Source of the DNA: Eubacterium sp.
GTDB lineage: Bacteria; Bacillota; Clostridia; Oscillospirales; Acutalibacteraceae
Length of the DNA stretch: 59,476 nucleotides
Reading direction: 5' to 3'
Assembly: GCA_022511205.1 (NCBI GenBank)
Contig: JAFLRY010000008.1
Location: 1 to 59,476, forward strand
The notes beneath the pieces are model-generated. The model did no database searches. It was not told the origin of the DNA and saw nothing but the letters and a program-made list of their open reading frames with translations. The stretch's first letter is position 1, and each line of letters starts with the position of its first letter. Positions 1-59,476 of the stretch are shown in pieces. Position numbers and translations under genes: made by a program.

Positions 1-20
1 CGCTAAAAGCTTTTCCTTCC

Positions 21-46
21 CTCCCTGCAGAGCAGGGAGTTTTCTT
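21..46 (+). terminator. Rho-independent terminator of an upstream gene outside the window
   Basis: An 8-bp stem (CTCCCTGC / GCAGGGAG, loop AGA) is followed directly by TTTTCTTT on the plus strand. It would end transcription of a plus-strand gene lying left of the window. Only the hairpin and T-run are seen; the gene is not. Confidence 0.6.
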
Positions 47-60
47 TGTCACAAAGAAAA

Positions 61-84
61 ACGGCGGGAGAAAGCTCCCGCCGT
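61..84 (-). terminator. Terminator of the GH95 gene (works in both directions)
   Basis: A 10-bp GC-rich perfect stem (ACGGCGGGAG / CTCCCGCCGT, loop AAAG) lies 14 bases beyond the stop codon of the minus-strand glycosidase. On the minus strand it is followed by TTTTTCTTTG; on the plus strand by a T-run a few bases away. It probably ends glycosidase transcription. Confidence 0.75.
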
Positions 85-97
85 AATCGTTTTTTAC

Positions 98-2728
98 TTA
101 TCGTTCAAAAGTGATCGTTTTGGTCTCCCCTGCCGCGAACTCGACGGATTGTGCTTTGCCGCCGTAGAGGCGGATTTCTATTGTCTGCGCCTTATCGCTG
201 GTAACGGTGAGCATTACGCTTTCAGCATTCCATTCAATATCAACGCCAGCGTTCGTTCTCGCGCGTAAGCCCTTTATGCTTCCGTTTTGCCATTCAGCCG
301 GCAGCGCGGGCAGAGCCTCGATAACGCCCGTGTTTGAATAAAGGAGCATTTCATCAATGATGCCAACAGTGCCGATGCCCGTATCTGTGCAGTAAACGTT
401 TGAGCCTCTGTTGGTGTTGTGATCCGTCATCATGGAGGTGTAATAGATCTCACTGCTCATCAGCGTATATAGCGAGAAATAGGCGGAATCGGCGTTCTTG
501 AGCCTTGCGCCGACCAGCGCCTTATGCACCCAGCCGTGGGAAGCGGTATCGTCCTGCCCTTGATTTTCTCTGTTTCTGTTCTCGATCGCGATATTGCAAG
601 CTTCGGTGAGCGCCGCATTATCCTGCGTTTCGTAAGCAGGCCAAGCGCAGTAAAGATGGCTGATGTGGCGGTGGGCGTTGTTTTCCTGATACTCGTTCAT
701 CGCCCATTCGCACAACGCGCCTGTATCGTCATACTTATAATCAGGCAGAAGCGAGATAAGGTTTTCAAGCTTTGCGATCCTTTCCTCGTAACCCGCGTTT
801 TTAACGACCTTTTCCATTGCGATCGTCATATTAAGCCCGTCTCTTGCGGCGGAAATATCCATGGTGGCGTTGGCGGTTATGGTGGAGCTGTAGCCCTGCG
901 GCGCGTTTTCGGGTGAATAGCTTGGAATTATCAGATACTTTTCCCCCTCGTTAAGGCTCGTTTTGCCCTTTTCATAGCAGGCTTTTCCGTTGATATCCGT
1001 AAAGTATTCGGGCGTGCAAAGCTGTTCCCAGAAATTCGCCTGCTTCGTGAGAAGCGGCAGAAGAATATCCTTTTCAAGATCGAGAGTTTCGCCCTCATAC
1101 TTGATCTGCGCGTTGCCGTAGCACTGCCAGAATTCGTAGATCGGCAGAAGCATCCAGCTTGCGCCGGCGTTCCAATACTGGAACGGATACCACCTGCTGT
1201 ATTCAACCATCATTGCTCTGTCGCCGTCCGTATTAACGGGAACTTGGATAGCGTTAGTCATACCGTAGGTCTTGGCGGCGTTTTCCTCCCAGTCGGGTAT
1301 CTGGCGCAAAACGAATCTTATGAAGGCCACTCCCGCATCATAAACGTTGCCTGTGTTCATACCGGAAGCCTGCAGATTAACGTTCGCGTCCATAGTGTAA
1401 ATCGATCTCCAGCCGGGATTCCAGTCTCCCGTCCACATACCCGAAAGTCTCGGCGAAAGCGAGCCCGCGCAACAGATCTGGGCGTATCTGCCCTGATTGT
1501 AGGCGCGTTCAACTATGGCGCTCTGTAGGCTGCCGCTCTTTTGCTGGAGCTTTATCAGCGCTTCGTTAGAAAGCTCCTTGTTGTCGTCATTGCCCAAGTC
1601 GAAATCAACCGCGTTGAACATGGCGGAATGCTTTTCTCTGTGGGGCGCAAGGGCCTTATCGTAATCGAATTTGCCGTCAGACGAATACTTTTTCGCAACG
1701 GCGTTCGTATCGGCATATATCTTATTCAGCAGATCGTATTGCTCGCAGGATCTGAAATTATCGTATGCGCCCATATTGTGGGTACGGTCTGATTTCGTGA
1801 TGAGATACACCTCGGAAGCGTTCGTGACTTTTATGCCAACGTTTTGGTCTGCGCCAACGTTCTGCGCTTCGTTCGTATCATCGAGAACAACGCGTTCTTT
1901 TTCACCGTCAACCACGATAACCTGCGTTAATCCGCAGTAGCCGCCGTTTTTGAGCTCGCTTTCCTCGTATGAGGGATAATGGGCGATCATGGCTATGTAA
2001 TTGCAGTCCTCGTCAACGAGCTTTTTATACTGCATATTCACTTCATCGCCCTGACCGAAGCGGCTCATCGCCGAGCAATCGTCTATAGACAGGGTCATAT
2101 TGATTTTTGCGTCCTTGTCGGACTGTGTGATCTTCGTGATCGTCACGTTATCCTCGCGGGAGCTGAAGGTAGTTCTCTCCCAAGTGCCGTTTTTATCGGT
2201 GTATTTCACGCCTACCTCGGCGGTTTCATAATCCGTCCAGCGGATGTAGTTTTTATAGAGATGCGATTCCATATTCAGCCTGAGCTGATGGGATGGATGA
2301 AAGCAGTAGAAATAGGTGCTGTTTCTGCCGTTTACGTCCCATGTATCGTCATAATTGATTACCGCCTGCCTTGCCTGCTCCAGCTCGGCAGTTACCTCGT
2401 CGGGCGTATATCGAGGATCTTTAGACGGCATAATGAAATAAATATTCTGGTAGATCAGCGTTTCGCTATAGGGCGAGCCTGAGCATACAACGCCGTTTTC
2501 GCCGTTGCCGCTGACCATTCCGTCTCGCCAATGCTGCTGTTCCCTATCACTTGAGGGATAGAGCGTTACTTCCGTAAACTCCGTAGAAAAACTCTTTTTA
2601 TCGTCGTTATTGATCATTGAGGGATCACCCGCTTTCTTTAAAATAACAGTTCCCGCAAACGCTCCGCCTGCCAATATCAGGCACAGGGCAACGCAAATTA
2701 CGGATAAAATAATTTTTTTTGCCTTCAT
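98..2728 (-). CDS. Secreted GH95-like glycosidase (alpha-L-fucosidase/galactosidase type)
   Basis: This is a large exported glycosidase, about 876 residues. The start is the ATG at 2728, preceded by CGGTGAT four bases away, rather than the in-frame GTG nine bases upstream. The first ~30 residues are a signal peptide (KAKK, hydrophobic core, possible cleavage after AFA); no lipobox Cys is seen. An N-terminal beta-sandwich is followed by a helical barrel. GH95-like motifs include LSGMWTGDWNPGW, a DANVNLQASG segment (matching the Asn pair that supports the GH95 base), SPENAPQG (candidate acid Glu), HRHISHLY and, near the C-terminus, GSIKGLRARTNAGVDIEW. GH95 members remove alpha-linked L-fucose or L-galactose; the substrate cannot be told here. 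The divergent AraC-type gene is the likely regulator. Confidence 0.85.
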   Translation of the reverse strand: MKAKKIILSVICVALCLILAGGAFAGTVILKKAGDPSMINNDDKKSFSTEFTEVTLYPSSDREQQHWRDGMVSGNGENGVVCSGSPYSETLIYQNIYFIMPSKDPRYTPDEVTAELEQARQAVINYDDTWDVNGRNSTYFYCFHPSHQLRLNMESHLYKNYIRWTDYETAEVGVKYTDKNGTWERTTFSSREDNVTITKITQSDKDAKINMTLSIDDCSAMSRFGQGDEVNMQYKKLVDEDCNYIAMIAHYPSYEESELKNGGYCGLTQVIVVDGEKERVVLDDTNEAQNVGADQNVGIKVTNASEVYLITKSDRTHNMGAYDNFRSCEQYDLLNKIYADTNAVAKKYSSDGKFDYDKALAPHREKHSAMFNAVDFDLGNDDNKELSNEALIKLQQKSGSLQSAIVERAYNQGRYAQICCAGSLSPRLSGMWTGDWNPGWRSIYTMDANVNLQASGMNTGNVYDAGVAFIRFVLRQIPDWEENAAKTYGMTNAIQVPVNTDGDRAMMVEYSRWYPFQYWNAGASWMLLPIYEFWQCYGNAQIKYEGETLDLEKDILLPLLTKQANFWEQLCTPEYFTDINGKACYEKGKTSLNEGEKYLIIPSYSPENAPQGYSSTITANATMDISAARDGLNMTIAMEKVVKNAGYEERIAKLENLISLLPDYKYDDTGALCEWAMNEYQENNAHRHISHLYCAWPAYETQDNAALTEACNIAIENRNRENQGQDDTASHGWVHKALVGARLKNADSAYFSLYTLMSSEIYYTSMMTDHNTNRGSNVYCTDTGIGTVGIIDEMLLYSNTGVIEALPALPAEWQNGSIKGLRARTNAGVDIEWNAESVMLTVTSDKAQTIEIRLYGGKAQSVEFAAGETKTITFER

Positions 2729-2772
2729 TTTTATCACCGCTTCTATTTTACAATAACTGATCGCAGATTAAC

Positions 2773-2799
2773 ACGACATAAATCTTTACAATATGTCGT
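2773..2799. promoter_or_regulatory. Inverted repeat, possible operator between GH95 and araC-like genes
   Basis: Two 8-bp arms, ACGACATA (2773-2780) and TATGTCGT (2792-2799), are perfect inverted repeats 11 bases apart and overlap the -35 box of the regulator promoter. Its position in a divergent intergenic region suggests a binding site for a transcription factor, perhaps the adjacent AraC-type protein. That assignment is inference. Confidence 0.4.
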
Positions 2800-2813
2800 C
2801 CGTATGATAGAAT
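2785..2813 (+). promoter_or_regulatory. Sigma-A-type promoter of the araC-like gene
   Basis: TTTACA (2785-2790), a 17-base spacer and TAGAAT (2808-2813) resemble a housekeeping promoter. It gives a very short leader before the ATG at 2829, which carries CGGTGAT as its ribosome binding site. Confidence 0.5.
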
Positions 2814-2828
2814 ATTTTCGGTGATACT

Positions 2829-3500
2829 ATGATTACTTTTAACTGGAATGGATATGAATTTAAGATAATCCAATACGGCAGCGGTATTTTTGAAAGGGAT
2901 ATGGCGGGGCATCGCCATTCAAAAAACAGTTATGAGCTTCATTATATAACGGGAGGCAAAGGAAAGCTGACTACGGACGGCAATTCCTACGAGCTTTCAA
3001 AAGGTGATTTTTTCGTCACGGGCCCTGACGTATATCATCAGCAATCCACGGACAAAAACGATATGCTCAGCGAGATTTATATTTACCTGCAAAGCAGCGA
3101 TAAGAAAACGAACAACGCTTTTGTTTCCGCCTTTTTATCAACGCATTTTTACTTTTGCAAAAACTATGAACTGCAAAAATATTTTGAAATGATATTGCAG
3201 GAAAAGGAAGAGCAAAAATTGGGCTTTGAAACAGCAATAGGCGCATTAATGCAGCTTTTGCTCACGCATATATCAAGAATATATCTCCCGCCGATCAGCG
3301 GAGTTGCGGAGGATGGCGGAAATCTTATCGATAAGCGCTTTTTCATCATTGAGCTTGCGTTTATGAACGATCCGGAAAAGCTGACGCTTTCGCAGTTATC
3401 CGAATCAATAGGCGTTTGCGAAAGGCAGACCCAGCGGCTTTTAAAAAAGTATTACGGCAAATCCTTCACGGAGAAAAAAGAAGAAGCAACTACACGTTAA
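2829..3500 (+). CDS. AraC-family regulator, C-terminally short
   Basis: The N-terminal ~100 residues form a cupin-type sensing domain (GHRHSKNSYELHYITGGKG, then a YELSKGDFFVTGPDVYHQ motif), typical of AraC regulators of sugar utilisation. The C-terminus has the first helix-turn-helix (LTLSQLSESIGVCERQTQRL, ~185-204) but ends after SFTEKKEEATTR. The family normally has about 45 more residues with a second helix-turn-helix, so 223 residues is short for a family of roughly 280. Reading the following bases in the other frames gives no recognisable AraC continuation. It may be a decaying gene or act as a half-length regulator. It is divergent from the GH95 gene and is probably its regulator. Confidence 0.75.
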   Translation: MITFNWNGYEFKIIQYGSGIFERDMAGHRHSKNSYELHYITGGKGKLTTDGNSYELSKGDFFVTGPDVYHQQSTDKNDMLSEIYIYLQSSDKKTNNAFVSAFLSTHFYFCKNYELQKYFEMILQEKEEQKLGFETAIGALMQLLLTHISRIYLPPISGVAEDGGNLIDKRFFIIELAFMNDPEKLTLSQLSESIGVCERQTQRLLKKYYGKSFTEKKEEATTR

Positions 3501-3573
3501 ACCAGTGTTATATAGAACCAAAACAACCCTCTACCGGAAAGACTCACGGAAACGATTCAGCTACTGAATAAAA

Positions 3574-3612
3574 ATCGAACTGATCCCGCATAAAAAGCGA
3601 AATCAGTTCGAT
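3574..3612 (-). terminator. Terminator of the two-TM PASTA-like gene
   Basis: An 11-bp perfect stem (ATCGAACTGAT / ATCAGTTCGAT, 17-base loop) on the minus strand is followed by TTTTATT. It lies about 70 bases beyond the stop of the minus-strand gene at 3685-4653. Confidence 0.55.
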
Positions 3613-3684
3613 ACAAATTAAATTATCAAAATAAGTTGGTTTAATCCTTTATAAACACTATGGGTCGTAATTTATTATAATTTA

Positions 3685-4653
3685 TCATATTGTAAAATCA
3701 AGATAATAATAAATACTGTGAGAATTTATTAGATGAAATATTACAAATGTATAATCACCCGGCTCCAAACCTTCCGGAAATTGCATAGCAAAATACCCTT
3801 CTTTTGATGACCATATTATGGGATAATTGCCTTCCTCTCCAATCTTGTTTCCGTCGGCATCTAACAATTTGCCACCTTGAAACCAATTACTCGATTCTTC
3901 TTCAGTTAATTCTCTTGAATAATGAAATTTGCCCGAAATCCCTTTATCATATTCTATTCCCCAGTTATGTGGATTATCAGGTTCGTCATAGCCATCAAAG
4001 AATATTTTATAATTATCAACTATAATTTCTAAATCATAATTTTGAGTAACAGTTACAGAATTTTCGGAAGCAGTAGTTTTCTCAGAATTATTCTCCGTCC
4101 CTTCAGTAAAAGAATTCTGAGTGTTTTCACTGTTTATAACTGAACCTATTTCTATTGTATTCTCTTTAGTAGTTGTGACATTTTGTATAGTAGTCTTTCT
4201 AGCATTAGTACTTGGTGCAATTGTTTTATTAGTGGTAATTTCATCTTCAGTATGAGGGATTGTAGTTGTATCTCTTCCTTGTGTTGGTGAAAGTATTAAA
4301 ACAATAGTTTCTCCTTTTTTTACAATACTCCCATATTCAATTGATTGCATTTTCACATAATCGTTTCTTGAAAAAGTTTGCTCACTAACCGGTACGGCAT
4401 ATAAATATGATTCGTTTAGTTTATGTTCCGCTGAAAAGAATTCCAATCCTTCAACATATGGTACTGAAACATAATCTTGCATAAATAGATAATTTCCGCC
4501 AAGTAATAAAAGTATAAAAATACAAATGCTTGCTATGCCACATTTCTTTCCATTGGATAAATTAGGAAAGAACCAAATAATTATTGCAAATAATAATGAA
4601 ACTATCGATAAAATAAGACCTATTTCATTACTTAACATATATAGAATTTTCAT
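3685..4653 (-). CDS. Two-TM protein with a PASTA-like domain and an unknown C-terminal domain
   Basis: The product is not a known family as a whole. The start at 4653 is chosen because AGGTGC precedes the ATG; the longer frame to 4725 has no ribosome binding site. Two hydrophobic segments (~residues 8-25 and 31-50) are followed by a single PASTA-like unit (VSVPYVEGLEFFSAEHKL ... SIVKKGETIVLILSP, ~55-125). A Thr/Ser/Asn-rich linker (~125-210) follows, then a beta-rich C-terminal domain of ~110 residues ending in LEPGDYTFVIFHLINS. PASTA units usually bind muropeptides or lipid II fragments in PBPs and Ser/Thr kinases, but no catalytic domain is present. The C-terminal part probably lies outside the membrane. 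The gene is AT-rich like the neighbouring polysaccharide cluster and has its own terminator. Confidence 0.6.
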   Translation of the reverse strand: MKILYMLSNEIGLILSIVSLLFAIIIWFFPNLSNGKKCGIASICIFILLLLGGNYLFMQDYVSVPYVEGLEFFSAEHKLNESYLYAVPVSEQTFSRNDYVKMQSIEYGSIVKKGETIVLILSPTQGRDTTTIPHTEDEITTNKTIAPSTNARKTTIQNVTTTKENTIEIGSVINSENTQNSFTEGTENNSEKTTASENSVTVTQNYDLEIIVDNYKIFFDGYDEPDNPHNWGIEYDKGISGKFHYSRELTEEESSNWFQGGKLLDADGNKIGEEGNYPIIWSSKEGYFAMQFPEGLEPGDYTFVIFHLINSHSIYYYLDFTI

Positions 4654-4849
4654 AACAAAGCACCTAAAATTGCAATTTTTTATTATTTTACTATCACATA
4701 GACCAGCAAACAAACAACTGTACAAATAATACTTAAATTAAATAAATAATAAAGCAAGTAAAACCATAACCACTTTACTGGATTTTTTGCCTTGTAAAAA
4801 AAGAATCAAGTAGAACTGAAGTGAGAATCTAATGTTAAGCAACAAAAAC

Positions 4850-4873
4850 AGGCACGGCATAATCGCCGTGCCT
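4850..4873 (-). terminator. Terminator of the polysaccharide cluster
   Basis: A 9-bp stem (AGGCACGGC / GCCGTGCCT) lies 5 bases past the stop of the last cluster gene and is followed on the minus strand by GTTTTTGTT. It should end the transcript running from 11,431 to 4,878. Confidence 0.85.
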
Positions 4874-4877
4874 TAGT

Positions 4878-6182
4878 TTATATTGTGTAATCACTTACTT
4901 GGGCTTCAAGAGCCTGCTTTTCTTTTTTCAAATCTTTAATTGTTTTATTCTGACTGTTGATTTTCTTTTGCAAGTAAGAATAATGTGTACTGAGTCTTTG
5001 AGCCGCCTCCGCTTGCGAAACCATAAAAATATTTTTCACAGGTTCATGAAATTCTATAGCATTCATTTTAGAATCAAAATAAGCATTTGGTTGCTCAACA
5101 GGCGTTAATCCGTTCACACTGAGAAAATCCACAAAATTTTCATAGCGCTCCTTATGCCCCCTATATACTGAGGTGAAATCCGTTTCCCTATATACTTCTT
5201 TTACGCTCTTGGAAAAATCAAATTCATTTTCAGGTATATATGGAATATTGTGGTAGCGCGCCAGCTCCAACACTCTTGCATCAGTTGCAATAACTAATGC
5301 GGGAGTACCTGCAAGAATCGCGGCAACGTTGCCATGTATTCTTGTGCCGACAGAAAAATCAACGGTCTGAAGAAGCTTGAGCCAGCTTGGAACATTGACA
5401 CATATCCTTGCTCTGTCATTAAAGAACACCTTATTATTAACGTTAAGCGGATAAAGGCTGTTTTCTTTCATTTCTTTTGGAACGCCGCTGTAGGCAACAG
5501 CAAGCTCCCATGTTTCCTGGGGAATAAATATGTAATTATTATCCTCATTAAACAGCCAGCGCTTAACTCTATCGCTGTCATTTGGTTTCCCATTTACCGA
5601 AATTGTCTTTACTCCGTGGAAAAACCTTTTGCTTTTTGATTTAATAGCAGGCAGTTCAGCGCCGAACATAAACATTGACGGGCAACCGATAATACGAGTA
5701 ACAGAGCCAAAGCCCAGTCGCTTCAAATACTCGTAAGTCAATTCTCCTCTTACGCCTATAAAGGCGCTTTTTGAAGCTATCGCGGAGCAGAAATCCTTTA
5801 CGGTATCGTCAAATTTAAACTCGGTCTGTGACGAAAAGCTTAAATCGCCCTGCAAACCTACGCCGACTACGACACACGGAATTTTAACCCTTTCAACTAA
5901 CTCAGTCCATTTCCGAAGCTGAGATTCGAAATCATCTCTGAAAGCGTTTGCCAAAGGGATCAACAGCATATCGTAGTTTTCATTGATGAAATCAGCATCA
6001 TTCGGGTTGGCGGGTACTTTTGAATATATATCGATCGTATCATCTTCCGATAAAATATTTCTTATTATGCTTAAAGGAAATAAAAGATTACCTACGTTAG
6101 TCCATATCTTGTTCTTAACAATGGTAGTAAACGGATCGATATTATCAAAAGGTGTCTGCGACGCACGCATCAGTATTCTCAT
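4878..6182 (-). CDS. Polysaccharide pyruvyl transferase family protein (copy 1)
   Basis: This is a member of the polysaccharide pyruvyl transferase family (PF04230 type), which adds ketal pyruvate from phosphoenolpyruvate to sugars of wall or capsular polymers. Seen: GVGLQGDL, FIGVRGELTYEYLKRLG, RIIGCPSMFMFG and VDFSVGTRIHGNVAAILAGT, the last two being the best-kept parts of the fold. The ATG at 6182 is preferred over an upstream TTG because GGGAG precedes it and the paralogue begins with the same MRILMRASQTPFDN. The final ~45 residues are a charged coiled coil (LQKKINSQNKTIKDLKKEK). The next gene is a close paralogue in tandem. The donor fits the family; the acceptor is unknown. Confidence 0.85.
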   Translation of the reverse strand: MRILMRASQTPFDNIDPFTTIVKNKIWTNVGNLLFPLSIIRNILSEDDTIDIYSKVPANPNDADFINENYDMLLIPLANAFRDDFESQLRKWTELVERVKIPCVVVGVGLQGDLSFSSQTEFKFDDTVKDFCSAIASKSAFIGVRGELTYEYLKRLGFGSVTRIIGCPSMFMFGAELPAIKSKSKRFFHGVKTISVNGKPNDSDRVKRWLFNEDNNYIFIPQETWELAVAYSGVPKEMKENSLYPLNVNNKVFFNDRARICVNVPSWLKLLQTVDFSVGTRIHGNVAAILAGTPALVIATDARVLELARYHNIPYIPENEFDFSKSVKEVYRETDFTSVYRGHKERYENFVDFLSVNGLTPVEQPNAYFDSKMNAIEFHEPVKNIFMVSQAEAAQRLSTHYSYLQKKINSQNKTIKDLKKEKQALEAQVSDYTI

Positions 6183-6217
6183 TTTTACTCCCGTCAAATA
6201 TTAATATAAACTATTTC

Positions 6218-6243
6218 CTCGCTATTTATATTGGCAAATAGCG
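6218..6243 (-). other. Hairpin between the two pyruvyl transferase genes
   Basis: A 9-bp perfect stem (TCGCTATTT / AAATAGCGA, 8-base loop) sits in the 91-base gap between the paralogues. No T-run follows on the minus strand, so it is more likely an mRNA stability or processing element than a terminator. Confidence 0.4.
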
Positions 6244-6273
6244 ATTGTCTTTTATATATGAACTGCAACTTAT

Positions 6274-7569
6274 TTATACTATGGGATTTTTCAATTTCGC
6301 TTCAAGAGATTGCTTTTCTTTTTTCAATTCACTAATAGTTTTATTCTGTGTATCGATTTTCTTTTGCAAATGAGAATAATATCCATTGAGCCTTTTGGCA
6401 GCTTCTACATCAGAAACCTTAAGAATGTTTCTTACCGGTCCATGATGGTCAATTGCGTTTATTTTACTGTCAAAAAATGCATTGGGTTGTTCAACAGTCC
6501 TTATTCCGTTAACGTAAAGAAAATCGACAAAGTTTTCGTAGCGTTCCTTATGGCCCTTGTATATCGAAGTAAAATCTGTTTCCTCATATATTTCCGATAT
6601 GCTCTTTGAGAAGTCAAATTCTTTTGGTGTAATATAGGGAATATTATGATATCTTGCCAATTCCAGCACTCTGGAATCCGTCGCAATAATATAGGCGGGT
6701 GTACCTGCAAGAATAGCGGCAATATTTCCGTGTATGCGTGTACCTATGGACAAATCTGCACTGCGCAACAGCTTAAGCCAACTGGGAACATTGATGCAAA
6801 ACATAGATCTATCATTGAAAAAAGTTTTATTGTTAAGATTAAGGGGAAAAACGCTGTTCTCATTTGTATCTTTGGGCAAGCCACAATAAAGAAGCGCCAG
6901 ATCAGTATTTTCCTGAGGAATATACATATAATCATTAGCATCATTAAACAAAAATCGCTTAATCTCATTAGTGTCGCCATTTTTGCTGTTTATAGATATT
7001 TTTAATTCCGTACCGTATGCTTTTGATCTCTGGGTCGGCAATTCAGATCCAAATAAATACATTGAAGGACAGCCGATTATGCGCGTAACAGATTTGAAAC
7101 CTAATCGTTCCAAATAGGCATAAGTCAATTCCCCTCTTACTCCGATACAAGCACTTTTTGAAGCAACAGCTGAACAGAACTCCTTAACAGTATCATCAAA
7201 GTCAAATCGCGACTGAGGTGAAAAATCCAAATCGCATTGTGAGCCAACACCTGCCACTACGCAAGGGATTTTTACTTTTTTAATTAATTCAGTCCATTTC
7301 TGAAGTTGATATGCAAATGTGCTTCTAAAAGCATTTGCTAAAGGGATCATCAATACATCATAGTTTTCGTTTATAAAATCAGCATCCGCCGGATTTGGTG
7401 GCGCTTTAGAATAAATATCGATTGAAACATCTTCCGATAAAATATTTCTGTACAAGCTGAATGGGAAAAGAAGATTCCCAATGTTTGACCAAAGTTTATT
7501 ATAAACGACGGTATTCAAAGGATTAAAGTTATCGAAAGGAGTTTGAGAAGCTCTCATCAGTATTCTCAT
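6274..7569 (-). CDS. Polysaccharide pyruvyl transferase family protein (copy 2)
   Basis: This 431-residue paralogue of the downstream gene is clearly alike over its full length. It shares the same start motif, CIGVRGELTYAYLERLG, RIIGCPSMYLFG, LSIGTRIHGNIAAILAGT and the terminal coiled coil (LQKKIDTQNKTISELKKEK). It begins one base after the stop of the GT2/CDP-glycerol transferase, with GGAGG inside that gene, so the two are translationally linked. The pair probably arose by tandem duplication; divergence suggests two acceptors or a heteromeric enzyme. The role is inferred from family and context. Confidence 0.85.
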   Translation of the reverse strand: MRILMRASQTPFDNFNPLNTVVYNKLWSNIGNLLFPFSLYRNILSEDVSIDIYSKAPPNPADADFINENYDVLMIPLANAFRSTFAYQLQKWTELIKKVKIPCVVAGVGSQCDLDFSPQSRFDFDDTVKEFCSAVASKSACIGVRGELTYAYLERLGFKSVTRIIGCPSMYLFGSELPTQRSKAYGTELKISINSKNGDTNEIKRFLFNDANDYMYIPQENTDLALLYCGLPKDTNENSVFPLNLNNKTFFNDRSMFCINVPSWLKLLRSADLSIGTRIHGNIAAILAGTPAYIIATDSRVLELARYHNIPYITPKEFDFSKSISEIYEETDFTSIYKGHKERYENFVDFLYVNGIRTVEQPNAFFDSKINAIDHHGPVRNILKVSDVEAAKRLNGYYSHLQKKIDTQNKTISELKKEKQSLEAKLKNPIV

Positions 7570-10185
7570 TTAGTTTTCCTCCAATAAATATTTGTATAAC
7601 TCCTCTTCACAATTATCGAGCGGTAAAAAGAAGTTGTCCAAACGTTCTTTGAAAACCTTATCCGGCACAAAATCGTTTTCAACAATTCTTATAATCTCGT
7701 CAACTGCTGTTTCAGGCTCTGTAGTAAGATTGCCGAATGCCTTTTCAAATGGAAGATCAAGCTCTCTATAATGATTCAAACCTGCTTTAAATTCAAGATA
7801 ATCAGGTACAAAATACATAATCGGTCTTGAAAGATAGGCGTAGTCAAACGAATATGAAGAGAAATCAGTAATGAATAATGAATAATCCGTTAAGTCTACA
7901 TTTGCCGGTGCAATGTGAATCCTATTAGAATCAATATTGATTAAATGCCTGTAAACCTGCAGGAAATTCGGATGAAGCTTTAAATCGAGATTGATATTGC
8001 GCTCTTCAAGAAAATCGTTAAGCCTCTGATTTTTTATAAATCTCATAAGATTCAAATAGTAGTTTGAGTGCAGTACCTTAATATCATTACCAGTTCTTAA
8101 TGCATTACCCTGAATAATAGCGCCCGCAAGGTAGCCTCTCCAAGACGGCGCAAAAAGTATACGATTTTTTGGATCGTCGGCAGATCTGTTAATATACTCG
8201 TATCTCGGCATTCCAGTGGGTATCAAATCACATTTGTTGAAGCAGTAATTTGAAGAAAAATTATTGATCTCAAACGGTGTAGAAACTACAACCTTGTCCA
8301 CTTCAAACTTAGTAGGCGTATAATACCACGGTAAATGCGCGTGAAGCACACCATGCTGAAGATAAATTATCTCTGCGTTAAAAATATCATTGATTTGATA
8401 ACGATCGGATAACGCAAAAGGAAACAATCCTTCGGGCTCTATAAAGGATGTCAAAATTTTCTCCGCCATTAAAAACATCATCTGATGTTCAGGCGTACCG
8501 AACTCTATTACGTTTGGCAACAAATCTTCCGAAAAGAAATCAAAAACATTATACGAAAGATTGGTTAAAACGTAGTAGCGTTCTATTCCATCATTTTTTC
8601 TTACATCGTGTATAAACTGATAATAGCCGTTATCCTTTTCAACGGTATTGTTATCATAATACAGCCATACTTTTCTTTTTGGCCGAGACAAGTATTCATT
8701 TCTTAATTCTTTATAATAGTCGTTAGCCTTTTTGCTGTTATCCTTTATAGAATTGTCAATTTCATCAGAATCTATAACAGGAGCGAAAACAAAACCGTTT
8801 TTCGTTTGTTTGATCGAAATTGAATTTACCGCATATTTTTGGGTGAAACCTGAATAAAATGCGGTGGATTCGCAATTATAGAAAACTGTTGGGAACATAA
8901 TACTATCGATCTCAACAAAGAATTCCAGTGTTGTAGATTCAACTATTTCTGTTTCATAAATCAACTGCCAAAAAACATCAGTTGTTTCTTTCGCTTTATA
9001 ATAACCTGCTGAGGATGCTCTCCTCTCTAATTCGAAAAGCTCGCCGTTCTTTTTGGCATAAAGCTTAACACTATCAATATAAGAGAAAAACGGAGATTTG
9101 AAAAAGCCTACAATCTTAACAGTATTGTTTTTAACCAATACTCTCTTCAAAACTAATTCTACATCATTTCTTATATAAAGTCTTGTACCGTCACTATAAA
9201 GCTCTAATGAGTTGCGAGAAACGATAGGACAGGTGTTATCTTTGGACTTCATACGAATCCAATATAATCTTTGATAATTGTCCATACCGGGATATGACAT
9301 AATAACGCTGTTATCAACTTTATCAAGAAGCGTTATTATGCGATTTCTTGCGTTTTGCAATTCTTCCGCAGAATAATGATAAGGCCATAACACGTTACAC
9401 GTAAACTTCCAGCCTATATCGTGAAAAAACAGCGCCTGTAAATACTTAGGAACTTTTTCATACTGTGCGAAAACATGTTCCCAGTATGCGGTTGTTTTTT
9501 CAAACAAAAACATTGCGTTCATGTTTTCATCTGTTATACTGCCCGCATGCTTGTTATAACGATATTCACACTCATTAACATACCCCAAAAGCAGTTTATC
9601 AGAAAGGATATCTGTGCAATACATCTGATCCTCGTGATATCCTATTTCTTCATTGAAATAGAAATTATCCTGCAGCAAATTCTTTACTGCAATATTCAAA
9701 CGAACCTGACTTGCGAAAATGCTTTTTGTTAAATCATATACACCTGTACTCTTTAAGTAGTTATATCTCAAATGAAGCTTTTGCGGTGTTCCGTCGCTAT
9801 TATATGTCCTTTCCTTATAGCAAACTAAATCCACCTTGTCATAAACCGAATCAAAATAATTGCTAACTGATAATACTGTGTTTTCAGAAAGGGTATCATC
9901 AGCATCAAGATACATAATATACTTACCGGTTGCGTAGCGTATACCAAAATTTCTGGTGGCTGAAACTCCTTCATTTCTTTTATTGAACACCTTGAAGATA
10001 GAATAATTTCCGGCATATTCTTGGCATATGGCAAGGCTGTTGTCGGTGGAGCCGTCATTTATCAGCAGAACCTCCATTTGATCATGGTCGATAGTCTGCG
10101 CCACGAGACTGTCAAGGCAGTCATTAAGAAATTCTTCTGCGTTGTATATCGGAATAATTACCGTAACTTTATATTTAAAACTCAT
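7570..10185 (-). CDS. Fusion of GT2 glycosyltransferase and CDP-glycerol/ribitol transferase domains
   Basis: The 871-residue protein has an N-terminal GT-A domain (KVTVIIPIYNAEEFLNDCLD, then LLINDGSTDNS and the metal-binding YLDADDT, residues ~6-105). Its C-terminal half (~500-860) resembles TagB/TagF CDP-glycerol glycerophosphotransferases, with IIYLQHGVLHAHLPW, NRILFAPSWRGYL and LFITDFSSYSFDYAYLSRP. Such fusions build or decorate teichoic-acid-like polymers using a nucleotide sugar and CDP-glycerol or CDP-ribitol. No signal peptide is seen, so it acts on the cytoplasmic membrane face. AGGTGAT lies five bases before the ATG. It is the second gene of the cluster, 16 bases after the GT2-like gene. 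Confidence 0.85.
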   Translation of the reverse strand: MSFKYKVTVIIPIYNAEEFLNDCLDSLVAQTIDHDQMEVLLINDGSTDNSLAICQEYAGNYSIFKVFNKRNEGVSATRNFGIRYATGKYIMYLDADDTLSENTVLSVSNYFDSVYDKVDLVCYKERTYNSDGTPQKLHLRYNYLKSTGVYDLTKSIFASQVRLNIAVKNLLQDNFYFNEEIGYHEDQMYCTDILSDKLLLGYVNECEYRYNKHAGSITDENMNAMFLFEKTTAYWEHVFAQYEKVPKYLQALFFHDIGWKFTCNVLWPYHYSAEELQNARNRIITLLDKVDNSVIMSYPGMDNYQRLYWIRMKSKDNTCPIVSRNSLELYSDGTRLYIRNDVELVLKRVLVKNNTVKIVGFFKSPFFSYIDSVKLYAKKNGELFELERRASSAGYYKAKETTDVFWQLIYETEIVESTTLEFFVEIDSIMFPTVFYNCESTAFYSGFTQKYAVNSISIKQTKNGFVFAPVIDSDEIDNSIKDNSKKANDYYKELRNEYLSRPKRKVWLYYDNNTVEKDNGYYQFIHDVRKNDGIERYYVLTNLSYNVFDFFSEDLLPNVIEFGTPEHQMMFLMAEKILTSFIEPEGLFPFALSDRYQINDIFNAEIIYLQHGVLHAHLPWYYTPTKFEVDKVVVSTPFEINNFSSNYCFNKCDLIPTGMPRYEYINRSADDPKNRILFAPSWRGYLAGAIIQGNALRTGNDIKVLHSNYYLNLMRFIKNQRLNDFLEERNINLDLKLHPNFLQVYRHLINIDSNRIHIAPANVDLTDYSLFITDFSSYSFDYAYLSRPIMYFVPDYLEFKAGLNHYRELDLPFEKAFGNLTTEPETAVDEIIRIVENDFVPDKVFKERLDNFFLPLDNCEEELYKYLLEEN

Positions 10186-10201
10186 AGCTTATCACCTCTC
10201 G

Positions 10202-11431
10202 TTACTTACTTTTTCTGCTGAGCTTGCGCTTCAGCCACGCCAAAGAACTCTTTATAAGCACTACAAATCCAAGCTTGCCTTTTCTAAACAGAATCGGAAC
10301 TTGCTGCTTTGGTTCGCTGGCTAAAGCCGATTTTTTCAGTGTATTGATTCCCTTTTTAACTGTTTTTAAGTTTTTCTCAAGGCCCTCGATCGTTTCCTTC
10401 TGAGCTTTCTGCCCTGAGTTCAAAGCATTTAACGATGATGTTATAGAGGTTAAGGCAGTATTTAATGATGAAATGGAGTTTTTAACAGGAGCTAACCTAT
10501 TGTCCACTACCTGCTCTAACTGTGTTTTTAATACCGGCGACAAAATTCGGCTATTATACAATGAAAACATTTCATATGTCATATTGCAAATAAGCTCGAT
10601 ATCCGCACCAAAATAAAGCTCATAAACGCGCTTTGCAAAAGCATTATCCTTAGATAATTCAAGAAGCTCCTTGATAAGGTAAAAGATATCAGATTTGACT
10701 GTAGAAGCATATTTTTTTGAGAATAACGCGTTATAAAGCATTGAAATATATTTATCAAAAAGAAGGAACCCTTCATTTGAGTTTGCCTTTATGGCGCTCG
10801 TTGCTATTTCAATTACCGCTGCCTTATCTTTAAGACAGTATTCCGCATTTGCATCATGACCGAGCGCGTCAACATTTAAATAGAAGCAAAGCTCGTCCAA
10901 TACGGCACAAGTAACACCCTCAGTTATCTTTTTATCGATCCAAATGCCAAAGGATGTTCTTTCCGTAATTGAGTCAAGACTGATATTTTCAAGGTGTTTT
11001 TTCCTGATAAAAAGGCTTTGCAGATTGATTTTGGCGCTGTCAATCACCGTGCATTTATCGAGCATTGTTGCGGAATACGCGCCGCCATTTCTTACGGCAT
11101 AGGAGACTGCAATAATATCAGCGTCTGCACCGGCAATCGTCTGCGAGGCAATAGGAACCGCAACGGTATCAACTGACAAAAAATTAATATGGCTCTCATC
11201 ATCAGCAAGGGAAATCGCTTCTTTGATTTTATCAAAATCGCTTCGGGGCTGTTTGGATATAAATTTAATACCTTCAACCGAACCGAGAAATTCCGCAGCC
11301 TGCGAAGTTTCAAAGAAGTTTTCCGCCACTATGATTTCATTGTTCTTGTCAGTCTGCCTTAATATTGAATTAACACAGCGCACAAGATAGGCCGATGATT
11401 TAAACGGCGTAATGATGTAGGTTGTTTTCAT
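10202..11431 (-). CDS. GT2-like protein with C-terminal coiled coil
   Basis: This first gene of the polysaccharide cluster (409 residues) begins like a family 2 glycosyltransferase (TTYIITPFKSSAYLVRCVNS, then SILRQTDKNNEIIVAEN). The usual DxD is not plain: the equivalent region reads NFLSVDTVAVP. It may therefore be a catalytically weakened or non-enzymatic GT-A protein. Residues ~305-375 form a Ser/Leu/Lys-rich coiled coil and the last ~30 residues are strongly basic, suggesting membrane-surface or partner binding. GAGGT precedes the ATG. The coiled coil recalls those ending the two pyruvyl transferases downstream, so a joint complex is possible. Confidence 0.65.
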   Translation of the reverse strand: MKTTYIITPFKSSAYLVRCVNSILRQTDKNNEIIVAENFFETSQAAEFLGSVEGIKFISKQPRSDFDKIKEAISLADDESHINFLSVDTVAVPIASQTIAGADADIIAVSYAVRNGGAYSATMLDKCTVIDSAKINLQSLFIRKKHLENISLDSITERTSFGIWIDKKITEGVTCAVLDELCFYLNVDALGHDANAEYCLKDKAAVIEIATSAIKANSNEGFLLFDKYISMLYNALFSKKYASTVKSDIFYLIKELLELSKDNAFAKRVYELYFGADIELICNMTYEMFSLYNSRILSPVLKTQLEQVVDNRLAPVKNSISSLNTALTSITSSLNALNSGQKAQKETIEGLEKNLKTVKKGINTLKKSALASEPKQQVPILFRKGKLGFVVLIKSSLAWLKRKLSRKSK

Positions 11432-11481
11432 ACTGCTTACCTCATTAAATTAGAATGCTTTACGTTAATATAACTGTATCA

Positions 11482-11510
11482 GTTTATCATATATAGACAG
11501 AACTTGTCAA
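11482..11510 (-). promoter_or_regulatory. Probable promoter of the polysaccharide cluster
   Basis: On the minus strand a consensus TTGACA (11510-11505) is followed 15-17 bases on by TGATAAACT, a modest -10 region, about 50 bases before the first gene of the cluster. The -35 box is strong, the -10 box weaker. Confidence 0.5.
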
Positions 11511-11587
11511 GCGAAAGAAGATTTCGGAAAAGGACAAGCAAAGCTATTGCGATGCATTGATTAAAAAAAATCAGAAAAATAAAAAAC

Positions 11588-11613
11588 AGAGCCAAATATA
11601 AATACTTGACTCT
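11588..11613 (-). terminator. Terminator of the M42 peptidase gene
   Basis: On the minus strand an 8-bp stem with one G-U pair (AGAGTCAA / TTGGCTCT) is followed by GTTTTTTATTTTT, about 50 bases past the peptidase stop codon. Confidence 0.75.
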
Positions 11614-11661
11614 ATTCGGGTGGTTCGAATGGCAATATAAAATTTTTTGAAGCCGTGTTGC

Positions 11662-12702
11662 TTAAACTTCGCCTAACAGATAGGACATCAGCAAACCGTA
11701 TGTATTTTTCAGCGCGTCCATATGGGTGCGCTCATAACCGTGACTGTTAGATGTGCCGGGGCCTATGGCAGCGTGGCGCACATCCCAACCCGCCGCAATT
11801 GACGTGTCGCCGTCAGAACCGTAATGCGGCGTAAAGACATCCATCACATAATCAACACCGGCACGGATGGCTGCCGCGCGCAGCTCGTTCGTCATCTCCC
11901 AGTGGTACGGGTAACGGGAGTCCTTGCAAAAAACGCTTACCTTCCGCTCGTCCGAGGTTTGACGGTCACCGGTTGGAGCGATGTCGATGGCTAAAATATC
12001 CTGCACTCCTTCCGGTAGCCAGGAGGTGCCGTGCCCGATCTCCTCATAGACAGAAAAATAGAACAAAACACGGCGCGGAAGAGTATATTGCTTATCCCTG
12101 ATCTCTTTCATGGCAGCCAGCAGAACGGCGGCACACGCCTTATCGTCAATAAAGCGGGATTTGATATACCCGTTGGAAACAGTAAAACGTGGATCAAGCG
12201 CGATCATGTCGCCCGTCTCTATCCCAAGCGCGCGGGTCTGCGCCGCTGTGCTTACCGGTTCATCCAGCACAACGCAGACATTTGTATCAAAATCGCCTAA
12301 TTCGCGGCGCAATTCATCCTCCGTCACGTGAACAGAGTTGGGGGTACGGCACACGGTGCCGGTAAAGACTTTTCCGTCGCGGGTGTGTATGCGGACATTT
12401 TCTGTTACAGTGTAAACAGGATAAAGGCCTCCCACCGTGCAGACGTTCAACGTGCCGTCGTCATTAATATAGCGAACCATCAGCCCGATATCGTCCACAT
12501 GAGCGGTGACCGCGAGCGTATTTCCCTCACCGCCCAAATCGGCAATAACTCCGCCCTTGTGGGAAACCGTCACGGGAAATCCAAGCCGTCCGATTTCCTC
12601 TGACAGGTATTCCTGTATCGCTCGAAACATCCCGGTTGTGCTATCAATATCCAACAATTTTTGGAACTGTTCCATACAATATTGTTCATTCAATGCAAGC
12701 AT
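11662..12702 (-). CDS. M42-family metallo-aminopeptidase
   Basis: The 346-residue protein matches cytoplasmic M42 peptidases (glutamyl aminopeptidase/tetrahedral aminopeptidase type), which trim short peptides with two metal ions. All expected ligands are visible in order: AHVDDIG (His/Asp), RFIDDKACAAVLL (bridging Asp), YEEIGHG (catalytic Glu pair), DIAPTGD (Asp) and HGYERTH (His). The start is supported by AAAGGAG nine bases before the ATG. The gene lies directly behind initiator tRNA-Met, separated by a strong hairpin, with no obvious promoter of its own; transcription may depend on read-through. Length is normal for the family. Confidence 0.9.
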   Translation of the reverse strand: MLALNEQYCMEQFQKLLDIDSTTGMFRAIQEYLSEEIGRLGFPVTVSHKGGVIADLGGEGNTLAVTAHVDDIGLMVRYINDDGTLNVCTVGGLYPVYTVTENVRIHTRDGKVFTGTVCRTPNSVHVTEDELRRELGDFDTNVCVVLDEPVSTAAQTRALGIETGDMIALDPRFTVSNGYIKSRFIDDKACAAVLLAAMKEIRDKQYTLPRRVLFYFSVYEEIGHGTSWLPEGVQDILAIDIAPTGDRQTSDERKVSVFCKDSRYPYHWEMTNELRAAAIRAGVDYVMDVFTPHYGSDGDTSIAAGWDVRHAAIGPGTSNSHGYERTHMDALKNTYGLLMSYLLGEV

Positions 12703-12740
12703 TGCTCAAGGCTCCTTTACTCCGCTTTTTACACGAAAAG

Positions 12741-12772
12741 GCCGTCGCGAACGATAGAAAGTTCGCGACGGC
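12741..12772 (-). terminator. Hairpin terminator behind initiator tRNA-Met
   Basis: A perfect 12-bp stem (GCCGTCGCGAAC / GTTCGCGACGGC, 8-base loop) starts 4 bases past the tRNA 3' end and is followed on the minus strand by CTTTTC. The T-run is short, so read-through into the peptidase gene is possible. Confidence 0.7.
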
Positions 12773-12775
12773 GTG

Positions 12776-12851
12776 TGGTTGCGGGGGTAGGACTCGAACC
12801 TACGACCTCCGGGTTATGAGCCCGACGAGCCTCCAACTGCTCCACCCCGCG
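12776..12851 (-). tRNA. Initiator tRNA-fMet (CAU)
   Basis: The minus strand folds as a 76-base tRNA with CAU anticodon in loop CTCATAA. The anticodon stem carries three consecutive G-C pairs, and position 1 is C opposite A72, the unpaired acceptor end that marks bacterial initiator tRNA. The T-arm GTTCGAGTCC is normal and CCA is encoded. Confidence 0.95.
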
Positions 12852-12876
12852 ATATTTACTTTCCGTTGCTCCTACT

Positions 12877-12904
12877 ATTATAGCAGATAACTTTGCGTTG
12901 TCAA
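12877..12904 (-). promoter_or_regulatory. Consensus sigma-A promoter of tRNA-fMet
   Basis: On the minus strand TTGACA (12904-12899), a 16-base spacer and TATAAT (12882-12877) give a perfect-box promoter about 25 bases upstream of the mature tRNA 5' end, as expected for a strongly expressed stable RNA. Confidence 0.85.
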
Positions 12905-12944
12905 GTAGAAATTTGTCTTGCGCAAAAAGATTTTTTTGCCGTCC

Positions 12945-12973
12945 TTTACAAATTTAAGGTTTTTTGTTAATAT
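12945..12973 (+). promoter_or_regulatory. Likely promoter of the split ThrE genes
   Basis: TTTACA (12945-12950), 17 bases, then TAATAT (12968-12973). An overlapping TATAAT at 12971-12976 would need a 20-base spacer. It is placed about 30 bases before the first exporter gene. Confidence 0.45.
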
Positions 12974-13006
12974 AATCTTCGCATACTATATTCGGCGGTG
13001 ATTTTT

Positions 13007-13729
13007 TTGGACGAACGAATTGAAAAAGCTATTGAATTAGGGCTTGAAACCGTTGAAAACGGCGGCGAGATATCCCGAGCTGAGGATACGGTGGAGATGC
13101 TCTGCCGCTCGCAGGGGGCTGAAAAGGTTCAGGTCTTTATTATACCCTCGCTGATCTCGGTTACGGCAACGATAGACGGAACGGAGGTCACCTCCACCCG
13201 CAGGATCTACAAAACCGATCTCAATCTCGGGCGTCTTGAGGAGATCAACAACACCTCCCGCAGGCTCTGCGGCGAGAAAAACGCGAGAGGAAAAATCAGC
13301 TACAACTATCATATTCTGATCCAAATTTTCGGCGTTATGCTTGCCACAGGCTCCTTTGCGGTTTATTTCGGAGGAAACTTTTTAGACGCGATATTCTCAG
13401 GTATTGCGGGGCTTGCGATAACCTACATCCCCTATGGCAGAAGCTCCTTTAACATCTTCTCAAGAACGCTTATCGAATCAACGATAGCCGGCATAATATC
13501 CTTTATTCCCTCTATTATCGGCATAAATTCGCATCCCGATAAAATTATGATCGGAACGATAATGATACTGATTCCCGGAATGAGTATCGGCACGGCGATG
13601 AAGGATATGATGAGCGGAAATCTTATCGCGGGAATTTTGCAGCTTACTGAGGCGATAGTGGTCGCCTTCGCGATAGCCCTCGGCTTTGCCGTGGCAATTA
13701 TTATTTTCGGGAGTGAGTACATTGCTTGA
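13007..13729 (+). CDS. Threonine/serine exporter family, N-terminal half (ThrE-N/DUF1212)
   Basis: This membrane protein (240 residues) matches the larger half of split ThrE-type exporters. Residues ~1-110 are the soluble domain with the typical AEDTVEMLCRSQGAEKVQVF and IPSLISVTA stretches. About five membrane helices follow, with LIPGMSIGTAMKDMMSGN between them. I prefer the TTG at 13007, because GGCGGTGAT lies four bases upstream, over the in-frame GTG at 12998, which is inside that site. The stop overlaps the start of the second half by eight bases, so the products should be made together. The exported substrate (Thr/Ser or small metabolites) is inferred from the family. Confidence 0.85.
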   Translation: MDERIEKAIELGLETVENGGEISRAEDTVEMLCRSQGAEKVQVFIIPSLISVTATIDGTEVTSTRRIYKTDLNLGRLEEINNTSRRLCGEKNARGKISYNYHILIQIFGVMLATGSFAVYFGGNFLDAIFSGIAGLAITYIPYGRSSFNIFSRTLIESTIAGIISFIPSIIGINSHPDKIMIGTIMILIPGMSIGTAMKDMMSGNLIAGILQLTEAIVVAFAIALGFAVAIIIFGSEYIA

Positions 13730-14174
13730 TATTTTCACCTGCGTGCTTGGCACCCTTGGCTTTTCTATTCTGCTTAAGGTTTCCAAGCAAAAGCTGATCT
13801 TTACGGTGATCGGCGGAACGATCTCCTCCGTGATATATTATTTTATGACCGAAAGCGGATACGATACCTTTAAATCAACCCTCTTTGCGATGGTCGCAAT
13901 ATGCGTTTACAGCGAGATCATGGCAAGGATAATCAAAACGCCCGCAAACGTTATACTTATCCCCTCCACCATTCCCCTGCTTCCCGGAGGCTTTTTGTAT
14001 TACACGCTCAGCTATCTCGTGCATGCGGACAAAGAGAATTTTTATTTCTACGGCAAGGAAACCGTTTTCGTAGGGCTCGGAATTGCCTTGGGCGCGGTCA
14101 TCGTGTCTATCTTCGTAACCTTTATCAATACCGCGCATAAGCATTTTAAGAAGAAAAAAGCGCAGGAGGAATAG
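13722..14174 (+). CDS. Threonine/serine exporter family, C-terminal half (ThrE-C/DUF3815)
   Basis: The 150-residue integral membrane protein has about four to five helices and matches the small partner of split ThrE exporters: IPSTIPLLPGGFLYYTLSYL is the hallmark segment. The start is TTG at 13722, with GGGAG eight bases upstream inside the previous gene; the longer open frame to 13686 is overlap only. The C-terminus is basic (HFKKKKAQEE). With the preceding gene it forms a two-component transporter. A terminator follows after about 40 bases. Confidence 0.85.
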   Translation: MLDIFTCVLGTLGFSILLKVSKQKLIFTVIGGTISSVIYYFMTESGYDTFKSTLFAMVAICVYSEIMARIIKTPANVILIPSTIPLLPGGFLYYTLSYLVHADKENFYFYGKETVFVGLGIALGAVIVSIFVTFINTAHKHFKKKKAQEE

Positions 14175-14212
14175 GTTTATTTCCACCTCATCCGCCTCGC
14201 ATAAGCTCGGCA

Positions 14213-14245
14213 CCTTCCCCTCAAGGGGGAAGGCTTTTTTCTTTT
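14213..14245 (+). terminator. Terminator of the exporter operon within a REP-like element
   Basis: An 8-bp stem (CCTTCCCC / GGGGAAGG) is followed by CTTTTTTCTTTTT. The preceding bases from about 14184 (CCACCTCATCCGCCTCGCAT, then CTCGGCA) resemble a palindromic intergenic repeat that I recall from many Clostridia gut genomes, so this may be a mobile repeat that supplies the terminator. Confidence 0.75.
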
Positions 14246-14259
14246 TCGTCAAAAAAGGC

Positions 14260-14288
14260 TTGATATGTAGATAACAAATATATATAAT
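14260..14288 (+). promoter_or_regulatory. Promoter of the 72-residue gene and GH38
   Basis: TTGATA (14260-14265), a 17-base spacer and a perfect TATAAT (14283-14288) lie about 30 bases before the ATG at 14317. Confidence 0.75.
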
Positions 14289-14316
14289 ATAAGCGAAAAA
14301 ATTAAGGAGAATTATT

Positions 14317-14535
14317 ATGAAAGCAAGATTACCGAAACACAGAGAATTTCTTATTAAATTTGAGGACGGCTACGATAAGTCTGACGAAGCGTGGGACGCG
14401 CTGAATCAGATTGTTAAGGACTATTCCGTAAACGGAAAATCCGTCTACACCGAAACCTTTATTGAGGACAATGAGGACAAGGTAAAGGCGCTTCAGGAAA
14501 AATACGAATTCACTTACGAAATCATAGAGAAATAA
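14317..14535 (+). CDS. Small acidic hypothetical protein, 72 residues
   Basis: I do not recognise this protein. It is soluble, acidic and rich in Lys/Glu/Asp with no membrane segment or Cys. AAGGAG precedes the ATG and a good promoter lies upstream, so it is a real gene. It starts the transcript that continues nine bases later into the GH38 mannosidase, which suggests co-expression and perhaps a helper or regulatory role, though nothing in the sequence shows this. Helical prediction by eye: residues ~20-36 and ~50-70. Confidence 0.7.
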   Translation: MKARLPKHREFLIKFEDGYDKSDEAWDALNQIVKDYSVNGKSVYTETFIEDNEDKVKALQEKYEFTYEIIEK

Positions 14536-14544
14536 GGCGATAAA

Positions 14545-17500
14545 ATGGAAAAGAAAAAGGTTTACGCCGTTGCCACCGCTCATCTTGATACAGTGTGGCG
14601 CTGGAGACTTGCGAAAACTATTGAGGAATACATACCCGATACCATCGCAAAAAATCTTGACTTAATCGAAAAATACCCCCATTACCGTTTTAATTTTGAG
14701 GGTGCTTTTCGTTATGAGCTTATAGAGGAATATTATCCGCGCCATTTTGCGATCATCAAGGATCTGATCGATCAGGGCAAATGGTGCGTTTCCGGTTCAT
14801 GCTATGAAAACGGAGACGTGAATATTCCCTCTCCCGAAGCGCTTTTCAGGAATATTCTTTTAGGCAACGGATATTTCAAGGAAAAATTCGGCAAGACGAG
14901 CACGGATGTTTTCCTGCCGGACTGCTTTGGCTTCGGCTACGCCCTCCCCTCAGTAATGAGGCACGCGGGGCTGAACGGCTTTTCAACGCAAAAGCTCAGC
15001 TGGGGCTCAGCCTACGGCAGGCCCTTTGATATCGGTAAATGGAAGGGCGTTGACGGCTCTGAGGTTTTCGCCTGCCTTGACGCGCGCTCCTACCGCCACA
15101 AGTTTAACAGCGATATCCGCGGTGATATCAGCATTATCGATAAGCTTTCTTCCAACGCCTTTAAATTCGGCTTTCCCCAGACCATGCACCTTTACGGCAC
15201 CGGCGACTGGGGTGGCTCTCCCACTGAGGAAAGCGTTAAGGCTATTGAAGAGAGCGTAGCGAAGAACGCTTCAAGCGATTTTGAGGTCATCTCCGCCGCT
15301 TCTGACGAAATGTTCAACGATTTTGAGAAGCTTCCCGAGGAGATCAAAAAAGACTTCCCCGTTTGGGACGGCGAGCTTCCCATGACTGCTCACGGCGCGG
15401 GCGCGTACACCTCAAGGGCTATGAGCAAACGCCTTAACGCCCAAAACGAAAACCTTGCGGACATCACCGAAAAGGCGTGCGTTTTGGCGGACGCTATCGG
15501 CGTTTACAAATATCCGAAGAAGAACATAAACGACGCGTGGAAGCGTGTGATCCGTCACCAATTCCACGATGATATCAGCGGCACTTCCCTTATGGAAGTC
15601 TACAACGACAGCCACAACGATTATTATCTCTCGCTGAGCCAGTTTAAGAATGAATATGTGGGCGCTGTGGGCGCTATTGCCAACGAGCTGGAAACGAAGT
15701 GGGTATCCGAGTGTGCCGTTATAGTGAACAATCCCACCGCTCAGCACAGAAAAGAGGCGGTTGAAGCCCACGTCAGACTGCGCCACAACGGCACGTTCAT
15801 CAAGGTTGTTGACAAGGACGGCAACGAAGTTCCCAGCCAGATCGTTTCCAAGAAGGGCAAGGAATTTGATATCATTTTCCTTGCGGACGTGAAGCCCCTC
15901 GGTTACAGAGTTTACGACGTTAAAGCCGCCAACACCCGCTGTGAGATCAAAACTGATTTAAAAGTAAGCGAGCATATTCTTGAAAACGACAAGTATCAGG
16001 TGGCGCTCAATAAAAACGGAGATATCGCCTCGATAGTTGACAAGGAATATAATATTCAACTTCTCAACGCCCCCATTAGAATGGCGCTCCTTAACGACAC
16101 CGGCGCGCTTTCCTATCCCAGCTGGGAGCTGAGAAAAGAAGATATAGACAAAGAACCCCGTTCCTACGCGAATTCGCCGAAATTCGAGATCGTTGAAAAC
16201 GGCGCGGCGAGGGTTGCCCTTAAGGTGACGAGAGAGGCGGATTATTCCGAGATCACCCAGATCATCTCTCTTTCAAGCGAGAGCAAAATTATAAGGGTCC
16301 ATAATTTTGTAGACTGGAAATCGCGCCGAACTCTGCTCAAAGCGGTGTTCCCCTTCTCCTGCTACAATGAGACCGCGAGCTACGATCTCGGACTCGGAGT
16401 TATAAAGAGAGGAAACAATACCGATAATCTTTACGAAGTTCCGGCGCAGAAATGGGCGGATCTGACTGCCGACAACGGCAATTTCGGCGTTTCCGTATTC
16501 TCCGATTGCAAATACGGCTGGGATAAGCCGAATTCAAACACTCTGCGCCTTACCTGTATCCATACTCCCGCAGGCGCATTCACCAAGGAAACGAGGCAGG
16601 ATCTTCAGGATCTTGGCAGAAACGAGTTTTCTTTCGGCATTTTCTGCCACGAGGGCGGCTTTGAGAACGGCACTCAGGCGCAAAATGAAAGCTTCCAAAA
16701 ACCGCTTATTGCTTTCCAGACCGGCGCAAGGCGTGAAGGAAGCCTTTCCGATGATTTCTCCTTTGCGAATATCAGCAGTGACAGCGTTGTTATCCGCGCA
16801 GTTAAAATGGCTGAGGACGGCAAAAGCATTATCGTGAGAGTAAACGAGGGCGCAGGCAAATCGCAAAACGGCGTTATACTGAGCTTCTTTAACGATCTTG
16901 AAAAGGCTGAGGAAGCGCTCGCGAACGAGGAGGCTATCGCTCCTGCCGATTTCAGCGGAAACACTATCACTTTTGATCTTAAGCCCTATCAGGTAAAGAC
17001 CTTTAAAATAGTTCTTGCCAAGACGGAAAAGAAAGGCAGAGAGAGTTTCAGGAAGCTCACCCTTGAATTCAACGCCAAGGGATTCACCTCAAACGAGGAT
17101 ATGCGCCACGTTATTTTGCAGGGCGGCGGCTGTTCGCTTCCAATTGAGCAATGCCCCGAGTCCCTAACCGTTGGCGGCATAACCTTCAGAATGCCGGATA
17201 CTTCCGCCAACCTTGACGTTTGCGTGGCAAGGGCTCAAAGCATTACTATTCCGAAAGGCTCAACGAAGCTGTATCTTCTTGCCGCGTCAACGCTCGGTGA
17301 CAGAGAAGCTACGTTCTGCGTTGACGGCAGAGAGAAGCACTTAACGATTTTCTCCTTTAGCGAACCGATAGGCAGATGCGATATGGCAGGACTCAAGCAG
17401 ACTGCGCTTGTTAAGGACGCAAGCCTCGGCATTGAATTCACCCATACCCATCACCCTGAGGGCGACAAAATCGACGGCAGAGCGTATTTCTATATTTACG

Positions 17501-17808
17501 AGCTTGACGTGAGAAACGCCGCCTCGGTTACGCTTCCCGAGGACAACAGGATCATAATTCTCGCGGCTACGACAGTAAAGAAATTCTCCGACACGAAGCT
17601 ATCGACACGGATAACCGATAAAGCACCTGATATGGATTACAGCTTTGACGGCATCCCCCCTATCGACAAGATCATAGATAAGGCGGAATTCGTGACCATC
17701 AGAGCAGGCAAGATCCAGGATCAGCACAATGGCGGCAAGGGCAAGGGCTTCAAGCGGGATAACATTATAACCAACATCATTCGCTCTTACACCAAGTCGG
17801 AATGGTAA
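14545..17808 (+). CDS. GH38 alpha-mannosidase
   Basis: This 1,087-residue enzyme matches glycoside hydrolase family 38, zinc-dependent retaining alpha-mannosidases acting on N-glycan-type or other alpha-mannosides. The metal/active-site motifs are present: AHLDTVWRWRLAKTIEE (His and Asp ligands), FLPDCFGFGYALPSVMRHAG (nucleophile Asp) and HQFHDDISGTSLMEV (His ligand). The middle and C-terminal parts form the beta domains. No signal peptide is seen, so it probably acts in the cytoplasm on imported oligosaccharides. The last ~250 residues extend beyond the core and hold additional beta-sandwich-like sequence. It follows the small gene by nine bases and ends before a strong terminator. Confidence 0.92.
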   Translation: MEKKKVYAVATAHLDTVWRWRLAKTIEEYIPDTIAKNLDLIEKYPHYRFNFEGAFRYELIEEYYPRHFAIIKDLIDQGKWCVSGSCYENGDVNIPSPEALFRNILLGNGYFKEKFGKTSTDVFLPDCFGFGYALPSVMRHAGLNGFSTQKLSWGSAYGRPFDIGKWKGVDGSEVFACLDARSYRHKFNSDIRGDISIIDKLSSNAFKFGFPQTMHLYGTGDWGGSPTEESVKAIEESVAKNASSDFEVISAASDEMFNDFEKLPEEIKKDFPVWDGELPMTAHGAGAYTSRAMSKRLNAQNENLADITEKACVLADAIGVYKYPKKNINDAWKRVIRHQFHDDISGTSLMEVYNDSHNDYYLSLSQFKNEYVGAVGAIANELETKWVSECAVIVNNPTAQHRKEAVEAHVRLRHNGTFIKVVDKDGNEVPSQIVSKKGKEFDIIFLADVKPLGYRVYDVKAANTRCEIKTDLKVSEHILENDKYQVALNKNGDIASIVDKEYNIQLLNAPIRMALLNDTGALSYPSWELRKEDIDKEPRSYANSPKFEIVENGAARVALKVTREADYSEITQIISLSSESKIIRVHNFVDWKSRRTLLKAVFPFSCYNETASYDLGLGVIKRGNNTDNLYEVPAQKWADLTADNGNFGVSVFSDCKYGWDKPNSNTLRLTCIHTPAGAFTKETRQDLQDLGRNEFSFGIFCHEGGFENGTQAQNESFQKPLIAFQTGARREGSLSDDFSFANISSDSVVIRAVKMAEDGKSIIVRVNEGAGKSQNGVILSFFNDLEKAEEALANEEAIAPADFSGNTITFDLKPYQVKTFKIVLAKTEKKGRESFRKLTLEFNAKGFTSNEDMRHVILQGGGCSLPIEQCPESLTVGGITFRMPDTSANLDVCVARAQSITIPKGSTKLYLLAASTLGDREATFCVDGREKHLTIFSFSEPIGRCDMAGLKQTALVKDASLGIEFTHTHHPEGDKIDGRAYFYIYELDVRNAASVTLPEDNRIIILAATTVKKFSDTKLSTRITDKAPDMDYSFDGIPPIDKIIDKAEFVTIRAGKIQDQHNGGKGKGFKRDNIITNIIRSYTKSEW

Positions 17809-17831
17809 ATTCATATAGTGAATATAAATAC

Positions 17832-17866
17832 AAAAATCTCTATGCAAAGCTTGCATAGAGATTTTT
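17832..17866 (+). terminator. Terminator of the GH38 operon
   Basis: A long perfect stem, AAAAATCTCTATGCAA paired with TTGCATAGAGATTTTT and a three-base loop, lies 23 bases past the GH38 stop and is followed by CATTTTTG. The flanking A and T runs allow it to work in both directions. Confidence 0.9.
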
Positions 17867-17987
17867 CATTTTTGTAAAGCTTGTTTCTTTACGAAAAAAT
17901 TCCTGCGGAAATCGTTGTGGAAAACTATGTTTAAAATGTTGAAAACTCAAAATTCGCAGGGAAAATATGTAAAGTAAATTTACTTAC

Positions 17988-18090
17988 TATAATACAGTTT
18001 TCAACAATAGAGCATACGGCTTATACAAATTGACAAGCCGTTAACAAATTGCATACGGCGGCAGATAACTGCCGCCGTAACGTTTTTATT
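17988..18090 (+). ncRNA. Candidate small RNA downstream of ftsZ
   Basis: A TATAAT box (17988-17993) on the plus strand is followed by two hairpins: ACGGCTT / AAGCCGT (18016-18041) and an 11-bp stem TACGGCGGCAG / CTGCCGCCGTA (18054-18079) followed by AACGTTTTTATTTATTT. The second looks like a plus-strand terminator, although the only upstream plus-strand gene is already terminated at 17866. No good -35 box is seen. An alternative is that the hairpins serve the 3' end of ftsZ mRNA on the minus strand, where no T-run follows. Confidence 0.25.
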
Positions 18091-19184
18091 TATTTCTTGA
18101 AGAAGCTTACGATATCGCCAAAGGCATCGTCATCGTTCGCAGAGAAATTGCTGGACATAATGTTCTCAAGCGGAGGCGGAACGTCTCTGTTGGCGGTAGT
18201 TGACTTGATCTGCTGACCGGGACCCTTATCGCCGAAACGAGTTGCGATAACGGTGATGATCATTTCGTCCTCAAGATTCTCATCGAAGTTAGCACCCCAG
18301 ATGATCTCACAATCAGGATGAACGGCGTTCATAACGATCGTTGAAGCAGCGTCGATCTCCTCAAGACCGATATCAGTTGAAGCGGTAATATTGAGAAGAA
18401 CACCGCGTGCGCCGTCAATAGAAGTATTGAGAAGCGGGCTGGAGATAGCCTGCTGAGCGGCGATTTCTGCCTTGTCCTTACCCTTGGCGCGGCCAACACC
18501 CATATGCGCGTAGCCTGCATCCTTCATGATCTCGGTAACGTCCGCAAAGTCGGAGTTTACAAGACCGGTTGCGTTTACAAGATCTGAAATAGACTGAACG
18601 CCCTGGCGGAGAACGTCATTAGCGATTTCAAACGCGTTGAGAAGTGTGATCCTCTCCTCAGTAACGAACTTAAGGTTTTCGTTGGGAATAACCATAAGAG
18701 AATCTACGTACTGCGCAAGCTCTTTGATACCGTTTTGAGCCTGTTCCATACGGCGCTTACCCTCAAAAGCAAAGGGAGTCGTAACAACGCCGACGGTAAG
18801 AATGCCCATATCCTTAGCGATCTTGGCAACTACGGGAGCGGCACCGGTACCCGTTCCGCCGCCCATACCTGCGGTGATGAATACCATTTCAGCGCCCGAA
18901 AGGATATCGTTGATAGCCTCACGGCTCTCTTCTGCAGCCTTTGTGCCAACCTCAGGCTTAGCGCCTGCTCCGCGGCCCTTGCTGGTTTTTTCTCCTATAA
19001 GAATTTTATGTGTAGCGATTGATTTGCCGAGTGCCGGCTTATCGCTGTTTATAGCAATAAATTCAACATCCTGAATATTGCAGCGCACCATTCTGTTAAC
19101 GGCATTTCCGCCGCCGCCGCCAACGCCGATTACTTTAATGGAAACAACCTTGGTATCGTCCATATCTATTTCATAACGTCCCAT
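18090..19184 (-). CDS. ftsZ: Cell division GTPase FtsZ
   Basis: FtsZ polymerises into the Z-ring at mid-cell. Seen: [14 protein letters not shown] at the N-terminus, the tubulin signature [20 protein letters not shown] (~105-124), the T7-loop region [17 protein letters not shown], and a conserved C-terminal tail [14 protein letters not shown] that would bind division partners. Length (364) is normal with a short linker. AAGGAG lies eight bases before the ATG. It is the last gene of the dcw cluster, separated from ftsQ by 229 bases that contain its own promoter. ftsA does not precede it. Confidence 0.98.
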
Positions 19185-19249
19185 TATTTTATTCTCCTTA
19201 TTTTATGTAATAATTCCTTAGACTACGTTAAAAGTCGTCTTGTACTGAT

Positions 19250-19278
19250 ATTGTAACAATATTGTAATCTTTTTGCAA
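19250..19278 (-). promoter_or_regulatory. Sigma-A-type promoter of ftsZ
   Basis: On the minus strand TTGCAA (19278-19273), 17 bases and TACAAT (19255-19250) lie about 65 bases before the ftsZ start. The spacer AAAGATTACAATATTGT closely matches the duplicated element upstream of mraZ (32503-32541). Confidence 0.7.
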
Positions 19279-19413
19279 CACTTTTTTTATTTTATTTCAA
19301 GATATTTTTCCAAAGTTTTCGGCATTATTTATCAATTTATTTGTGCAAAATAGACAAATTTGCAGATATAAAGTAACATTTTGGTAAAAATTGTAAAGAT
19401 TTTTACTTTACGC

Positions 19414-20352
19414 TTATTCTTCCGTGAAGTAAGATTGCTTGTCAACAGAAAGATTGACAGTTCCCCTGATGCTGTCGTTGTGCTTATCAAGCTCGGCGCA
19501 CACGGTAAGTCCCCTGTTTATCTTGCTCTCGAGGTTGTTGCAGCTGCCCAACTTAAACGTAATTCTGTTGTTATAGACAATAGAATTATTGTTTTTGTCT
19601 GTGCTTGATATTGACGTAGCCTCAGTCATATTAAGCGCCTGTATCGCCGAAACGAGGCTTAAGATGCATTGAGTTACATCCTCATTCTCAAAACCGATAG
19701 CATATCCGGGAATTGCGGATTCCACCGCAGTATCGGTTATCATTATCACTCCCGAAGGCTTTTCGGGGGACATTGCTTCAAGCACCTTGAGCCTGTCATC
19801 CGTCAGGATATAAGAATCGTCTCCGTTTTCTATAGCAAATGCCGCTGTTGCATCGGTTATTTCAAGGATCACCGTTGCGGGAAGCTTTCTTGTTATTTTA
19901 ACGTCGTATATATAAGGAAGCGCTTCGGTAAGCTTGGTTATACATTCATTTTTATCGATAAGAAAGAGGTTATCGTCTTTCTCTATCGTGGAAAGCAGGA
20001 TGATTTCCTCAGCGGTATAGGCACTGCTGCCCGTTACGTTGATATCCGTGATTTTAAAGAAAATAGTCAGTGAAAGCGTGATACCCAGCGCAAGAAAACC
20101 GATAAAAACAGCCAAGATGATCAAGACGTTTCGAGCCTTGTTTTTTATCTTTCTTTTTTTGTTTTGGCGTCTGCGCACTTCGTTTTTCGTGTAATTTTTC
20201 GAAGCTTCCCTATCCACCTGCCTAATTCGCAGATAGGGATCATTTCCGCTTCTCGGCGCGGGTTCGAAGCTGTAAGCGCTGAAATCGCTGAAATCGCTTC
20301 GTTCAAACCGCTCGCTATTCTTTTTTGGGGCTTTCCCTGTCTTCTTTTTCAT
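19414..20352 (-). CDS. ftsQ: Cell division protein FtsQ/DivIB
   Basis: This bitopic division protein (312 residues) has a long basic cytoplasmic N-terminus (~1-72), one membrane helix (~73-98, NVLIILAVFIGFLALGITLS) and an outside POTRA domain beginning ITDINVTGSSAYTAEEII. After it comes the beta domain (LPYIYDVKITRKLPATVILE). DivIB/FtsQ links FtsL and septal PBP at the septum. The start is set by AGAGGAT before the ATG, which lies inside the 3' end of murA (38-base overlap), so translation is coupled. The order murA-ftsQ-ftsZ fits Firmicutes dcw clusters. Confidence 0.9.
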   Translation of the reverse strand: MKKKTGKAPKKNSERFERSDFSDFSAYSFEPAPRSGNDPYLRIRQVDREASKNYTKNEVRRRQNKKRKIKNKARNVLIILAVFIGFLALGITLSLTIFFKITDINVTGSSAYTAEEIILLSTIEKDDNLFLIDKNECITKLTEALPYIYDVKITRKLPATVILEITDATAAFAIENGDDSYILTDDRLKVLEAMSPEKPSGVIMITDTAVESAIPGYAIGFENEDVTQCILSLVSAIQALNMTEATSISSTDKNNNSIVYNNRITFKLGSCNNLESKINRGLTVCAELDKHNDSIRGTVNLSVDKQSYFTEE

Positions 20353-21604
20353 CGTTTATCCTCTTGATATCAGCACCGATAAGCGCTAAATTTTCCTCTA
20401 ATTTTTCATATCCTCTATCGATATGGTATATATTCGATATAGTCGATCTTCCCTCTGCCGCCAAAGCCGCCAATACCATAGCCGCGCCTCCGCGCAGATC
20501 GGTGCTGAAAACGTTTGCGCCGTAGAGGGATTTTACGCCGTTTATTATAGCGGTTCTGTCGTTGACCGTTATATCCGCTCCAAAGCGGTTGAGCTCGCTT
20601 ATATGCTTAAATCTGCCCTCAAATATACTTTCGTTTATCAGCGTAGTTCCCGCCGATTTTGTAAGAGCCGCCATCACGATTGACTGGCAATCAGTGGGAA
20701 AACCGGGATAAGGCATCGTTTTGATAAGCTTCACTCTTTTCAGACGTTTTGGAGAAGTTATTTTAAGCGAGTTTTTATCAAAATACAGTTTGCAGCCCAT
20801 TTCCATAAATGCCGGAAGTATCGGCGCAAGATGCTGCGTTCTGATATCATTTATGGTAAGCTCGTCAGCGTTCATTGCCGCCGCGCCCATATACGTTGCG
20901 GCAACGATCCTATCGGGAATGATCGTATGCTCGCAGGGCTTCAGGCCTTCTACACCCTCGATTTCAATAGTACCCTCGCCCGCTCCGAATATCCGCGCTC
21001 CGCAGGAATTGAGGAACGCCGCAAGATCTGATATCTCAGGCTCACGCGCCGCGTTGATTATAGTTGTTTTGCCCTTGGAAAGCGCCGCGGCGATGATTAT
21101 ATTCTCCGTTGCGCCAACGCTGGGAAAGGTGAGAATGATCTTCGCGCCGTGAAATGAGGGCGCCTTGCAACAAAGGCAATTCCCGCTCTCTGCGATGGAA
21201 GCGCCCAGCTTTCTCAGGGAACTGAGGTGAAGATCAATTGGTCTGACACCTATATCGCATCCGCCCGGATAGCAAATATATGCTTCCTTCGTGCGGGAAA
21301 GCAGAGATCCCAAAAATATGATCGAGGAGCGCATTTCACGCATCATATCCTCAGGGATCGTGTTTTTAGCGATCTCGCCTGCGTTTATTATAATCGTGTC
21401 GTTTTCCCGTTTGACCTTTGCCCCGAGATATTCGAGGATTCCGATAGACGCGTCAACGTCTGTTAAATTCGGAACGTTATGTATTACGCTTTCGCCCTTA
21501 ATTAATAGAGTGGCAGCAAGAATAGGCAAAACGGAGTTTTTCGCTCCGTGAACGCAGAGCTCTCCTCCAAGCCTTCTTCCACCGTTAATTATTAATTTTT
21601 CCAA
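20315..21604 (-). CDS. murA: UDP-N-acetylglucosamine 1-carboxyvinyltransferase MurA
   Basis: MurA transfers enolpyruvate from PEP to UDP-GlcNAc, the first committed step to peptidoglycan. Seen: LIINGGRRLGGELCVHGAKN (substrate-binding Lys-Asn) and CYPGGCDIGVRPIDLH with the active-site Cys that fosfomycin alkylates. The start is the TTG at 21604 with AGGTGG five bases upstream; the longer frame adds 18 residues unlike MurA and lies in the structured leader. That gives 429 residues, normal for the family. It overlaps ftsQ. Expression may be controlled by the upstream RNA fold (21613-21696), which pairs with part of the ribosome binding site. Confidence 0.97.
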   Translation of the reverse strand: MEKLIINGGRRLGGELCVHGAKNSVLPILAATLLIKGESVIHNVPNLTDVDASIGILEYLGAKVKRENDTIIINAGEIAKNTIPEDMMREMRSSIIFLGSLLSRTKEAYICYPGGCDIGVRPIDLHLSSLRKLGASIAESGNCLCCKAPSFHGAKIILTFPSVGATENIIIAAALSKGKTTIINAAREPEISDLAAFLNSCGARIFGAGEGTIEIEGVEGLKPCEHTIIPDRIVAATYMGAAAMNADELTINDIRTQHLAPILPAFMEMGCKLYFDKNSLKITSPKRLKRVKLIKTMPYPGFPTDCQSIVMAALTKSAGTTLINESIFEGRFKHISELNRFGADITVNDRTAIINGVKSLYGANVFSTDLRGGAAMVLAALAAEGRSTISNIYHIDRGYEKLEENLALIGADIKRINDEKEDRESPKKE

Positions 21605-21612
21605 ATATTCCA

Positions 21613-21696
21613 CCTGCCATGCATAGTCGCAAAAGTGAATAGCTTCACCCTTTGCCAATAGTGATTTACATCTACATACTATGCGTTTTCGGCAGG
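21613..21696 (-). promoter_or_regulatory. Structured mRNA leader covering the murA ribosome binding site
   Basis: Read on the minus strand, CCTGCC (21696-21691) pairs with GGCAGG (21618-21613), and GCATAGT (21684-21678) pairs with ACTATGC (21627-21621). Inside is a third hairpin: GCAAA (21655-21651) and GTGAA (21648-21644) pair with TTCAC (21639-21635) and TTTGC (21633-21629). The outer helix includes the AGG of the murA Shine-Dalgarno AGGTGG. The fold begins 14 bases after the murG stop. It looks like a translational control element, but I recognise no known riboswitch class. Confidence 0.55.
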
Positions 21697-21709
21697 TTTG
21701 CTAAAACTA

Positions 21710-22828
21710 TTATTTTACAAGGCTTATGATTATTTCGGCTATGCGCTCTCTTGCGTTCGTTATCGCCATGGCCTTTGCGTTGTTTTCTATTTCACGAAGA
21801 ACATTTTCGTCAGAAAGCAGCTCGTCAAGAAGCGCTTTTAATGAATCGGAGGTTAAATCTTTTTCTTCGATTATTCTTGCCGCGTTGCGGTTTACAAGCG
21901 CCATTGCGTTATGATACTGATGATTTTCGGCAACGTAGGGGCTTGGGATAAGTATTGAAGCCTTGCCCAGCGCCTCGATTTCAGAGAGGGACGAAGCGCC
22001 CGCTCTGCCGATAACAACGTCTGCCGCCGCCATACAGATATCCATATTATCAATATACTGCCTTACCTCAACCGTACCCAGCTTGCCGTTTTTAAAGCCT
22101 GCGGCCTCAAATTTTTCAAGATAGGCTGTGCCGTTTGTGCCAACTGAATGGATATGAGAATACTTTTCATTTTGAGCGTTTTCAACGAGGATATCAAACA
22201 TCGCATCGTTGAGCGGAGCCGCGCCGAGGGAGCCGCCGAAGGAAAGCACGAGGGGCTTATCCTTTGGTATATTCAGCTGACTTCTTGAAAATTCCTTATC
22301 GGCTTCAAGTATCTCCCCTCTTACGGGAAGCCCCGTAACGGTGATCTCGCCCTTTGCCTCAAGGTGCTTAATAGCGTCCTCAACCGTTACCATAACCTTA
22401 TCCACCTGCTTAGCAAGGGTTTTGTTGGTGATGCCCGGGAAAGCATTTTGCTCGTGCAGGCAGGTGGGGATTTTCATTTGTATGGCCTTTTCAAGCACAG
22501 GGCCTGAAACGTATCCTCCAAAGCCCACGCAAACGTCAGGCTGAAATTCTTCGATTATTTTTTTGCTCTCGCCGCTTGATTTAACAAGATTCAAAAGCGT
22601 TTTCACGTTGTGCTTAATGGCACTCGGAGAAAAGGAGCGACGAAAGCCGCTGATATCTATGGTTTTAAAATCAAAGCCCGCGTTGGGAACGAGCCTTGCT
22701 TCCATATGATCTGCTGTGCCTACGAACAGTATTTCGGAATCGGGATAATTCTCTCTAATATACGAGGCTACCGCAAGAGCGGGATTGATATGCCCCGCCG
22801 TGCCGCCTGTTGCGAATAAAATTTTCAT
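21710..22828 (-). CDS. murG: Lipid II synthase MurG
   Basis: MurG adds GlcNAc to lipid I at the inner membrane face, producing lipid II. Seen: FATGGTAGHINPALAVA (Gly-rich loop 1), CVGFGGYVSGPVLEKA, HEQNAFPGITNK, SFGGSLGA (loop 3) and the donor-binding GRAGASSLSEIEALG with PSPYVAENHQYHNA. Length (372) is normal. AGGAG precedes the ATG, nine bases after the ftsW stop. The 105-base gap before murA is one of the few long gaps in the cluster. Confidence 0.98.
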   Translation of the reverse strand: MKILFATGGTAGHINPALAVASYIRENYPDSEILFVGTADHMEARLVPNAGFDFKTIDISGFRRSFSPSAIKHNVKTLLNLVKSSGESKKIIEEFQPDVCVGFGGYVSGPVLEKAIQMKIPTCLHEQNAFPGITNKTLAKQVDKVMVTVEDAIKHLEAKGEITVTGLPVRGEILEADKEFSRSQLNIPKDKPLVLSFGGSLGAAPLNDAMFDILVENAQNEKYSHIHSVGTNGTAYLEKFEAAGFKNGKLGTVEVRQYIDNMDICMAAADVVIGRAGASSLSEIEALGKASILIPSPYVAENHQYHNAMALVNRNAARIIEEKDLTSDSLKALLDELLSDENVLREIENNAKAMAITNARERIAEIIISLVK

Positions 22829-22837
22829 AAGATTCTC

Positions 22838-24127
22838 CTATATTTTTCTTTGATTTGCCTTGCGTGAAATACTCAGCACCACGCCCGCCTCAAACAGAAG
22901 CATAACAAGGGCCGTGCCGCCGTAGCTGAAAAACGGAAGCGCGATACCCGTGTTTGGAATAGCGTCTGTAACCACGAGGATATTGAACACCGTTTGTATT
23001 CCGATCTGCGCGGTGATGCCCAGCGCAATGTATGAGCCGAATTTATCGCGCGCCTTCATTGATATTTGAATACCTCTGAGGACGAGAAGCACGAAAAGAA
23101 TAATTATAATTATCGCTCCGATGAAGCCAAGCTCTTCGCACACGATAGAAAAGATGAAGTCATTTTGCGGCTCTGAAACGTACATATATTTCTGCTTCGA
23201 GTTTCCAAGACCCACTCCGAAGAAGCCTCCCGAGCCGATAGCATAAAGCGAATTATTGATCTGCCATCTTCCCTTTAACGGCTCGAAATCCTTATCGGTG
23301 AAAGCCATCAGCTTATCCTGAACGTATTGCGGAAGCATATCGGGGAACATAAACACCACGATCACCGCCGCGGCTACGACGATTACCCCAAGCCAGAACA
23401 GCCACTTATTTGAACCGCCCGCAAACATTATTGAAGCGCCGATCAAAAACATAAGTATCGTGCAGGAAACGTGGTTTTCAAGCACGATCAGTCCGCAGAA
23501 AACGGCAATGATAGCAAGCGGAAAGAATATGCCGTATTTGAAGGTTTTGATCTTGCCTGCGAATTTTGAGAAAAACACGGCAAGCGTGACGATCAACACA
23601 AACTTCGCGACCTCGGAGGGCTGAAAGGTAACTCCGCTGAAAAGCGGAATATAACGCCTGAACTTTTCGCCGTTTCCGGAGGTTTTTCCGTTGTTGTAAA
23701 ATAAAACGACAACGAGAAGCAGCATGCTGACGGGAAGCATTATTTTTAAAAGATCTTTATAAATTTTGTAATCGAGCTTAGACGCAACGATCATCGCAAC
23801 GAAGCCAACTACCGCGAATATCAATTGCTTTATGAAATATGAATAAGAGTTATCGGACTGATAATATGCCGTTGGATAAGAGGCGGAGAGCAGCATTACA
23901 AGCCCTATCGCCAGCAATAGCATCGTCAGCGCGAAAAAAACGATATCAAATTCGCCCGTTATAAAGAAATCGGACAGCCTTGCCAAATGAAAGGTTTTGC
24001 GTGATTTAACGACCTTTTCCGAAGCCTCTTGACGCCTACCCTCTCTGTTGAAAGCATTATCATCAGGCTCCGGCGTGCGGCGCGGATAGCGCATAGGCGG
24101 ATCAATAGGCGGAAATCTGTCTGCCAT
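22838..24127 (-). CDS. ftsW: SEDS glycosyltransferase FtsW (SpoVE/RodA family)
   Basis: This polytopic membrane protein (429 residues, ~10 helices) of the SEDS family polymerises lipid II into glycan strands together with a class B PBP. After a basic cytoplasmic N-terminus of ~60 residues, motifs include GEKFRRYIPLFSGVTFQPSE and VAKFVLIVTLA, then NDFIFSIVCEELGFIG and the C-terminal PNTGIALPFFSYGGTALVML. Its place between mraY and murG marks it as the divisome member FtsW; SpoVE is an alternative, since the cluster's PBP is SpoVD-like. AAAGGAG precedes the ATG. Confidence 0.92.
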   Translation of the reverse strand: MADRFPPIDPPMRYPRRTPEPDDNAFNREGRRQEASEKVVKSRKTFHLARLSDFFITGEFDIVFFALTMLLLAIGLVMLLSASYPTAYYQSDNSYSYFIKQLIFAVVGFVAMIVASKLDYKIYKDLLKIMLPVSMLLLVVVLFYNNGKTSGNGEKFRRYIPLFSGVTFQPSEVAKFVLIVTLAVFFSKFAGKIKTFKYGIFFPLAIIAVFCGLIVLENHVSCTILMFLIGASIMFAGGSNKWLFWLGVIVVAAAVIVVFMFPDMLPQYVQDKLMAFTDKDFEPLKGRWQINNSLYAIGSGGFFGVGLGNSKQKYMYVSEPQNDFIFSIVCEELGFIGAIIIIILFVLLVLRGIQISMKARDKFGSYIALGITAQIGIQTVFNILVVTDAIPNTGIALPFFSYGGTALVMLLFEAGVVLSISRKANQRKI

Positions 24128-24174
24128 AATAGCACTCCTTTCACAAAATTAATAAAGTAAAACGATCAATAGAA

Positions 24175-25218
24175 TTACGATCCGAAATAAACCAAAAGAT
24201 AAGCGATAACGCAGCCAACGGCGTTAACGAGTGAGAATATAACGCATATCTTCTTTTCCTTCCAGCCGCACATCTCGAAATGATGATGGATGGGCGCCAT
24301 TTTGAATATGCGCTTTCCGTGGGTGATCTTGAAATAGCCGATCTGGATAATATCGCTCATGGTTTCGCAAACGTAAATAATTCCTATGGGAAGAAGTAAA
24401 AACGGGCATTTCAGGCAAAAGCCCAGCGCGGCGACTAAGCCGCCTAAGAACAGCGAGCCCGTATCTCCCATAAAGACCTTGGCGGGATTCCAGTTCCATA
24501 CGAGGAAGCCGCAAACACCACCGAGGAGCGCGCCCGCGAGAATACCCATTCCCGCAAATTTTTGAAACGCCGCGATAGCGATGAAAGTAACCGCAACCAC
24601 TGCCGTTACGGAGGAGCAAAGTCCGTCTATACCGTCAGTAAGATTAACAGAATTAACACAACCGTAAATTATTATTACTGAAACGATCCAAAAAACAACC
24701 GCCGTGAACAGATTTTTTTCAAAATTCAGCGTTCCGATAAAAGGAACGTACCAAACGGTGTTGTGTGAAAGCCAAAGCGTTAAAACGTAGCCTAAGGACA
24801 TAATGAGCTGACCGAGCGTTTTCTGCTTTGAGGAAAGGCCTTTGTTTCTTTTAAGCTTGATTTTAATGAAGTCATCGGTAAAGCCGACGATCCCGTTTCC
24901 GAGAGCAAGCAGTATGCTGGCAATGATAAGCACGATTTCTCTGCCCTTGATGATATCCGAAAAATCGGTTTGCAGATTCCCGCCTGAGCCAACGAAAATC
25001 GAAGCTGAAATGATAACTGCGGCAATGATACCTATCATGAACATAAGGCCGCCCATGTTAGGCGTGCCCTGCTTTGCCTTGTGCCACGACGGACCGATTT
25101 CAAGAATGGTCTGCCCGAATTTCAGCTTGCGAAGCCACGGAATAATAACGAAGCCCAAAGCCGCGGTGATCCCAAAGGCAATTATCGCACTTATAATGAT
25201 TGCAACTGTCATACTCAT
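24175..25218 (-). CDS. mraY: Phospho-MurNAc-pentapeptide transferase MraY
   Basis: MraY transfers phospho-MurNAc-pentapeptide from UDP to undecaprenyl phosphate, forming lipid I. The 347-residue polytopic protein shows the family motifs KAKQGTPNMGGLMF (as AKQGTPNMGG), GFTDDFIKIKLKRNKGLSSK with the Asp pair, NLTDGIDGLCSSVTAV, VFMGDTGSLFLGG and the metal-site loop KMAPIHHHFEMCGW. GGTGG precedes the ATG; the gene follows murF directly. No murD lies between it and ftsW, where many dcw clusters carry it. Confidence 0.97.
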   Translation of the reverse strand: MSMTVAIIISAIIAFGITAALGFVIIPWLRKLKFGQTILEIGPSWHKAKQGTPNMGGLMFMIGIIAAVIISASIFVGSGGNLQTDFSDIIKGREIVLIIASILLALGNGIVGFTDDFIKIKLKRNKGLSSKQKTLGQLIMSLGYVLTLWLSHNTVWYVPFIGTLNFEKNLFTAVVFWIVSVIIIYGCVNSVNLTDGIDGLCSSVTAVVAVTFIAIAAFQKFAGMGILAGALLGGVCGFLVWNWNPAKVFMGDTGSLFLGGLVAALGFCLKCPFLLLPIGIIYVCETMSDIIQIGYFKITHGKRIFKMAPIHHHFEMCGWKEKKICVIFSLVNAVGCVIAYLLVYFGS

Positions 25219-25219
25219 T

Positions 25220-26575
25220 TTACTTCCACCTTTTATACAATTCTGTTATCACGTCTTCAAGATGCATTCCTCTGCTTGCCTTAAAGACGATTGCATCCGA
25301 GCTTTCTGCAAGCTCGTAGATTTTATCTGCTAAAGCCTCTTTCGTTTCGAATAAAAAGGCATTTTCAAGGCCGTTTGCCTTGGCGCCGTCAATTATATGC
25401 TTTGATTCGTTTCCGAAGCAAAGGAGATAATCAACGCCGTTTTGCGCCGCCGTTTCGCCGACAGAATAATGCGCCTGTTTAGAGTATTCCCCAAGCTCCA
25501 GCATATCCGAAAGAACGGCGATTTTTTTATTGCCCTTTGTCCGTGAGAGCGTTTGGAGCGCCGCCCTCATTGAATCGGGAGATGCGTTATAGCAATCCTC
25601 TATACAGGTTATTCCGTTTACAACGGTGCTTTTCTGTCTCATTCCCTCGGGTTCATATTTGCTGAGGGCGTCTGCCGCCGCCTGCGGATCAACACCGAGG
25701 AAATAGCCTGCGGCGAATGCCGCCAGCGCGTTATACACATTATGTATCCCGATAAGGGGAATAACTACCTTTTGCTCTTTAGCGAAATATTTAACGGTAA
25801 ACTGCGTTTCGCCGTTAGCTTCCTTAATGTCTGTAGCCTTGAAATCGGCGTCACAATCAATGCCGAAAAAGTAAACCTTGTGCTTATCGGCTTTGACTGT
25901 TGAGAGCAGATCGTTGTCTCCGTTAAGAATAAGCGGAGCGCCCTCGGCAAGCCCTTCAAGGATCTCAAGCTTCGCTTTAAGTATGCCCTCTCTTGAGCCA
26001 AGATTTTCAATATGGGAAACGCCTACGTTGGTGATGATTCCAACGGTCGGCCTCGCGGCGCGGGTCAGTCTGCTGATCTCTCCGAAATGGTTCATACCCA
26101 TTTCGATGACCGCCGCCTCAACTGCTGAATCGATCTGAAAAAGCATTTGCGGAAGCCCGATCTCATTATTGAGATTTCCCAAGGTTTTAATTGCGTTATA
26201 CTTGGCATTTACCACCAGATAAGTGAACTCCTTCGTAGTGGTTTTGCCGACAGAACCTGTAAGCCCCACAACGGGGATATTGAATTTGCTTCTGTAATAG
26301 CCCGAAAGCTCGAGAAGCGCTTTGGCGGTGTCATTGACCTTAACGTAAGCGCCGTTCACCTCGATATCTTCGCTTATCATTACAGCCGCCGCGCCCTTTT
26401 CTAAGGCTTCATCTATAAAAGCGTGGGCATCAAAGCGAGCGCCCCTTATACAGATAAAAAGGCAACCCTTCGTGATCTTTCTCGTGTCTATGCAAACGGC
26501 GTTGATTTCAACGTCCTTGCCGCCATATGCTCCGCCGCAGGCTTTCGCTATTTCGGATAGCTTTAGAATTTCCAT
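25220..26575 (-). CDS. murF: UDP-MurNAc-tripeptide D-Ala-D-Ala ligase MurF
   Basis: MurF completes the pentapeptide by adding D-Ala-D-Ala. Three domains are visible: the N-terminal UDP-binding part (~1-85), a central ATPase with GLTGSVGKTTTKEF (P-loop) and IEMGMNHFGEISRL, and the C-terminal ligase domain with EDCYNASPDSMRAAL. Length (451) is normal. GGAGAAT precedes the ATG, one base after the murE stop, so murE and murF are translated as a pair. Confidence 0.96.
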   Translation of the reverse strand: MEILKLSEIAKACGGAYGGKDVEINAVCIDTRKITKGCLFICIRGARFDAHAFIDEALEKGAAAVMISEDIEVNGAYVKVNDTAKALLELSGYYRSKFNIPVVGLTGSVGKTTTKEFTYLVVNAKYNAIKTLGNLNNEIGLPQMLFQIDSAVEAAVIEMGMNHFGEISRLTRAARPTVGIITNVGVSHIENLGSREGILKAKLEILEGLAEGAPLILNGDNDLLSTVKADKHKVYFFGIDCDADFKATDIKEANGETQFTVKYFAKEQKVVIPLIGIHNVYNALAAFAAGYFLGVDPQAAADALSKYEPEGMRQKSTVVNGITCIEDCYNASPDSMRAALQTLSRTKGNKKIAVLSDMLELGEYSKQAHYSVGETAAQNGVDYLLCFGNESKHIIDGAKANGLENAFLFETKEALADKIYELAESSDAIVFKASRGMHLEDVITELYKRWK

Positions 26576-26576
26576 A

Positions 26577-28004
26577 TTATTCTCCTAAGATTTCAGCTAT
26601 AACTTCCCTCTCGTCAAAATGGATCGTCCCCGTGGGAAGGATCTGATAAGTCTCATGGCCCTTACCTGCGAGCAGGATTATATCGTCCTTTTGCGCGTGA
26701 TCCATTGCCCATTTAATAGCGTCTCGTCTGCTTTCAACCACCGTGTAGGGAGTTGAAACGCCCTTCATCCCCTCAAGGATATCCTCGATGATTGCTGTGG
26801 GATTTTCCGAGCGCGGGTTATCCGAAGTTACAACGCAGAAATCGGAAAGCTCCGCCGCAATTTTACCCATCTTCGGGCGCTTCGTTCTGTCTCTGTCTCC
26901 GCCGCAGCCAAACAGAGTAACTACTCTGCCCTTTGCGATCTCACGAAGCGAGGAAATGATATTTTCCAGCCCGTCCGGTGAATGGGCGTAATCTATGATG
27001 ACGGTGTAGTCCGTATTGGTGGGAACGACCTCGATCCTGCCCTTAACGCCGTTTGACTTACCGATCGCGCCGAGGACGTCTCTGTAATCAATGCCCAGCG
27101 ATACCGCAACGGTTGAAGCGCAAAGCGAATTATAAACCGAAAATCTTCCCGGGATCGGGCAGCTGAGCCTGCCTATAAAATCGGAAACAAGCTCGTATTC
27201 AACGCCGTCTGCCTTAAAGCGAACGTTTTTGGCGCAGAAATCGGCGCTGTTGGTGTTTACCGCATAGGTAACCACCTTGCAGGGAAGGCCGTCAACGATC
27301 TTCAGACCGTTCGCATCGTCCGCATTCGTTACGGCAATATCGCAGTTTTCAAAAAGAATGCGCTTGGCGTTGAAGTAGTTTTCCCAAGTCTTGTGATAAT
27401 CAAGATGATCCTGTGTAAGATTCGTGAACGCGCCGGCAAGGAAGTGAAGCCCTTTCACTCTGCCCTGGGCGAGAGCCTGAGAGGAAACCTCCATAACGCA
27501 GTATTCACAGCCCGCATCTGCCATAAGCCTGAAGAGCTTTTGAAGCTCATAGGGATCGGGGGTGGTGTATTTGGCGGGGTAGATCTCGTCGCCAACCATA
27601 TTCTGAACAGTTCCGATAAGCCCAACCTTTTTGCCCACGTTTTCAAGGATCTGCTTAATTAAAAACGTGGTGGTGGTCTTTCCGTTCGTTCCCGTAAGTC
27701 CGATAAGCTTCAGCTTTTCAGCGGGATTTCCGAAGAAATTCGCGCAGATCGGTGAAAACACCGAGCGGGTATCGGATACTATTATCTGCTTATCAAGCCC
27801 GAGATCGCGTTCAACGACTACTGCCGCCGCGCCCTTTTGGAGCATTTCCCCGGCAACGTCGTGGCCGTCAAAGGTGTTTCCCTTGATGCACACGAAAAGC
27901 GTTCCGTCTTTAACGAGCCTTGAATCCTGGGCAACGTCAAGCACCTGCGCATCATCATAGGAATTAAGAACCTCTATTCCCCTCAAAACTTCCGATAATT
28001 TCAT
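26577..28004 (-). CDS. murE: UDP-MurNAc-tripeptide synthetase MurE (meso-DAP type)
   Basis: MurE adds the third residue to the muropeptide. The ATP site GLTGTNGKTTTTFLIKQ and LTQDHLDYHKTWENYFNAK are conserved. The substrate-recognition motif reads TSDNPRSENP; DNPR is the signature for meso-diaminopimelate, whereas lysine enzymes differ here, so the wall should be DAP-type. The start is the ATG at 28004, preceded by GGAGG; the longer frame reaches into spoVD and lacks support. Product length is 475 residues. It lies 31 bases after spoVD. Confidence 0.97.
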   Translation of the reverse strand: MKLSEVLRGIEVLNSYDDAQVLDVAQDSRLVKDGTLFVCIKGNTFDGHDVAGEMLQKGAAAVVVERDLGLDKQIIVSDTRSVFSPICANFFGNPAEKLKLIGLTGTNGKTTTTFLIKQILENVGKKVGLIGTVQNMVGDEIYPAKYTTPDPYELQKLFRLMADAGCEYCVMEVSSQALAQGRVKGLHFLAGAFTNLTQDHLDYHKTWENYFNAKRILFENCDIAVTNADDANGLKIVDGLPCKVVTYAVNTNSADFCAKNVRFKADGVEYELVSDFIGRLSCPIPGRFSVYNSLCASTVAVSLGIDYRDVLGAIGKSNGVKGRIEVVPTNTDYTVIIDYAHSPDGLENIISSLREIAKGRVVTLFGCGGDRDRTKRPKMGKIAAELSDFCVVTSDNPRSENPTAIIEDILEGMKGVSTPYTVVESRRDAIKWAMDHAQKDDIILLAGKGHETYQILPTGTIHFDEREVIAEILGE

Positions 28005-28035
28005 AGATATTCCTCCAAACCTTCGGTGCTTTCGC

Positions 28036-30264
28036 TTAGTCAAGCACCGATTCTGTTGATTTAAACGTTACTCTTATTACCGTTCCGATACCAACCTTAT
28101 TGCCCGCGGCCTCGCTTTGCTTATAAGCCACAACCTTTGAGCTTCTGGAATCGTTTCCGGTGATTATAATATTCAAATTGTATTCCGCGGCGCGCCTGTT
28201 CACCTCTGAAACAGTCAAACCTGAGAAATCGGGAACCGAAACGGTCTGCTCCTTATTCGCTTCCGTATAGAGAACTACGGTTCCGCCCCTCGGTGCTTCG
28301 CCTGATGACGGCGACTGTTTGATGACAGTGTTGCCGTTTCCAACGGTTTTGGGTGTGAAGCCGGCGTTTCTCAGCGTTGCTTTGGCGCTGTCGATATCCT
28401 TGCCTGAAACGCTGGGAACGCTTACGGATAAATGCTTTGCCTCATCATCCGAATAGCTGGGCTCAACTCCGAGCTGCTTCATCGCCTCCTCAACGACTGC
28501 CGCTGCGATGGGAGCGCAGATCGCGCCGCCGCCGAGATCCTGATTCGGTTCGTCACAAAGAATAATCATGGCGACCTGGGGATCGTCAACAGGAGCGATT
28601 GCTGAAAAAGAAACGATGTATTTATCTTTTTCGCCCGCTGCCGATTCGCCGAGCTTCGTTGAAGTACCCGTTTTACCGCCAACGTTGTAGCCTGCAACGT
28701 ATCCGTTTTTACCCGTTCCGTTGTCTACAACGGATTTCATCATTTGGAGTACCTTTTCGGAGGTCTCCTTGCTTATTACCTGTCTTAGCGCGGTAGGCTC
28801 AGTTTTCGATATTATTTTATTATCCGCATCCTTGATTTCAGATACGATATACGGTTTTAAAAGCGTACCGCCGTTGGCAATCGCGCTCAGCGCAGTGCAA
28901 ATCTGTATCGGGCTCATATTGTTCGTCTGACCGAATGACGCCGAGGACAGCTCAACGATTCCGTATTGATTTTCGTTGTAATACTGCGGGCGCGCCTCAC
29001 CGGGAAGGTCTATGCCGGTTCTCTGCGAAAAGCCGAAGCCCTCGAAGTATTTGTAGTAGTTACGCACACCCATTCTCTGCCCTATGGTAATGAAAAACGG
29101 GTTGCAGGAATTTTCAAGTCCCTGCGTGAAGGTCTCAAATCCATGGCCCGGTCGGTAATGGCAATGCATCGTGTAATCCTCAACCTGTATCGCGCCTGTA
29201 CAGGTGTAGGTTGTATTGAGCGTGGCAACGCCCTCTTCAAGCGCACCCGCCGCCATAAACACCTTGTAAACAGAGCCGGGAACGTAGGTGTCAGCCACCG
29301 TGAAGTTTCTCCACTGCCTCTGAACGTAATAGCTTTCGAGTTCGGCCTTTTTGTCGGAATCCTCTTCTTTTCTTATATTCTCGAGATATTTATCGTAAAC
29401 AACCGTTCTGGGATCGTTGCAATCGTAATCGGGAAGCGACGCCATCGCAAGGATCGCTCCGGTGTTACAATTCATAACAACGCCGTAGGTTCCCTTTGCG
29501 TTGTACTCCTCAAGGGCATCTCTCAGCTCCTGCTCCAAAACGTACTGTATGGAGCTGTTTATTGAAAGCACGAGAGAGTTTCCGTCCTGCGCGGGAATCG
29601 TGGTTTCAAAATCCTCCATAATGGAGCTTGAAACGGCACTGTTTACGGAAATTATTCTTCCGTTAACGCCTTTGAGCTGTTCATCGTAATAAGCTTCAAG
29701 ACCTTCAAGTCCCTGATTATCCGAGCCGGTGAAGCCTAAAACACACGAAGCAAGCGAGCCGTAGGGATAATATCTTCTCGTGGTCTCCTCAAAGCCGATA
29801 CAGCTTCTCAGCTTATATGACTTATTGGCCGCGTCGCTCATAAAATCAGCGATCTGCTTGCGGATCTTATACTCAACCTTACGGGCAACGACAACGTACT
29901 TGGTATCGTCCCTTTCGGAGCTCTCATAAAGTTCCTGTTTTTTTTCGCTGTCAAACCCGAGAACGTCGGAAAGGAAATCGACTATCACCGATCTGTTTGT
30001 ATCATTAATGTTTGACGGATCAATAAAAATATTATACACAGTGGCGGACTGGGCAAGAACGTTTCCCAAGCTATCATATATCGTTCCCCTGCTTGCCTCG
30101 ATCTCCTTATCGGAGAGCTGCTGATTCTGCGCCTTTTCGGCGTATTCCTCTCCGTGAACGATTTGAAAATGAAACAGGCGGGAAATACCCCAAACGAAAA
30201 GAAGCACTATAACAAGAAAAAGTATAAAAGTTCTTGAAGTGCAAAGCCTTTTAAATCTCTCCAT
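28036..30264 (-). CDS. spoVD: Class B penicillin-binding protein with two PASTA domains (SpoVD/PBP2B type)
   Basis: This septal transpeptidase has a short cytoplasmic N-terminus, one membrane helix (~12-32), a dimerisation domain starting ASRGTIYDSLGNVLAQSA, and a transpeptidase domain. The active-site motifs are PGSVYKVF (SxxK), NSCNPF (SxN) and GGKTGTSTK (KTG). Two PASTA units end the protein (VSVPSVSGKDIDSAKATLRN and VSVPDFSGLTVSEVNRRAAE). PASTA-tailed class B PBPs in this place are SpoVD (spore cortex) or a vegetative FtsI/PBP2B; as the only PBP in the cluster it may serve division. ATG at 30264 follows GGCGGG. Confidence 0.92.
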   Translation of the reverse strand: MERFKRLCTSRTFILFLVIVLLFVWGISRLFHFQIVHGEEYAEKAQNQQLSDKEIEASRGTIYDSLGNVLAQSATVYNIFIDPSNINDTNRSVIVDFLSDVLGFDSEKKQELYESSERDDTKYVVVARKVEYKIRKQIADFMSDAANKSYKLRSCIGFEETTRRYYPYGSLASCVLGFTGSDNQGLEGLEAYYDEQLKGVNGRIISVNSAVSSSIMEDFETTIPAQDGNSLVLSINSSIQYVLEQELRDALEEYNAKGTYGVVMNCNTGAILAMASLPDYDCNDPRTVVYDKYLENIRKEEDSDKKAELESYYVQRQWRNFTVADTYVPGSVYKVFMAAGALEEGVATLNTTYTCTGAIQVEDYTMHCHYRPGHGFETFTQGLENSCNPFFITIGQRMGVRNYYKYFEGFGFSQRTGIDLPGEARPQYYNENQYGIVELSSASFGQTNNMSPIQICTALSAIANGGTLLKPYIVSEIKDADNKIISKTEPTALRQVISKETSEKVLQMMKSVVDNGTGKNGYVAGYNVGGKTGTSTKLGESAAGEKDKYIVSFSAIAPVDDPQVAMIILCDEPNQDLGGGAICAPIAAAVVEEAMKQLGVEPSYSDDEAKHLSVSVPSVSGKDIDSAKATLRNAGFTPKTVGNGNTVIKQSPSSGEAPRGGTVVLYTEANKEQTVSVPDFSGLTVSEVNRRAAEYNLNIIITGNDSRSSKVVAYKQSEAAGNKVGIGTVIRVTFKSTESVLD

Positions 30265-30313
30265 CACGTTCCCGCCTTAAAAATAATTTATATATTATAA
30301 TATTAATATTTTA

Positions 30314-30340
30314 GAGAGTTAAGAATTATTCTCAACTCTC
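30314..30340 (-). other. Hairpin in the ftsL-spoVD gap
   Basis: On the minus strand a 12-bp stem with one G-U pair (GAGAGTTGAGAA / TTCTTAACTCTC) has loop TAA. It is followed by an A/T-rich stretch, not a T-run, so it may be an attenuator or mRNA-processing hairpin rather than a simple terminator. Confidence 0.5.
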
Positions 30341-30395
30341 ACCACGCATATTTCTTTAAATAATACTGCAATATTCATTCAAATATTACACAAGT

Positions 30396-30418
30396 AGGGC
30401 GATATAAAATATCACCCT
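30396..30418 (-). other. Hairpin overlapping the ftsL stop codon
   Basis: On the minus strand a 10-bp stem with one T-G pair (AGGGTGATAT / ATATCGCCCT, loop TTT) includes the ftsL stop TGA. No T-run follows. It may stabilise the upstream mRNA end or modulate read-through to spoVD. Confidence 0.45.
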
Positions 30419-30963
30419 ATAGGTTCATTTATTACTTCGGGCGCGTCATCGGAAAGTGATGCCGTTCGCTCCGTCTTGTATTTTTCCACGTCAATATATC
30501 TTATCTGATCCGCCTGAAGCTTTACCATCCCCAGCTTGTTTACCGCGTAATCCTCGATCTGGTCGATCGTTACCAGCGCGTCAAGCTCGGCATTCGTGCA
30601 GATATTTTGATTGATTTCCCTCGTCAGCTCCGTTTTCAGCGCGGCGATTTCCCTTGTGTATTCATTTTTCAAAGCATAGGTGAAAAGCATTGCGAAAAGC
30701 ATTGAAACCGCAAGGGCAAGCACCAAAACGGTTGTGAAAGCCTGCCTGAACACACGATGCTGATCCGACAGCAGCTCGCTTTTGCTTTTCAATTTTTCGT
30801 TGCCGCTTACTACCGTTAAAGGTCTCTGTCTTCTTTCCCTTTCAGGGGCAGGCGCATATTTGGGCGCGGCGGAGGAACGCGTCAGATTGAAAGCGTTGAC
30901 AGCATCTGTCATTTCAATATCCGCGCTGTATGAATACCTGCGAAAATCGTTTGAATTCGTCAT
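30412..30963 (-). CDS. ftsL: FtsL-like cell division protein
   Basis: The 183-residue bitopic protein has a cytoplasmic N-terminus of ~85 residues, one membrane helix (~88-110, VLVLALAVSMLFAMLFTYAL) and a short coiled coil outside (EIAALKTELTREINQN, then VTIDQIEDYAVNKLGMVKLQ). FtsL forms a complex with DivIC and DivIB at the septum. Sequence similarity in this family is low; the assignment rests on topology, the zipper and location between rsmH and the PBP gene. AAAGGAGG lies eight bases upstream of the ATG. Confidence 0.85.
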   Translation of the reverse strand: MTNSNDFRRYSYSADIEMTDAVNAFNLTRSSAAPKYAPAPERERRQRPLTVVSGNEKLKSKSELLSDQHRVFRQAFTTVLVLALAVSMLFAMLFTYALKNEYTREIAALKTELTREINQNICTNAELDALVTIDQIEDYAVNKLGMVKLQADQIRYIDVEKYKTERTASLSDDAPEVINEPIG

Positions 30964-31001
30964 TTCATTTTCCTCCTTTATAAGTCTTGATTTTTATTCA
31001 A

Positions 31002-31922
31002 TCAGTATTTTTTAAAAGCTCTCAGCCTTGAGGATCTCGCTCTCGGGTTATCCTCAAGCTCCTCTTCGCCGGGTGATTTTGATTTAAACGGCAATTCTCC
31101 CTTGGGTTTGTTGCCGCATACGCACACGGGGAATTCCTTTGGACAGGTGCAGCCTCTTGTCCACTCGGAAAATTTTTCTTTAACGATCCTGTCCTCCAGC
31201 GAATGGAAGGTGATCACCGCAATTATTCCGCCGGGATTGAGGCATTCAAAAGCGTTTTCAAGGGCTTCGCTGAGCATATCAAGCTCACGGTTTACTTCAA
31301 TTCTGATTGCCTGAAAGGTCCTTCGCGCGGGATGGCCCTTTTTCAATTCCTTGGCAGGCATTGAGGCCTTGATGATATCGACAAGCTGAAAGGTGGTCTC
31401 GATCGGACTCACTTCCCTTGCCTTAACGATGTTTCTTGCAATGGAACGGCTGAATTTTTCCTCGCCGTATTTCCAAATCACCTGCGCAAGAGCCTGCTCG
31501 TCATAGGTGTTAACAACGTCGTAGGCGGAGAGTCCTTCCTTAGACATTCTCATATCAAGAGGCGCGTCCTGATGAAAGGAAAAGCCCCTGTCCCCGTTAT
31601 CAAGCTGAAAGGAGCTTACACCCAAATCAAGGAGCATTCCGTCTATACCGCTGAGCCCCAAATCGGAAACGATCGTTTTGATATTTGAAAAATTGCTGCG
31701 AACGATCGAAGCGTTTGAAAATTCGCCCAATCGCTCTTTCAAAACCGATATCGCATCAGGGTCCTGATCTATTGCGATGAGCCTTTTGGCGTGCTTTGCG
31801 ATCTCTTTTGAATGACCGCCGCCGCCCGCCGTACCGTCCGCGATTATTTTATTTTCATTTAATTCAAGAGCGGCGATCGCCTCGTCGAAAAGAACGCTTT
31901 TATGCTTAAATTCCATATTCAT
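31002..31922 (-). CDS. rsmH: 16S rRNA m4C1402 methyltransferase RsmH (MraW)
   Basis: RsmH methylates N4 of C1402 in the 16S rRNA decoding centre with S-adenosylmethionine. Seen: ADGTAGGGGHSKEIAKHAKR (SAM loop), AIDQDPDAI, LLDLGVSSFQLDNGDRGFSF and the C-terminal ITFHSLEDRIVKEKF. A Cys-rich stretch CTCPKEFPVCVCGNKPKGEL, common in the family, is kept. Two ATGs (31922 and 31916) overlap the 3' end of mraZ, so the start is coupled to mraZ translation; no clear ribosome binding site lies at normal distance. Length about 306 residues. Confidence 0.96.
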   Translation of the reverse strand: MNMEFKHKSVLFDEAIAALELNENKIIADGTAGGGGHSKEIAKHAKRLIAIDQDPDAISVLKERLGEFSNASIVRSNFSNIKTIVSDLGLSGIDGMLLDLGVSSFQLDNGDRGFSFHQDAPLDMRMSKEGLSAYDVVNTYDEQALAQVIWKYGEEKFSRSIARNIVKAREVSPIETTFQLVDIIKASMPAKELKKGHPARRTFQAIRIEVNRELDMLSEALENAFECLNPGGIIAVITFHSLEDRIVKEKFSEWTRGCTCPKEFPVCVCGNKPKGELPFKSKSPGEEELEDNPRARSSRLRAFKKY

Positions 31923-32343
31923 CAAGAATGTTTTCAACCTCTTGCTCGTCTATGCCGTTAAGCTGCTCGTTGAACAGATCGCAATTCCATATTTCAATTC
32001 TCTTGTTATTGCCGAAAATCTCAGCCTCGCTCTGATCAAAAAGCTCAACCTGGCGGCGAAGATTTTCATTGAGAAGCAATCTGCCCTGCCCGTCAAGGCT
32101 CATCTTTTCCGCGTTTGCTGAAAAGTAAAATTCAAGGCGCTTTCTGTCTTTCTGATTAACAGTGGTCTGAATTTTATTCATAAAATTATTCCACTCATCC
32201 ATAGGATAGAGAGCAAGGCACTTGCCGAAGCCGCGGGATGCGATGAATTCCTGGCCGAGTGACGCGCGCATATTGGCGGGAATTGATATTCTGCCCTTCG
32301 CGTCGATCTTATACGCTTTATGGCCAACAAAATACTCGTCCAT
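31906..32343 (-). CDS. mraZ: Transcriptional regulator MraZ
   Basis: MraZ is a DNA-binding protein of two AbrB-like swapped-hairpin domains that forms rings and represses its own dcw operon. The 145-residue product opens MDEYFVGHKAYKIDAKGRIS and has a second copy of the fold near KMSLDGQGRLLL, as usual. AAAGGAGG precedes the ATG. It is the first gene of the cluster, behind a consensus promoter whose start region carries several TGGGA boxes, the type of site that MraZ binds. Confidence 0.97.
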   Translation of the reverse strand: MDEYFVGHKAYKIDAKGRISIPANMRASLGQEFIASRGFGKCLALYPMDEWNNFMNKIQTTVNQKDRKRLEFYFSANAEKMSLDGQGRLLLNENLRRQVELFDQSEAEIFGNNKRIEIWNCDLFNEQLNGIDEQEVENILDEYGI

Positions 32344-32368
32344 TTTGCTCTCCTCCTTTCTGAAAATG

Positions 32369-32445
32369 TGGGAATTCGTTTCAAAATTTGAAATCTATAT
32401 GTTTTTATATGGGATTTATATAAATTTTTATGGGATTCCCTCCCA
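32369..32445 (-). promoter_or_regulatory. TGGGA boxes, candidate MraZ operator
   Basis: TGGGA occurs on the plus strand at 32369, 32410 and 32431, and inverted as TCCCA at 32441-32445, all between the mraZ promoter and the mraZ start. In E. coli MraZ binds TGGGN repeats with 5-base spacing; here the 32431/32441 pair is inverted and exactly five bases apart. Autoregulation is inference. Confidence 0.5.
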
Positions 32446-32454
32446 CTTGATTAC

Positions 32455-32483
32455 ATTATATAGGGCTATTTCCCCATTGTCAA
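32455..32483 (-). promoter_or_regulatory. Consensus promoter of the dcw cluster
   Basis: On the minus strand TTGACA (32483-32478), 17 bases and TATAAT (32460-32455) match the sigma-A consensus in all twelve positions. Transcription would start near 32448, giving a leader of about 100 bases before mraZ. Confidence 0.92.
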
Positions 32484-32502
32484 GATTATTTTTTAATACG
32501 AG

Positions 32503-32541
32503 CTTTTTGTAACAATTGTAATCTTTTTGTAACAATTGTAA
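32503..32541. repeat. Tandem 20-base repeat between mraZ and the symporter gene
   Basis: CTTTTTGTAACAATTGTAA occurs at 32503-32521 and again at 32523-32541, with a period of 20. The element lies 20 bases upstream of the mraZ -35 box and just before the symporter promoter. Nearly the same sequence forms the ftsZ promoter at 19250-19278. Confidence 0.8.
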
Positions 32542-32544
32542 AAA

Positions 32545-32573
32545 TTGCTATTTTCGGCGCAGTATGCTACAAT
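32545..32573 (+). promoter_or_regulatory. Likely promoter of the GPH symporter gene
   Basis: TTGCTA (32545-32550), 17 bases and TACAAT (32568-32573) lie 40 bases before the ATG at 32613; GGAGG precedes that ATG. Confidence 0.55.
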
Positions 32574-32612
32574 GTATATATAGTATTATTCATTATATAT
32601 GGAGGAAAAAAT

Positions 32613-33995
32613 ATGGCAGATTACAAGACCACTTGGGGTCAAAAGCTCGGCTACGGCATCGGCGCCGTGGGGCTTGACCTTTCATACGGAATGTTTTATT
32701 CCTATCTTTCCTATTATTTATCCAGCGTTTTGGGATTAAAAGAGGCCTTTTTACTTTTGCTGACACCTCTTGCCCGAATTTGGGACGGCGTTAACGATCC
32801 CATAATGGGCACTATTGTTGACAGCACCAAAACAAAAATGGGCAAATACCGCCCGTGGATATTAATTGGCGCGTTTTCCAACGCCATAGTTTTATCGCTC
32901 CTTTTCACCTCCTTCGGAATGAGCGGAACGAAGCTGTATATTTACATCGCCGTTATGTATATCCTTTGGGGTATGACAAACACGATGGCCGATATCCCCT
33001 ACTGGTCTATGGTGCCCAGCTTTACCAACGACCCGAAGGACAGAAATATGGTTGCCACCGTTGCGAGAACCTTCAGCGGTCTCGGTCAGGGGCTTATCAC
33101 CGTGCTTACTCCCATTATCCTTCCCATGCTTTCCAGCGGAATGACAACGGAAAACGGCTACAGCGCAACGGGCTTTTCAAGATGGGCGATCATATGCGGC
33201 GTGTTCCTCGTGATCTTTTCATCGATATGCGTTAAATCTACCAAGGAGCGCAACGTTATCTACAATAACGAGAAATTCAGCTTTAAGCAGATGTTTAAGG
33301 TTATCGCCGGCAACGATCAGCTTATCGTGTTTATGATATTCGCGATGATCTCAAACGCCGGCTGGTATCTCACCAGCGGCACGGCTGTGTATTACTTTAC
33401 GGACGTTCTTGAAAACAGCAGCGGGCAAAGCCTGTTTTCAATGATCGGCGCAGTGGGTTCCGTTTTGGGTCTGCTTGTTATCCCGATACTTGAAAAGAAG
33501 CTTTCAAACAGGCGCATTTATCAAATCTCTCTTATAATGACGATCGTTGGATACGTTTTGATGTTTGTATTCGGACCAATACTGAAAATTGCCATAGCCC
33601 TTGATATCAGCTATATTGTCGCAAGCATCGGCATCGCTTCAATGTTCGTTGCGCAGACGATCTTCCTTGCGGATATCGTTGACTATGGCGAATACAAAAC
33701 AGGCAAGAGAAACGAAAGCATCATCTTCTCTATGAAAGGCTTTTTGCAGAAAATGGCATACACGATCCAAACCGTGTTCCTTTTCGGCGGTCTCGGAATT
33801 ATGAACTACAACAGCCAGATAACCGCAGGAAAGATAAACGATTCAACGAAAAGCGCCATCGGGATCATTTGCTTCGGCATCCCTGCCTTGCTGATACTGG
33901 TTTCACTTATAGTATTCAGCACCAAGTTCAAGCTTCACGGCAAGCTTAGAAATGACGTTCACGATTACATTTCCGAAAAGCGCGCAAATAATTAA
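32613..33995 (+). CDS. GPH-family sugar:cation symporter (MelB-like)
   Basis: The 460-residue protein has about 12 membrane helices and matches the glycoside-pentoside-hexuronide symporters. Seen: KLGYGIGAVGLDLSYGMFYS at the start, ARIWDGVNDPIMGTIVDSTK with the cation-site Asp residues, GKYRPWILIGA and ADIVDYGEYKTGKRNESIIF. Family members import disaccharides or glucuronides with Na+ or H+. The substrate is not shown, but glycosidases elsewhere in the window (GH38, GH2) suggest an oligosaccharide or glycoside. It is monocistronic: its own promoter, and a terminator shared with the convergent acetyltransferase gene. Confidence 0.9.
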   Translation: MADYKTTWGQKLGYGIGAVGLDLSYGMFYSYLSYYLSSVLGLKEAFLLLLTPLARIWDGVNDPIMGTIVDSTKTKMGKYRPWILIGAFSNAIVLSLLFTSFGMSGTKLYIYIAVMYILWGMTNTMADIPYWSMVPSFTNDPKDRNMVATVARTFSGLGQGLITVLTPIILPMLSSGMTTENGYSATGFSRWAIICGVFLVIFSSICVKSTKERNVIYNNEKFSFKQMFKVIAGNDQLIVFMIFAMISNAGWYLTSGTAVYYFTDVLENSSGQSLFSMIGAVGSVLGLLVIPILEKKLSNRRIYQISLIMTIVGYVLMFVFGPILKIAIALDISYIVASIGIASMFVAQTIFLADIVDYGEYKTGKRNESIIFSMKGFLQKMAYTIQTVFLFGGLGIMNYNSQITAGKINDSTKSAIGIICFGIPALLILVSLIVFSTKFKLHGKLRNDVHDYISEKRANN

Positions 33996-34006
33996 TTACA
34001 TAAAGT

Positions 34007-34039
34007 AAAAACCTGTTCGGGTTGACCGAACAGGTTTTT
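34007..34039. terminator. Bidirectional terminator between symporter and GNAT genes
   Basis: A 10-bp stem ACCTGTTCGG / CCGAACAGGT (loop GTTGA) flanked by A and T runs extends to about 14 bp. It lies between two convergent genes and suits both. Confidence 0.88.
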
Positions 34040-34040
34040 A

Positions 34041-34616
34041 TTATTCTGAAATGATTGAATCTATAGGCAAATAGTTGCTCAATATATTGATCGCTTCATC
34101 GTATTCATTTTTATAATTCGCAAAGGTTTCTGTTTTCATTATTTTAAAGCCCGCTGAAAGGTAGAGCTTGATTGCCTTGTAGCTCCACGGCTGTGTATGC
34201 AGATATACCGGCATCAGATGATTTTGGCAATAATATCTCATTACCGCATTTAAAAGAGCCTTCCCCGCTCCCTTGTTTTGATACTCAGGCAAAACAGCCA
34301 ACCAATGCAATGAAGAAACTGTTTCATCCCCTTTATAATCGTGCCACGCAATGCAAGTGCCGATAATATTATTATTCTTGTCTTCAGCAAAGAAACAGCG
34401 CTCAAAAACATCATCCGTATTATAATGCGCTTTAAAATACTGTTCGGCTTCATCGGTGCTTGGAAAATCTCCGATTGAGAACTCGATATCTGCCCAGTGC
34501 TTTTCATCGCAAGTCTGATAATTTCTTACCGTTATATCATTCGCATTATCAGTCAAAGGCTCAAAACTGTCGCACCGCATTATTAAGTTTTTATATGGTA
34601 TGCTTCTGTCTAACAC
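34041..34616 (-). CDS. GNAT-family N-acetyltransferase
   Basis: The ~191-residue protein carries the GNAT fold with acetyl-CoA motif A, LAVLPEYQNKGAGKALLNAV (Q-x-x-G-x-G/A type), and a following AIKLYLSAGFKIMKTE beta-bulge region. It probably acetylates an amine or N-terminus; the substrate is unknown. GGAG lies nine bases before the GTG at 34616; the ATG at 34625 touches GGAG directly and is less likely. It appears to be a single-gene unit. Confidence 0.85.
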   Translation of the reverse strand: MLDRSIPYKNLIMRCDSFEPLTDNANDITVRNYQTCDEKHWADIEFSIGDFPSTDEAEQYFKAHYNTDDVFERCFFAEDKNNNIIGTCIAWHDYKGDETVSSLHWLAVLPEYQNKGAGKALLNAVMRYYCQNHLMPVYLHTQPWSYKAIKLYLSAGFKIMKTETFANYKNEYDEAINILSNYLPIDSIISE

Positions 34617-34686
34617 TGAAATCATCTCCAATTAGAGTTTAACATAACACCGCATAACAAGCAAGTGAAAGCAAAAGGACTGCAAA

Positions 34687-34711
34687 AGCCCCGTAACTGA
34701 GTTACGGGGCT
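34687..34711 (-). terminator. Terminator of the large surface protein gene
   Basis: A 10-bp perfect stem (AGCCCCGTAA / TTACGGGGCT, loop of five) about 50 bases past the stop is followed on the minus strand by TTTTGCAGTCCTTTT. Confidence 0.8.
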
Positions 34712-34761
34712 CTCGAATTTATTTATTCTTTGTCAGCATTTCGCAATGCGGTATTGCAGGC

Positions 34762-37700
34762 TTACTCTTCGTCTTCCTTGCGTTTTTTCGCGTAAACGAA
34801 TGCCACACCGGCTGCAGCGAAAAGAATCGCGCTTGAAATACCGGCAATGTAACGGGCGTTACCGGTTTCGGGACTTGTAGAATTGCCTGAGCCGGGAGCC
34901 TGAGTTGCGGTTTCATCAACCGTTGAATCCTCAGCGGGTGTCTGAGTAGTCGGCTCATCTGCAGTTGTCTCATCAGCAGGTGTCTGAGTTGTAGGCTCAT
35001 CTACTGAAGTCTCTTCAATAATATTAAGAACGGTTGAAACCTTATCGTAGGTGTAAACAAGCGTAACGTCATGCTCGCCTACAGCAAGCGTATCAAGATA
35101 CTCAGCAGTAAATGTAAGAATCGTTGAGCCTTCTTTCAGGCTATAGCAGCTCTCATCTACCACGTTGCCGTCTACAAGCACCTTAACGAACTTGTCAAGA
35201 GGGCCGTTGCAATAGATCGTGGCCGTCTTACCGGAAGAGATAACGTGTTCATTATCGGTAACACTAAGCACGATCTCCAGATCAACCTCGTCGGCGGGTT
35301 TGCTTGTAGGTTCATCAGACGGTTTAGTCGTCGGCTCATCTTCCGGTGCCTGAGTTGTGGGTTCATCGCCGGGCTGAGTTGTGGTTTCACCGGGAGCGGT
35401 TGACTCCTCGGGCTGAGTTGTTGTTTCACCGGGATCGGTCGACTCTTTAGGCTGCGTTGTCGTTTCACCGGGAACGGTCGGCTCTTCAGGCTGCGTTGTC
35501 GTTTCGCCGGGAACGGTCGATGCTTCAGGCTGGGTTGTCGTTTCGTCGGGATCGGTCGACGCTTCAGGCTGGGTTGTCGTTTCATCGGGATCGGTCGACG
35601 CTTCAGGCTGAGTTGTCGTTTCATCGGGATCGGTCGACTCTTCAGGCTGAGTTGTCGTTTCATCGGGATCGGTCGACGCTTCAGGCTGAGTTGTCGTTTC
35701 GCCGGGAGCGGTCGACTCTTCAGGCTGAGTTGTCGTTTCATCGGGATCGGTTGACTCTTCAGGCTGAGTTGTTGTTTCAATAGGATCAGTTGTCGATTCA
35801 GGATAAGTTGTTTCTTCCGGAATTTCTATAATCGTAAGCGTTGTTGCAACATCGATGTAGGTGAAGCTGAGTACAACGTTATGTTCGCCGGCCTCGAGAG
35901 TATCAAGAAACTCTGAAGTGAAGGTAATTACCGTTGAGTCCTCACCGGATGTGGTATAGTATTTCGCGTCAACGATCTTGCCATCCACAGATACGCTTAT
36001 GAACCACTTAAGATCAATAGAACAATTGATAGAAGCATTTTCACCCGATCCGATAACATGTTCGGCACAGTCAATTTCAGGTGCAGCCGCAGTACCGTCT
36101 GTTGCGCCGCATCTGGAGCAAACGCCCTCAACATAATCATGGCCTAACGCGGGGATTACTTCGCTTTCAAGAGCAACTCCGCAACGCTTGCAGAGAACGG
36201 ACTTGCTTCCGTCCGTAGTGCAGGTGGCTTCAACTATAGTGTAAACTGTTTCGCCGTTTTCATCTACAGGAACTTCATGACCGGAGGGAACAAGACCAAG
36301 CGTATCTATAGCGCCGCAAATTTCGCAAACGCGCTGCTGGGTTCCTTCATCGTTACAATCCGGCATCTCAACGGTTTCCCACGGACCCCAAGTGTGGTTT
36401 AACATAGGAATAACCGTGGAATCTTTCTTTGCGCCGCAGATTGAGCAATGGATAGACATACTTCCGTCTGTAGTACAGGAAGCAGGAAGATCGATGGTGA
36501 AATCATCCTCCCAATCGTGACCGGTAGCATTGATATTTTCTGATTCAACGTAATGGCACTCTGAGCAAGTACGCTGCATTGTGCCTTCATCGTCACAATC
36601 AGGTGAAGTTATGATCGTCCATTCGCCAAAGGTATGACCATAAGCGGGAATAACTTGTGAATTGATTCTTGCGTCGCACTTCTTGCAGTGGATCGACTGG
36701 CTTCCGTCCGTAGTACAGGATGCCGCAGCGTCTACAGTGTAAATGCCGTTTCCGTTCTCATCAACGTTCCAGTCATGACCGCTCGGATTAAGACCATTTG
36801 TTTCGGATGCCTCGCATCTCTTACAGGTGCGCATTTCAGTACCTGAATCGTCGCAATCGGGGCTTTCCACTACACTCCAATCACTCCAATCGTGACCGAG
36901 AGGATCAATAGTTTCACTTGCAAGGATCGCTACGCAACCGCTTCTCTTACAATGAACTGACTGGCTTCCCTGAGTGGTACAGCTTGGCTCTAAATCTACG
37001 GTATAGATATACTCGCCGTGTGCATCAACGTTCCAATCATGGGCAAGCTTATTTACATCACGTGTCTCTGAGTATGTACAATTCTTACAATCACGGCGTT
37101 CTCCGGTATCTCCGCCGCAAACCTCGGAGGTGAAGGAATACCAATCGCCCATATCGTGACCCTGGGCATAAAGAACAACGTACGTTCTGGTAACCTCTTC
37201 TTTGCAAACCTCGCAAAGAGTTACCTCATAATATCCTCCGTTGACCTCGCAGGTAGCAGGCGTGTAATCTAACGTAATCTTTCCTTCTGCCGGGGTATGG
37301 CCCTTAGCAGGAAGTGTTTCGATCGTATCAGGATCTGAAACGCCGCAAATCTCACAATGAATTGACTGACTTCCGTCAACAGTGCAGGTGGGTTCCTTGT
37401 CCGTTTCTACCACAGACTTCCAAGTGTGGCCGTTAGGATTGATGTTCCTGGTTTCATTCGTACCGCATACAGAGCAAGTGCGCTGTTTTACACCGCTGTC
37501 ATCGCAGTCTTGTGCTACTATGGTCTCCCACTCGCTGAACATATGACCGGGAGACGGCAATATGTTGTGTGTGATTTTCTGTACTTCTTTACACATACTG
37601 CAACGGATTACTAAATCGTATCCTCCGTCTGTAGTACAGGTGGCTTCAACTCTGTTTTCCTGGCTTGAGCGGGCGCTGTTGTGGGGAAGCTTTGCAATTA

Positions 37701-40041
37701 CTTCCTCCTCTTTCGTAGCGTCACAGTTCTCACAACGGTATGCTCTCTGACCCTCACGCTGGCAGGTAGCAGTGGTAATAGTTACTTTCTTGGAGCCCCA
37801 AGAATGACCGGTAGCGTCAGTAATGTCAGTTCTGATGAAACCGCATTTTTCACATGTGTACTGTATCTCACCGGTTGAGTCACAGAGCGAAGGTTTGATT
37901 TCTCTGCCCTGATCCCACTGATGTCCTTGATGCTCTATAGTCTCCGTATGACGTGAAAGTAGAGCGGAACAATTCGTGCAATATGTGCTGATAAGGTTTT
38001 CGCCGTCAGTTTCACAACCAACCTCTCTGATGACCTCGGTCTGAGGCTCGCCGGGGGTGTGATCGGCTATATCGATGTAAACTGAGGTAGTGTTACCGGC
38101 TTTATCGGTTGCAATAACAATATATGAGCCTGTGCCGGTGATCGTAAAGGTCTTTCCGTCTTCAGCGGCAGTTAATGTGTTGTTTCCGTCGATAACGGTA
38201 TCAAGATATTCATCTTCAACAGTAAAGGTAACTGATTCGCAATAGGTAGCGCGCTCAGTAAGTCCGCTGATAACGGGAGGTGTGATCTCAAGAACAATAC
38301 CTGAGGTGCTTGTATAGCCGATATGTCCGGCATCGTCCTGAGCCTTAGCATAGATAACATACTGACCTTCGGGATCAATAACAGGAGCATTAGCGCCGTC
38401 ATAAACTGTCCATTCAATTTCAGCAGAAGTGATATCCTCTACAGGCGAATTTGTAATGTAATACCAAATTTCAACACTGTCATCATCGTTATCCTCAGCA
38501 GTGATCGTTACGGTCTGTGAGGTGTTGAAGAAGGTGTCAAATTCAATATAGGAATCAAGATAAGTCCACTTGTCTCCGCCAACCTCAATGGAAGCGGTCG
38601 GATTCTCATTGTCATAATACTGAGCATTGTAAACTCTGTCGCCGGTGCTGCCCGTTTCAATAGTAACGGACTCAGCAGAGCCGGTGATGCCTGTTCCGGT
38701 CCAGCCAACGAATTTGTAGCCTTCTCTTACAGGCTCATCAAGAGTGATAGCATTGGATTCAACAGTATACGTAGCGGGGTGGCCGGTATCGTCTGATTCC
38801 TTATCTCCCCAATTCGCATTGTCACCAAGATTATATGTGATCGTATATTTGATAGCCTCACGACTACTGTAAAGATCGGTATCAGCAGTAACGCCGGAAG
38901 TGAATTCCCACGCGTCATCATCGCCGTTAACCTTATCTTTATCATTAAACCATTTATCGCCTACGTTATAGCCGTTAACATCAACGGTTACGTCCGGCTT
39001 TTCAACAGTCTTGTTGTTATTAACGTATGCTTCGGCAACTACCTCATCGGTATCGTAGAAATGGAACTGTACTCGATGAACAGTATAATTATCCTCCGCA
39101 GTATAGAGCGCGGGTACGGTTTCTTTACCTTCAAGGTTCTGGCCCCAAACTATTGTGCCGTCTTCAACGCCGTTTTGAAGAAGCCATGCAACCTTACCGG
39201 AAGCAAGATCCTCCTGTGTTACAGGCTCTACAGATCCGGCGATGTTATCCTTAACAGAATTAGAAGCAAGATAATAATTGTTTTTTACTTCGGGGTCCTT
39301 GCTCTTCTCACTATCGCTATAGCTTGCGCCGTAAATACCAAAAGACGTTATTGTGCTATAGCAGTTTTTGATCGTACCGCCTCTGTTTACCCCTACAATT
39401 GCACCGGTATTAGCGGCGCCTCTAAGTATTCCGTTTACAGCGCAGTTTTCGATCGTACCGACATTTCTGCCTGCGATCATACCGTTCCAAAGGTCTACGC
39501 GAAGATTTCCGGAAACGATAAGATTCTTGATCGTACCGGTGTTATATCCGAACAAACCAGCGCAATAATAACGAGTACTTCTTGACGTGGTATCGATATA
39601 TAAGCCGCTTACGGTGTGACCCTTTCCGTCAAACACACCGGCAAAATAAACGCCGGTTGAAAATCCGTCTGACGATCTTCCGATGGGATCCCAGTTATTG
39701 CCGTCACCGCCCTGAAGATCAACGTCAGCCGTAAGCTCATAATAGGCTTCGGCATACGCTTTTTCAGTGCCGTCAACGATATATTTTTCCATAGCGTTGA
39801 TGTGATCGCGCATAATTTCCATATCGGACTTATTCGCAATCAAAAACGGTTCTTCCTCCGTGCCCTTACCGTCAAGGTCGGGCTCTGTTGGCTCTGCCGC
39901 TGTTGCGGAAACACTGTCGTATGTATCTGAACCCGTTTCTGCCGAAGCGGAGTAGATCCACATAGAAGTCAACAGTGTGAAAATCAAAGCCACCGAAAGA
40001 ACAACGCTTAAAAATCGTTTTGTCTTTGAGTTTTTCAGCAT
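34762..40041 (-). CDS. Large modular wall-anchored surface protein
   Basis: About 1,759 residues. The ATG at 40041 follows AGAGG by eight bases. Residues 1-34 are a signal peptide cleaved after ASA. Next come GLUG-type repeats (GLFGYNTGTIKNLIVSG, ~160-240), beta-grasp units like InlB B-repeats (~340-480), two Ig-like domains (~490-655), about fifteen Cys-rich repeats (~660-1315), a ~90-residue domain (AEHVIGSGENASINC), ten 13-residue Thr/Pro repeats, and a second copy of that domain (NEHVISSGKTATIYC). The tail has SPETG, a hydrophobic helix and KKRKEDEE, a sortase signal of LPXTG-variant type. It is probably covalently linked to peptidoglycan and adhesive; no catalytic motif is seen. It stands alone between terminators. 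Confidence 0.88.
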   Translation of the reverse strand: MLKNSKTKRFLSVVLSVALIFTLLTSMWIYSASAETGSDTYDSVSATAAEPTEPDLDGKGTEEEPFLIANKSDMEIMRDHINAMEKYIVDGTEKAYAEAYYELTADVDLQGGDGNNWDPIGRSSDGFSTGVYFAGVFDGKGHTVSGLYIDTTSRSTRYYCAGLFGYNTGTIKNLIVSGNLRVDLWNGMIAGRNVGTIENCAVNGILRGAANTGAIVGVNRGGTIKNCYSTITSFGIYGASYSDSEKSKDPEVKNNYYLASNSVKDNIAGSVEPVTQEDLASGKVAWLLQNGVEDGTIVWGQNLEGKETVPALYTAEDNYTVHRVQFHFYDTDEVVAEAYVNNNKTVEKPDVTVDVNGYNVGDKWFNDKDKVNGDDDAWEFTSGVTADTDLYSSREAIKYTITYNLGDNANWGDKESDDTGHPATYTVESNAITLDEPVREGYKFVGWTGTGITGSAESVTIETGSTGDRVYNAQYYDNENPTASIEVGGDKWTYLDSYIEFDTFFNTSQTVTITAEDNDDDSVEIWYYITNSPVEDITSAEIEWTVYDGANAPVIDPEGQYVIYAKAQDDAGHIGYTSTSGIVLEITPPVISGLTERATYCESVTFTVEDEYLDTVIDGNNTLTAAEDGKTFTITGTGSYIVIATDKAGNTTSVYIDIADHTPGEPQTEVIREVGCETDGENLISTYCTNCSALLSRHTETIEHQGHQWDQGREIKPSLCDSTGEIQYTCEKCGFIRTDITDATGHSWGSKKVTITTATCQREGQRAYRCENCDATKEEEVIAKLPHNSARSSQENRVEATCTTDGGYDLVIRCSMCKEVQKITHNILPSPGHMFSEWETIVAQDCDDSGVKQRTCSVCGTNETRNINPNGHTWKSVVETDKEPTCTVDGSQSIHCEICGVSDPDTIETLPAKGHTPAEGKITLDYTPATCEVNGGYYEVTLCEVCKEEVTRTYVVLYAQGHDMGDWYSFTSEVCGGDTGERRDCKNCTYSETRDVNKLAHDWNVDAHGEYIYTVDLEPSCTTQGSQSVHCKRSGCVAILASETIDPLGHDWSDWSVVESPDCDDSGTEMRTCKRCEASETNGLNPSGHDWNVDENGNGIYTVDAAASCTTDGSQSIHCKKCDARINSQVIPAYGHTFGEWTIITSPDCDDEGTMQRTCSECHYVESENINATGHDWEDDFTIDLPASCTTDGSMSIHCSICGAKKDSTVIPMLNHTWGPWETVEMPDCNDEGTQQRVCEICGAIDTLGLVPSGHEVPVDENGETVYTIVEATCTTDGSKSVLCKRCGVALESEVIPALGHDYVEGVCSRCGATDGTAAAPEIDCAEHVIGSGENASINCSIDLKWFISVSVDGKIVDAKYYTTSGEDSTVITFTSEFLDTLEAGEHNVVLSFTYIDVATTLTIIEIPEETTYPESTTDPIETTTQPEESTDPDETTTQPEESTAPGETTTQPEASTDPDETTTQPEESTDPDETTTQPEASTDPDETTTQPEASTDPDETTTQPEASTVPGETTTQPEEPTVPGETTTQPKESTDPGETTTQPEESTAPGETTTQPGDEPTTQAPEDEPTTKPSDEPTSKPADEVDLEIVLSVTDNEHVISSGKTATIYCNGPLDKFVKVLVDGNVVDESCYSLKEGSTILTFTAEYLDTLAVGEHDVTLVYTYDKVSTVLNIIEETSVDEPTTQTPADETTADEPTTQTPAEDSTVDETATQAPGSGNSTSPETGNARYIAGISSAILFAAAGVAFVYAKKRKEDEE
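35371..35780 (-). repeat. 39-bp minisatellite coding for Thr/Pro-rich spacer
   Basis: About ten head-to-tail copies of a 39-base unit code for ETTTQPEESTDPD-type blocks. Variants at residues 8-9 and 11-13 (EAS, EEP, AP, VP) show drift between units. The spacer separates two homologous domains of the surface protein and should be an extended, possibly glycosylated stalk. Copy number is prone to change by slippage. Confidence 0.92.
36095..38065 (-). repeat. Cys-rich tandem repeats in the surface protein
   Basis: About fifteen units of ~40-50 residues each hold C-x(~8-11)-C-x2-C, closed by a Gly-His pair; a shortened last unit ends in VCSRCGATDG. Two unit types alternate towards the C-terminus (SCTTDGSQSIHCKKC and DCDDEGTMQRTCSEC), so they expanded as pairs. 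Each unit could bind a metal through its Cys (and perhaps the conserved His) or form disulfides. Confidence 0.85.
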
Positions 40042-40228
40042 TTTCATTACCTCTGCTTTCAATGAAACCGAAAGGTCTCTTTAGTATAATACATAAAAAT
40101 ATGCATAGCTAACCAAGATATACTTTTAGCCTCTACAATTATATCATCGGTTTTGCAAAAAGTCAACAACGAATAACTGAAATGCTTATAATAAAAATTA
40201 CTATTTTATAATATCAAAAAAGAAAAAG

Positions 40229-40260
40229 AAACGGCAATCTTCTTGCGAAAATTGCCGTTT
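40229..40260 (-). terminator. Terminator of the five-tRNA operon
   Basis: A 10-bp stem AAACGGCAAT / ATTGCCGTTT on the minus strand is followed by CTTTTTCTTTTTTG, four bases past tRNA-Lys. Confidence 0.92.
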
Positions 40261-40263
40261 CTC

Positions 40264-40339
40264 TGGTGGCTCATCGGGGAATCGAACCCCGGACACCTTG
40301 ATTAAAAGTCAAGTGCTCTGCCGGCTGAGCTAATGAACC
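40264..40339 (-). tRNA. tRNA-Lys (UUU)
   Basis: A 76-base cloverleaf with anticodon UUU in loop CTTTTAA, T-arm GTTCGAATCC and encoded CCA. It is the last gene of the tRNA operon before the terminator. Confidence 0.95.
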
Positions 40340-40343
40340 GTAT

Positions 40344-40361
40344 CACCCTTATATAAGGGTG
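40344..40361 (-). other. Palindrome in the Gln-Lys tRNA spacer
   Basis: CACCCTTATATAAGGGTG is a perfect 18-base palindrome that nearly fills the 23-base spacer. It could be a processing hairpin. Confidence 0.5.
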
Positions 40362-40362
40362 T

Positions 40363-40437
40363 TGGCTGGGGAGGCAGGATTCGAACCTACGAGTGAGGGA
40401 GTCAAAGTCCCTTGCCTTACCGCTTGGCGACACCCCA
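40363..40437 (-). tRNA. tRNA-Gln (UUG)
   Basis: A 75-base cloverleaf starting TGGGGTGTCGCC with anticodon UUG in loop ACTTTGA, the weak U1-A72 start usual for tRNA-Gln, and encoded CCA. Confidence 0.95.
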
Positions 40438-40455
40438 ATATCGGGATTAAGTCAA

Positions 40456-40496
40456 AACAAAACCTCCTCGCGCAACTTTCGCGCCTTGGTTTTGTT
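40456..40496 (-). other. Hairpin in the His-Gln tRNA spacer
   Basis: AACAAAACC pairs with GGTTTTGTT, and an inner CGCG/CGCG stem closes the loop. On the minus strand TTTTGAC follows immediately, so it resembles a terminator inside the operon. Confidence 0.5.
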
Positions 40497-40512
40497 CTAC
40501 ATATAAAAAAAG

Positions 40513-40590
40513 TGGGGTGGGATATCGGATTCGAACCGATGACCTCCAGTGCCACAAACTGGCGCTCTAACCAACTGAACTAATCCCACC
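40513..40590 (-). tRNA. tRNA-His (GUG)
   Basis: A cloverleaf with anticodon GUG in loop TTGTGGC. An extra 5' G pairs with C73, the G-1 identity element of tRNA-His. CCA is encoded. Confidence 0.95.
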
Positions 40591-40623
40591 GTGTATAATA
40601 TTTAATATATTTTGAGGCTTAGA

Positions 40624-40650
40624 GGGACTGAATTGCATAAAAACAGTCCC
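40624..40650 (-). other. Hairpin in the Arg-His tRNA spacer
   Basis: GGGACTG and CAGTCCC form a 7-bp stem with a 13-base loop in the middle of the 75-base spacer; no T-run suited to termination directly follows on the minus strand. Confidence 0.4.
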
Positions 40651-40665
40651 CCAAGCAACTCCTTG

Positions 40666-40742
<77 letters not shown>

Positions 40743-40745
40743 ATA

Positions 40746-40819
40746 TGGAGCGGGTGAAGGGAATCGAACCCTCGTGTTCAGCTTGGAAGGCTGACATTCT
40801 ACCATTGAACTACACCCGC
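40746..40819 (-). tRNA. tRNA-Gly (UCC)
   Basis: A 74-base cloverleaf with anticodon UCC in loop CTTCCAA, T-arm GTTCGATTCC and encoded CCA. It is the first gene of the operon, about 16 bases from the -10 box. Confidence 0.95.
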
Positions 40820-40834
40820 ACGGGAACGGTCATT

Positions 40835-40863
40835 ATTATAATAAATGACCGCCGAACTGTCAA
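40835..40863 (-). promoter_or_regulatory. Consensus promoter of the tRNA operon
   Basis: On the minus strand TTGACA (40863-40858), 17 bases and TATAAT (40840-40835) match sigma-A in all positions. The -35 box is only 17 bases past the clpE stop. Inverted arms CGGTCATT (40827-40834) and AATGACCG (40844-40851) flank the -10 box. Confidence 0.92.
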
Positions 40864-40879
40864 GAGTTTTTTGAAAAAA

Positions 40880-43171
40880 TCAGTTAATCTTTATTTCAAT
40901 TTTGTCATTTGCAGTCAAATTGAAGCTCTTGATCGCCGTATCCTGATTGAAAACTATAGCAGAAGCAAGCTCGTCTTCAACGTGGCGTCTCACGGAATCG
41001 CGGATGCCTCTGGCATTTTTCTTTGAACCGTAGGAATCTTTTGCGATGAATACGGGAACGGAATCATCCCAGCTGAGCTCTATGCCCTTATCCTTAAGGC
41101 TCTCCTTAAGCTCGTCAAGCATAAGAGAAGCAATCTTTGCGAAGCTGTCGAAGGAAAGGGTGTTAAAGGTGATTATCTCGTCTACCCTGCCGAGAAATTC
41201 CGGTCTGAGGAAGCGCTCCAGCGCCTTCATCGTAACGTCCTTATTGATCTCGTTATCGGATTTGCCGAAGCCCAAGGTAGCCGAATCGGTGGATCCCGCG
41301 TTGGAGGTCATAACGATGATCGTGTTTTCAAAGTTGACGTTTCTGCCCTGGGAATCGGTAATTCTGCCCTCGTCAAGAATTTGAAGCAGAATGTTGAGAA
41401 CGTCCTTATGCGCCTTTTCGATCTCATCAAAGAGAATAACACTGTAGGGCTTTCTGCGTACCTTTTCAGTAAGCTGACCCGCATCGTCATAGCCAATATA
41501 TCCCGGAGGCGAGCCGATGATCCTCGATACGCTGAATTTCTCCATATACTCGCTCATATCAAGGCGTATGAGCGTTTCGGGAGAATCAAAAAGCGCTTCC
41601 GCAAGCTGCTTAACCAGCTCCGTTTTACCAACGCCCGTTGGACCCACGAAAATGAAGGACTGGGGATGCTTTCTCGGGCTTATCTGCACTCTGCCCCTTC
41701 GAACAGCGGCGGCTACCTTTTCGATCGCCTCGTCCTGACCTACTATATGCTTTTTGAGATCATCCTCAAGAGAAGCAAGCTTCTTTAAATCCCCTGCCTC
41801 GATCTTTGCGGCGGGAATACCCGTCCACATAGAAACTACCTTGGCGAGATCCTGCTCCTGCACCTGATTGTCCTTTGCCCTTTCGGCAAGCTCAGGAAGC
41901 TTCTGATCCAACTGCATAGCCTCTGATTTCAGCCTTGAAACAAGCTCGTAATCGATCTCATTATTATCATTGGGCTGGGAAGCGTTGTCTATACTTTCGA
42001 GAAGCTTGTGCTTTTTCTCCAGCATAAGCTGATATTCGGAAATGGCAGGATTGCGCAGGTTTGCGCAGGTGCAAGCTTCATCGAGCAAATCAATCGCCTT
42101 ATCGGGCAGATAACGATCCGTTACGAAGCGCTCGGACATAGTTACCGCCCTGCGAACGAGAGAATCCGAAATAGAAACCTTGTGATAATTTTCATAATAC
42201 GCCTTGATGCCAAGCAGCATTCTGTAAGCGTCGTCAATAGACGGCTCTTCGATCTTGATGGGCTGGAAGCGGCGCTCAAGGGCAGCGTCCTTTTCGATAT
42301 ATTTTCTGTATTCGTTAAAGGTGGTGGCACCGATAACCTGTATCTCCCCTCTTGAAAGAGCAGGTTTTAAAATATTGGCGGCATTCATCGTGCCTTCGCT
42401 GTCTCCCGTACCTACGAGGTTATGGACTTCGTCAATAAAGAGAATGATATTGCCCTCACTCTTTACCTCGTCAACAAGCCCCTTGATCCTGCCCTCAAAC
42501 TGACCCCTGAACTGAGTGCCGGCAACGAGAGCCGTTAAATCAAGCAAATAAATCTCCTTATTCATAAGGCGCGCAGGGACTTCCCCCTTGGCGATGCGAA
42601 TAGCAAGACCCTCGGCGATGGCAGTTTTACCTACGCCCGGCTCACCGATAAGGCAGGGGTTGTTTTTCGTTCTCCTGCAAAGGATCTGCACGGCACGGGA
42701 AATCTCGTTTTCCCTGCCGATGATATTGTCTATCTCTCCTCTTTTCGCCCTGCTCGTTAAATTGTTACAGTAGCTGTTGAGGAATTTCCTTGAATCTTCG
42801 GGAGCTTTCTTGCCCTGCTTCTTTGAACCTTTATTTTTCTTCTCGTCCTTAGAGGAATTTGAGCCGTTTACAAGATTTGCAAAGGGAAAGGTCTGCGCTC
42901 CGTCCATATTCTCCTGATTGAACATTTCGCCGAGGGCGTCAAAATTGAAATCGCCCATATTTTCCATAAACTCGCTCATCTGCTCGGAGGCGATCTCCAG
43001 CTCCTCGTCCGACACACCCAGCTGATCTATCATCTGATTAATAGAGCCAACGTTGAGCTCTCTGGCGCATCTTATGCAGAGTCCCTCAGGCGTAAGCTTG
43101 CCGTCTTCCATCTTTTGAATAAATACCACCGCAGGTCGCTCACCGCACCTGCTGCACATTTGTTTTTTCAT
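40880..43171 (-). CDS. clpE: Clp-family AAA+ unfoldase with N-terminal zinc finger (ClpE-like)
   Basis: The 763-residue ATPase begins with a four-Cys zinc finger (Cys6, 9, 32, 35: CSRCGERP ... LCIRCAREL), as in ClpE. Two AAA+ modules follow: [15 protein letters not shown] with LLFIDEVHN-type Walker B ([12 protein letters not shown]), then [16 protein letters not shown] with [14 protein letters not shown] middle segment of coiled-coil character separates them. [10 protein letters not shown] matches the LGF/IGF loop that docks on ClpP, so it should feed substrates to ClpP. No ClpC-type N-terminal repeats are present. It ends the long ruvC-to-clpE run and lies 47 bases after pgsA. No convincing CtsR heat-shock operator is visible upstream. 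Confidence 0.88.
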
Positions 43172-43218
43172 TGAAAAGTGTATTCTCCTTTGAATTAGTC
43201 AAAGCAAATTAAATCCAA

Positions 43219-43848
43219 TTAATCTGATTCTTCATTTTTTGCGTTCTTTTCTTTAAGCTGCTTGATAAAGCCCGGGGCGTAGCCGAAAAGCGAACCAAGA
43301 GTGAACGCGGCGGAAATGCCAACGAGTATCCAAGTGATCGCGTTCGGAAGCGTGAAGCCCAGCATTTCGCAAAGCGCGCCGTTTTCTCCAACGGCAAGAA
43401 CGGTTATCATTACAACGCAGAACACGAGCGTTGCAAGCTTGCCCCATATCTCCGCCGCAAAGGGCTTGAAGCCGTTGATGATAAGTATCAAGCCGCCAAC
43501 CACCATTATTATCTCTTTTGCTATAAAGAACATAAAGAGGTATTTAATGGCATTGTCGCTGTATTTGAAAATAAGTACGATAACAATAGATATCTGCGAA
43601 AGCTTATCAGCTATGGGATCGAGCACCTTGCCGAGCGCCGAGACCTGATTGAGCTTTCTTGCCAGCATACCGTCAAACCAGTCGGTAAGCTCCGCAATCG
43701 CTATAACGATAACCGCCAAGATAAAGTGATCCTTAATAAGAAGCACCGCGAAAACGGGAATCAGCAGGATTCTCATAAACGAGAGAAAGTTGGGGATCGT
43801 TTTCCATCCCTGAAAAAGTTCCTTTAAATATTTTTTAAAACCTTCCAT
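43219..43848 (-). CDS. pgsA: CDP-diacylglycerol-glycerol-3-phosphate 3-phosphatidyltransferase
   Basis: PgsA makes phosphatidylglycerol phosphate from CDP-diacylglycerol and glycerol-3-phosphate in the membrane. The CDP-alcohol phosphotransferase signature is complete: DWFDGMLARKLNQVSALGKV followed by LDPIADK (D-x2-DG-x2-AR-x8-G-x3-D-x3-D). About five membrane helices are visible. The 209-residue length is normal, with a charged tail. AGGAG precedes the ATG. A related cardiolipin-type alcohol transferase cannot be excluded. Confidence 0.88.
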   Translation of the reverse strand: MEGFKKYLKELFQGWKTIPNFLSFMRILLIPVFAVLLIKDHFILAVIVIAIAELTDWFDGMLARKLNQVSALGKVLDPIADKLSQISIVIVLIFKYSDNAIKYLFMFFIAKEIIMVVGGLILIINGFKPFAAEIWGKLATLVFCVVMITVLAVGENGALCEMLGFTLPNAITWILVGISAAFTLGSLFGYAPGFIKQLKEKNAKNEESD

Positions 43849-43858
43849 TTTGCATCTC

Positions 43859-44527
43859 CTATATCATCAACAATGGGTTAAATTTATTTATAAAGTTTAT
43901 AACGGCGCTTGAGTCGATTTGATCGATAAAGTCGCCCGAGCCGGCAAAATAAGTAACGAAGAAGTTTCCCACCGCCGCAACGGCAATAAGTACAATAAGC
44001 GCCTTGACCGCTCCGAGAGCCGCGCCGAGAAATCTGTTTGTATTCTTAAAGGGCGCATTATCCTTTTTGCTCGCCTTGTCGATAATGGCGAGCAGGATGC
44101 CTGTTACGATAAAGAACACAACGGCTATAACGATAAAGAGAACGATTTTACCGCTGAGAATAGCAATTGGATCTACCACGTTTTGCATTATTCCCTGTGA
44201 GGCAGCCTCGGCACTGACGTTGTTCAAAAATGAAAGATCGGTAATGTTTTTTAACGCCTCGGGCAAATTGTTAACAATTTCCCTGATGCCTTCAACCGCT
44301 CCGTCCAGCCCCGTGCTTTCCACGGATTGCGACACCTGAGCGTTTATCGTCTCTCTTAAAAGAGCGTTATATAGCGGCTCACTGCAGTTTTTTGCAACGA
44401 AATAGCAAATGGGTATTCCCAAAATTGATCTTGCAAGGGATAAAATTGCCATTAAAAAGCCCCTGAAATAACCGCTGATTATTATAATGATCGCTACTGC
44501 TATCAGCACAATATCTATGATATTCAT
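43859..44527 (-). CDS. CvpA-family membrane protein
   Basis: This ~222-residue protein has four hydrophobic segments, and its start (NIIDIVLIAVAIIIIISGYF, then RGFLMAILSLARSILG) fits the CvpA/colicin V production family of small membrane proteins. The function is poorly defined. The ATG at 44527 has AGGAGG at the best distance; the ATG at 44533 is only two bases away from it. It sits ten bases upstream of pgsA in the same orientation. Confidence 0.75.
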   Translation of the reverse strand: MNIIDIVLIAVAIIIIISGYFRGFLMAILSLARSILGIPICYFVAKNCSEPLYNALLRETINAQVSQSVESTGLDGAVEGIREIVNNLPEALKNITDLSFLNNVSAEAASQGIMQNVVDPIAILSGKIVLFIVIAVVFFIVTGILLAIIDKASKKDNAPFKNTNRFLGAALGAVKALIVLIAVAAVGNFFVTYFAGSGDFIDQIDSSAVINFINKFNPLLMI

Positions 44528-44588
44528 ATTCATTTCCTCCTATGTGTTCGCTAAAGTAATATAATCAATCAAAAGCAGATCGATCGGC

Positions 44589-45761
44589 CTAATTTATAAG
44601 CTCAAGCCCGGAGCTTCGCAGACCGAATATCTTTGATGACATCTGCCTGATCTCGCTGTAGGAATCATCCACGGGAAGTCTGAGCGTTTCTTTACCGTTT
44701 CTCATTTTAAACGAGATTATTTCACCGCCTGTGAGCGCCGTCATTTCCGTGCCTGAGGCTGTAACATCCTTGATCTGCGATGAGATTTGCGCCTGTGATT
44801 TTATCTCGCCTGAGGGCTTGACAAAAGAAATCGTATTATCCGGAGCGCCCGCATATTCACCGAAAGCGATAATTAGATTATCAGACGGGTTATAGCAATA
44901 AGCAACCGTATTGATGCTTCCCTGAGCGTACACGGGGATCTCCTTTTCAAGGGAATCTATCACGCTTACAAAATCGTTTCCGACAACGTACAGATCATTT
45001 GACGCAAAGTGAATATCAAGGATCAAGGAGCCGGTATACTCAAATTTAACCTTTGGCTCATTGTAGCCGACGGGCATAACGTAAAGCGTTGATTTGATCT
45101 TAGCGTTTTCGGAATTCATAACGATAAAGGCAACGTATCTGCTGTTATCGCTGATAGCGATACCCGTAATATATCCTCCGCCGATGTCGTAATTCATTCT
45201 TTCGTTAAAGGATTTTCCGTAAACCGTAACGCGGCTCTTTTGAATACCCGAAACGGTGGCAACGGCAACAACGCCGGTATCGGAAACGTCGGCGCAAAGA
45301 ATATCGCCGTCTATCGAATTTTCGTAAACGTTTTCCGTGGCACTGTCAAGCCTGTAGATATTCGCTCCCTGATCGAACAGTACGGAATAACCGCCGCTGA
45401 CACGAAGGATCGGGTTTGCGTATCCGTGCTCATCCTTTATCTTCTCCTGCGCGTTGGAGGAGTTTATAACGGTGTAGACGGAATCGTTTAGAATAGCTAT
45501 TTTATTGCCGATAACGGCAAGATGAGCCTCTCCCCCGCCGCTGAAGTGATAGGGAAATTTGCTGCCGTCCGAAACAGATTCGGATATTCCGGAGCTCTCG
45601 CCCACGGAATCAAACAAGCCCTTAAAATCGATCTCGCTGATTTTCAGAGCGGCAATGCCGACGATAATAACGATCAAAACCGCCCATATGATCGCGCGCC
45701 GCTTATTCTTTTTTCTCTCTTTTCTTTCTCTGCGTTCGTTTTCACGCTGATTAGATGCCAT
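44589..45761 (-). CDS. DUF5711-type membrane-anchored beta-propeller-like protein
   Basis: The ~390-residue protein has a highly charged N-terminus (ENERRERKERKKNKRR), one membrane helix (~25-45) and a large outer region of repeated beta-strands (AHLAVIGNKIAILND-like blades: HLAVIGNKIAILNDSVYTVI, GGYSVLFDQGANIYRLD, TGVVAVATVSGI). It resembles the DUF5711 family known from Clostridia, with a beta-propeller look and no known function. ATG at 45761 follows AGGA by ten bases. It lies between truA and cvpA on the same strand. Confidence 0.65.
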   Translation of the reverse strand: MASNQRENERRERKERKKNKRRAIIWAVLIVIIVGIAALKISEIDFKGLFDSVGESSGISESVSDGSKFPYHFSGGGEAHLAVIGNKIAILNDSVYTVINSSNAQEKIKDEHGYANPILRVSGGYSVLFDQGANIYRLDSATENVYENSIDGDILCADVSDTGVVAVATVSGIQKSRVTVYGKSFNERMNYDIGGGYITGIAISDNSRYVAFIVMNSENAKIKSTLYVMPVGYNEPKVKFEYTGSLILDIHFASNDLYVVGNDFVSVIDSLEKEIPVYAQGSINTVAYCYNPSDNLIIAFGEYAGAPDNTISFVKPSGEIKSQAQISSQIKDVTASGTEMTALTGGEIISFKMRNGKETLRLPVDDSYSEIRQMSSKIFGLRSSGLELIN

Positions 45762-45784
45762 ATTTTTCAAGTCCTATTTTGCGA

Positions 45785-46531
45785 TCAATTATCGCTGTTA
45801 TAATTTACCTTGTTAAGATATAAGCCCTGTGGCGGAGCAGTCTTTCCCGCCCTGCTCCTTTCTCCGCTGTCTATAACAGACTTAAGCTCTCCGCTTTTGA
45901 TCTTGCCCTCGTTTACAAAGAGCAGAGTACCCACCATAATGCGCACCATATTGTAGAGGAAGCCGTCTGCCTCAACCTTGAAATAAACGGTTTCACTCTC
46001 TCTGTAAACCTCAAAATTATAAACTGTTCTCACAGTGTCTTCCACGTCGGAGCGGGAGGAGCAAAAGCCGCGAAAATCGTGAGTGCCTAAAAACGCTTTC
46101 GCTTCATCGTTGAGATAACCGGCGTTTATCGGGTATCTGTAATGAAACGCGTAATTATTCAGAAACGGATCGCGGATTTTTCCGTTATACAGTTTATATA
46201 CATACTCTTTTGAAACGGTGCAGTATCTTGGGTGGAAATCATCGTTCACCTCACGGCAATTCAATACCGCAATATCCTTTGGCAGATAGGTGTTTAACGC
46301 CATAACGATCTTTTCGTTATCTATATTTTTATCAGTTTTAAATGAAACGAAATAAGCGTTTGCGTGAACGCCGCTGTCAGTCCTGCTGCAGCCCTTGATA
46401 TCAAGCCTTTCGCCAAAGAGCTTTTCAACCGCGTCCTGAAACACTTCCTGCACCGTCACGGCGTTTTTCTGCACCTGCCAGCCGTGATAGCGCGAACCGT
46501 CATAACTGATTTCAAGCAATAAATTTCTCAT
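45785..46531 (-). CDS. truA: tRNA pseudouridine(38-40) synthase TruA
   Basis: TruA makes pseudouridine in the anticodon arm (positions 38-40). The start ATG at 46531 overlaps the ecfT stop (ATGA), giving 248 residues; longer frames lie in ecfT. The motif GCSRTDSGVHA holds the catalytic Asp; LLEISYDGSRYHGWQ at the N-terminus and FLYNMVRIMVGTLL near the C-terminus are typical. It is co-transcribed with the ECF module, an arrangement common in Firmicutes. Confidence 0.96.
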   Translation of the reverse strand: MRNLLLEISYDGSRYHGWQVQKNAVTVQEVFQDAVEKLFGERLDIKGCSRTDSGVHANAYFVSFKTDKNIDNEKIVMALNTYLPKDIAVLNCREVNDDFHPRYCTVSKEYVYKLYNGKIRDPFLNNYAFHYRYPINAGYLNDEAKAFLGTHDFRGFCSSRSDVEDTVRTVYNFEVYRESETVYFKVEADGFLYNMVRIMVGTLLFVNEGKIKSGELKSVIDSGERSRAGKTAPPQGLYLNKVNYNSDN

Positions 46532-47340
46532 ATCACAGCCGCCGTAAGCGTGTTGAAAAAAAGCACCAGCGCTATAAAAGCAGCGATCACGGCAAGGGCA
46601 AGATAATCTCTTGCCTGCATTTTCAGCACCTTCATTTTTGTTCTGCCTTCTCCCCCTCTGTAGCATCTGCATTCCATTGCGTAAGCAAGATCAAACGCGG
46701 CTCTGAAGGAGGAAACGAATAACGGTATTATAACCGGTACAAGCGCCTTTGCTCTTTTAATAAGATTTCCCGATTCCATATCGGCGCCCCTTGATTTCTG
46801 CGCCGCGGTGATCTTTTCGATCTCCTCGATAAGGGTGGGAATAAAGCGAAGGGCGATCGTCATGATCATCGCGATCGAATGAACGTCTATTTTTATATAT
46901 TTCAGCGGCTTCAAAAGCCTTTCGATAGCGTCTGTAAGATCGGTTGGAGATGTGGTATAGGTAAGCATTGATCCCTCTACGATAAGCACGATTATTCTGA
47001 CCGCCATGAAAATCGCCGAATAAACACCGTCCTTTTTTATAACGAAACTTCCGATGGTGACAAGCGGCTCTCCACTGCCGTAAAGCAGATTTAAAAGCGC
47101 CGTAAGCACGATTATCAGCGTTAAGGGCTTCAAGCTTTTGAGCACCGTTTTAACGGGTATCTGACTTACCAATACTATTATCACCGAAAAAAGCACGGCA
47201 AAAGCAAGAGAAATAAAATTTTTACTTAAAAACAGCGTTACGATGACCATCATCGTCAAGATGATCTTCATTCGGGGATCGAGCCTGTGAACGACTGATT
47301 TCCCTGGGAAATACTGCCCTATCGTTATATCGCCTATCAT
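46528..47340 (-). CDS. ecfT: Energy-coupling factor transmembrane protein EcfT
   Basis: EcfT links the two ATPases to exchangeable substrate-binding S-components for vitamin or metal uptake. The 270-residue protein has about five helices and the ATPase-coupling helices with Ala-Arg/Ser-Arg-Gly motifs, here AAQKSRGADMESG and FAYAMECRCYRGGEGRT-like (AYAMECRCYRGGEGRTKMKV). The start overlaps the ecfA2 stop by four bases. No S-component gene is present in the window, so this is a general (group II) module. Confidence 0.93.
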   Translation of the reverse strand: MIGDITIGQYFPGKSVVHRLDPRMKIILTMMVIVTLFLSKNFISLAFAVLFSVIIVLVSQIPVKTVLKSLKPLTLIIVLTALLNLLYGSGEPLVTIGSFVIKKDGVYSAIFMAVRIIVLIVEGSMLTYTTSPTDLTDAIERLLKPLKYIKIDVHSIAMIMTIALRFIPTLIEEIEKITAAQKSRGADMESGNLIKRAKALVPVIIPLFVSSFRAAFDLAYAMECRCYRGGEGRTKMKVLKMQARDYLALAVIAAFIALVLFFNTLTAAVI

Positions 47341-48242
47341 ACCGTCACTTCCTTTCCGCGTTTTAGGCGGTTCGGATCTGATTTGCTTTGCCTAAGGAGC
47401 CTGTTAAGCTCCTTAACGCCTTCGGAAACGGTGAAGATATCCGTTCTGCAATTCACTCCGCTTGCTTTAAGCTTTAAGAAAACTTCGGTTATCTGCGGAA
47501 CGTTGAGCCCCATTTTTTTGAGCTCCTCGCCGTGGGCATAAACCTTGGGAACAGAGCCGAACAGCGCAACGGAGCCCTTGTTCATAACGAGCACCTTATT
47601 GCAGATTTTCGCCACGTCCTCCATAGAGTGGGAAACCAAAACAACGGTGTTATCCGCCATATTGCGGTAATCCTTAATCAGCTTAAGAATGGTCTCTCTG
47701 CCCTTTGGATCAAGCCCCGCGCAGGGTTCGTCAAGGATAAGCACCTCCGGCTCCATTGCGATAATGGAAGCTATCGCAACGCGCCTTTTCTGCCCGCCCG
47801 AGAGATCAAAGGGAGATTTGCTTTCAAGGGAGCGGTCTATCCCAACGAAGTCCATGCTCCTGTAAACGCGCTCTTTTATCTCCTCGTCGCTGAGTCCCAT
47901 CTGCTTCGGGCCGAAGGCGATCTCCTTAAAAACGTTTTCCTCAAAGATCTGATATTCGGGATACTGAAAGCAAAGCCCCACCGCAAAGCGAACTCTTCTT
48001 ATTTTTCGCCTGTTTTCCTTAGCCCATATATCGTTGCCGTCTAAAAACACAGTACCCGCGTGAGGCTCAAGAAGCCCGTTGCAATGCTGGATAAGCGTTG
48101 ATTTTCCGCTTCCCGTGTGACCGATTATGCCCAACAGATCGCCTTTTTCTATCTCAAGATCAACGTCCTTGATTGCGGCGGTTTCAAAGGGAGTGCCAAC
48201 GCTATACAGGTATTTTAAATTTTCACAAACTAAAACAGCCAA
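47337..48242 (-). CDS. ecfA2: Energy-coupling factor ATPase EcfA2
   Basis: This ABC ATPase (~301 residues) has Walker A GHTGSGKSTLI, Q-loop CFQYPEYQIFEE, signature LSGGQKRRVAIAS and Walker B VLILDEPCAGLDPKG. The start is TTG at 48242 with GGAGG seven bases upstream, just after the ecfA1 stop; the open frame to 48281 is overlap. It pairs with EcfA1 as a heterodimer to power ECF uptake. Confidence 0.94.
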   Translation of the reverse strand: MAVLVCENLKYLYSVGTPFETAAIKDVDLEIEKGDLLGIIGHTGSGKSTLIQHCNGLLEPHAGTVFLDGNDIWAKENRRKIRRVRFAVGLCFQYPEYQIFEENVFKEIAFGPKQMGLSDEEIKERVYRSMDFVGIDRSLESKSPFDLSGGQKRRVAIASIIAMEPEVLILDEPCAGLDPKGRETILKLIKDYRNMADNTVVLVSHSMEDVAKICNKVLVMNKGSVALFGSVPKVYAHGEELKKMGLNVPQITEVFLKLKASGVNCRTDIFTVSEGVKELNRLLRQSKSDPNRLKRGKEVTV

Positions 48243-48244
48243 TA

Positions 48245-49090
48245 TTAGTCCTCCAAAGCGCACCTTATAAATTCCGCGCAATCCTCCGCGTTTAAAATGG
48301 TTTTTTCGCTTTTCAGCCCTGCGGAGTAAATGAGCTCCGTTGCCTGCGGAACGTCAAGCCCCATAGCCTTGACCTCGTCAACGTGTGAAAAAACATTTTC
48401 GGGCGTATCGTCAAGCTTTACTTCACCGTCATTTATAACGACTACTCTGTCAGCCTGAACCGCCTCGTCCATATAATGTGTTATGAGAACGATCGTTATA
48501 CCATCTTCCCGATTGAGCTTTTTAATAGTTTCCAAAACCTCTTTTCTGCCGCTTGGGTCAAGCATAGCAGTAGGCTCATCGAGTACGATACATTTCGGCT
48601 TCATCGCAATGATCCCCGCAACGGCAACGCGCTGCTTCTGACCGCCCGAAAGCTTATGGGGCGCTTTATCCTTAAGCTCGTAGATACCAACGGTTTTCAT
48701 CGCTTCGTCAACCCGTCTGCGGCATTCGTCAGAGGGTACGCCGAGATTTTCAACACCGAAAGCGACATCCTCCTCAACGATCGAGGCAACGATCTGATTG
48801 TCGGGATTCTGAAAAACCATTCCAACGTTTTTGCGTATTTCATAAACGTTTTCCTCGCTGTTTGTTTCAATACCGTCAACGATCACTCTGCCGCTTTGAG
48901 GAACGAGGATACCGTTTATAAGCTTTGCAACCGTGGATTTGCCTGAGCCGTTATGACCAAGCACCGCAACGAAGCTTCCCGCTTCAATGGTAAGGCTGAG
49001 GTTTTTGATAACGTCTACCCTCTCCGAATTGGGGTCTTCCTCATCGAGTATATAGGAAAAATCCACGTTTTCAAATTCAATAAGTTTCAT
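48245..49090 (-). CDS. ecfA1: Energy-coupling factor ATPase EcfA1
   Basis: This ABC ATPase (281 residues) has Walker A GHNGSGKSTVAK, Q-loop VFQNPDNQIVAS, signature LSGGQKQRVAVAG and Walker B CIVLDEPTAMLDPSG, the usual EcfA1 form. It directly follows the methyltransferase gene and precedes ecfA2 and ecfT, so the whole core module A1-A2-T is present. Confidence 0.94.
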   Translation of the reverse strand: MKLIEFENVDFSYILDEEDPNSERVDVIKNLSLTIEAGSFVAVLGHNGSGKSTVAKLINGILVPQSGRVIVDGIETNSEENVYEIRKNVGMVFQNPDNQIVASIVEEDVAFGVENLGVPSDECRRRVDEAMKTVGIYELKDKAPHKLSGGQKQRVAVAGIIAMKPKCIVLDEPTAMLDPSGRKEVLETIKKLNREDGITIVLITHYMDEAVQADRVVVINDGEVKLDDTPENVFSHVDEVKAMGLDVPQATELIYSAGLKSEKTILNAEDCAEFIRCALED

Positions 49091-49957
49091 TTACTTTGTC
49101 CAGACAGCGGAAGCACCGCAGGGAAGTACCTCCCCGTTTGACGAAACGGGAAGCCCGATCTCGTCCGCGCTTACGCTGCCGCCCTTTTCTTTCACTATAA
49201 TATCATCAAGAATATATTTCATAACGGAAGCGGAAAGCCCCGTAGTGTACGAATTTAAAAGCACCGTTAAGGCATCGTCCGAAAGCACGTCTTTGATCAG
49301 CATAATGAAATCGTAAAGCGATTCCTCCAAGTGCCATATCTCGCCCTTCGGACCTCTGCCGTAGGATGGAGGATCAAGGATAATAATATCGTACTTGTTT
49401 CCGCGCCTGATCTCACGCTGAACGAATTTGATGCAATCGTCAACGATCCATCTGCAGGGTCTGTCGCTTAATCCCGAGGCTTCCACGTTTTCCTTTGCCC
49501 AGAGGGTCATACCCTTTGAGGCGTCAACGTGAACTACCGAAGCCCCCTCTTTAAGGCAAGCCACAGTAGCGCCGCCCGTGTAGGCAAAGAGATTGAGCAC
49601 CTTAACGTCTTTTCGGCCGCTGTTTCTGATGATCTCGCGGATCATATCCCAGTTAACAGCCTGCTCGGGGAAAAGCCCCGTGTGCTTGAAGCCCATGGTT
49701 TTAACGTTAAAGGTCAGATCCTTATAACGCACCTGCCATACGGGAGGTAAATTTTTATATACCTCCCACTGTCCGCCGCCCGTGCGGGAACGGATATAGC
49801 GGGCGTCCGCCTTATACCAGAGCTTATTTATTCTTTCACTTTTCCATATTACTTGGGGATCGGGACGAACAAGCACCTGTTTTCCCCAGCGCTCCAGCTT
49901 CTCGCCGCCTGAGCAGTCGATAAGCTCGTAATCATTCCAGTCTTTCGTATATCTCAT
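49091..49957 (-). CDS. Class I SAM-dependent RNA methyltransferase (RlmI/RlmK-like)
   Basis: The 288-residue protein has the SAM-binding motif VLNLFAYTGGATVACLKEG, acidic VVHVDASKGM, and LDPPSYGRGPKGE, as in RlmI-type enzymes that methylate 23S rRNA. The N-terminal PUA domain of full RlmI is missing; instead ~90 residues of beta structure precede the catalytic domain (RSRTGGGQWEVYK). The start codon shares one base with the glmM stop, so the genes are coupled. The target base is unknown. Confidence 0.8.
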   Translation of the reverse strand: MRYTKDWNDYELIDCSGGEKLERWGKQVLVRPDPQVIWKSERINKLWYKADARYIRSRTGGGQWEVYKNLPPVWQVRYKDLTFNVKTMGFKHTGLFPEQAVNWDMIREIIRNSGRKDVKVLNLFAYTGGATVACLKEGASVVHVDASKGMTLWAKENVEASGLSDRPCRWIVDDCIKFVQREIRRGNKYDIIILDPPSYGRGPKGEIWHLEESLYDFIMLIKDVLSDDALTVLLNSYTTGLSASVMKYILDDIIVKEKGGSVSADEIGLPVSSNGEVLPCGASAVWTK

Positions 49958-51306
49958 CAGCTAAGTCTTTCCCGCACCACGTCCGCAATATCATTGCCCA
50001 GCGCGGTGATTTTTTCAATATCCTTTCCCTCAAGCATTACACGCACGAGGGGTTCTGTACCCGATACGCGAACGAGCACTCTGCCGTCGCCGTGAAGCTC
50101 CATTTCAGCCTCCTGAACGGCGGAAATGATATATTCATCATTGTTGTATTTTTTCTTGCCCTCTGCCGTTACCTCAACGTTGATAAGCACCTGCGGGTAA
50201 ACCGTCATAACGCCTGCCAGCTCTCCGAGAGTAGCTCCGCTTTTTATCACGGTTTCAATAAGTTTAACGCCCGAAAGCTCACCGTCTCCCGTGGTGGCGT
50301 GATCGAGGAAAATAACGTGGCCGCTCTGTTCGCCGCCGATATTATAGCCCTTTTTGAGCATACGTTCAAGAACGTATCTGTCGCCAACGGCGGTTTTCGC
50401 GCACTTGATCTCGTTTTCCTCGCAGAATTTGAAAAAGCCGAGATTGCTCATAACGGTAACGACTACCGTATCGTTATTCAGCTTGCCCTCCTGCTTCATC
50501 TGCGTAGCGCAGATTGCGATGATCCTGTCTCCGTCTATGAGATTGCCGTTTTCATCGACCGCGAGCATTCTGTCTGCGTCGCCGTCAAAGGCAAGGCCGA
50601 GATCAAGCTTGTTCGCCTTAACGAACTGCATAAGCTCCTCGGGATGCGTTGAGCCGCAGTTTTTGTTTATATTCACGCCGTCTGGCGTATCGGAAAGCAT
50701 ATGGCATTTCGCGCCGAGGCGTGTAAAAATCTCTTTTGCGCAAACGCTGGCACTGCCGTTTGCGGTATCTATAGCAATATTCAGTCCGTCAAATCTTACG
50801 TCTGCAACGGAAACAACGTGTTCAATATAATCCTCAACGGCGGTCTTGCAATAAGTTCTTTTGCCTACCTCGCCGCCAAGCTTCATTTCAATTTCCTCGC
50901 TGTGATCGAGAATGATGGCTTCGATCTCTTTCTCTGTTTCATCGGGAAGCTTATAGCCGTTTCCCTGAAAAATTTTGATGCCGTTATATTCGCAGGGATT
51001 GTGGGAGGCGGAGATCATAACGCCCGCGTCACAGCCGTATTTTCCCACAAGATAAGCAATGGCGGGAGTTGGTATAACGCCAACAGAAAGCACGTTTACG
51101 CCCACGGAGCAAAAGCCCGCGGTGAGCGCCGCCTCAAGCATATCGCCCGAAGCTCTCGTATCCTTGCCGATCATTACGGTAGGCTTCGTATCCTTGTTTT
51201 TAATAAGGATCTCCGCGGCGGCTCTGCCTATCTGCATTGCAAGATCGTTCGTCAGTTCCTTATTTGCAATTCCTCTTACACCGTCTGTTCCGAATAATCT
51301 GCCCAT
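49957..51306 (-). CDS. glmM: Phosphoglucosamine mutase GlmM
   Basis: GlmM converts glucosamine-6-phosphate to glucosamine-1-phosphate, feeding UDP-GlcNAc for the murA step of peptidoglycan synthesis. Seen: RLFGTDGVRGIANKELT at the N-terminus, phosphoserine loop GVMISASHNPCEYNGIK, metal loop LAFDGDADRML, sugar loop GGEQSGHVIFLDHATTGDG and the C-terminal phosphate-binding RVSGTEPLVRVM. Length (449) is normal. It follows ruvB by 37 bases. Confidence 0.97.
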   Translation of the reverse strand: MGRLFGTDGVRGIANKELTNDLAMQIGRAAAEILIKNKDTKPTVMIGKDTRASGDMLEAALTAGFCSVGVNVLSVGVIPTPAIAYLVGKYGCDAGVMISASHNPCEYNGIKIFQGNGYKLPDETEKEIEAIILDHSEEIEMKLGGEVGKRTYCKTAVEDYIEHVVSVADVRFDGLNIAIDTANGSASVCAKEIFTRLGAKCHMLSDTPDGVNINKNCGSTHPEELMQFVKANKLDLGLAFDGDADRMLAVDENGNLIDGDRIIAICATQMKQEGKLNNDTVVVTVMSNLGFFKFCEENEIKCAKTAVGDRYVLERMLKKGYNIGGEQSGHVIFLDHATTGDGELSGVKLIETVIKSGATLGELAGVMTVYPQVLINVEVTAEGKKKYNNDEYIISAVQEAEMELHGDGRVLVRVSGTEPLVRVMLEGKDIEKITALGNDIADVVRERLS

Positions 51307-51343
51307 TAAAAATACCCTTTCAAATTTTTAGTGTGATTTCGTA

Positions 51344-52372
51344 TTAAAGCAGGGTTTGCTGCCCGTCCTGCTCAATACCCAAATGCCTGTAGGCAAGCGG
51401 AGTAACGCATCTTCCCCTCGGCGTGCGGCTCAAAAAGCCTATCTGCATAAGATATGGCTCGTAAACGTCCTCAATCGTTACAGCCTCTTCACCTATAGCG
51501 GCGGCTATGGTTTCAAGACCAACGGGACCGCCGTTGTAATTTCTTATCATCGTGATCAAAAGCCTGCGGTCTATGGAGTCAAGCCCCAGCTCGTCGATCT
51601 CCATTCTATCGAGCGCATCATCCGAAGCCTCCTTCGTGATAACGCCGTTGTACTTGACTTCGGCAAAATCTCTGCTTCTTTTTAGAAGCCTGTTGGCGAT
51701 ACGGGGAGTACCTCTTGAGCGTGAAGCGATCTGTAGCGCGCCCTCCTCGTCTATATCTATTCCCAGAATTCCCGCGCTTCTGCGGACGATCGATGAAAGC
51801 TCCTTATGATTATAAAGCTCAAGGCGAAGAATAACGCCGAAGCGGTCTCTCAGCGGAGCGGAAAGCTGACCCGCGCGGGTGGTAGCGCCAACGAGGGTGA
51901 AATTCGGAAGATCGAGCCTTATGGAACGCGCCGAAGGGCCTTTGCCGATAATAATATCAAGGGCTCTGTCCTCCATGGCGGGATAGAGAACCTCCTCAAC
52001 GCTTCTGTTCAGGCGGTGGATCTCGTCAATAAAAAGCACGTCGCCCTCCTGAAGATTCGTAAGAAGCGCCGCAAGATCGCCCTGCTTTTCTATTGCGGGA
52101 CCGCTCGTTATTCTAATATTTACGCCCATTTCATTGGCAATTATGCCTGCAAGGGTGGTTTTTCCGAGACCGGGAGGTCCGTAAAGAAGAACGTGGTCAA
52201 GCGCTTCTCCCCTGGCACGAGCCGCCTGAATGTAGACGGAAAGGTTTTCTTTGACCTTTTCCTGCCCGATATAGTCGGTGAGCTCCTTCGGTCTTAAGCT
52301 GTTTTCAATATCGCTGTCCGCCGAGGTGAACTCCGTTGAAACTATTCTGTTTTCAAAATCCATTTCGCCCAT
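51344..52372 (-). CDS. ruvB: Holliday junction helicase motor RuvB
   Basis: RuvB drives branch migration with RuvA. The 342-residue AAA+ protein has [19 protein letters not shown], Walker [14 protein letters not shown], Walker [12 protein letters not shown], sensor [20 protein letters not shown] with arginine finger, and the C-terminal winged helix ([20 protein letters not shown]). GGAGAG precedes the ATG, 14 bases after ruvA. Confidence 0.98.
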
Positions 52373-52386
52373 ATGCTACTCTCCAA

Positions 52387-52992
52387 TTAAAGATTGCGTG
52401 AAAGCTGGCGCAGACCGAGCCTTATCATCTCATCTGCTGAAAGCGATTTATCCATCTGCCCCACGGCTACTGCCGCGTCGCTCTGGCTGAAGCCGAGGGC
52501 TACGAGAGCGGCAACTGCTTCCGCCGAAGCCGTTTCCTCAACTGCAGATATTGCGGATGCCGCGGCGGAGGAAATCTCTCCGCTCGACATATTCACCATT
52601 TTATCCTTAAGCTCCAGCACGATGCGCTCGGCAGTTTTTTTGCCAACGCCGTTTGCCTTCGTTATCGCTTTCGAATCGCCTGCCGCTATGGCTATCGCTA
52701 GCTTATCGGGAGAAAGCTCGGAAAGCACGGCTATTGCGGCTTTCGGACCTACGCCGGAAACGGTGATAAGGAGCTTGAAGGAGTCAAGCTCCGTTTGGGT
52801 AGAAAAGCCGAAAAGATCCATTGCGTCCTCTCTTACGGAAAGGTATGTAAACAGATTGACCTCGCTGCCGATCTTGCCTACGCTTTTCGCCGTGTTGAGA
52901 GAGGTGAAGCATTTAAAGCCCACTCCGCCGCATTCAACGACTACGAACTGCGGATCGGTATAAGTTAATTTTCCTCTTACGTTATAAATCAT
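52387..52992 (-). CDS. ruvA: Holliday junction-binding protein RuvA
   Basis: RuvA tetramers hold the four-way junction and load RuvB. The 201-residue protein starts MIYNVRGKLTY and has the paired helix-hairpin-helix region (LLITVSGVGPKAAIAVLSEL and ITKANGVGKKTAERIVLELK). A short linker and the RuvB-binding helical domain III (AVAALVALGFSQSDAAVAV) follow. It lies four bases after ruvC. Confidence 0.97.
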   Translation of the reverse strand: MIYNVRGKLTYTDPQFVVVECGGVGFKCFTSLNTAKSVGKIGSEVNLFTYLSVREDAMDLFGFSTQTELDSFKLLITVSGVGPKAAIAVLSELSPDKLAIAIAAGDSKAITKANGVGKKTAERIVLELKDKMVNMSSGEISSAAASAISAVEETASAEAVAALVALGFSQSDAAVAVGQMDKSLSADEMIRLGLRQLSRNL

Positions 52993-52996
52993 ATTT

Positions 52997-53500
52997 CTAC
53001 CTCAGATTAAAATTCATAGAACCAAGTAGGCTTCCGCTTGCGTGTCCATGGCAGATCGCCATAGCAAGTGCGTCCGCCGTATCATCCGGCTTCGGTATTT
53101 TTTCAAGATTAAGAATGATCCTCGTCATTTCCTGAACCTGCTTTTTAACGGCTTTTCCGTAGCCGGTAACGGACTGCTTCACCTGCAAGGGCGTGTATTC
53201 CGCTATATTCACCCCGTGCATCTGCGCCGAAAGCGTTATAACTCCCCTTGCCTGCGCAACGTCTATAACCGTTTTGGCGTTGTTGTTGTAAAACAACTTT
53301 TCCATACTCATTACTTCGGGCTTATACTTATCGAATATCATATTCATTTCGGTGTATATCATCTGAAGCCTTATAGGAAACGGTGTGTGCGCCTCGGTGG
53401 TGATCGCGCCGTAATCTATAACACGGAATTTATTCGCCCTGTATTCAAGAACGCCCCAGCCGACTATTGCGTAGCCGGGGTCAATGCCGAGAATTATCAT
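52997..53500 (-). CDS. ruvC: Holliday junction resolvase RuvC
   Basis: RuvC cuts Holliday junctions. The 167-residue protein opens with ILGIDPGYAIVGWGV (first catalytic Asp), has SMEKLFYNNNAKTVIDVAQA with the catalytic Glu, and near the C-terminus KPDDTADALAMAICHGH with the last acidic residues. It is the promoter-proximal gene of ruvC-ruvA-ruvB and of the longer run that follows. Confidence 0.97.
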   Translation of the reverse strand: MIILGIDPGYAIVGWGVLEYRANKFRVIDYGAITTEAHTPFPIRLQMIYTEMNMIFDKYKPEVMSMEKLFYNNNAKTVIDVAQARGVITLSAQMHGVNIAEYTPLQVKQSVTGYGKAVKKQVQEMTRIILNLEKIPKPDDTADALAMAICHGHASGSLLGSMNFNLR

Positions 53501-53532
53501 TAATACATACTACTCCAATATAATTTCATTAG

Positions 53533-53561
53533 ATTATAACATAAAGTGTTTTTTTTATCAA
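53533..53561 (-). promoter_or_regulatory. Promoter of the ruvC-ruvA-ruvB-glmM run
   Basis: On the minus strand TTGATA (53561-53556), 17 bases and TATAAT (53538-53533) lie about 35 bases before ruvC. Confidence 0.75.
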
Positions 53562-53579
53562 TAATAATATATAAATAAA

Positions 53580-53608
53580 TTGACCGTAACCGACATTGGG
53601 TATATAAT
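53580..53608 (+). promoter_or_regulatory. Promoter of the cation diffusion facilitator gene
   Basis: TTGACC (53580-53585), 17 bases and TATAAT (53603-53608) lie about 55 bases upstream of the ATG at 53665. It is divergent from the ruvC promoter. Confidence 0.75.
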
Positions 53609-53664
53609 ATTTTGAGGACCCGGCCGGAATAAAAGAAATCAAATAATATTTAAAAGGGGCAAAT

Positions 53665-54831
53665 ATGACTGATTTTCTGATAAAGCTTTATATAAAAAAC
53701 AAAGATGTTGACGATCTAAAGGCACGTGAAAAATACTCCGCCCTTTCCGGCATAACCGGCATCGTATGCAACGTGGCGCTGTGTATTTTCAAATTCATCA
53801 TCGGAACGCTTACCCGCTCCGTTTCAGTAACGGCTGACGCTGTTAATAACCTTTCGGACGCGGGCTCGAACATCGTAACGATCCTCGGCGGAAAGCTTGC
53901 GGGCAAAGCGGTTGACGAGGAGCATCCCTTCGGTCACGGAAGAATGGAATACGTCAGCGCGCTGATCGTATCTTTTTTCATCTTTATTATGGGCTTCGAG
54001 CTTGGAAAAAGCAGCATCACCAAGATAATCTATCCCGAGGAAATAAAATTCAATGCCGTTTCCGTTATAGTGCTTATCGTTGCGATCGCGGTAAAGCTTT
54101 GGATGGCTTATTTCAATAATAAGCTGTTTAAAGCGACGGGAAACATCGGTCTTAAAGCCGTTATGCAGGACAGTCTTAACGACTGCATTGCCACCTCTGC
54201 AACCATCGCCGCACTGCTGATTTCCTCGTTAACTCCATTTAAGCGGGCAGACGGAATTATGGGCGTGATCGTTGCCGCAGTCGTAATTATCGCCGGTGTG
54301 AAGCTTGTTAAAGAGGTTGTCAGCAACATCCTCGGCAAAGCCCCCTCCCCTGAGCTTGTCAGCAAAATAAAAGAAATAATGCTCAATGAAAAATATATTA
54401 TGGATATCCACGATCTTATCGTTCACGATTACGGCCCGGGCAGAATAATCGCCTCCGCCCACGCCGAAGTACCCAGCAACGTTGATATAATCAAGCTTCA
54501 CGAGGTAATTGATATAGCCGAGCGGAAGATCAATAAAGAGCTGAATATTATGATCTGCATTCATATGGATCCCGTAGTGGTTGACGATGAAAAGCTGAAA
54601 GATTACAAGCAAATTATGGCGGATATCATACACGATTATGACGCCGATTTCACGTTCCACGATTTCAGGGTGATCGAAGGAACTCAAATAACGAATTTCG
54701 TTTTTGATCTCGTTATCCCCCATAAATACAAAAAGGGAAACAACCTGATACTGAAAGAGCTTCAAAGCGCCGTTCGGGAGCTTTACCCAAATATAACGCT
54801 CGTTATCACGATCGAACACGCTTTTATATAA
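53665..54831 (+). CDS. Cation diffusion facilitator family transporter
   Basis: The 388-residue protein exports divalent metals (Zn, Mn, Fe, Co) in exchange for protons. Six membrane helices are followed by a cytoplasmic metal-sensing domain (~215-388). Metal-site motifs are TADAVNNLSDAGSNIV in helix 2 and MQDSLNDCIATSATI in helix 5, with the loop EEHPFGHGRMEYVSALI typical of the family. Metal specificity is not clear. AAGGGG precedes the ATG. GH2 follows 19 bases later, probably by co-transcription without an evident functional link. Confidence 0.92.
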   Translation: MTDFLIKLYIKNKDVDDLKAREKYSALSGITGIVCNVALCIFKFIIGTLTRSVSVTADAVNNLSDAGSNIVTILGGKLAGKAVDEEHPFGHGRMEYVSALIVSFFIFIMGFELGKSSITKIIYPEEIKFNAVSVIVLIVAIAVKLWMAYFNNKLFKATGNIGLKAVMQDSLNDCIATSATIAALLISSLTPFKRADGIMGVIVAAVVIIAGVKLVKEVVSNILGKAPSPELVSKIKEIMLNEKYIMDIHDLIVHDYGPGRIIASAHAEVPSNVDIIKLHEVIDIAERKINKELNIMICIHMDPVVVDDEKLKDYKQIMADIIHDYDADFTFHDFRVIEGTQITNFVFDLVIPHKYKKGNNLILKELQSAVRELYPNITLVITIEHAFI

Positions 54832-54850
54832 TAAAAATGAGGTAACAGCA

Positions 54851-56596
54851 ATGGAAGTTTACAGAAAAGAATATCCAAATCCGCAATTTGAGAGAAACAA
54901 TTGGCAGAATTTAAACGGCGAATGGGACTTCGGTTTTAAGAAAGCAAAGCACGGTTTTAAATTTTCAACGGACGAAAAAACAGCGGTTGAGATTTATAAC
55001 GCCTGTGATTACACTCATAAAATCAACGTTCCCTTTTGCCTTGAAAGCGAGCTTTCAGGTATAGGTTTTACCGACTTCGTAAATTTGGCTTGGTATCGCA
55101 AAAAAGTTACTATCAGCAAAGGCAAAAACAGAGTTTTTCTGCATATCGGCGCGGCGGATCATCTCACAACAGTTCTCGTAAATTCAAGGTCGGTCGGCAG
55201 GCATAAGGGTGGCTACACCCCGTTTAAATTTGAGATAACAGATTTCGTTTCAGAGGGTGAAAATGAGATTTTCATTCTATGCGAGGACAACGTTAAAGAC
55301 CCGCTGGTATGCCGAGGAAAGCAGAGCGAGCGCCGCGAAAGCCACGGCTGCGATTACACGAGAACAACTGGCATCTGGCAGACGGTTTATCTTGAATACG
55401 TTCCCCAAAGCTACATAAAAAGCATAAAAATTTATCCCGACGCGGAGAATTCCGGCGTAACGCTCAAGGCTGATTTTGAGGGTAAGGAGGACTTTGCCTG
55501 CGAAGTATTATATGAGGGTAAAACCGTTGGAAAAGCAGAGCGCAAAAACGCCTTTGGAAGCAGTTTTTTCCATATGGATTTAAGCGAAAAACACCTTTGG
55601 GAGGTTGGAAACGGCAGGCTTTACGATTTAAAGCTCAGCTTCGGTGACGATAAAGTCAGCAGTTATTTCGGGCTGAGAAGCCTGCGACTTGACGGCTTTA
55701 AGTTTCTTATCAATGAAAAGAGCGTTTTTCAGCGCCTTGTTCTCGATCAGGGCTTTTATAAAAAGGGAATCTACACCGCGCCGAGTGATGCCGATATGAT
55801 AAAGGATATTCAGCTCTCCCTTGATCTCGGCTTCAACGGCGCAAGACTTCACCAAAAGGTGTTTGAGCCGCGATTCCTGTATCACTGCGATAAAATGGGC
55901 TATATCGTTTGGGGCGAATACCCCAACTGGGGACTTGATTACTCCAAGCCCGAAAGCGTTGCCGTATTCCTCGCCGAGTGGGCGGAGGCGGTAGAGCGAG
56001 ATTTCAATCATCCGTCAATAGTCGGCTGGTGTCCCTTCAACGAAACATGGGATTACCACGGCAGAAGGCAGTATGATCCGCTTCTTTCCACCGTTTATGA
56101 TTTCACCAAAACGGCGGACACTACCCGCCCCTGCATTGACACCAGCGGTAATTTCCACGTTAAAACGGATATTTACGACGTTCACGATTATAGTTACGAT
56201 ATCCGTTTTTTCAAGGGAAATTATGATAAGCTCGTTACCGAAAACGTACTCTATGAACACGTACTTAACGACAATCCGAACCGCCAGAAATACGGCGGAC
56301 AGCCCGTTTTCGTAAGCGAATACGGCGGTATCAAATGGGTTGCGGACACGTCTATAAAATCCTGGGGCTACGGCGAGGACGTTAAAACGCCCGAGGAGTT
56401 TGCCGAGCGCTACTGCGGGCTCACAGAAGCGCTGATAGGCAACAAAAAGATGTTCGGCTTCTGCTATACTCAGCTTTACGATATTGAGCAGGAGCAAAAC
56501 GGGCTTTACACCTATGAGCGCGAAAAGAAGTTTTCCGATGATATTCTTGATAAGATCCGGGCAACAAATCAAACGATCGCGGAAATTGAAAAGTGA
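54851..56596 (+). CDS. GH2-family glycosidase (beta-glucuronidase/galactosidase-like)
   Basis: The 581-residue enzyme has a GH2 N-terminal jelly roll (NLNGEWDFGF, then WYRKKVTISKGKNRVFLHIG and DVNGR-like VGRHKGGYTPFKFEITDF), an Ig-like domain and a TIM barrel. GWCPFNETWDY holds the acid/base Glu and PVFVSEYGGIKW the nucleophile Glu. It lacks a signal peptide and the extra C-terminal domains of LacZ, so it is a short intracellular member. Substrate (beta-galactoside, glucuronide or mannoside) is not resolved. GAGGT precedes the ATG; a shared bidirectional terminator follows. Confidence 0.9.
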   Translation: MEVYRKEYPNPQFERNNWQNLNGEWDFGFKKAKHGFKFSTDEKTAVEIYNACDYTHKINVPFCLESELSGIGFTDFVNLAWYRKKVTISKGKNRVFLHIGAADHLTTVLVNSRSVGRHKGGYTPFKFEITDFVSEGENEIFILCEDNVKDPLVCRGKQSERRESHGCDYTRTTGIWQTVYLEYVPQSYIKSIKIYPDAENSGVTLKADFEGKEDFACEVLYEGKTVGKAERKNAFGSSFFHMDLSEKHLWEVGNGRLYDLKLSFGDDKVSSYFGLRSLRLDGFKFLINEKSVFQRLVLDQGFYKKGIYTAPSDADMIKDIQLSLDLGFNGARLHQKVFEPRFLYHCDKMGYIVWGEYPNWGLDYSKPESVAVFLAEWAEAVERDFNHPSIVGWCPFNETWDYHGRRQYDPLLSTVYDFTKTADTTRPCIDTSGNFHVKTDIYDVHDYSYDIRFFKGNYDKLVTENVLYEHVLNDNPNRQKYGGQPVFVSEYGGIKWVADTSIKSWGYGEDVKTPEEFAERYCGLTEALIGNKKMFGFCYTQLYDIEQEQNGLYTYEREKKFSDDILDKIRATNQTIAEIEK

Positions 56597-56599
56597 AAA

Positions 56600-56630
56600 T
56601 AAATGCTCCCTTTCAGCAAGGGAGCATTTT
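56600..56630. terminator. Bidirectional terminator between GH2 and tcdA
   Basis: A 13-bp stem, AAAATGCTCCCTT with AAGGGAGCATTTT (loop TCAGC), starts four bases past the GH2 stop and also lies three bases from the convergent tcdA stop. Confidence 0.92.
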
Positions 56631-56632
56631 AT

Positions 56633-57382
56633 TTAATACTTATTATTCACACCTGTTAAATCTTTAATTACCTCGCCGGCGATTATCAGCCCTACTACGG
56701 ACGGAACGAAGGCGGTACTGCCCGGCACCTGCCTGCGGGCGTGAACGTTTCCGTTTTCGTTGCCCTCTAAGCGGCTTTCCTCGCTCTCAGCAGGCGTCAT
56801 CGCGGGTTCTTTTGAATAAACTACCTTCAGCTTCTTGATGCCGCGGTTTTTGAGCTCACGCCTCATAACCTTGGCAAGAGGACAAACGGAGGTCTTGTAA
56901 AGATCGGCCACCTCAAAGGCGGTGGGATCAAGCTTATTACCTGCCCCCATGGAGCTGATTATGGGCGTGCCTGCAGCTTTCGCATTTACAACGAGAGCGA
57001 TCTTGCCCGTAACCGTATCGATAGCGTCAACGATATAATCGTACTGCGTAAAATCAAACTGATCCGCCGTTTCGGGCGTATAAAATGTTTGGAATTTAGT
57101 TACCTTGACGTTGGGATTGATTTCGAGGATACGCTCCTCTGCAACGTCAACCTTATACTGCCCTACTGTTTTGCGGGTGGCAATTATCTGGCGGTTGATA
57201 TTCGTAAGGCAGACCTTGTCATCGTCGATCAGATCGATCGCCCCTACTCCGCTTCTCGCCAGCGCCTCAACGGTGTATCCGCCTACTCCGCCTATTCCGA
57301 AAACGGCAACGCGGCAACCCGCAAGCTTTTCCATGGCTTCCCTGCCAAGCAACAATTCCGTTCTTGAAAATTGATTTAACAT
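56633..57382 (-). CDS. tcdA: tRNA threonylcarbamoyladenosine dehydratase TcdA-like (ThiF/HesA family)
   Basis: TcdA cyclises the t6A base at position 37 of ANN-decoding tRNAs using ATP. The ~249-residue protein has FSRTELLLGREAMEKLAGCR, nucleotide-binding GIGGVGGYTVEALARSGVG, DDDKVCLTNINRQ with the conserved Asn/Arg, and VDAIDTVTGKIAL. A CsdA-type cysteine partner is not adjacent. ATG at 57382 has GGAGTAGGA upstream; longer frames extend into the peptidase gene. Other E1-like ThiF proteins are possible but fit less well. Confidence 0.88.
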   Translation of the reverse strand: MLNQFSRTELLLGREAMEKLAGCRVAVFGIGGVGGYTVEALARSGVGAIDLIDDDKVCLTNINRQIIATRKTVGQYKVDVAEERILEINPNVKVTKFQTFYTPETADQFDFTQYDYIVDAIDTVTGKIALVVNAKAAGTPIISSMGAGNKLDPTAFEVADLYKTSVCPLAKVMRRELKNRGIKKLKVVYSKEPAMTPAESEESRLEGNENGNVHARRQVPGSTAFVPSVVGLIIAGEVIKDLTGVNNKY

Positions 57383-57387
57383 AAGTC

Positions 57388-58506
57388 CTACTCCTTTGAC
57401 AGCATAAGAGTCAAAGCAAGCTCGGCAGCGCCCTTCAGATCGTTTACCGTTGTCCACTCGTTTGTGGTATGGCAGTCGTTCATAGCCGTGGAAAGCACAA
57501 GTCCTTTTATTCCGTATAAAGCGAAAACATTGTTATCGCTTCCGCCAAAGGAGCGTTCCAGCTTAGATTCGATTTTCATAGCGTCGCATGCGTTAGTAAA
57601 TCTTTGAACAACCGGATGCTCTAAATCAGTTTCGTACGCGATAATGCCCCTGAAGCTTTCCGTTTCAACGCTCGCGCCGAATTCCTCCGCCGAGCGCCTG
57701 ATGATATCCTCGATCAGCTCATATCTCTCGGTGACCTTTTCATCGTCATAGCTTCTGATCTCACCTGTGAACACGCAATGCTCCGGCACGATATTGTTTG
57801 CCACTCCGCCTTTCAGCGTTCCGATATTAACGGTGGTGCCGTCTATCTTGCCGCACTCAATTCTTGATATCGCAAGCGAAGCCGCCCTAATGGCGTGAAT
57901 GCCGTTTTCGGGATCAAGCCCCGCGTGGGCCGCCCTGCCTTTGAACTCAGCTTTAAAGGTAAGGATCGTTGGAGCGGCATAGCAGGCCGTTCCCGCGCTT
58001 CCGTCCAGATCGAAAACGTAGGCTTCCTTTGACTTGATTTTATCGTAATCAGCAACGTCCGCACCGCCGCCGCACTGCTCCTCACAAACGGAAAAAAGCA
58101 GTTCGATCGGTCTGTGTGAAAGTTTATTTTCCCTGATAACCGCAAGCGCCTCTATAATTGAAGTGATACCCGCAAAATCGTCTGAACCTAAAACTGTAGT
58201 GCCGTCTGAATGTATCCTGCCGTCCTCATCGATTATCATTTTTTTGTTGGAAGAGGGTTCAACGGTATCCATATGCGCGCTGAAAAGGATCGGGGGTAAA
58301 TCAATATCCCCGTCAATATAAGCGTAAATATTACCCGCATTTCCGCCGATCTTCTCGCCCGCGGAATCCTCTATCGGCTCGATACCCAGCTTTTCAAGCT
58401 CTTTTTTTACAAGATCGCAGACCTGTCTTTCGCCGCGGGAGGGGCTGTCTGTTTCAACCAATCTTTTAAATAAATCAATGATTCTTTTCTCGTTAACACT
58501 ATTCAT
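57388..58506 (-). CDS. M20-family peptidase, peptidase T-like
   Basis: The ~372-residue zinc peptidase of the M20 family cleaves short peptides (tripeptidase-like) in the cytoplasm. Metal and catalytic residues: SAHMDTVEPS (His/Asp), LGSDDFAGI (bridging Asp), CEEQCGGG (Glu pair), VFDLDGS (Asp) and NDCHTTNEW (His). The dimerisation domain lies between (GRAAHAGLDPENGIHA). The ATG at 58506 has AAAGGG nine bases upstream and is preferred over the one at 58524. The gene is 22 bases after the Rrf2 regulator in the same operon. Confidence 0.87.
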   Translation of the reverse strand: MNSVNEKRIIDLFKRLVETDSPSRGERQVCDLVKKELEKLGIEPIEDSAGEKIGGNAGNIYAYIDGDIDLPPILFSAHMDTVEPSSNKKMIIDEDGRIHSDGTTVLGSDDFAGITSIIEALAVIRENKLSHRPIELLFSVCEEQCGGGADVADYDKIKSKEAYVFDLDGSAGTACYAAPTILTFKAEFKGRAAHAGLDPENGIHAIRAASLAISRIECGKIDGTTVNIGTLKGGVANNIVPEHCVFTGEIRSYDDEKVTERYELIEDIIRRSAEEFGASVETESFRGIIAYETDLEHPVVQRFTNACDAMKIESKLERSFGGSDNNVFALYGIKGLVLSTAMNDCHTTNEWTTVNDLKGAAELALTLMLSKE

Positions 58507-58528
58507 AATATATTGCCCTTTCATTTAG

Positions 58529-58963
58529 CTAAATCATATAATCAAAGCCGCTGTCATTTTTGCGGTCTATAATATCCTGAAGCGTGATACCGTCCAGATA
58601 CTCGTTTATCGTCTTGTATAAGCCTTCCCAAACGAAAAGCGTTTCACAAAAGCCGGCTCTTTCGCAGGTGATCTCATCCTGCTCAAGGCAGGAAACGGGA
58701 GCAAGTCCGCCCTCCGTCATTCTCAAAATATCGCCAACAGTGTAGCACTCAGGAGCCTGAGCCAATATATAACCGCCCTGATATCCCCTGTTTTTCTTGA
58801 GTATTTCAGGCTTGTTCAAAATAGCGACGATCTGCTCCAGATACTTTTTTGATATTCCCTGGCGCTCGGCTATATCCTTTAAGGCAACGAAGCCGTCCTC
58901 CTTATGATGGGCAAGATCCACCAGCATTCGCAGCGCGTATCTCCCTTTGGTTGATATCATCAT
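58529..58963 (-). CDS. Rrf2-family transcriptional regulator with three Cys (IscR-like)
   Basis: The 144-residue winged-helix protein begins MMISTKGRYALRMLVDLAHH and has the recognition helix ISKKYLEQIVAILNK with the wing GYQGGYILA. Three Cys in CLEQDEITCERAGFC (spacing 8 and 7) match the position of [2Fe-2S] ligands in IscR, so it may sense Fe-S status or, like CymR, cysteine supply. No iscS/iscU follows; the operon continues with a peptidase and tcdA. It has a strong promoter and an 85-base leader, so autoregulation is plausible. Confidence 0.9.
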   Translation of the reverse strand: MMISTKGRYALRMLVDLAHHKEDGFVALKDIAERQGISKKYLEQIVAILNKPEILKKNRGYQGGYILAQAPECYTVGDILRMTEGGLAPVSCLEQDEITCERAGFCETLFVWEGLYKTINEYLDGITLQDIIDRKNDSGFDYMI

Positions 58964-59051
58964 AAATTTTCACTTCCCGATAACAAAGCATAACGCAACA
59001 GAATACATTCGGCTATTCCTACTAAATCCGTATGCTTTATGTGTTTGATAA

Positions 59052-59080
59052 ATTATATCATTAGAAAAAATATATGTCAA
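59052..59080 (-). promoter_or_regulatory. Consensus promoter of the Rrf2 operon
   Basis: On the minus strand TTGACA (59080-59075), 17 bases and TATAAT (59057-59052) match sigma-A perfectly. Confidence 0.92.
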
Positions 59081-59097
59081 CATTCCAATGTATTTTG

Positions 59098-59127
59098 CGT
59101 ATTCGAAAAGCCCTGAAAACATATTAT
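59098..59127 (+). promoter_or_regulatory. Possible sporulation (sigma-E-type) promoter of sigK
   Basis: CATATTAT (59120-59127) fits the sigma-E -10 pattern CATANNNT, with GTATT upstream at about the right distance as a weak -35. It lies 16 bases before the sigma factor ATG. The match is short and could be chance. Confidence 0.3.
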
Positions 59128-59142
59128 TAAACGGTGATGAAA

Positions 59143-59476
59143 ATGTTTTCTGCAATACTATCCTTTTTAAGTGCAAATCTACTCTATTTTATTCTGCACA
59201 TCAGCAATGCCTCCAGCTTCCCGAAGCCACTCGGCCCAAAGGAGGAAGCGGCGGCGCTGGAAAGATTCAAAAACGGCGACACCGCCGCCCGCTCGCTCCT
59301 AATTGAGCGAAATCTGAGGCTTGTCAGCCACATCGTAAAAAAATACTACTCAAAAACCAACGACACAGACGACCTTATCTCCATCGGCACTATCGGGCTT
59401 ATCAAAGCGATCGACAGCTTCAACCCCGAGCGAAATATTAAGCTTGCCACCTACGCCAGCCGCTGCATTGAAAATG
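59143..59476 (+). CDS. sigK: Sporulation RNA polymerase sigma factor, sigma-K type (5' part)
   Basis: The reading frame runs off the window after 111 codons. CGGTGAT lies four bases before the ATG. The start, MFSAILSFLSANLLYFILHI, is a hydrophobic leader like the pro-sequence of pro-sigma-K, followed by FPKPLGPKEE. Region 2 is typical: LLIERNLRLVSHIVKKY and DLISIGTIGLIKAIDSFNPE, then KLATYASRCIEN. Sigma-E shares this region, but SHIVKK and the FPKPL context favour sigma-K, and no spoIIGA precedes it. Sigma-K acts late in the mother cell during sporulation. Region 4 is not in the window. Confidence 0.85.
   Translation, partial: MFSAILSFLSANLLYFILHISNASSFPKPLGPKEEAAALERFKNGDTAARSLLIERNLRLVSHIVKKYYSKTNDTDDLISIGTIGLIKAIDSFNPERNIKLATYASRCIEN

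Follow-up and report, generated by a model that had tools for sequence, protein, structure and literature searches.

MurA, the target of fosfomycin, carries out the first committed step in making peptidoglycan. In the window, a 59,476-nt stretch of DNA from Eubacterium sp., one copy of murA lies downstream of murG, and the 105-nt gap between the murG stop codon (21710) and the murA TTG start codon (21604-21602) holds an RNA structure that involves the murA Shine-Dalgarno sequence (SD). This raises the question of what controls murA at this locus. The whole structure is read on the minus strand, and all coordinates are window positions (Table 1). An initial annotation had described two nested helices around a third hairpin, with the AGG of the SD taken up by the outer helix. 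All of these elements were present in the gap, and both sequence and fold place the AGG of AGGTGG within the outer helix, the SD being only partly inside. The fold has an outer helix of 8 bp and an inner helix of 7 bp; the third hairpin of 27 nt folds alone with -9.4 kcal/mol. An in-frame GTG (21613-21611) occurs near the TTG start. The minimum free energy was -31.7 kcal/mol for 101 nt (z = -3.34) and -34.3 kcal/mol for 130 nt (z = -2.90), with one of 200 dinucleotide shuffles as good in each case, bearing out the earlier view that the pairings are hard to explain by chance. Likewise, no riboswitch class had been recognised, and an Rfam search with gathering and permissive thresholds gave no match at the element up to an E value of 10; the Rfam matches in the window were tRNAs elsewhere.

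Table 1. Features of the murG-murA region in window coordinates.
Feature	Position	Strand	Basis or remark
murA, copy downstream of murG	20315..21604	-	NF006873 525 bits, TIGR01072 509 bits, both over cut-off
murG, upstream gene, would-be source of read-through	21710..22828	-	TIGR01133 275 bits, over cut-off
ftsQ/divIB-like gene	19414..20352	-	weak FtsQ match, 29 bits, below cut-off; position
Outer helix, 5' arm ACCUGCCG	21690..21697	-	fold; between -35 and -10
Outer helix, 3' arm UGGCAGGU	21612..21619	-	fold; overlaps murA SD
Inner helix, 5' arm GCAUAGU	21678..21684	-	fold; overlaps -10
Inner helix, 3' arm ACUAUGC	21621..21627	-	fold
Third hairpin GCAAAGGGUGAAGCUAUUCACUUUUGC	21629..21655	-	fold; 3' of predicted start
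murA SD AGGTGG	21610..21615	-	sequence; 5 nt before TTG start
-35-like element TTAGCA	21699..21704	-	exact pattern match; 17 nt before -10 hexamer
-10 element CATAGTATG	21675..21683	-	TAGTAT = 21681-21676; CATANNATR motif
Predicted transcription start, internal promoter	21662..21671	-	placed ~7 nt after the -10

The initial annotation had missed a promoter that lies between the arms. In the window it reads TTAGCA, 17 nt, TAGTAT, and its -10 part matches CATANNATR, the sigma-K-type core for which the 110 nt upstream of murA were scanned in three samples. The genus sample contained 68 of 80 genomes, the matches of the 12 omitted ones showing only the paralogue or lacking the N-terminus of this copy. 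For the order we used 68 of the 77 genomes outside the genus that matched at E ≤ 1e-110, leaving out the nine weakest, and 76 further contigs, with four duplicates of genus genomes set aside, formed the named-contig sample. The motif was present at 66 of the 68 genus loci (shuffled mean 2.3) and at 57 of the 68 order loci outside the genus (shuffled mean 0.9). Named contigs with murG upstream of murA carried it in 15 of 16 cases (shuffled 0.6), those without murG upstream in 32 of 60 (shuffled 2.4). The textbook sigma-K -35 element is AC. This dinucleotide stood exactly 17 nt before CATA at 47 of the 57 order loci and 30 of the 32 loci without murG, and 16 or 17 nt before it at 36 of 64 genus loci, with GC in that place at others. 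The genus consensus at the -35 place is W-T-A-R-C-A; the window reads AGCA, with GC in place of AC, and 27 of 66 genus loci likewise have AGCA here. A sigma-A promoter at murA was set aside, as position 3 of the -35 element is A at 51 of 66 loci. Within the own genome, the promoter patterns gave 6, 1, and 5 matches compared to 3, 0, and 3 for reversed-pattern controls, which is weak as counts; the matches include dpaA, a Mn-catalase gene, and murA. A further sigma-K-like site (L301, G000:C23:75241-75268) precedes a short reading frame rich in Cys, Asn, and Gly, which we take to resemble a spore coat protein.

Several individual loci differ in their surroundings. At L126-L158, named contigs in which murG does not precede murA, the promoter-hairpin module is likewise found before murA; at the eight such module loci inspected, two of them beyond L126-L158, an ftsQ-like gene follows murA and unrelated co-directional genes lie upstream. 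At some genus loci (among them L071, L076, L079, and L080) the -10 element is very near the SD, which places the internal transcript start at or just before the SD; judged from the sequence, the internal mRNA of these loci would be nearly leaderless. The murG-murA gap of L042 (genome G009) measures 343 nt and contains an insertion with GGTAACGGTAATAATCCGAACC at one end and the inverted copy at the other; the insertion lies upstream of the murA promoter and resembles a small non-autonomous transposon.

The accessibility of the SD was calculated as an opening cost for the read-through RNA and for a transcript starting at the internal promoter. Loci lacking the motif or having the SD too near the assumed +1 were omitted, leaving 57 of 68 genus, 59 of 68 order, and 45 of 76 named loci; at 11 of the 68 genus loci the SD starts inside the assumed +1 region or ahead of it. 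The genus loci required 10.7 kcal/mol to open the SD in read-through RNA versus 2.0 kcal/mol in the promoter transcript, and the read-through cost was at least 3 kcal/mol higher at all 57 loci. The corresponding values were 7.7 versus 2.7 kcal/mol in the order (at least 3 more at 38 of 59 loci) and 6.7 versus 2.0 kcal/mol in the named contigs (33 of 45). When only the part upstream of +1 was shuffled, the read-through cost was 3.9, 4.2, and 3.3 kcal/mol in genus, order, and named contigs, respectively. The native sequence beat at least 19 of 20 shuffles at 55 of 57 genus, 36 of 59 order, and 28 of 45 named loci; the hairpin thus stands out less clearly beyond the genus. For the window itself the opening cost was 8.4 kcal/mol in read-through RNA and 1.9-2.7 kcal/mol over ten start positions of the promoter transcript. 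Only this measure differs there: the mean unpaired probability of the window SD was 0.17 in the read-through and 0.16 in the promoter transcript, since weak pairing to the new 5' end persists in the latter. The duplex formed between upstream sequence and SD reached -20.8 kcal/mol at murA in the genus (n = 30), compared to -8.9 kcal/mol at murG starts (n = 28) and -8.3 kcal/mol at ftsQ starts (n = 17).

Arm sequence and loop length change completely between genera, and what stays constant is the sigma-K-type promoter that the arms enclose. On visual comparison, the outer-arm pairs were CCTGCC/GGCAGG in the window, CCCGCC/GGCGGG in L041, CCTCCGC/GCGGAGG in L263, ACCACCTTCT/AGAAGGTGGT in L099, and CTGCCGTTTA/TAAACGGCAG in L225. 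Arms were swapped between loci in a sample of 54 of 68 genus loci and 104 of 107 others, with a 3' segment of at least 12 nt and five duplicate loci removed. Arms from the same locus paired better than swapped arms (mean z of -1.72 for the 54 genus loci and -1.78 for the 104 others), and the native pairing ranked among the best 5% of swaps at 23 of 54 and 52 of 104 loci. The sense RNA paired better than the antisense at 39 versus 14 of 54 and at 84 versus 20 of 104 loci. This advantage exceeded the swap control (P = 0.001 for 54 loci and 5e-7 for 104 loci; the pairing and shuffle tests count related loci as independent), which argues for an RNA element rather than a DNA palindrome. Compensatory change in relatives, which the initial annotation had proposed to look for, was thus found in the arm swaps, the opening costs, and the upstream shuffles, and the SD hairpin is conserved by pairing and not by sequence. 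The pairing is not universal: by eye, no hairpin surrounds the -10 element in L070, L074, and L079, some gaps keeping the promoter without an obvious hairpin, and L070 and L074 lack CATANNAT in its strict form. The sequence of the third hairpin is unconserved, and many relatives have none in this gap. Two other candidates were rejected. A kink-turn or protein-binding loop (AUGA...AGA in near relatives) owes its constancy to the -10 element and is lost in other genera, and a leader peptide was dropped since the loop ATG is not conserved.

A comparison was provided by dpaA, for which the relevant passages of PMC3789822 report transcription from a sigma-K promoter in both B. subtilis and C. difficile. 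Twenty-nine of 30 genus loci were used for the motif and 22 of 30 for the opening cost; in the own genome dpaA was assigned by the best matches to DpaA families, which are below the cut-offs, and by the adjacent dpaB, which passes the cut-off for one of its two families. Of the 29 loci, 27 had the motif upstream of dpaA, and in 26 of the 27 an AC preceded it by 16 or 17 nt. The opening cost of the dpaA SD was 3.3 kcal/mol in read-through, 2.7 in the promoter transcript, and 3.6 after shuffling, and 2 of 22 loci beat the shuffles. Hence, dpaA carries the murA type of promoter and at most loci no SD hairpin. In one sub-lineage (L296, L297, and L298) the dpaA promoter, by eye, appears in an SD hairpin (CACCCTTT.../...AAAGGGTG), and other sigma-K genes may therefore have acquired the promoter-in-hairpin arrangement too.

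With a probability of roughly 0.74, we propose that a late mother-cell promoter of the sigma-K type is placed inside the SD-sequestering hairpin, so that read-through is silenced and the sporulation transcript is translated. This reading is supported by computational evidence throughout, namely by the conserved promoter, the conserved SD pairing, the compensatory change, the strand-specific pairing, and the hairpin-free dpaA promoter. The promoter in the gap would belong to a late mother-cell sporulation sigma factor, with the -10 element and the predicted start point between the hairpin arms and the murA SD in the 3' arm. Messages coming from the murE-murG side would hold both arms and fold, hiding the SD and leading to poor murA translation. 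Late in sporulation, mother-cell polymerase would start between the arms and produce a leader that lacks the 5' arm and leaves the SD accessible. The positions in the window agree with this order, as both 5' arms lie ahead of the predicted start or overlap the -10 hexamer, and a transcript from that start would have neither. The third hairpin, being downstream of the predicted start, would form part of the modelled sporulation transcript. We infer that sigma K reads the promoter, that transcription begins at the predicted start, that read-through reaches murA, and that translation drops when it does. Since arms and loops vary between genera and the promoter is constant, the simplest switch would be the choice of promoter from which the transcript is made. 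The earlier suggestion of a translational switch for MurA was supported with regard to an RNA structure that takes up the SD, but the sensing of a wall precursor, a protein, or temperature found no support.

The most serious alternative concerns the sigma factor. If sigma E rather than sigma K read the promoter, murA would be switched on earlier in the mother cell, which we consider unlikely but well worth keeping in view. As described in parts of PMC3789822, the two factors share a common -10 element in C. difficile and differ at -35, with ATA for sigma E and AC for sigma K, and the same account describes an AC/CATATAAT promoter for sigK itself; for B. subtilis sigma K, passages of PMC517825 give a 5-nt -35 and a 10-nt -10 element 14-16 nt apart. 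Many genus loci read ATAACA or ATAGCA, which speaks for sigma E, but AC at 17 nt dominates at the order loci and those without murG, and this form recurs in the dpaA promoters of the genus. From the sequence, sigma K appears to be the better guess for murA; the AGCA of the window is atypical.

Other readings accept less of the arrangement. It is improbable that the promoter is real and the hairpin acts on the internal transcript or on mRNA stability instead of blocking read-through. Such a role would recall the small ribosome binding site hairpin of B. subtilis sigG, and it draws on the third hairpin of the window, which lies 3' of the predicted start, on the SD pairing that remains in the promoter transcript, and on the 11 genus loci outside the cost test; yet the SD costs about 2 kcal/mol to open in the genus promoter transcripts, and its pairing partner lies upstream of the start. 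We give slightly less credence still to a leader that controls MurA translation in response to a ligand, a protein, or temperature, with the promoter motif incidental. A stable structure does hold the SD, but the lack of an Rfam match, the absence of common arm or loop sequence across genera, and the widely varying loop length argue against it, and the sole constant sequence has promoter spacing and recurs at dpaA, mostly without an SD hairpin. Palindromes around -10 and +1 are common operator designs, and the inverted repeat might accordingly serve as a DNA operator for a repressor rather than as an RNA element; the wide variation in arm spacing and sequence and the sense-strand advantage beyond the swap control make this very improbable. 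The inserted palindromic repeat offered as an alternative in the initial annotation can be practically dismissed, as nothing was found in its favour: a 141-bp stretch matched only itself in its own genome, which refutes a mobile repeat at the threshold used (E ≤ 0.001), and the same arrangement occupies the same place in dozens of species.

The sporulation genes of these genomes bear on sigma K as the reader. A sigma-K family search matched 80 of 80 genomes, with 1 of 80 passing the cut-off; as 11 of 14 control genomes matched as well, these matches are no proof of sporulation. In the own genome sigK is split at about codon 111 into a 5' part at window positions 59149-59475 (+), ending at the contig edge, and a 3' part at G000:C8:2-349, which begins another contig. 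In four genomes (G025, G062, G077, and G098) both parts occur on a single contig, on the same strand and ~8-34 kb from each other, and the split looks like a skin-type intervening element. SpoIVA is a better sporulation marker, for which the search covered two members of this genus. The motif is also kept in seven genomes of the order in which SpoIVA had no match (G059, G107, G144, G172, G184, G199, and G212; 75-97% complete, three of them 93-97%); either SpoIVA was missed in these or the promoter has another use. In genus g36, four genomes have neither SpoIVA nor a murA match at E ≤ 1e-110 and a SpoIVA-positive member has such a match, a co-absence that is an anecdote confounded by ancestry.

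The genomic neighbourhood is compatible with read-through into murA. The genes upstream are co-directional and closely spaced, and no terminator-like site was found on the same strand in the murG-murA gap; for these reasons, vegetative transcripts probably enter murA. The ftsQ/divIB-like gene probably shares the internal transcript with murA. Further upstream, a sigma-A-like promoter (TTAACT, 17 nt, TATAAT) occurs at 30322-30294 (-) before a gene for a PASTA-domain penicillin-binding protein and may drive vegetative transcription of the cluster. A second murA (G000:C34:73770-75020) is 42% identical and exceeds the cut-off of a different MurA equivalog. In all, 69 of 80 genus genomes have at least two murA matches, some of which are split genes. 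The second copy could serve growth, and the MurA encoded downstream of murG would then function in spore cortex synthesis, a division of labour between paralogues that we infer. A broader version holds that, throughout this order of gut Clostridia and in some further lineages, the murA copy that leads murA-ftsQ works in the spore cortex: the hairpin in read-through mRNA keeps it silent in growing cells and only the nested sigma-K promoter frees it, with the second murA supplying growth. Insulation by a promoter in a hairpin would in that case be a general way to place a developmental gene inside a housekeeping operon. This version we regard as tentative, its chances lying a little short of even.

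If the proposal is correct, the two MurA paralogues of these spore formers divide their labour in time, which is directly testable. The locus also calls for caution in annotation: conserved, covarying SD hairpins are not always riboswitches, and what stays constant in them can be a promoter enclosed by the arms.

A late murA transcript as proposed here fits the sigma-K control of wall-precursor genes in other spore formers. Passages of PMC12251134 report sigma-K control of murAA, murB, murC, and murF in B. subtilis, and passages of PMC3789822 that of murE and glmS in C. difficile; murA, as a whole word, is absent from the main text of the latter. The common feature is that enzymes for peptidoglycan precursors are upregulated late in the mother cell to build the cortex, whereas no hairpin figures in the portions of these accounts drawn on here. 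Searches combining murA with promoter, sigma-K, or sporulation, and searches for read-through or ribosome binding site hairpins, yielded no title on a murA leader of this kind among the incompletely covered journals.

The arrangement itself has close counterparts. According to the relevant sections of PMC3014915, T4 gene e, encoding lysozyme, and I-TevI have a late promoter inside a stem that sequesters the ribosome binding site: long early transcripts fold and translate poorly, and transcripts from the late promoter lack the 5' portion and translate well. As at murA, the promoter sequence is part of the 5' strand of the structure. The T4 cases are phage genes read by a phage sigma factor and were demonstrated by experiment, whereas murA is a chromosomal gene for a cell wall enzyme with a sporulation-type promoter, known by sequence only. 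In B. subtilis sigG (spoIIIG), as outlined in passages of PMC5942855, a large hairpin blocks the mRNA that reads through from spoIIG and cannot form in the mRNA from PsigG. Beside sigE, the genome of the window has no sigG. Like murA on the reading proposed here, B. subtilis sigG is a sporulation gene 3' of another transcription unit, with a hairpin only in the read-through RNA; it differs in being a regulator gene with a sigma-F/sigma-G promoter active in the forespore, whereas murA has a promoter of the mother-cell type, found order-wide. If the proposal for murA holds, the design known from T4 and from one sporulation gene of Bacillus has been conserved as a means of setting a developmental gene apart within a growth operon. 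As far as the accounts of T4 gene e and B. subtilis sigG go, both use the same design as that proposed for murA, which thus belongs to a kind already known.
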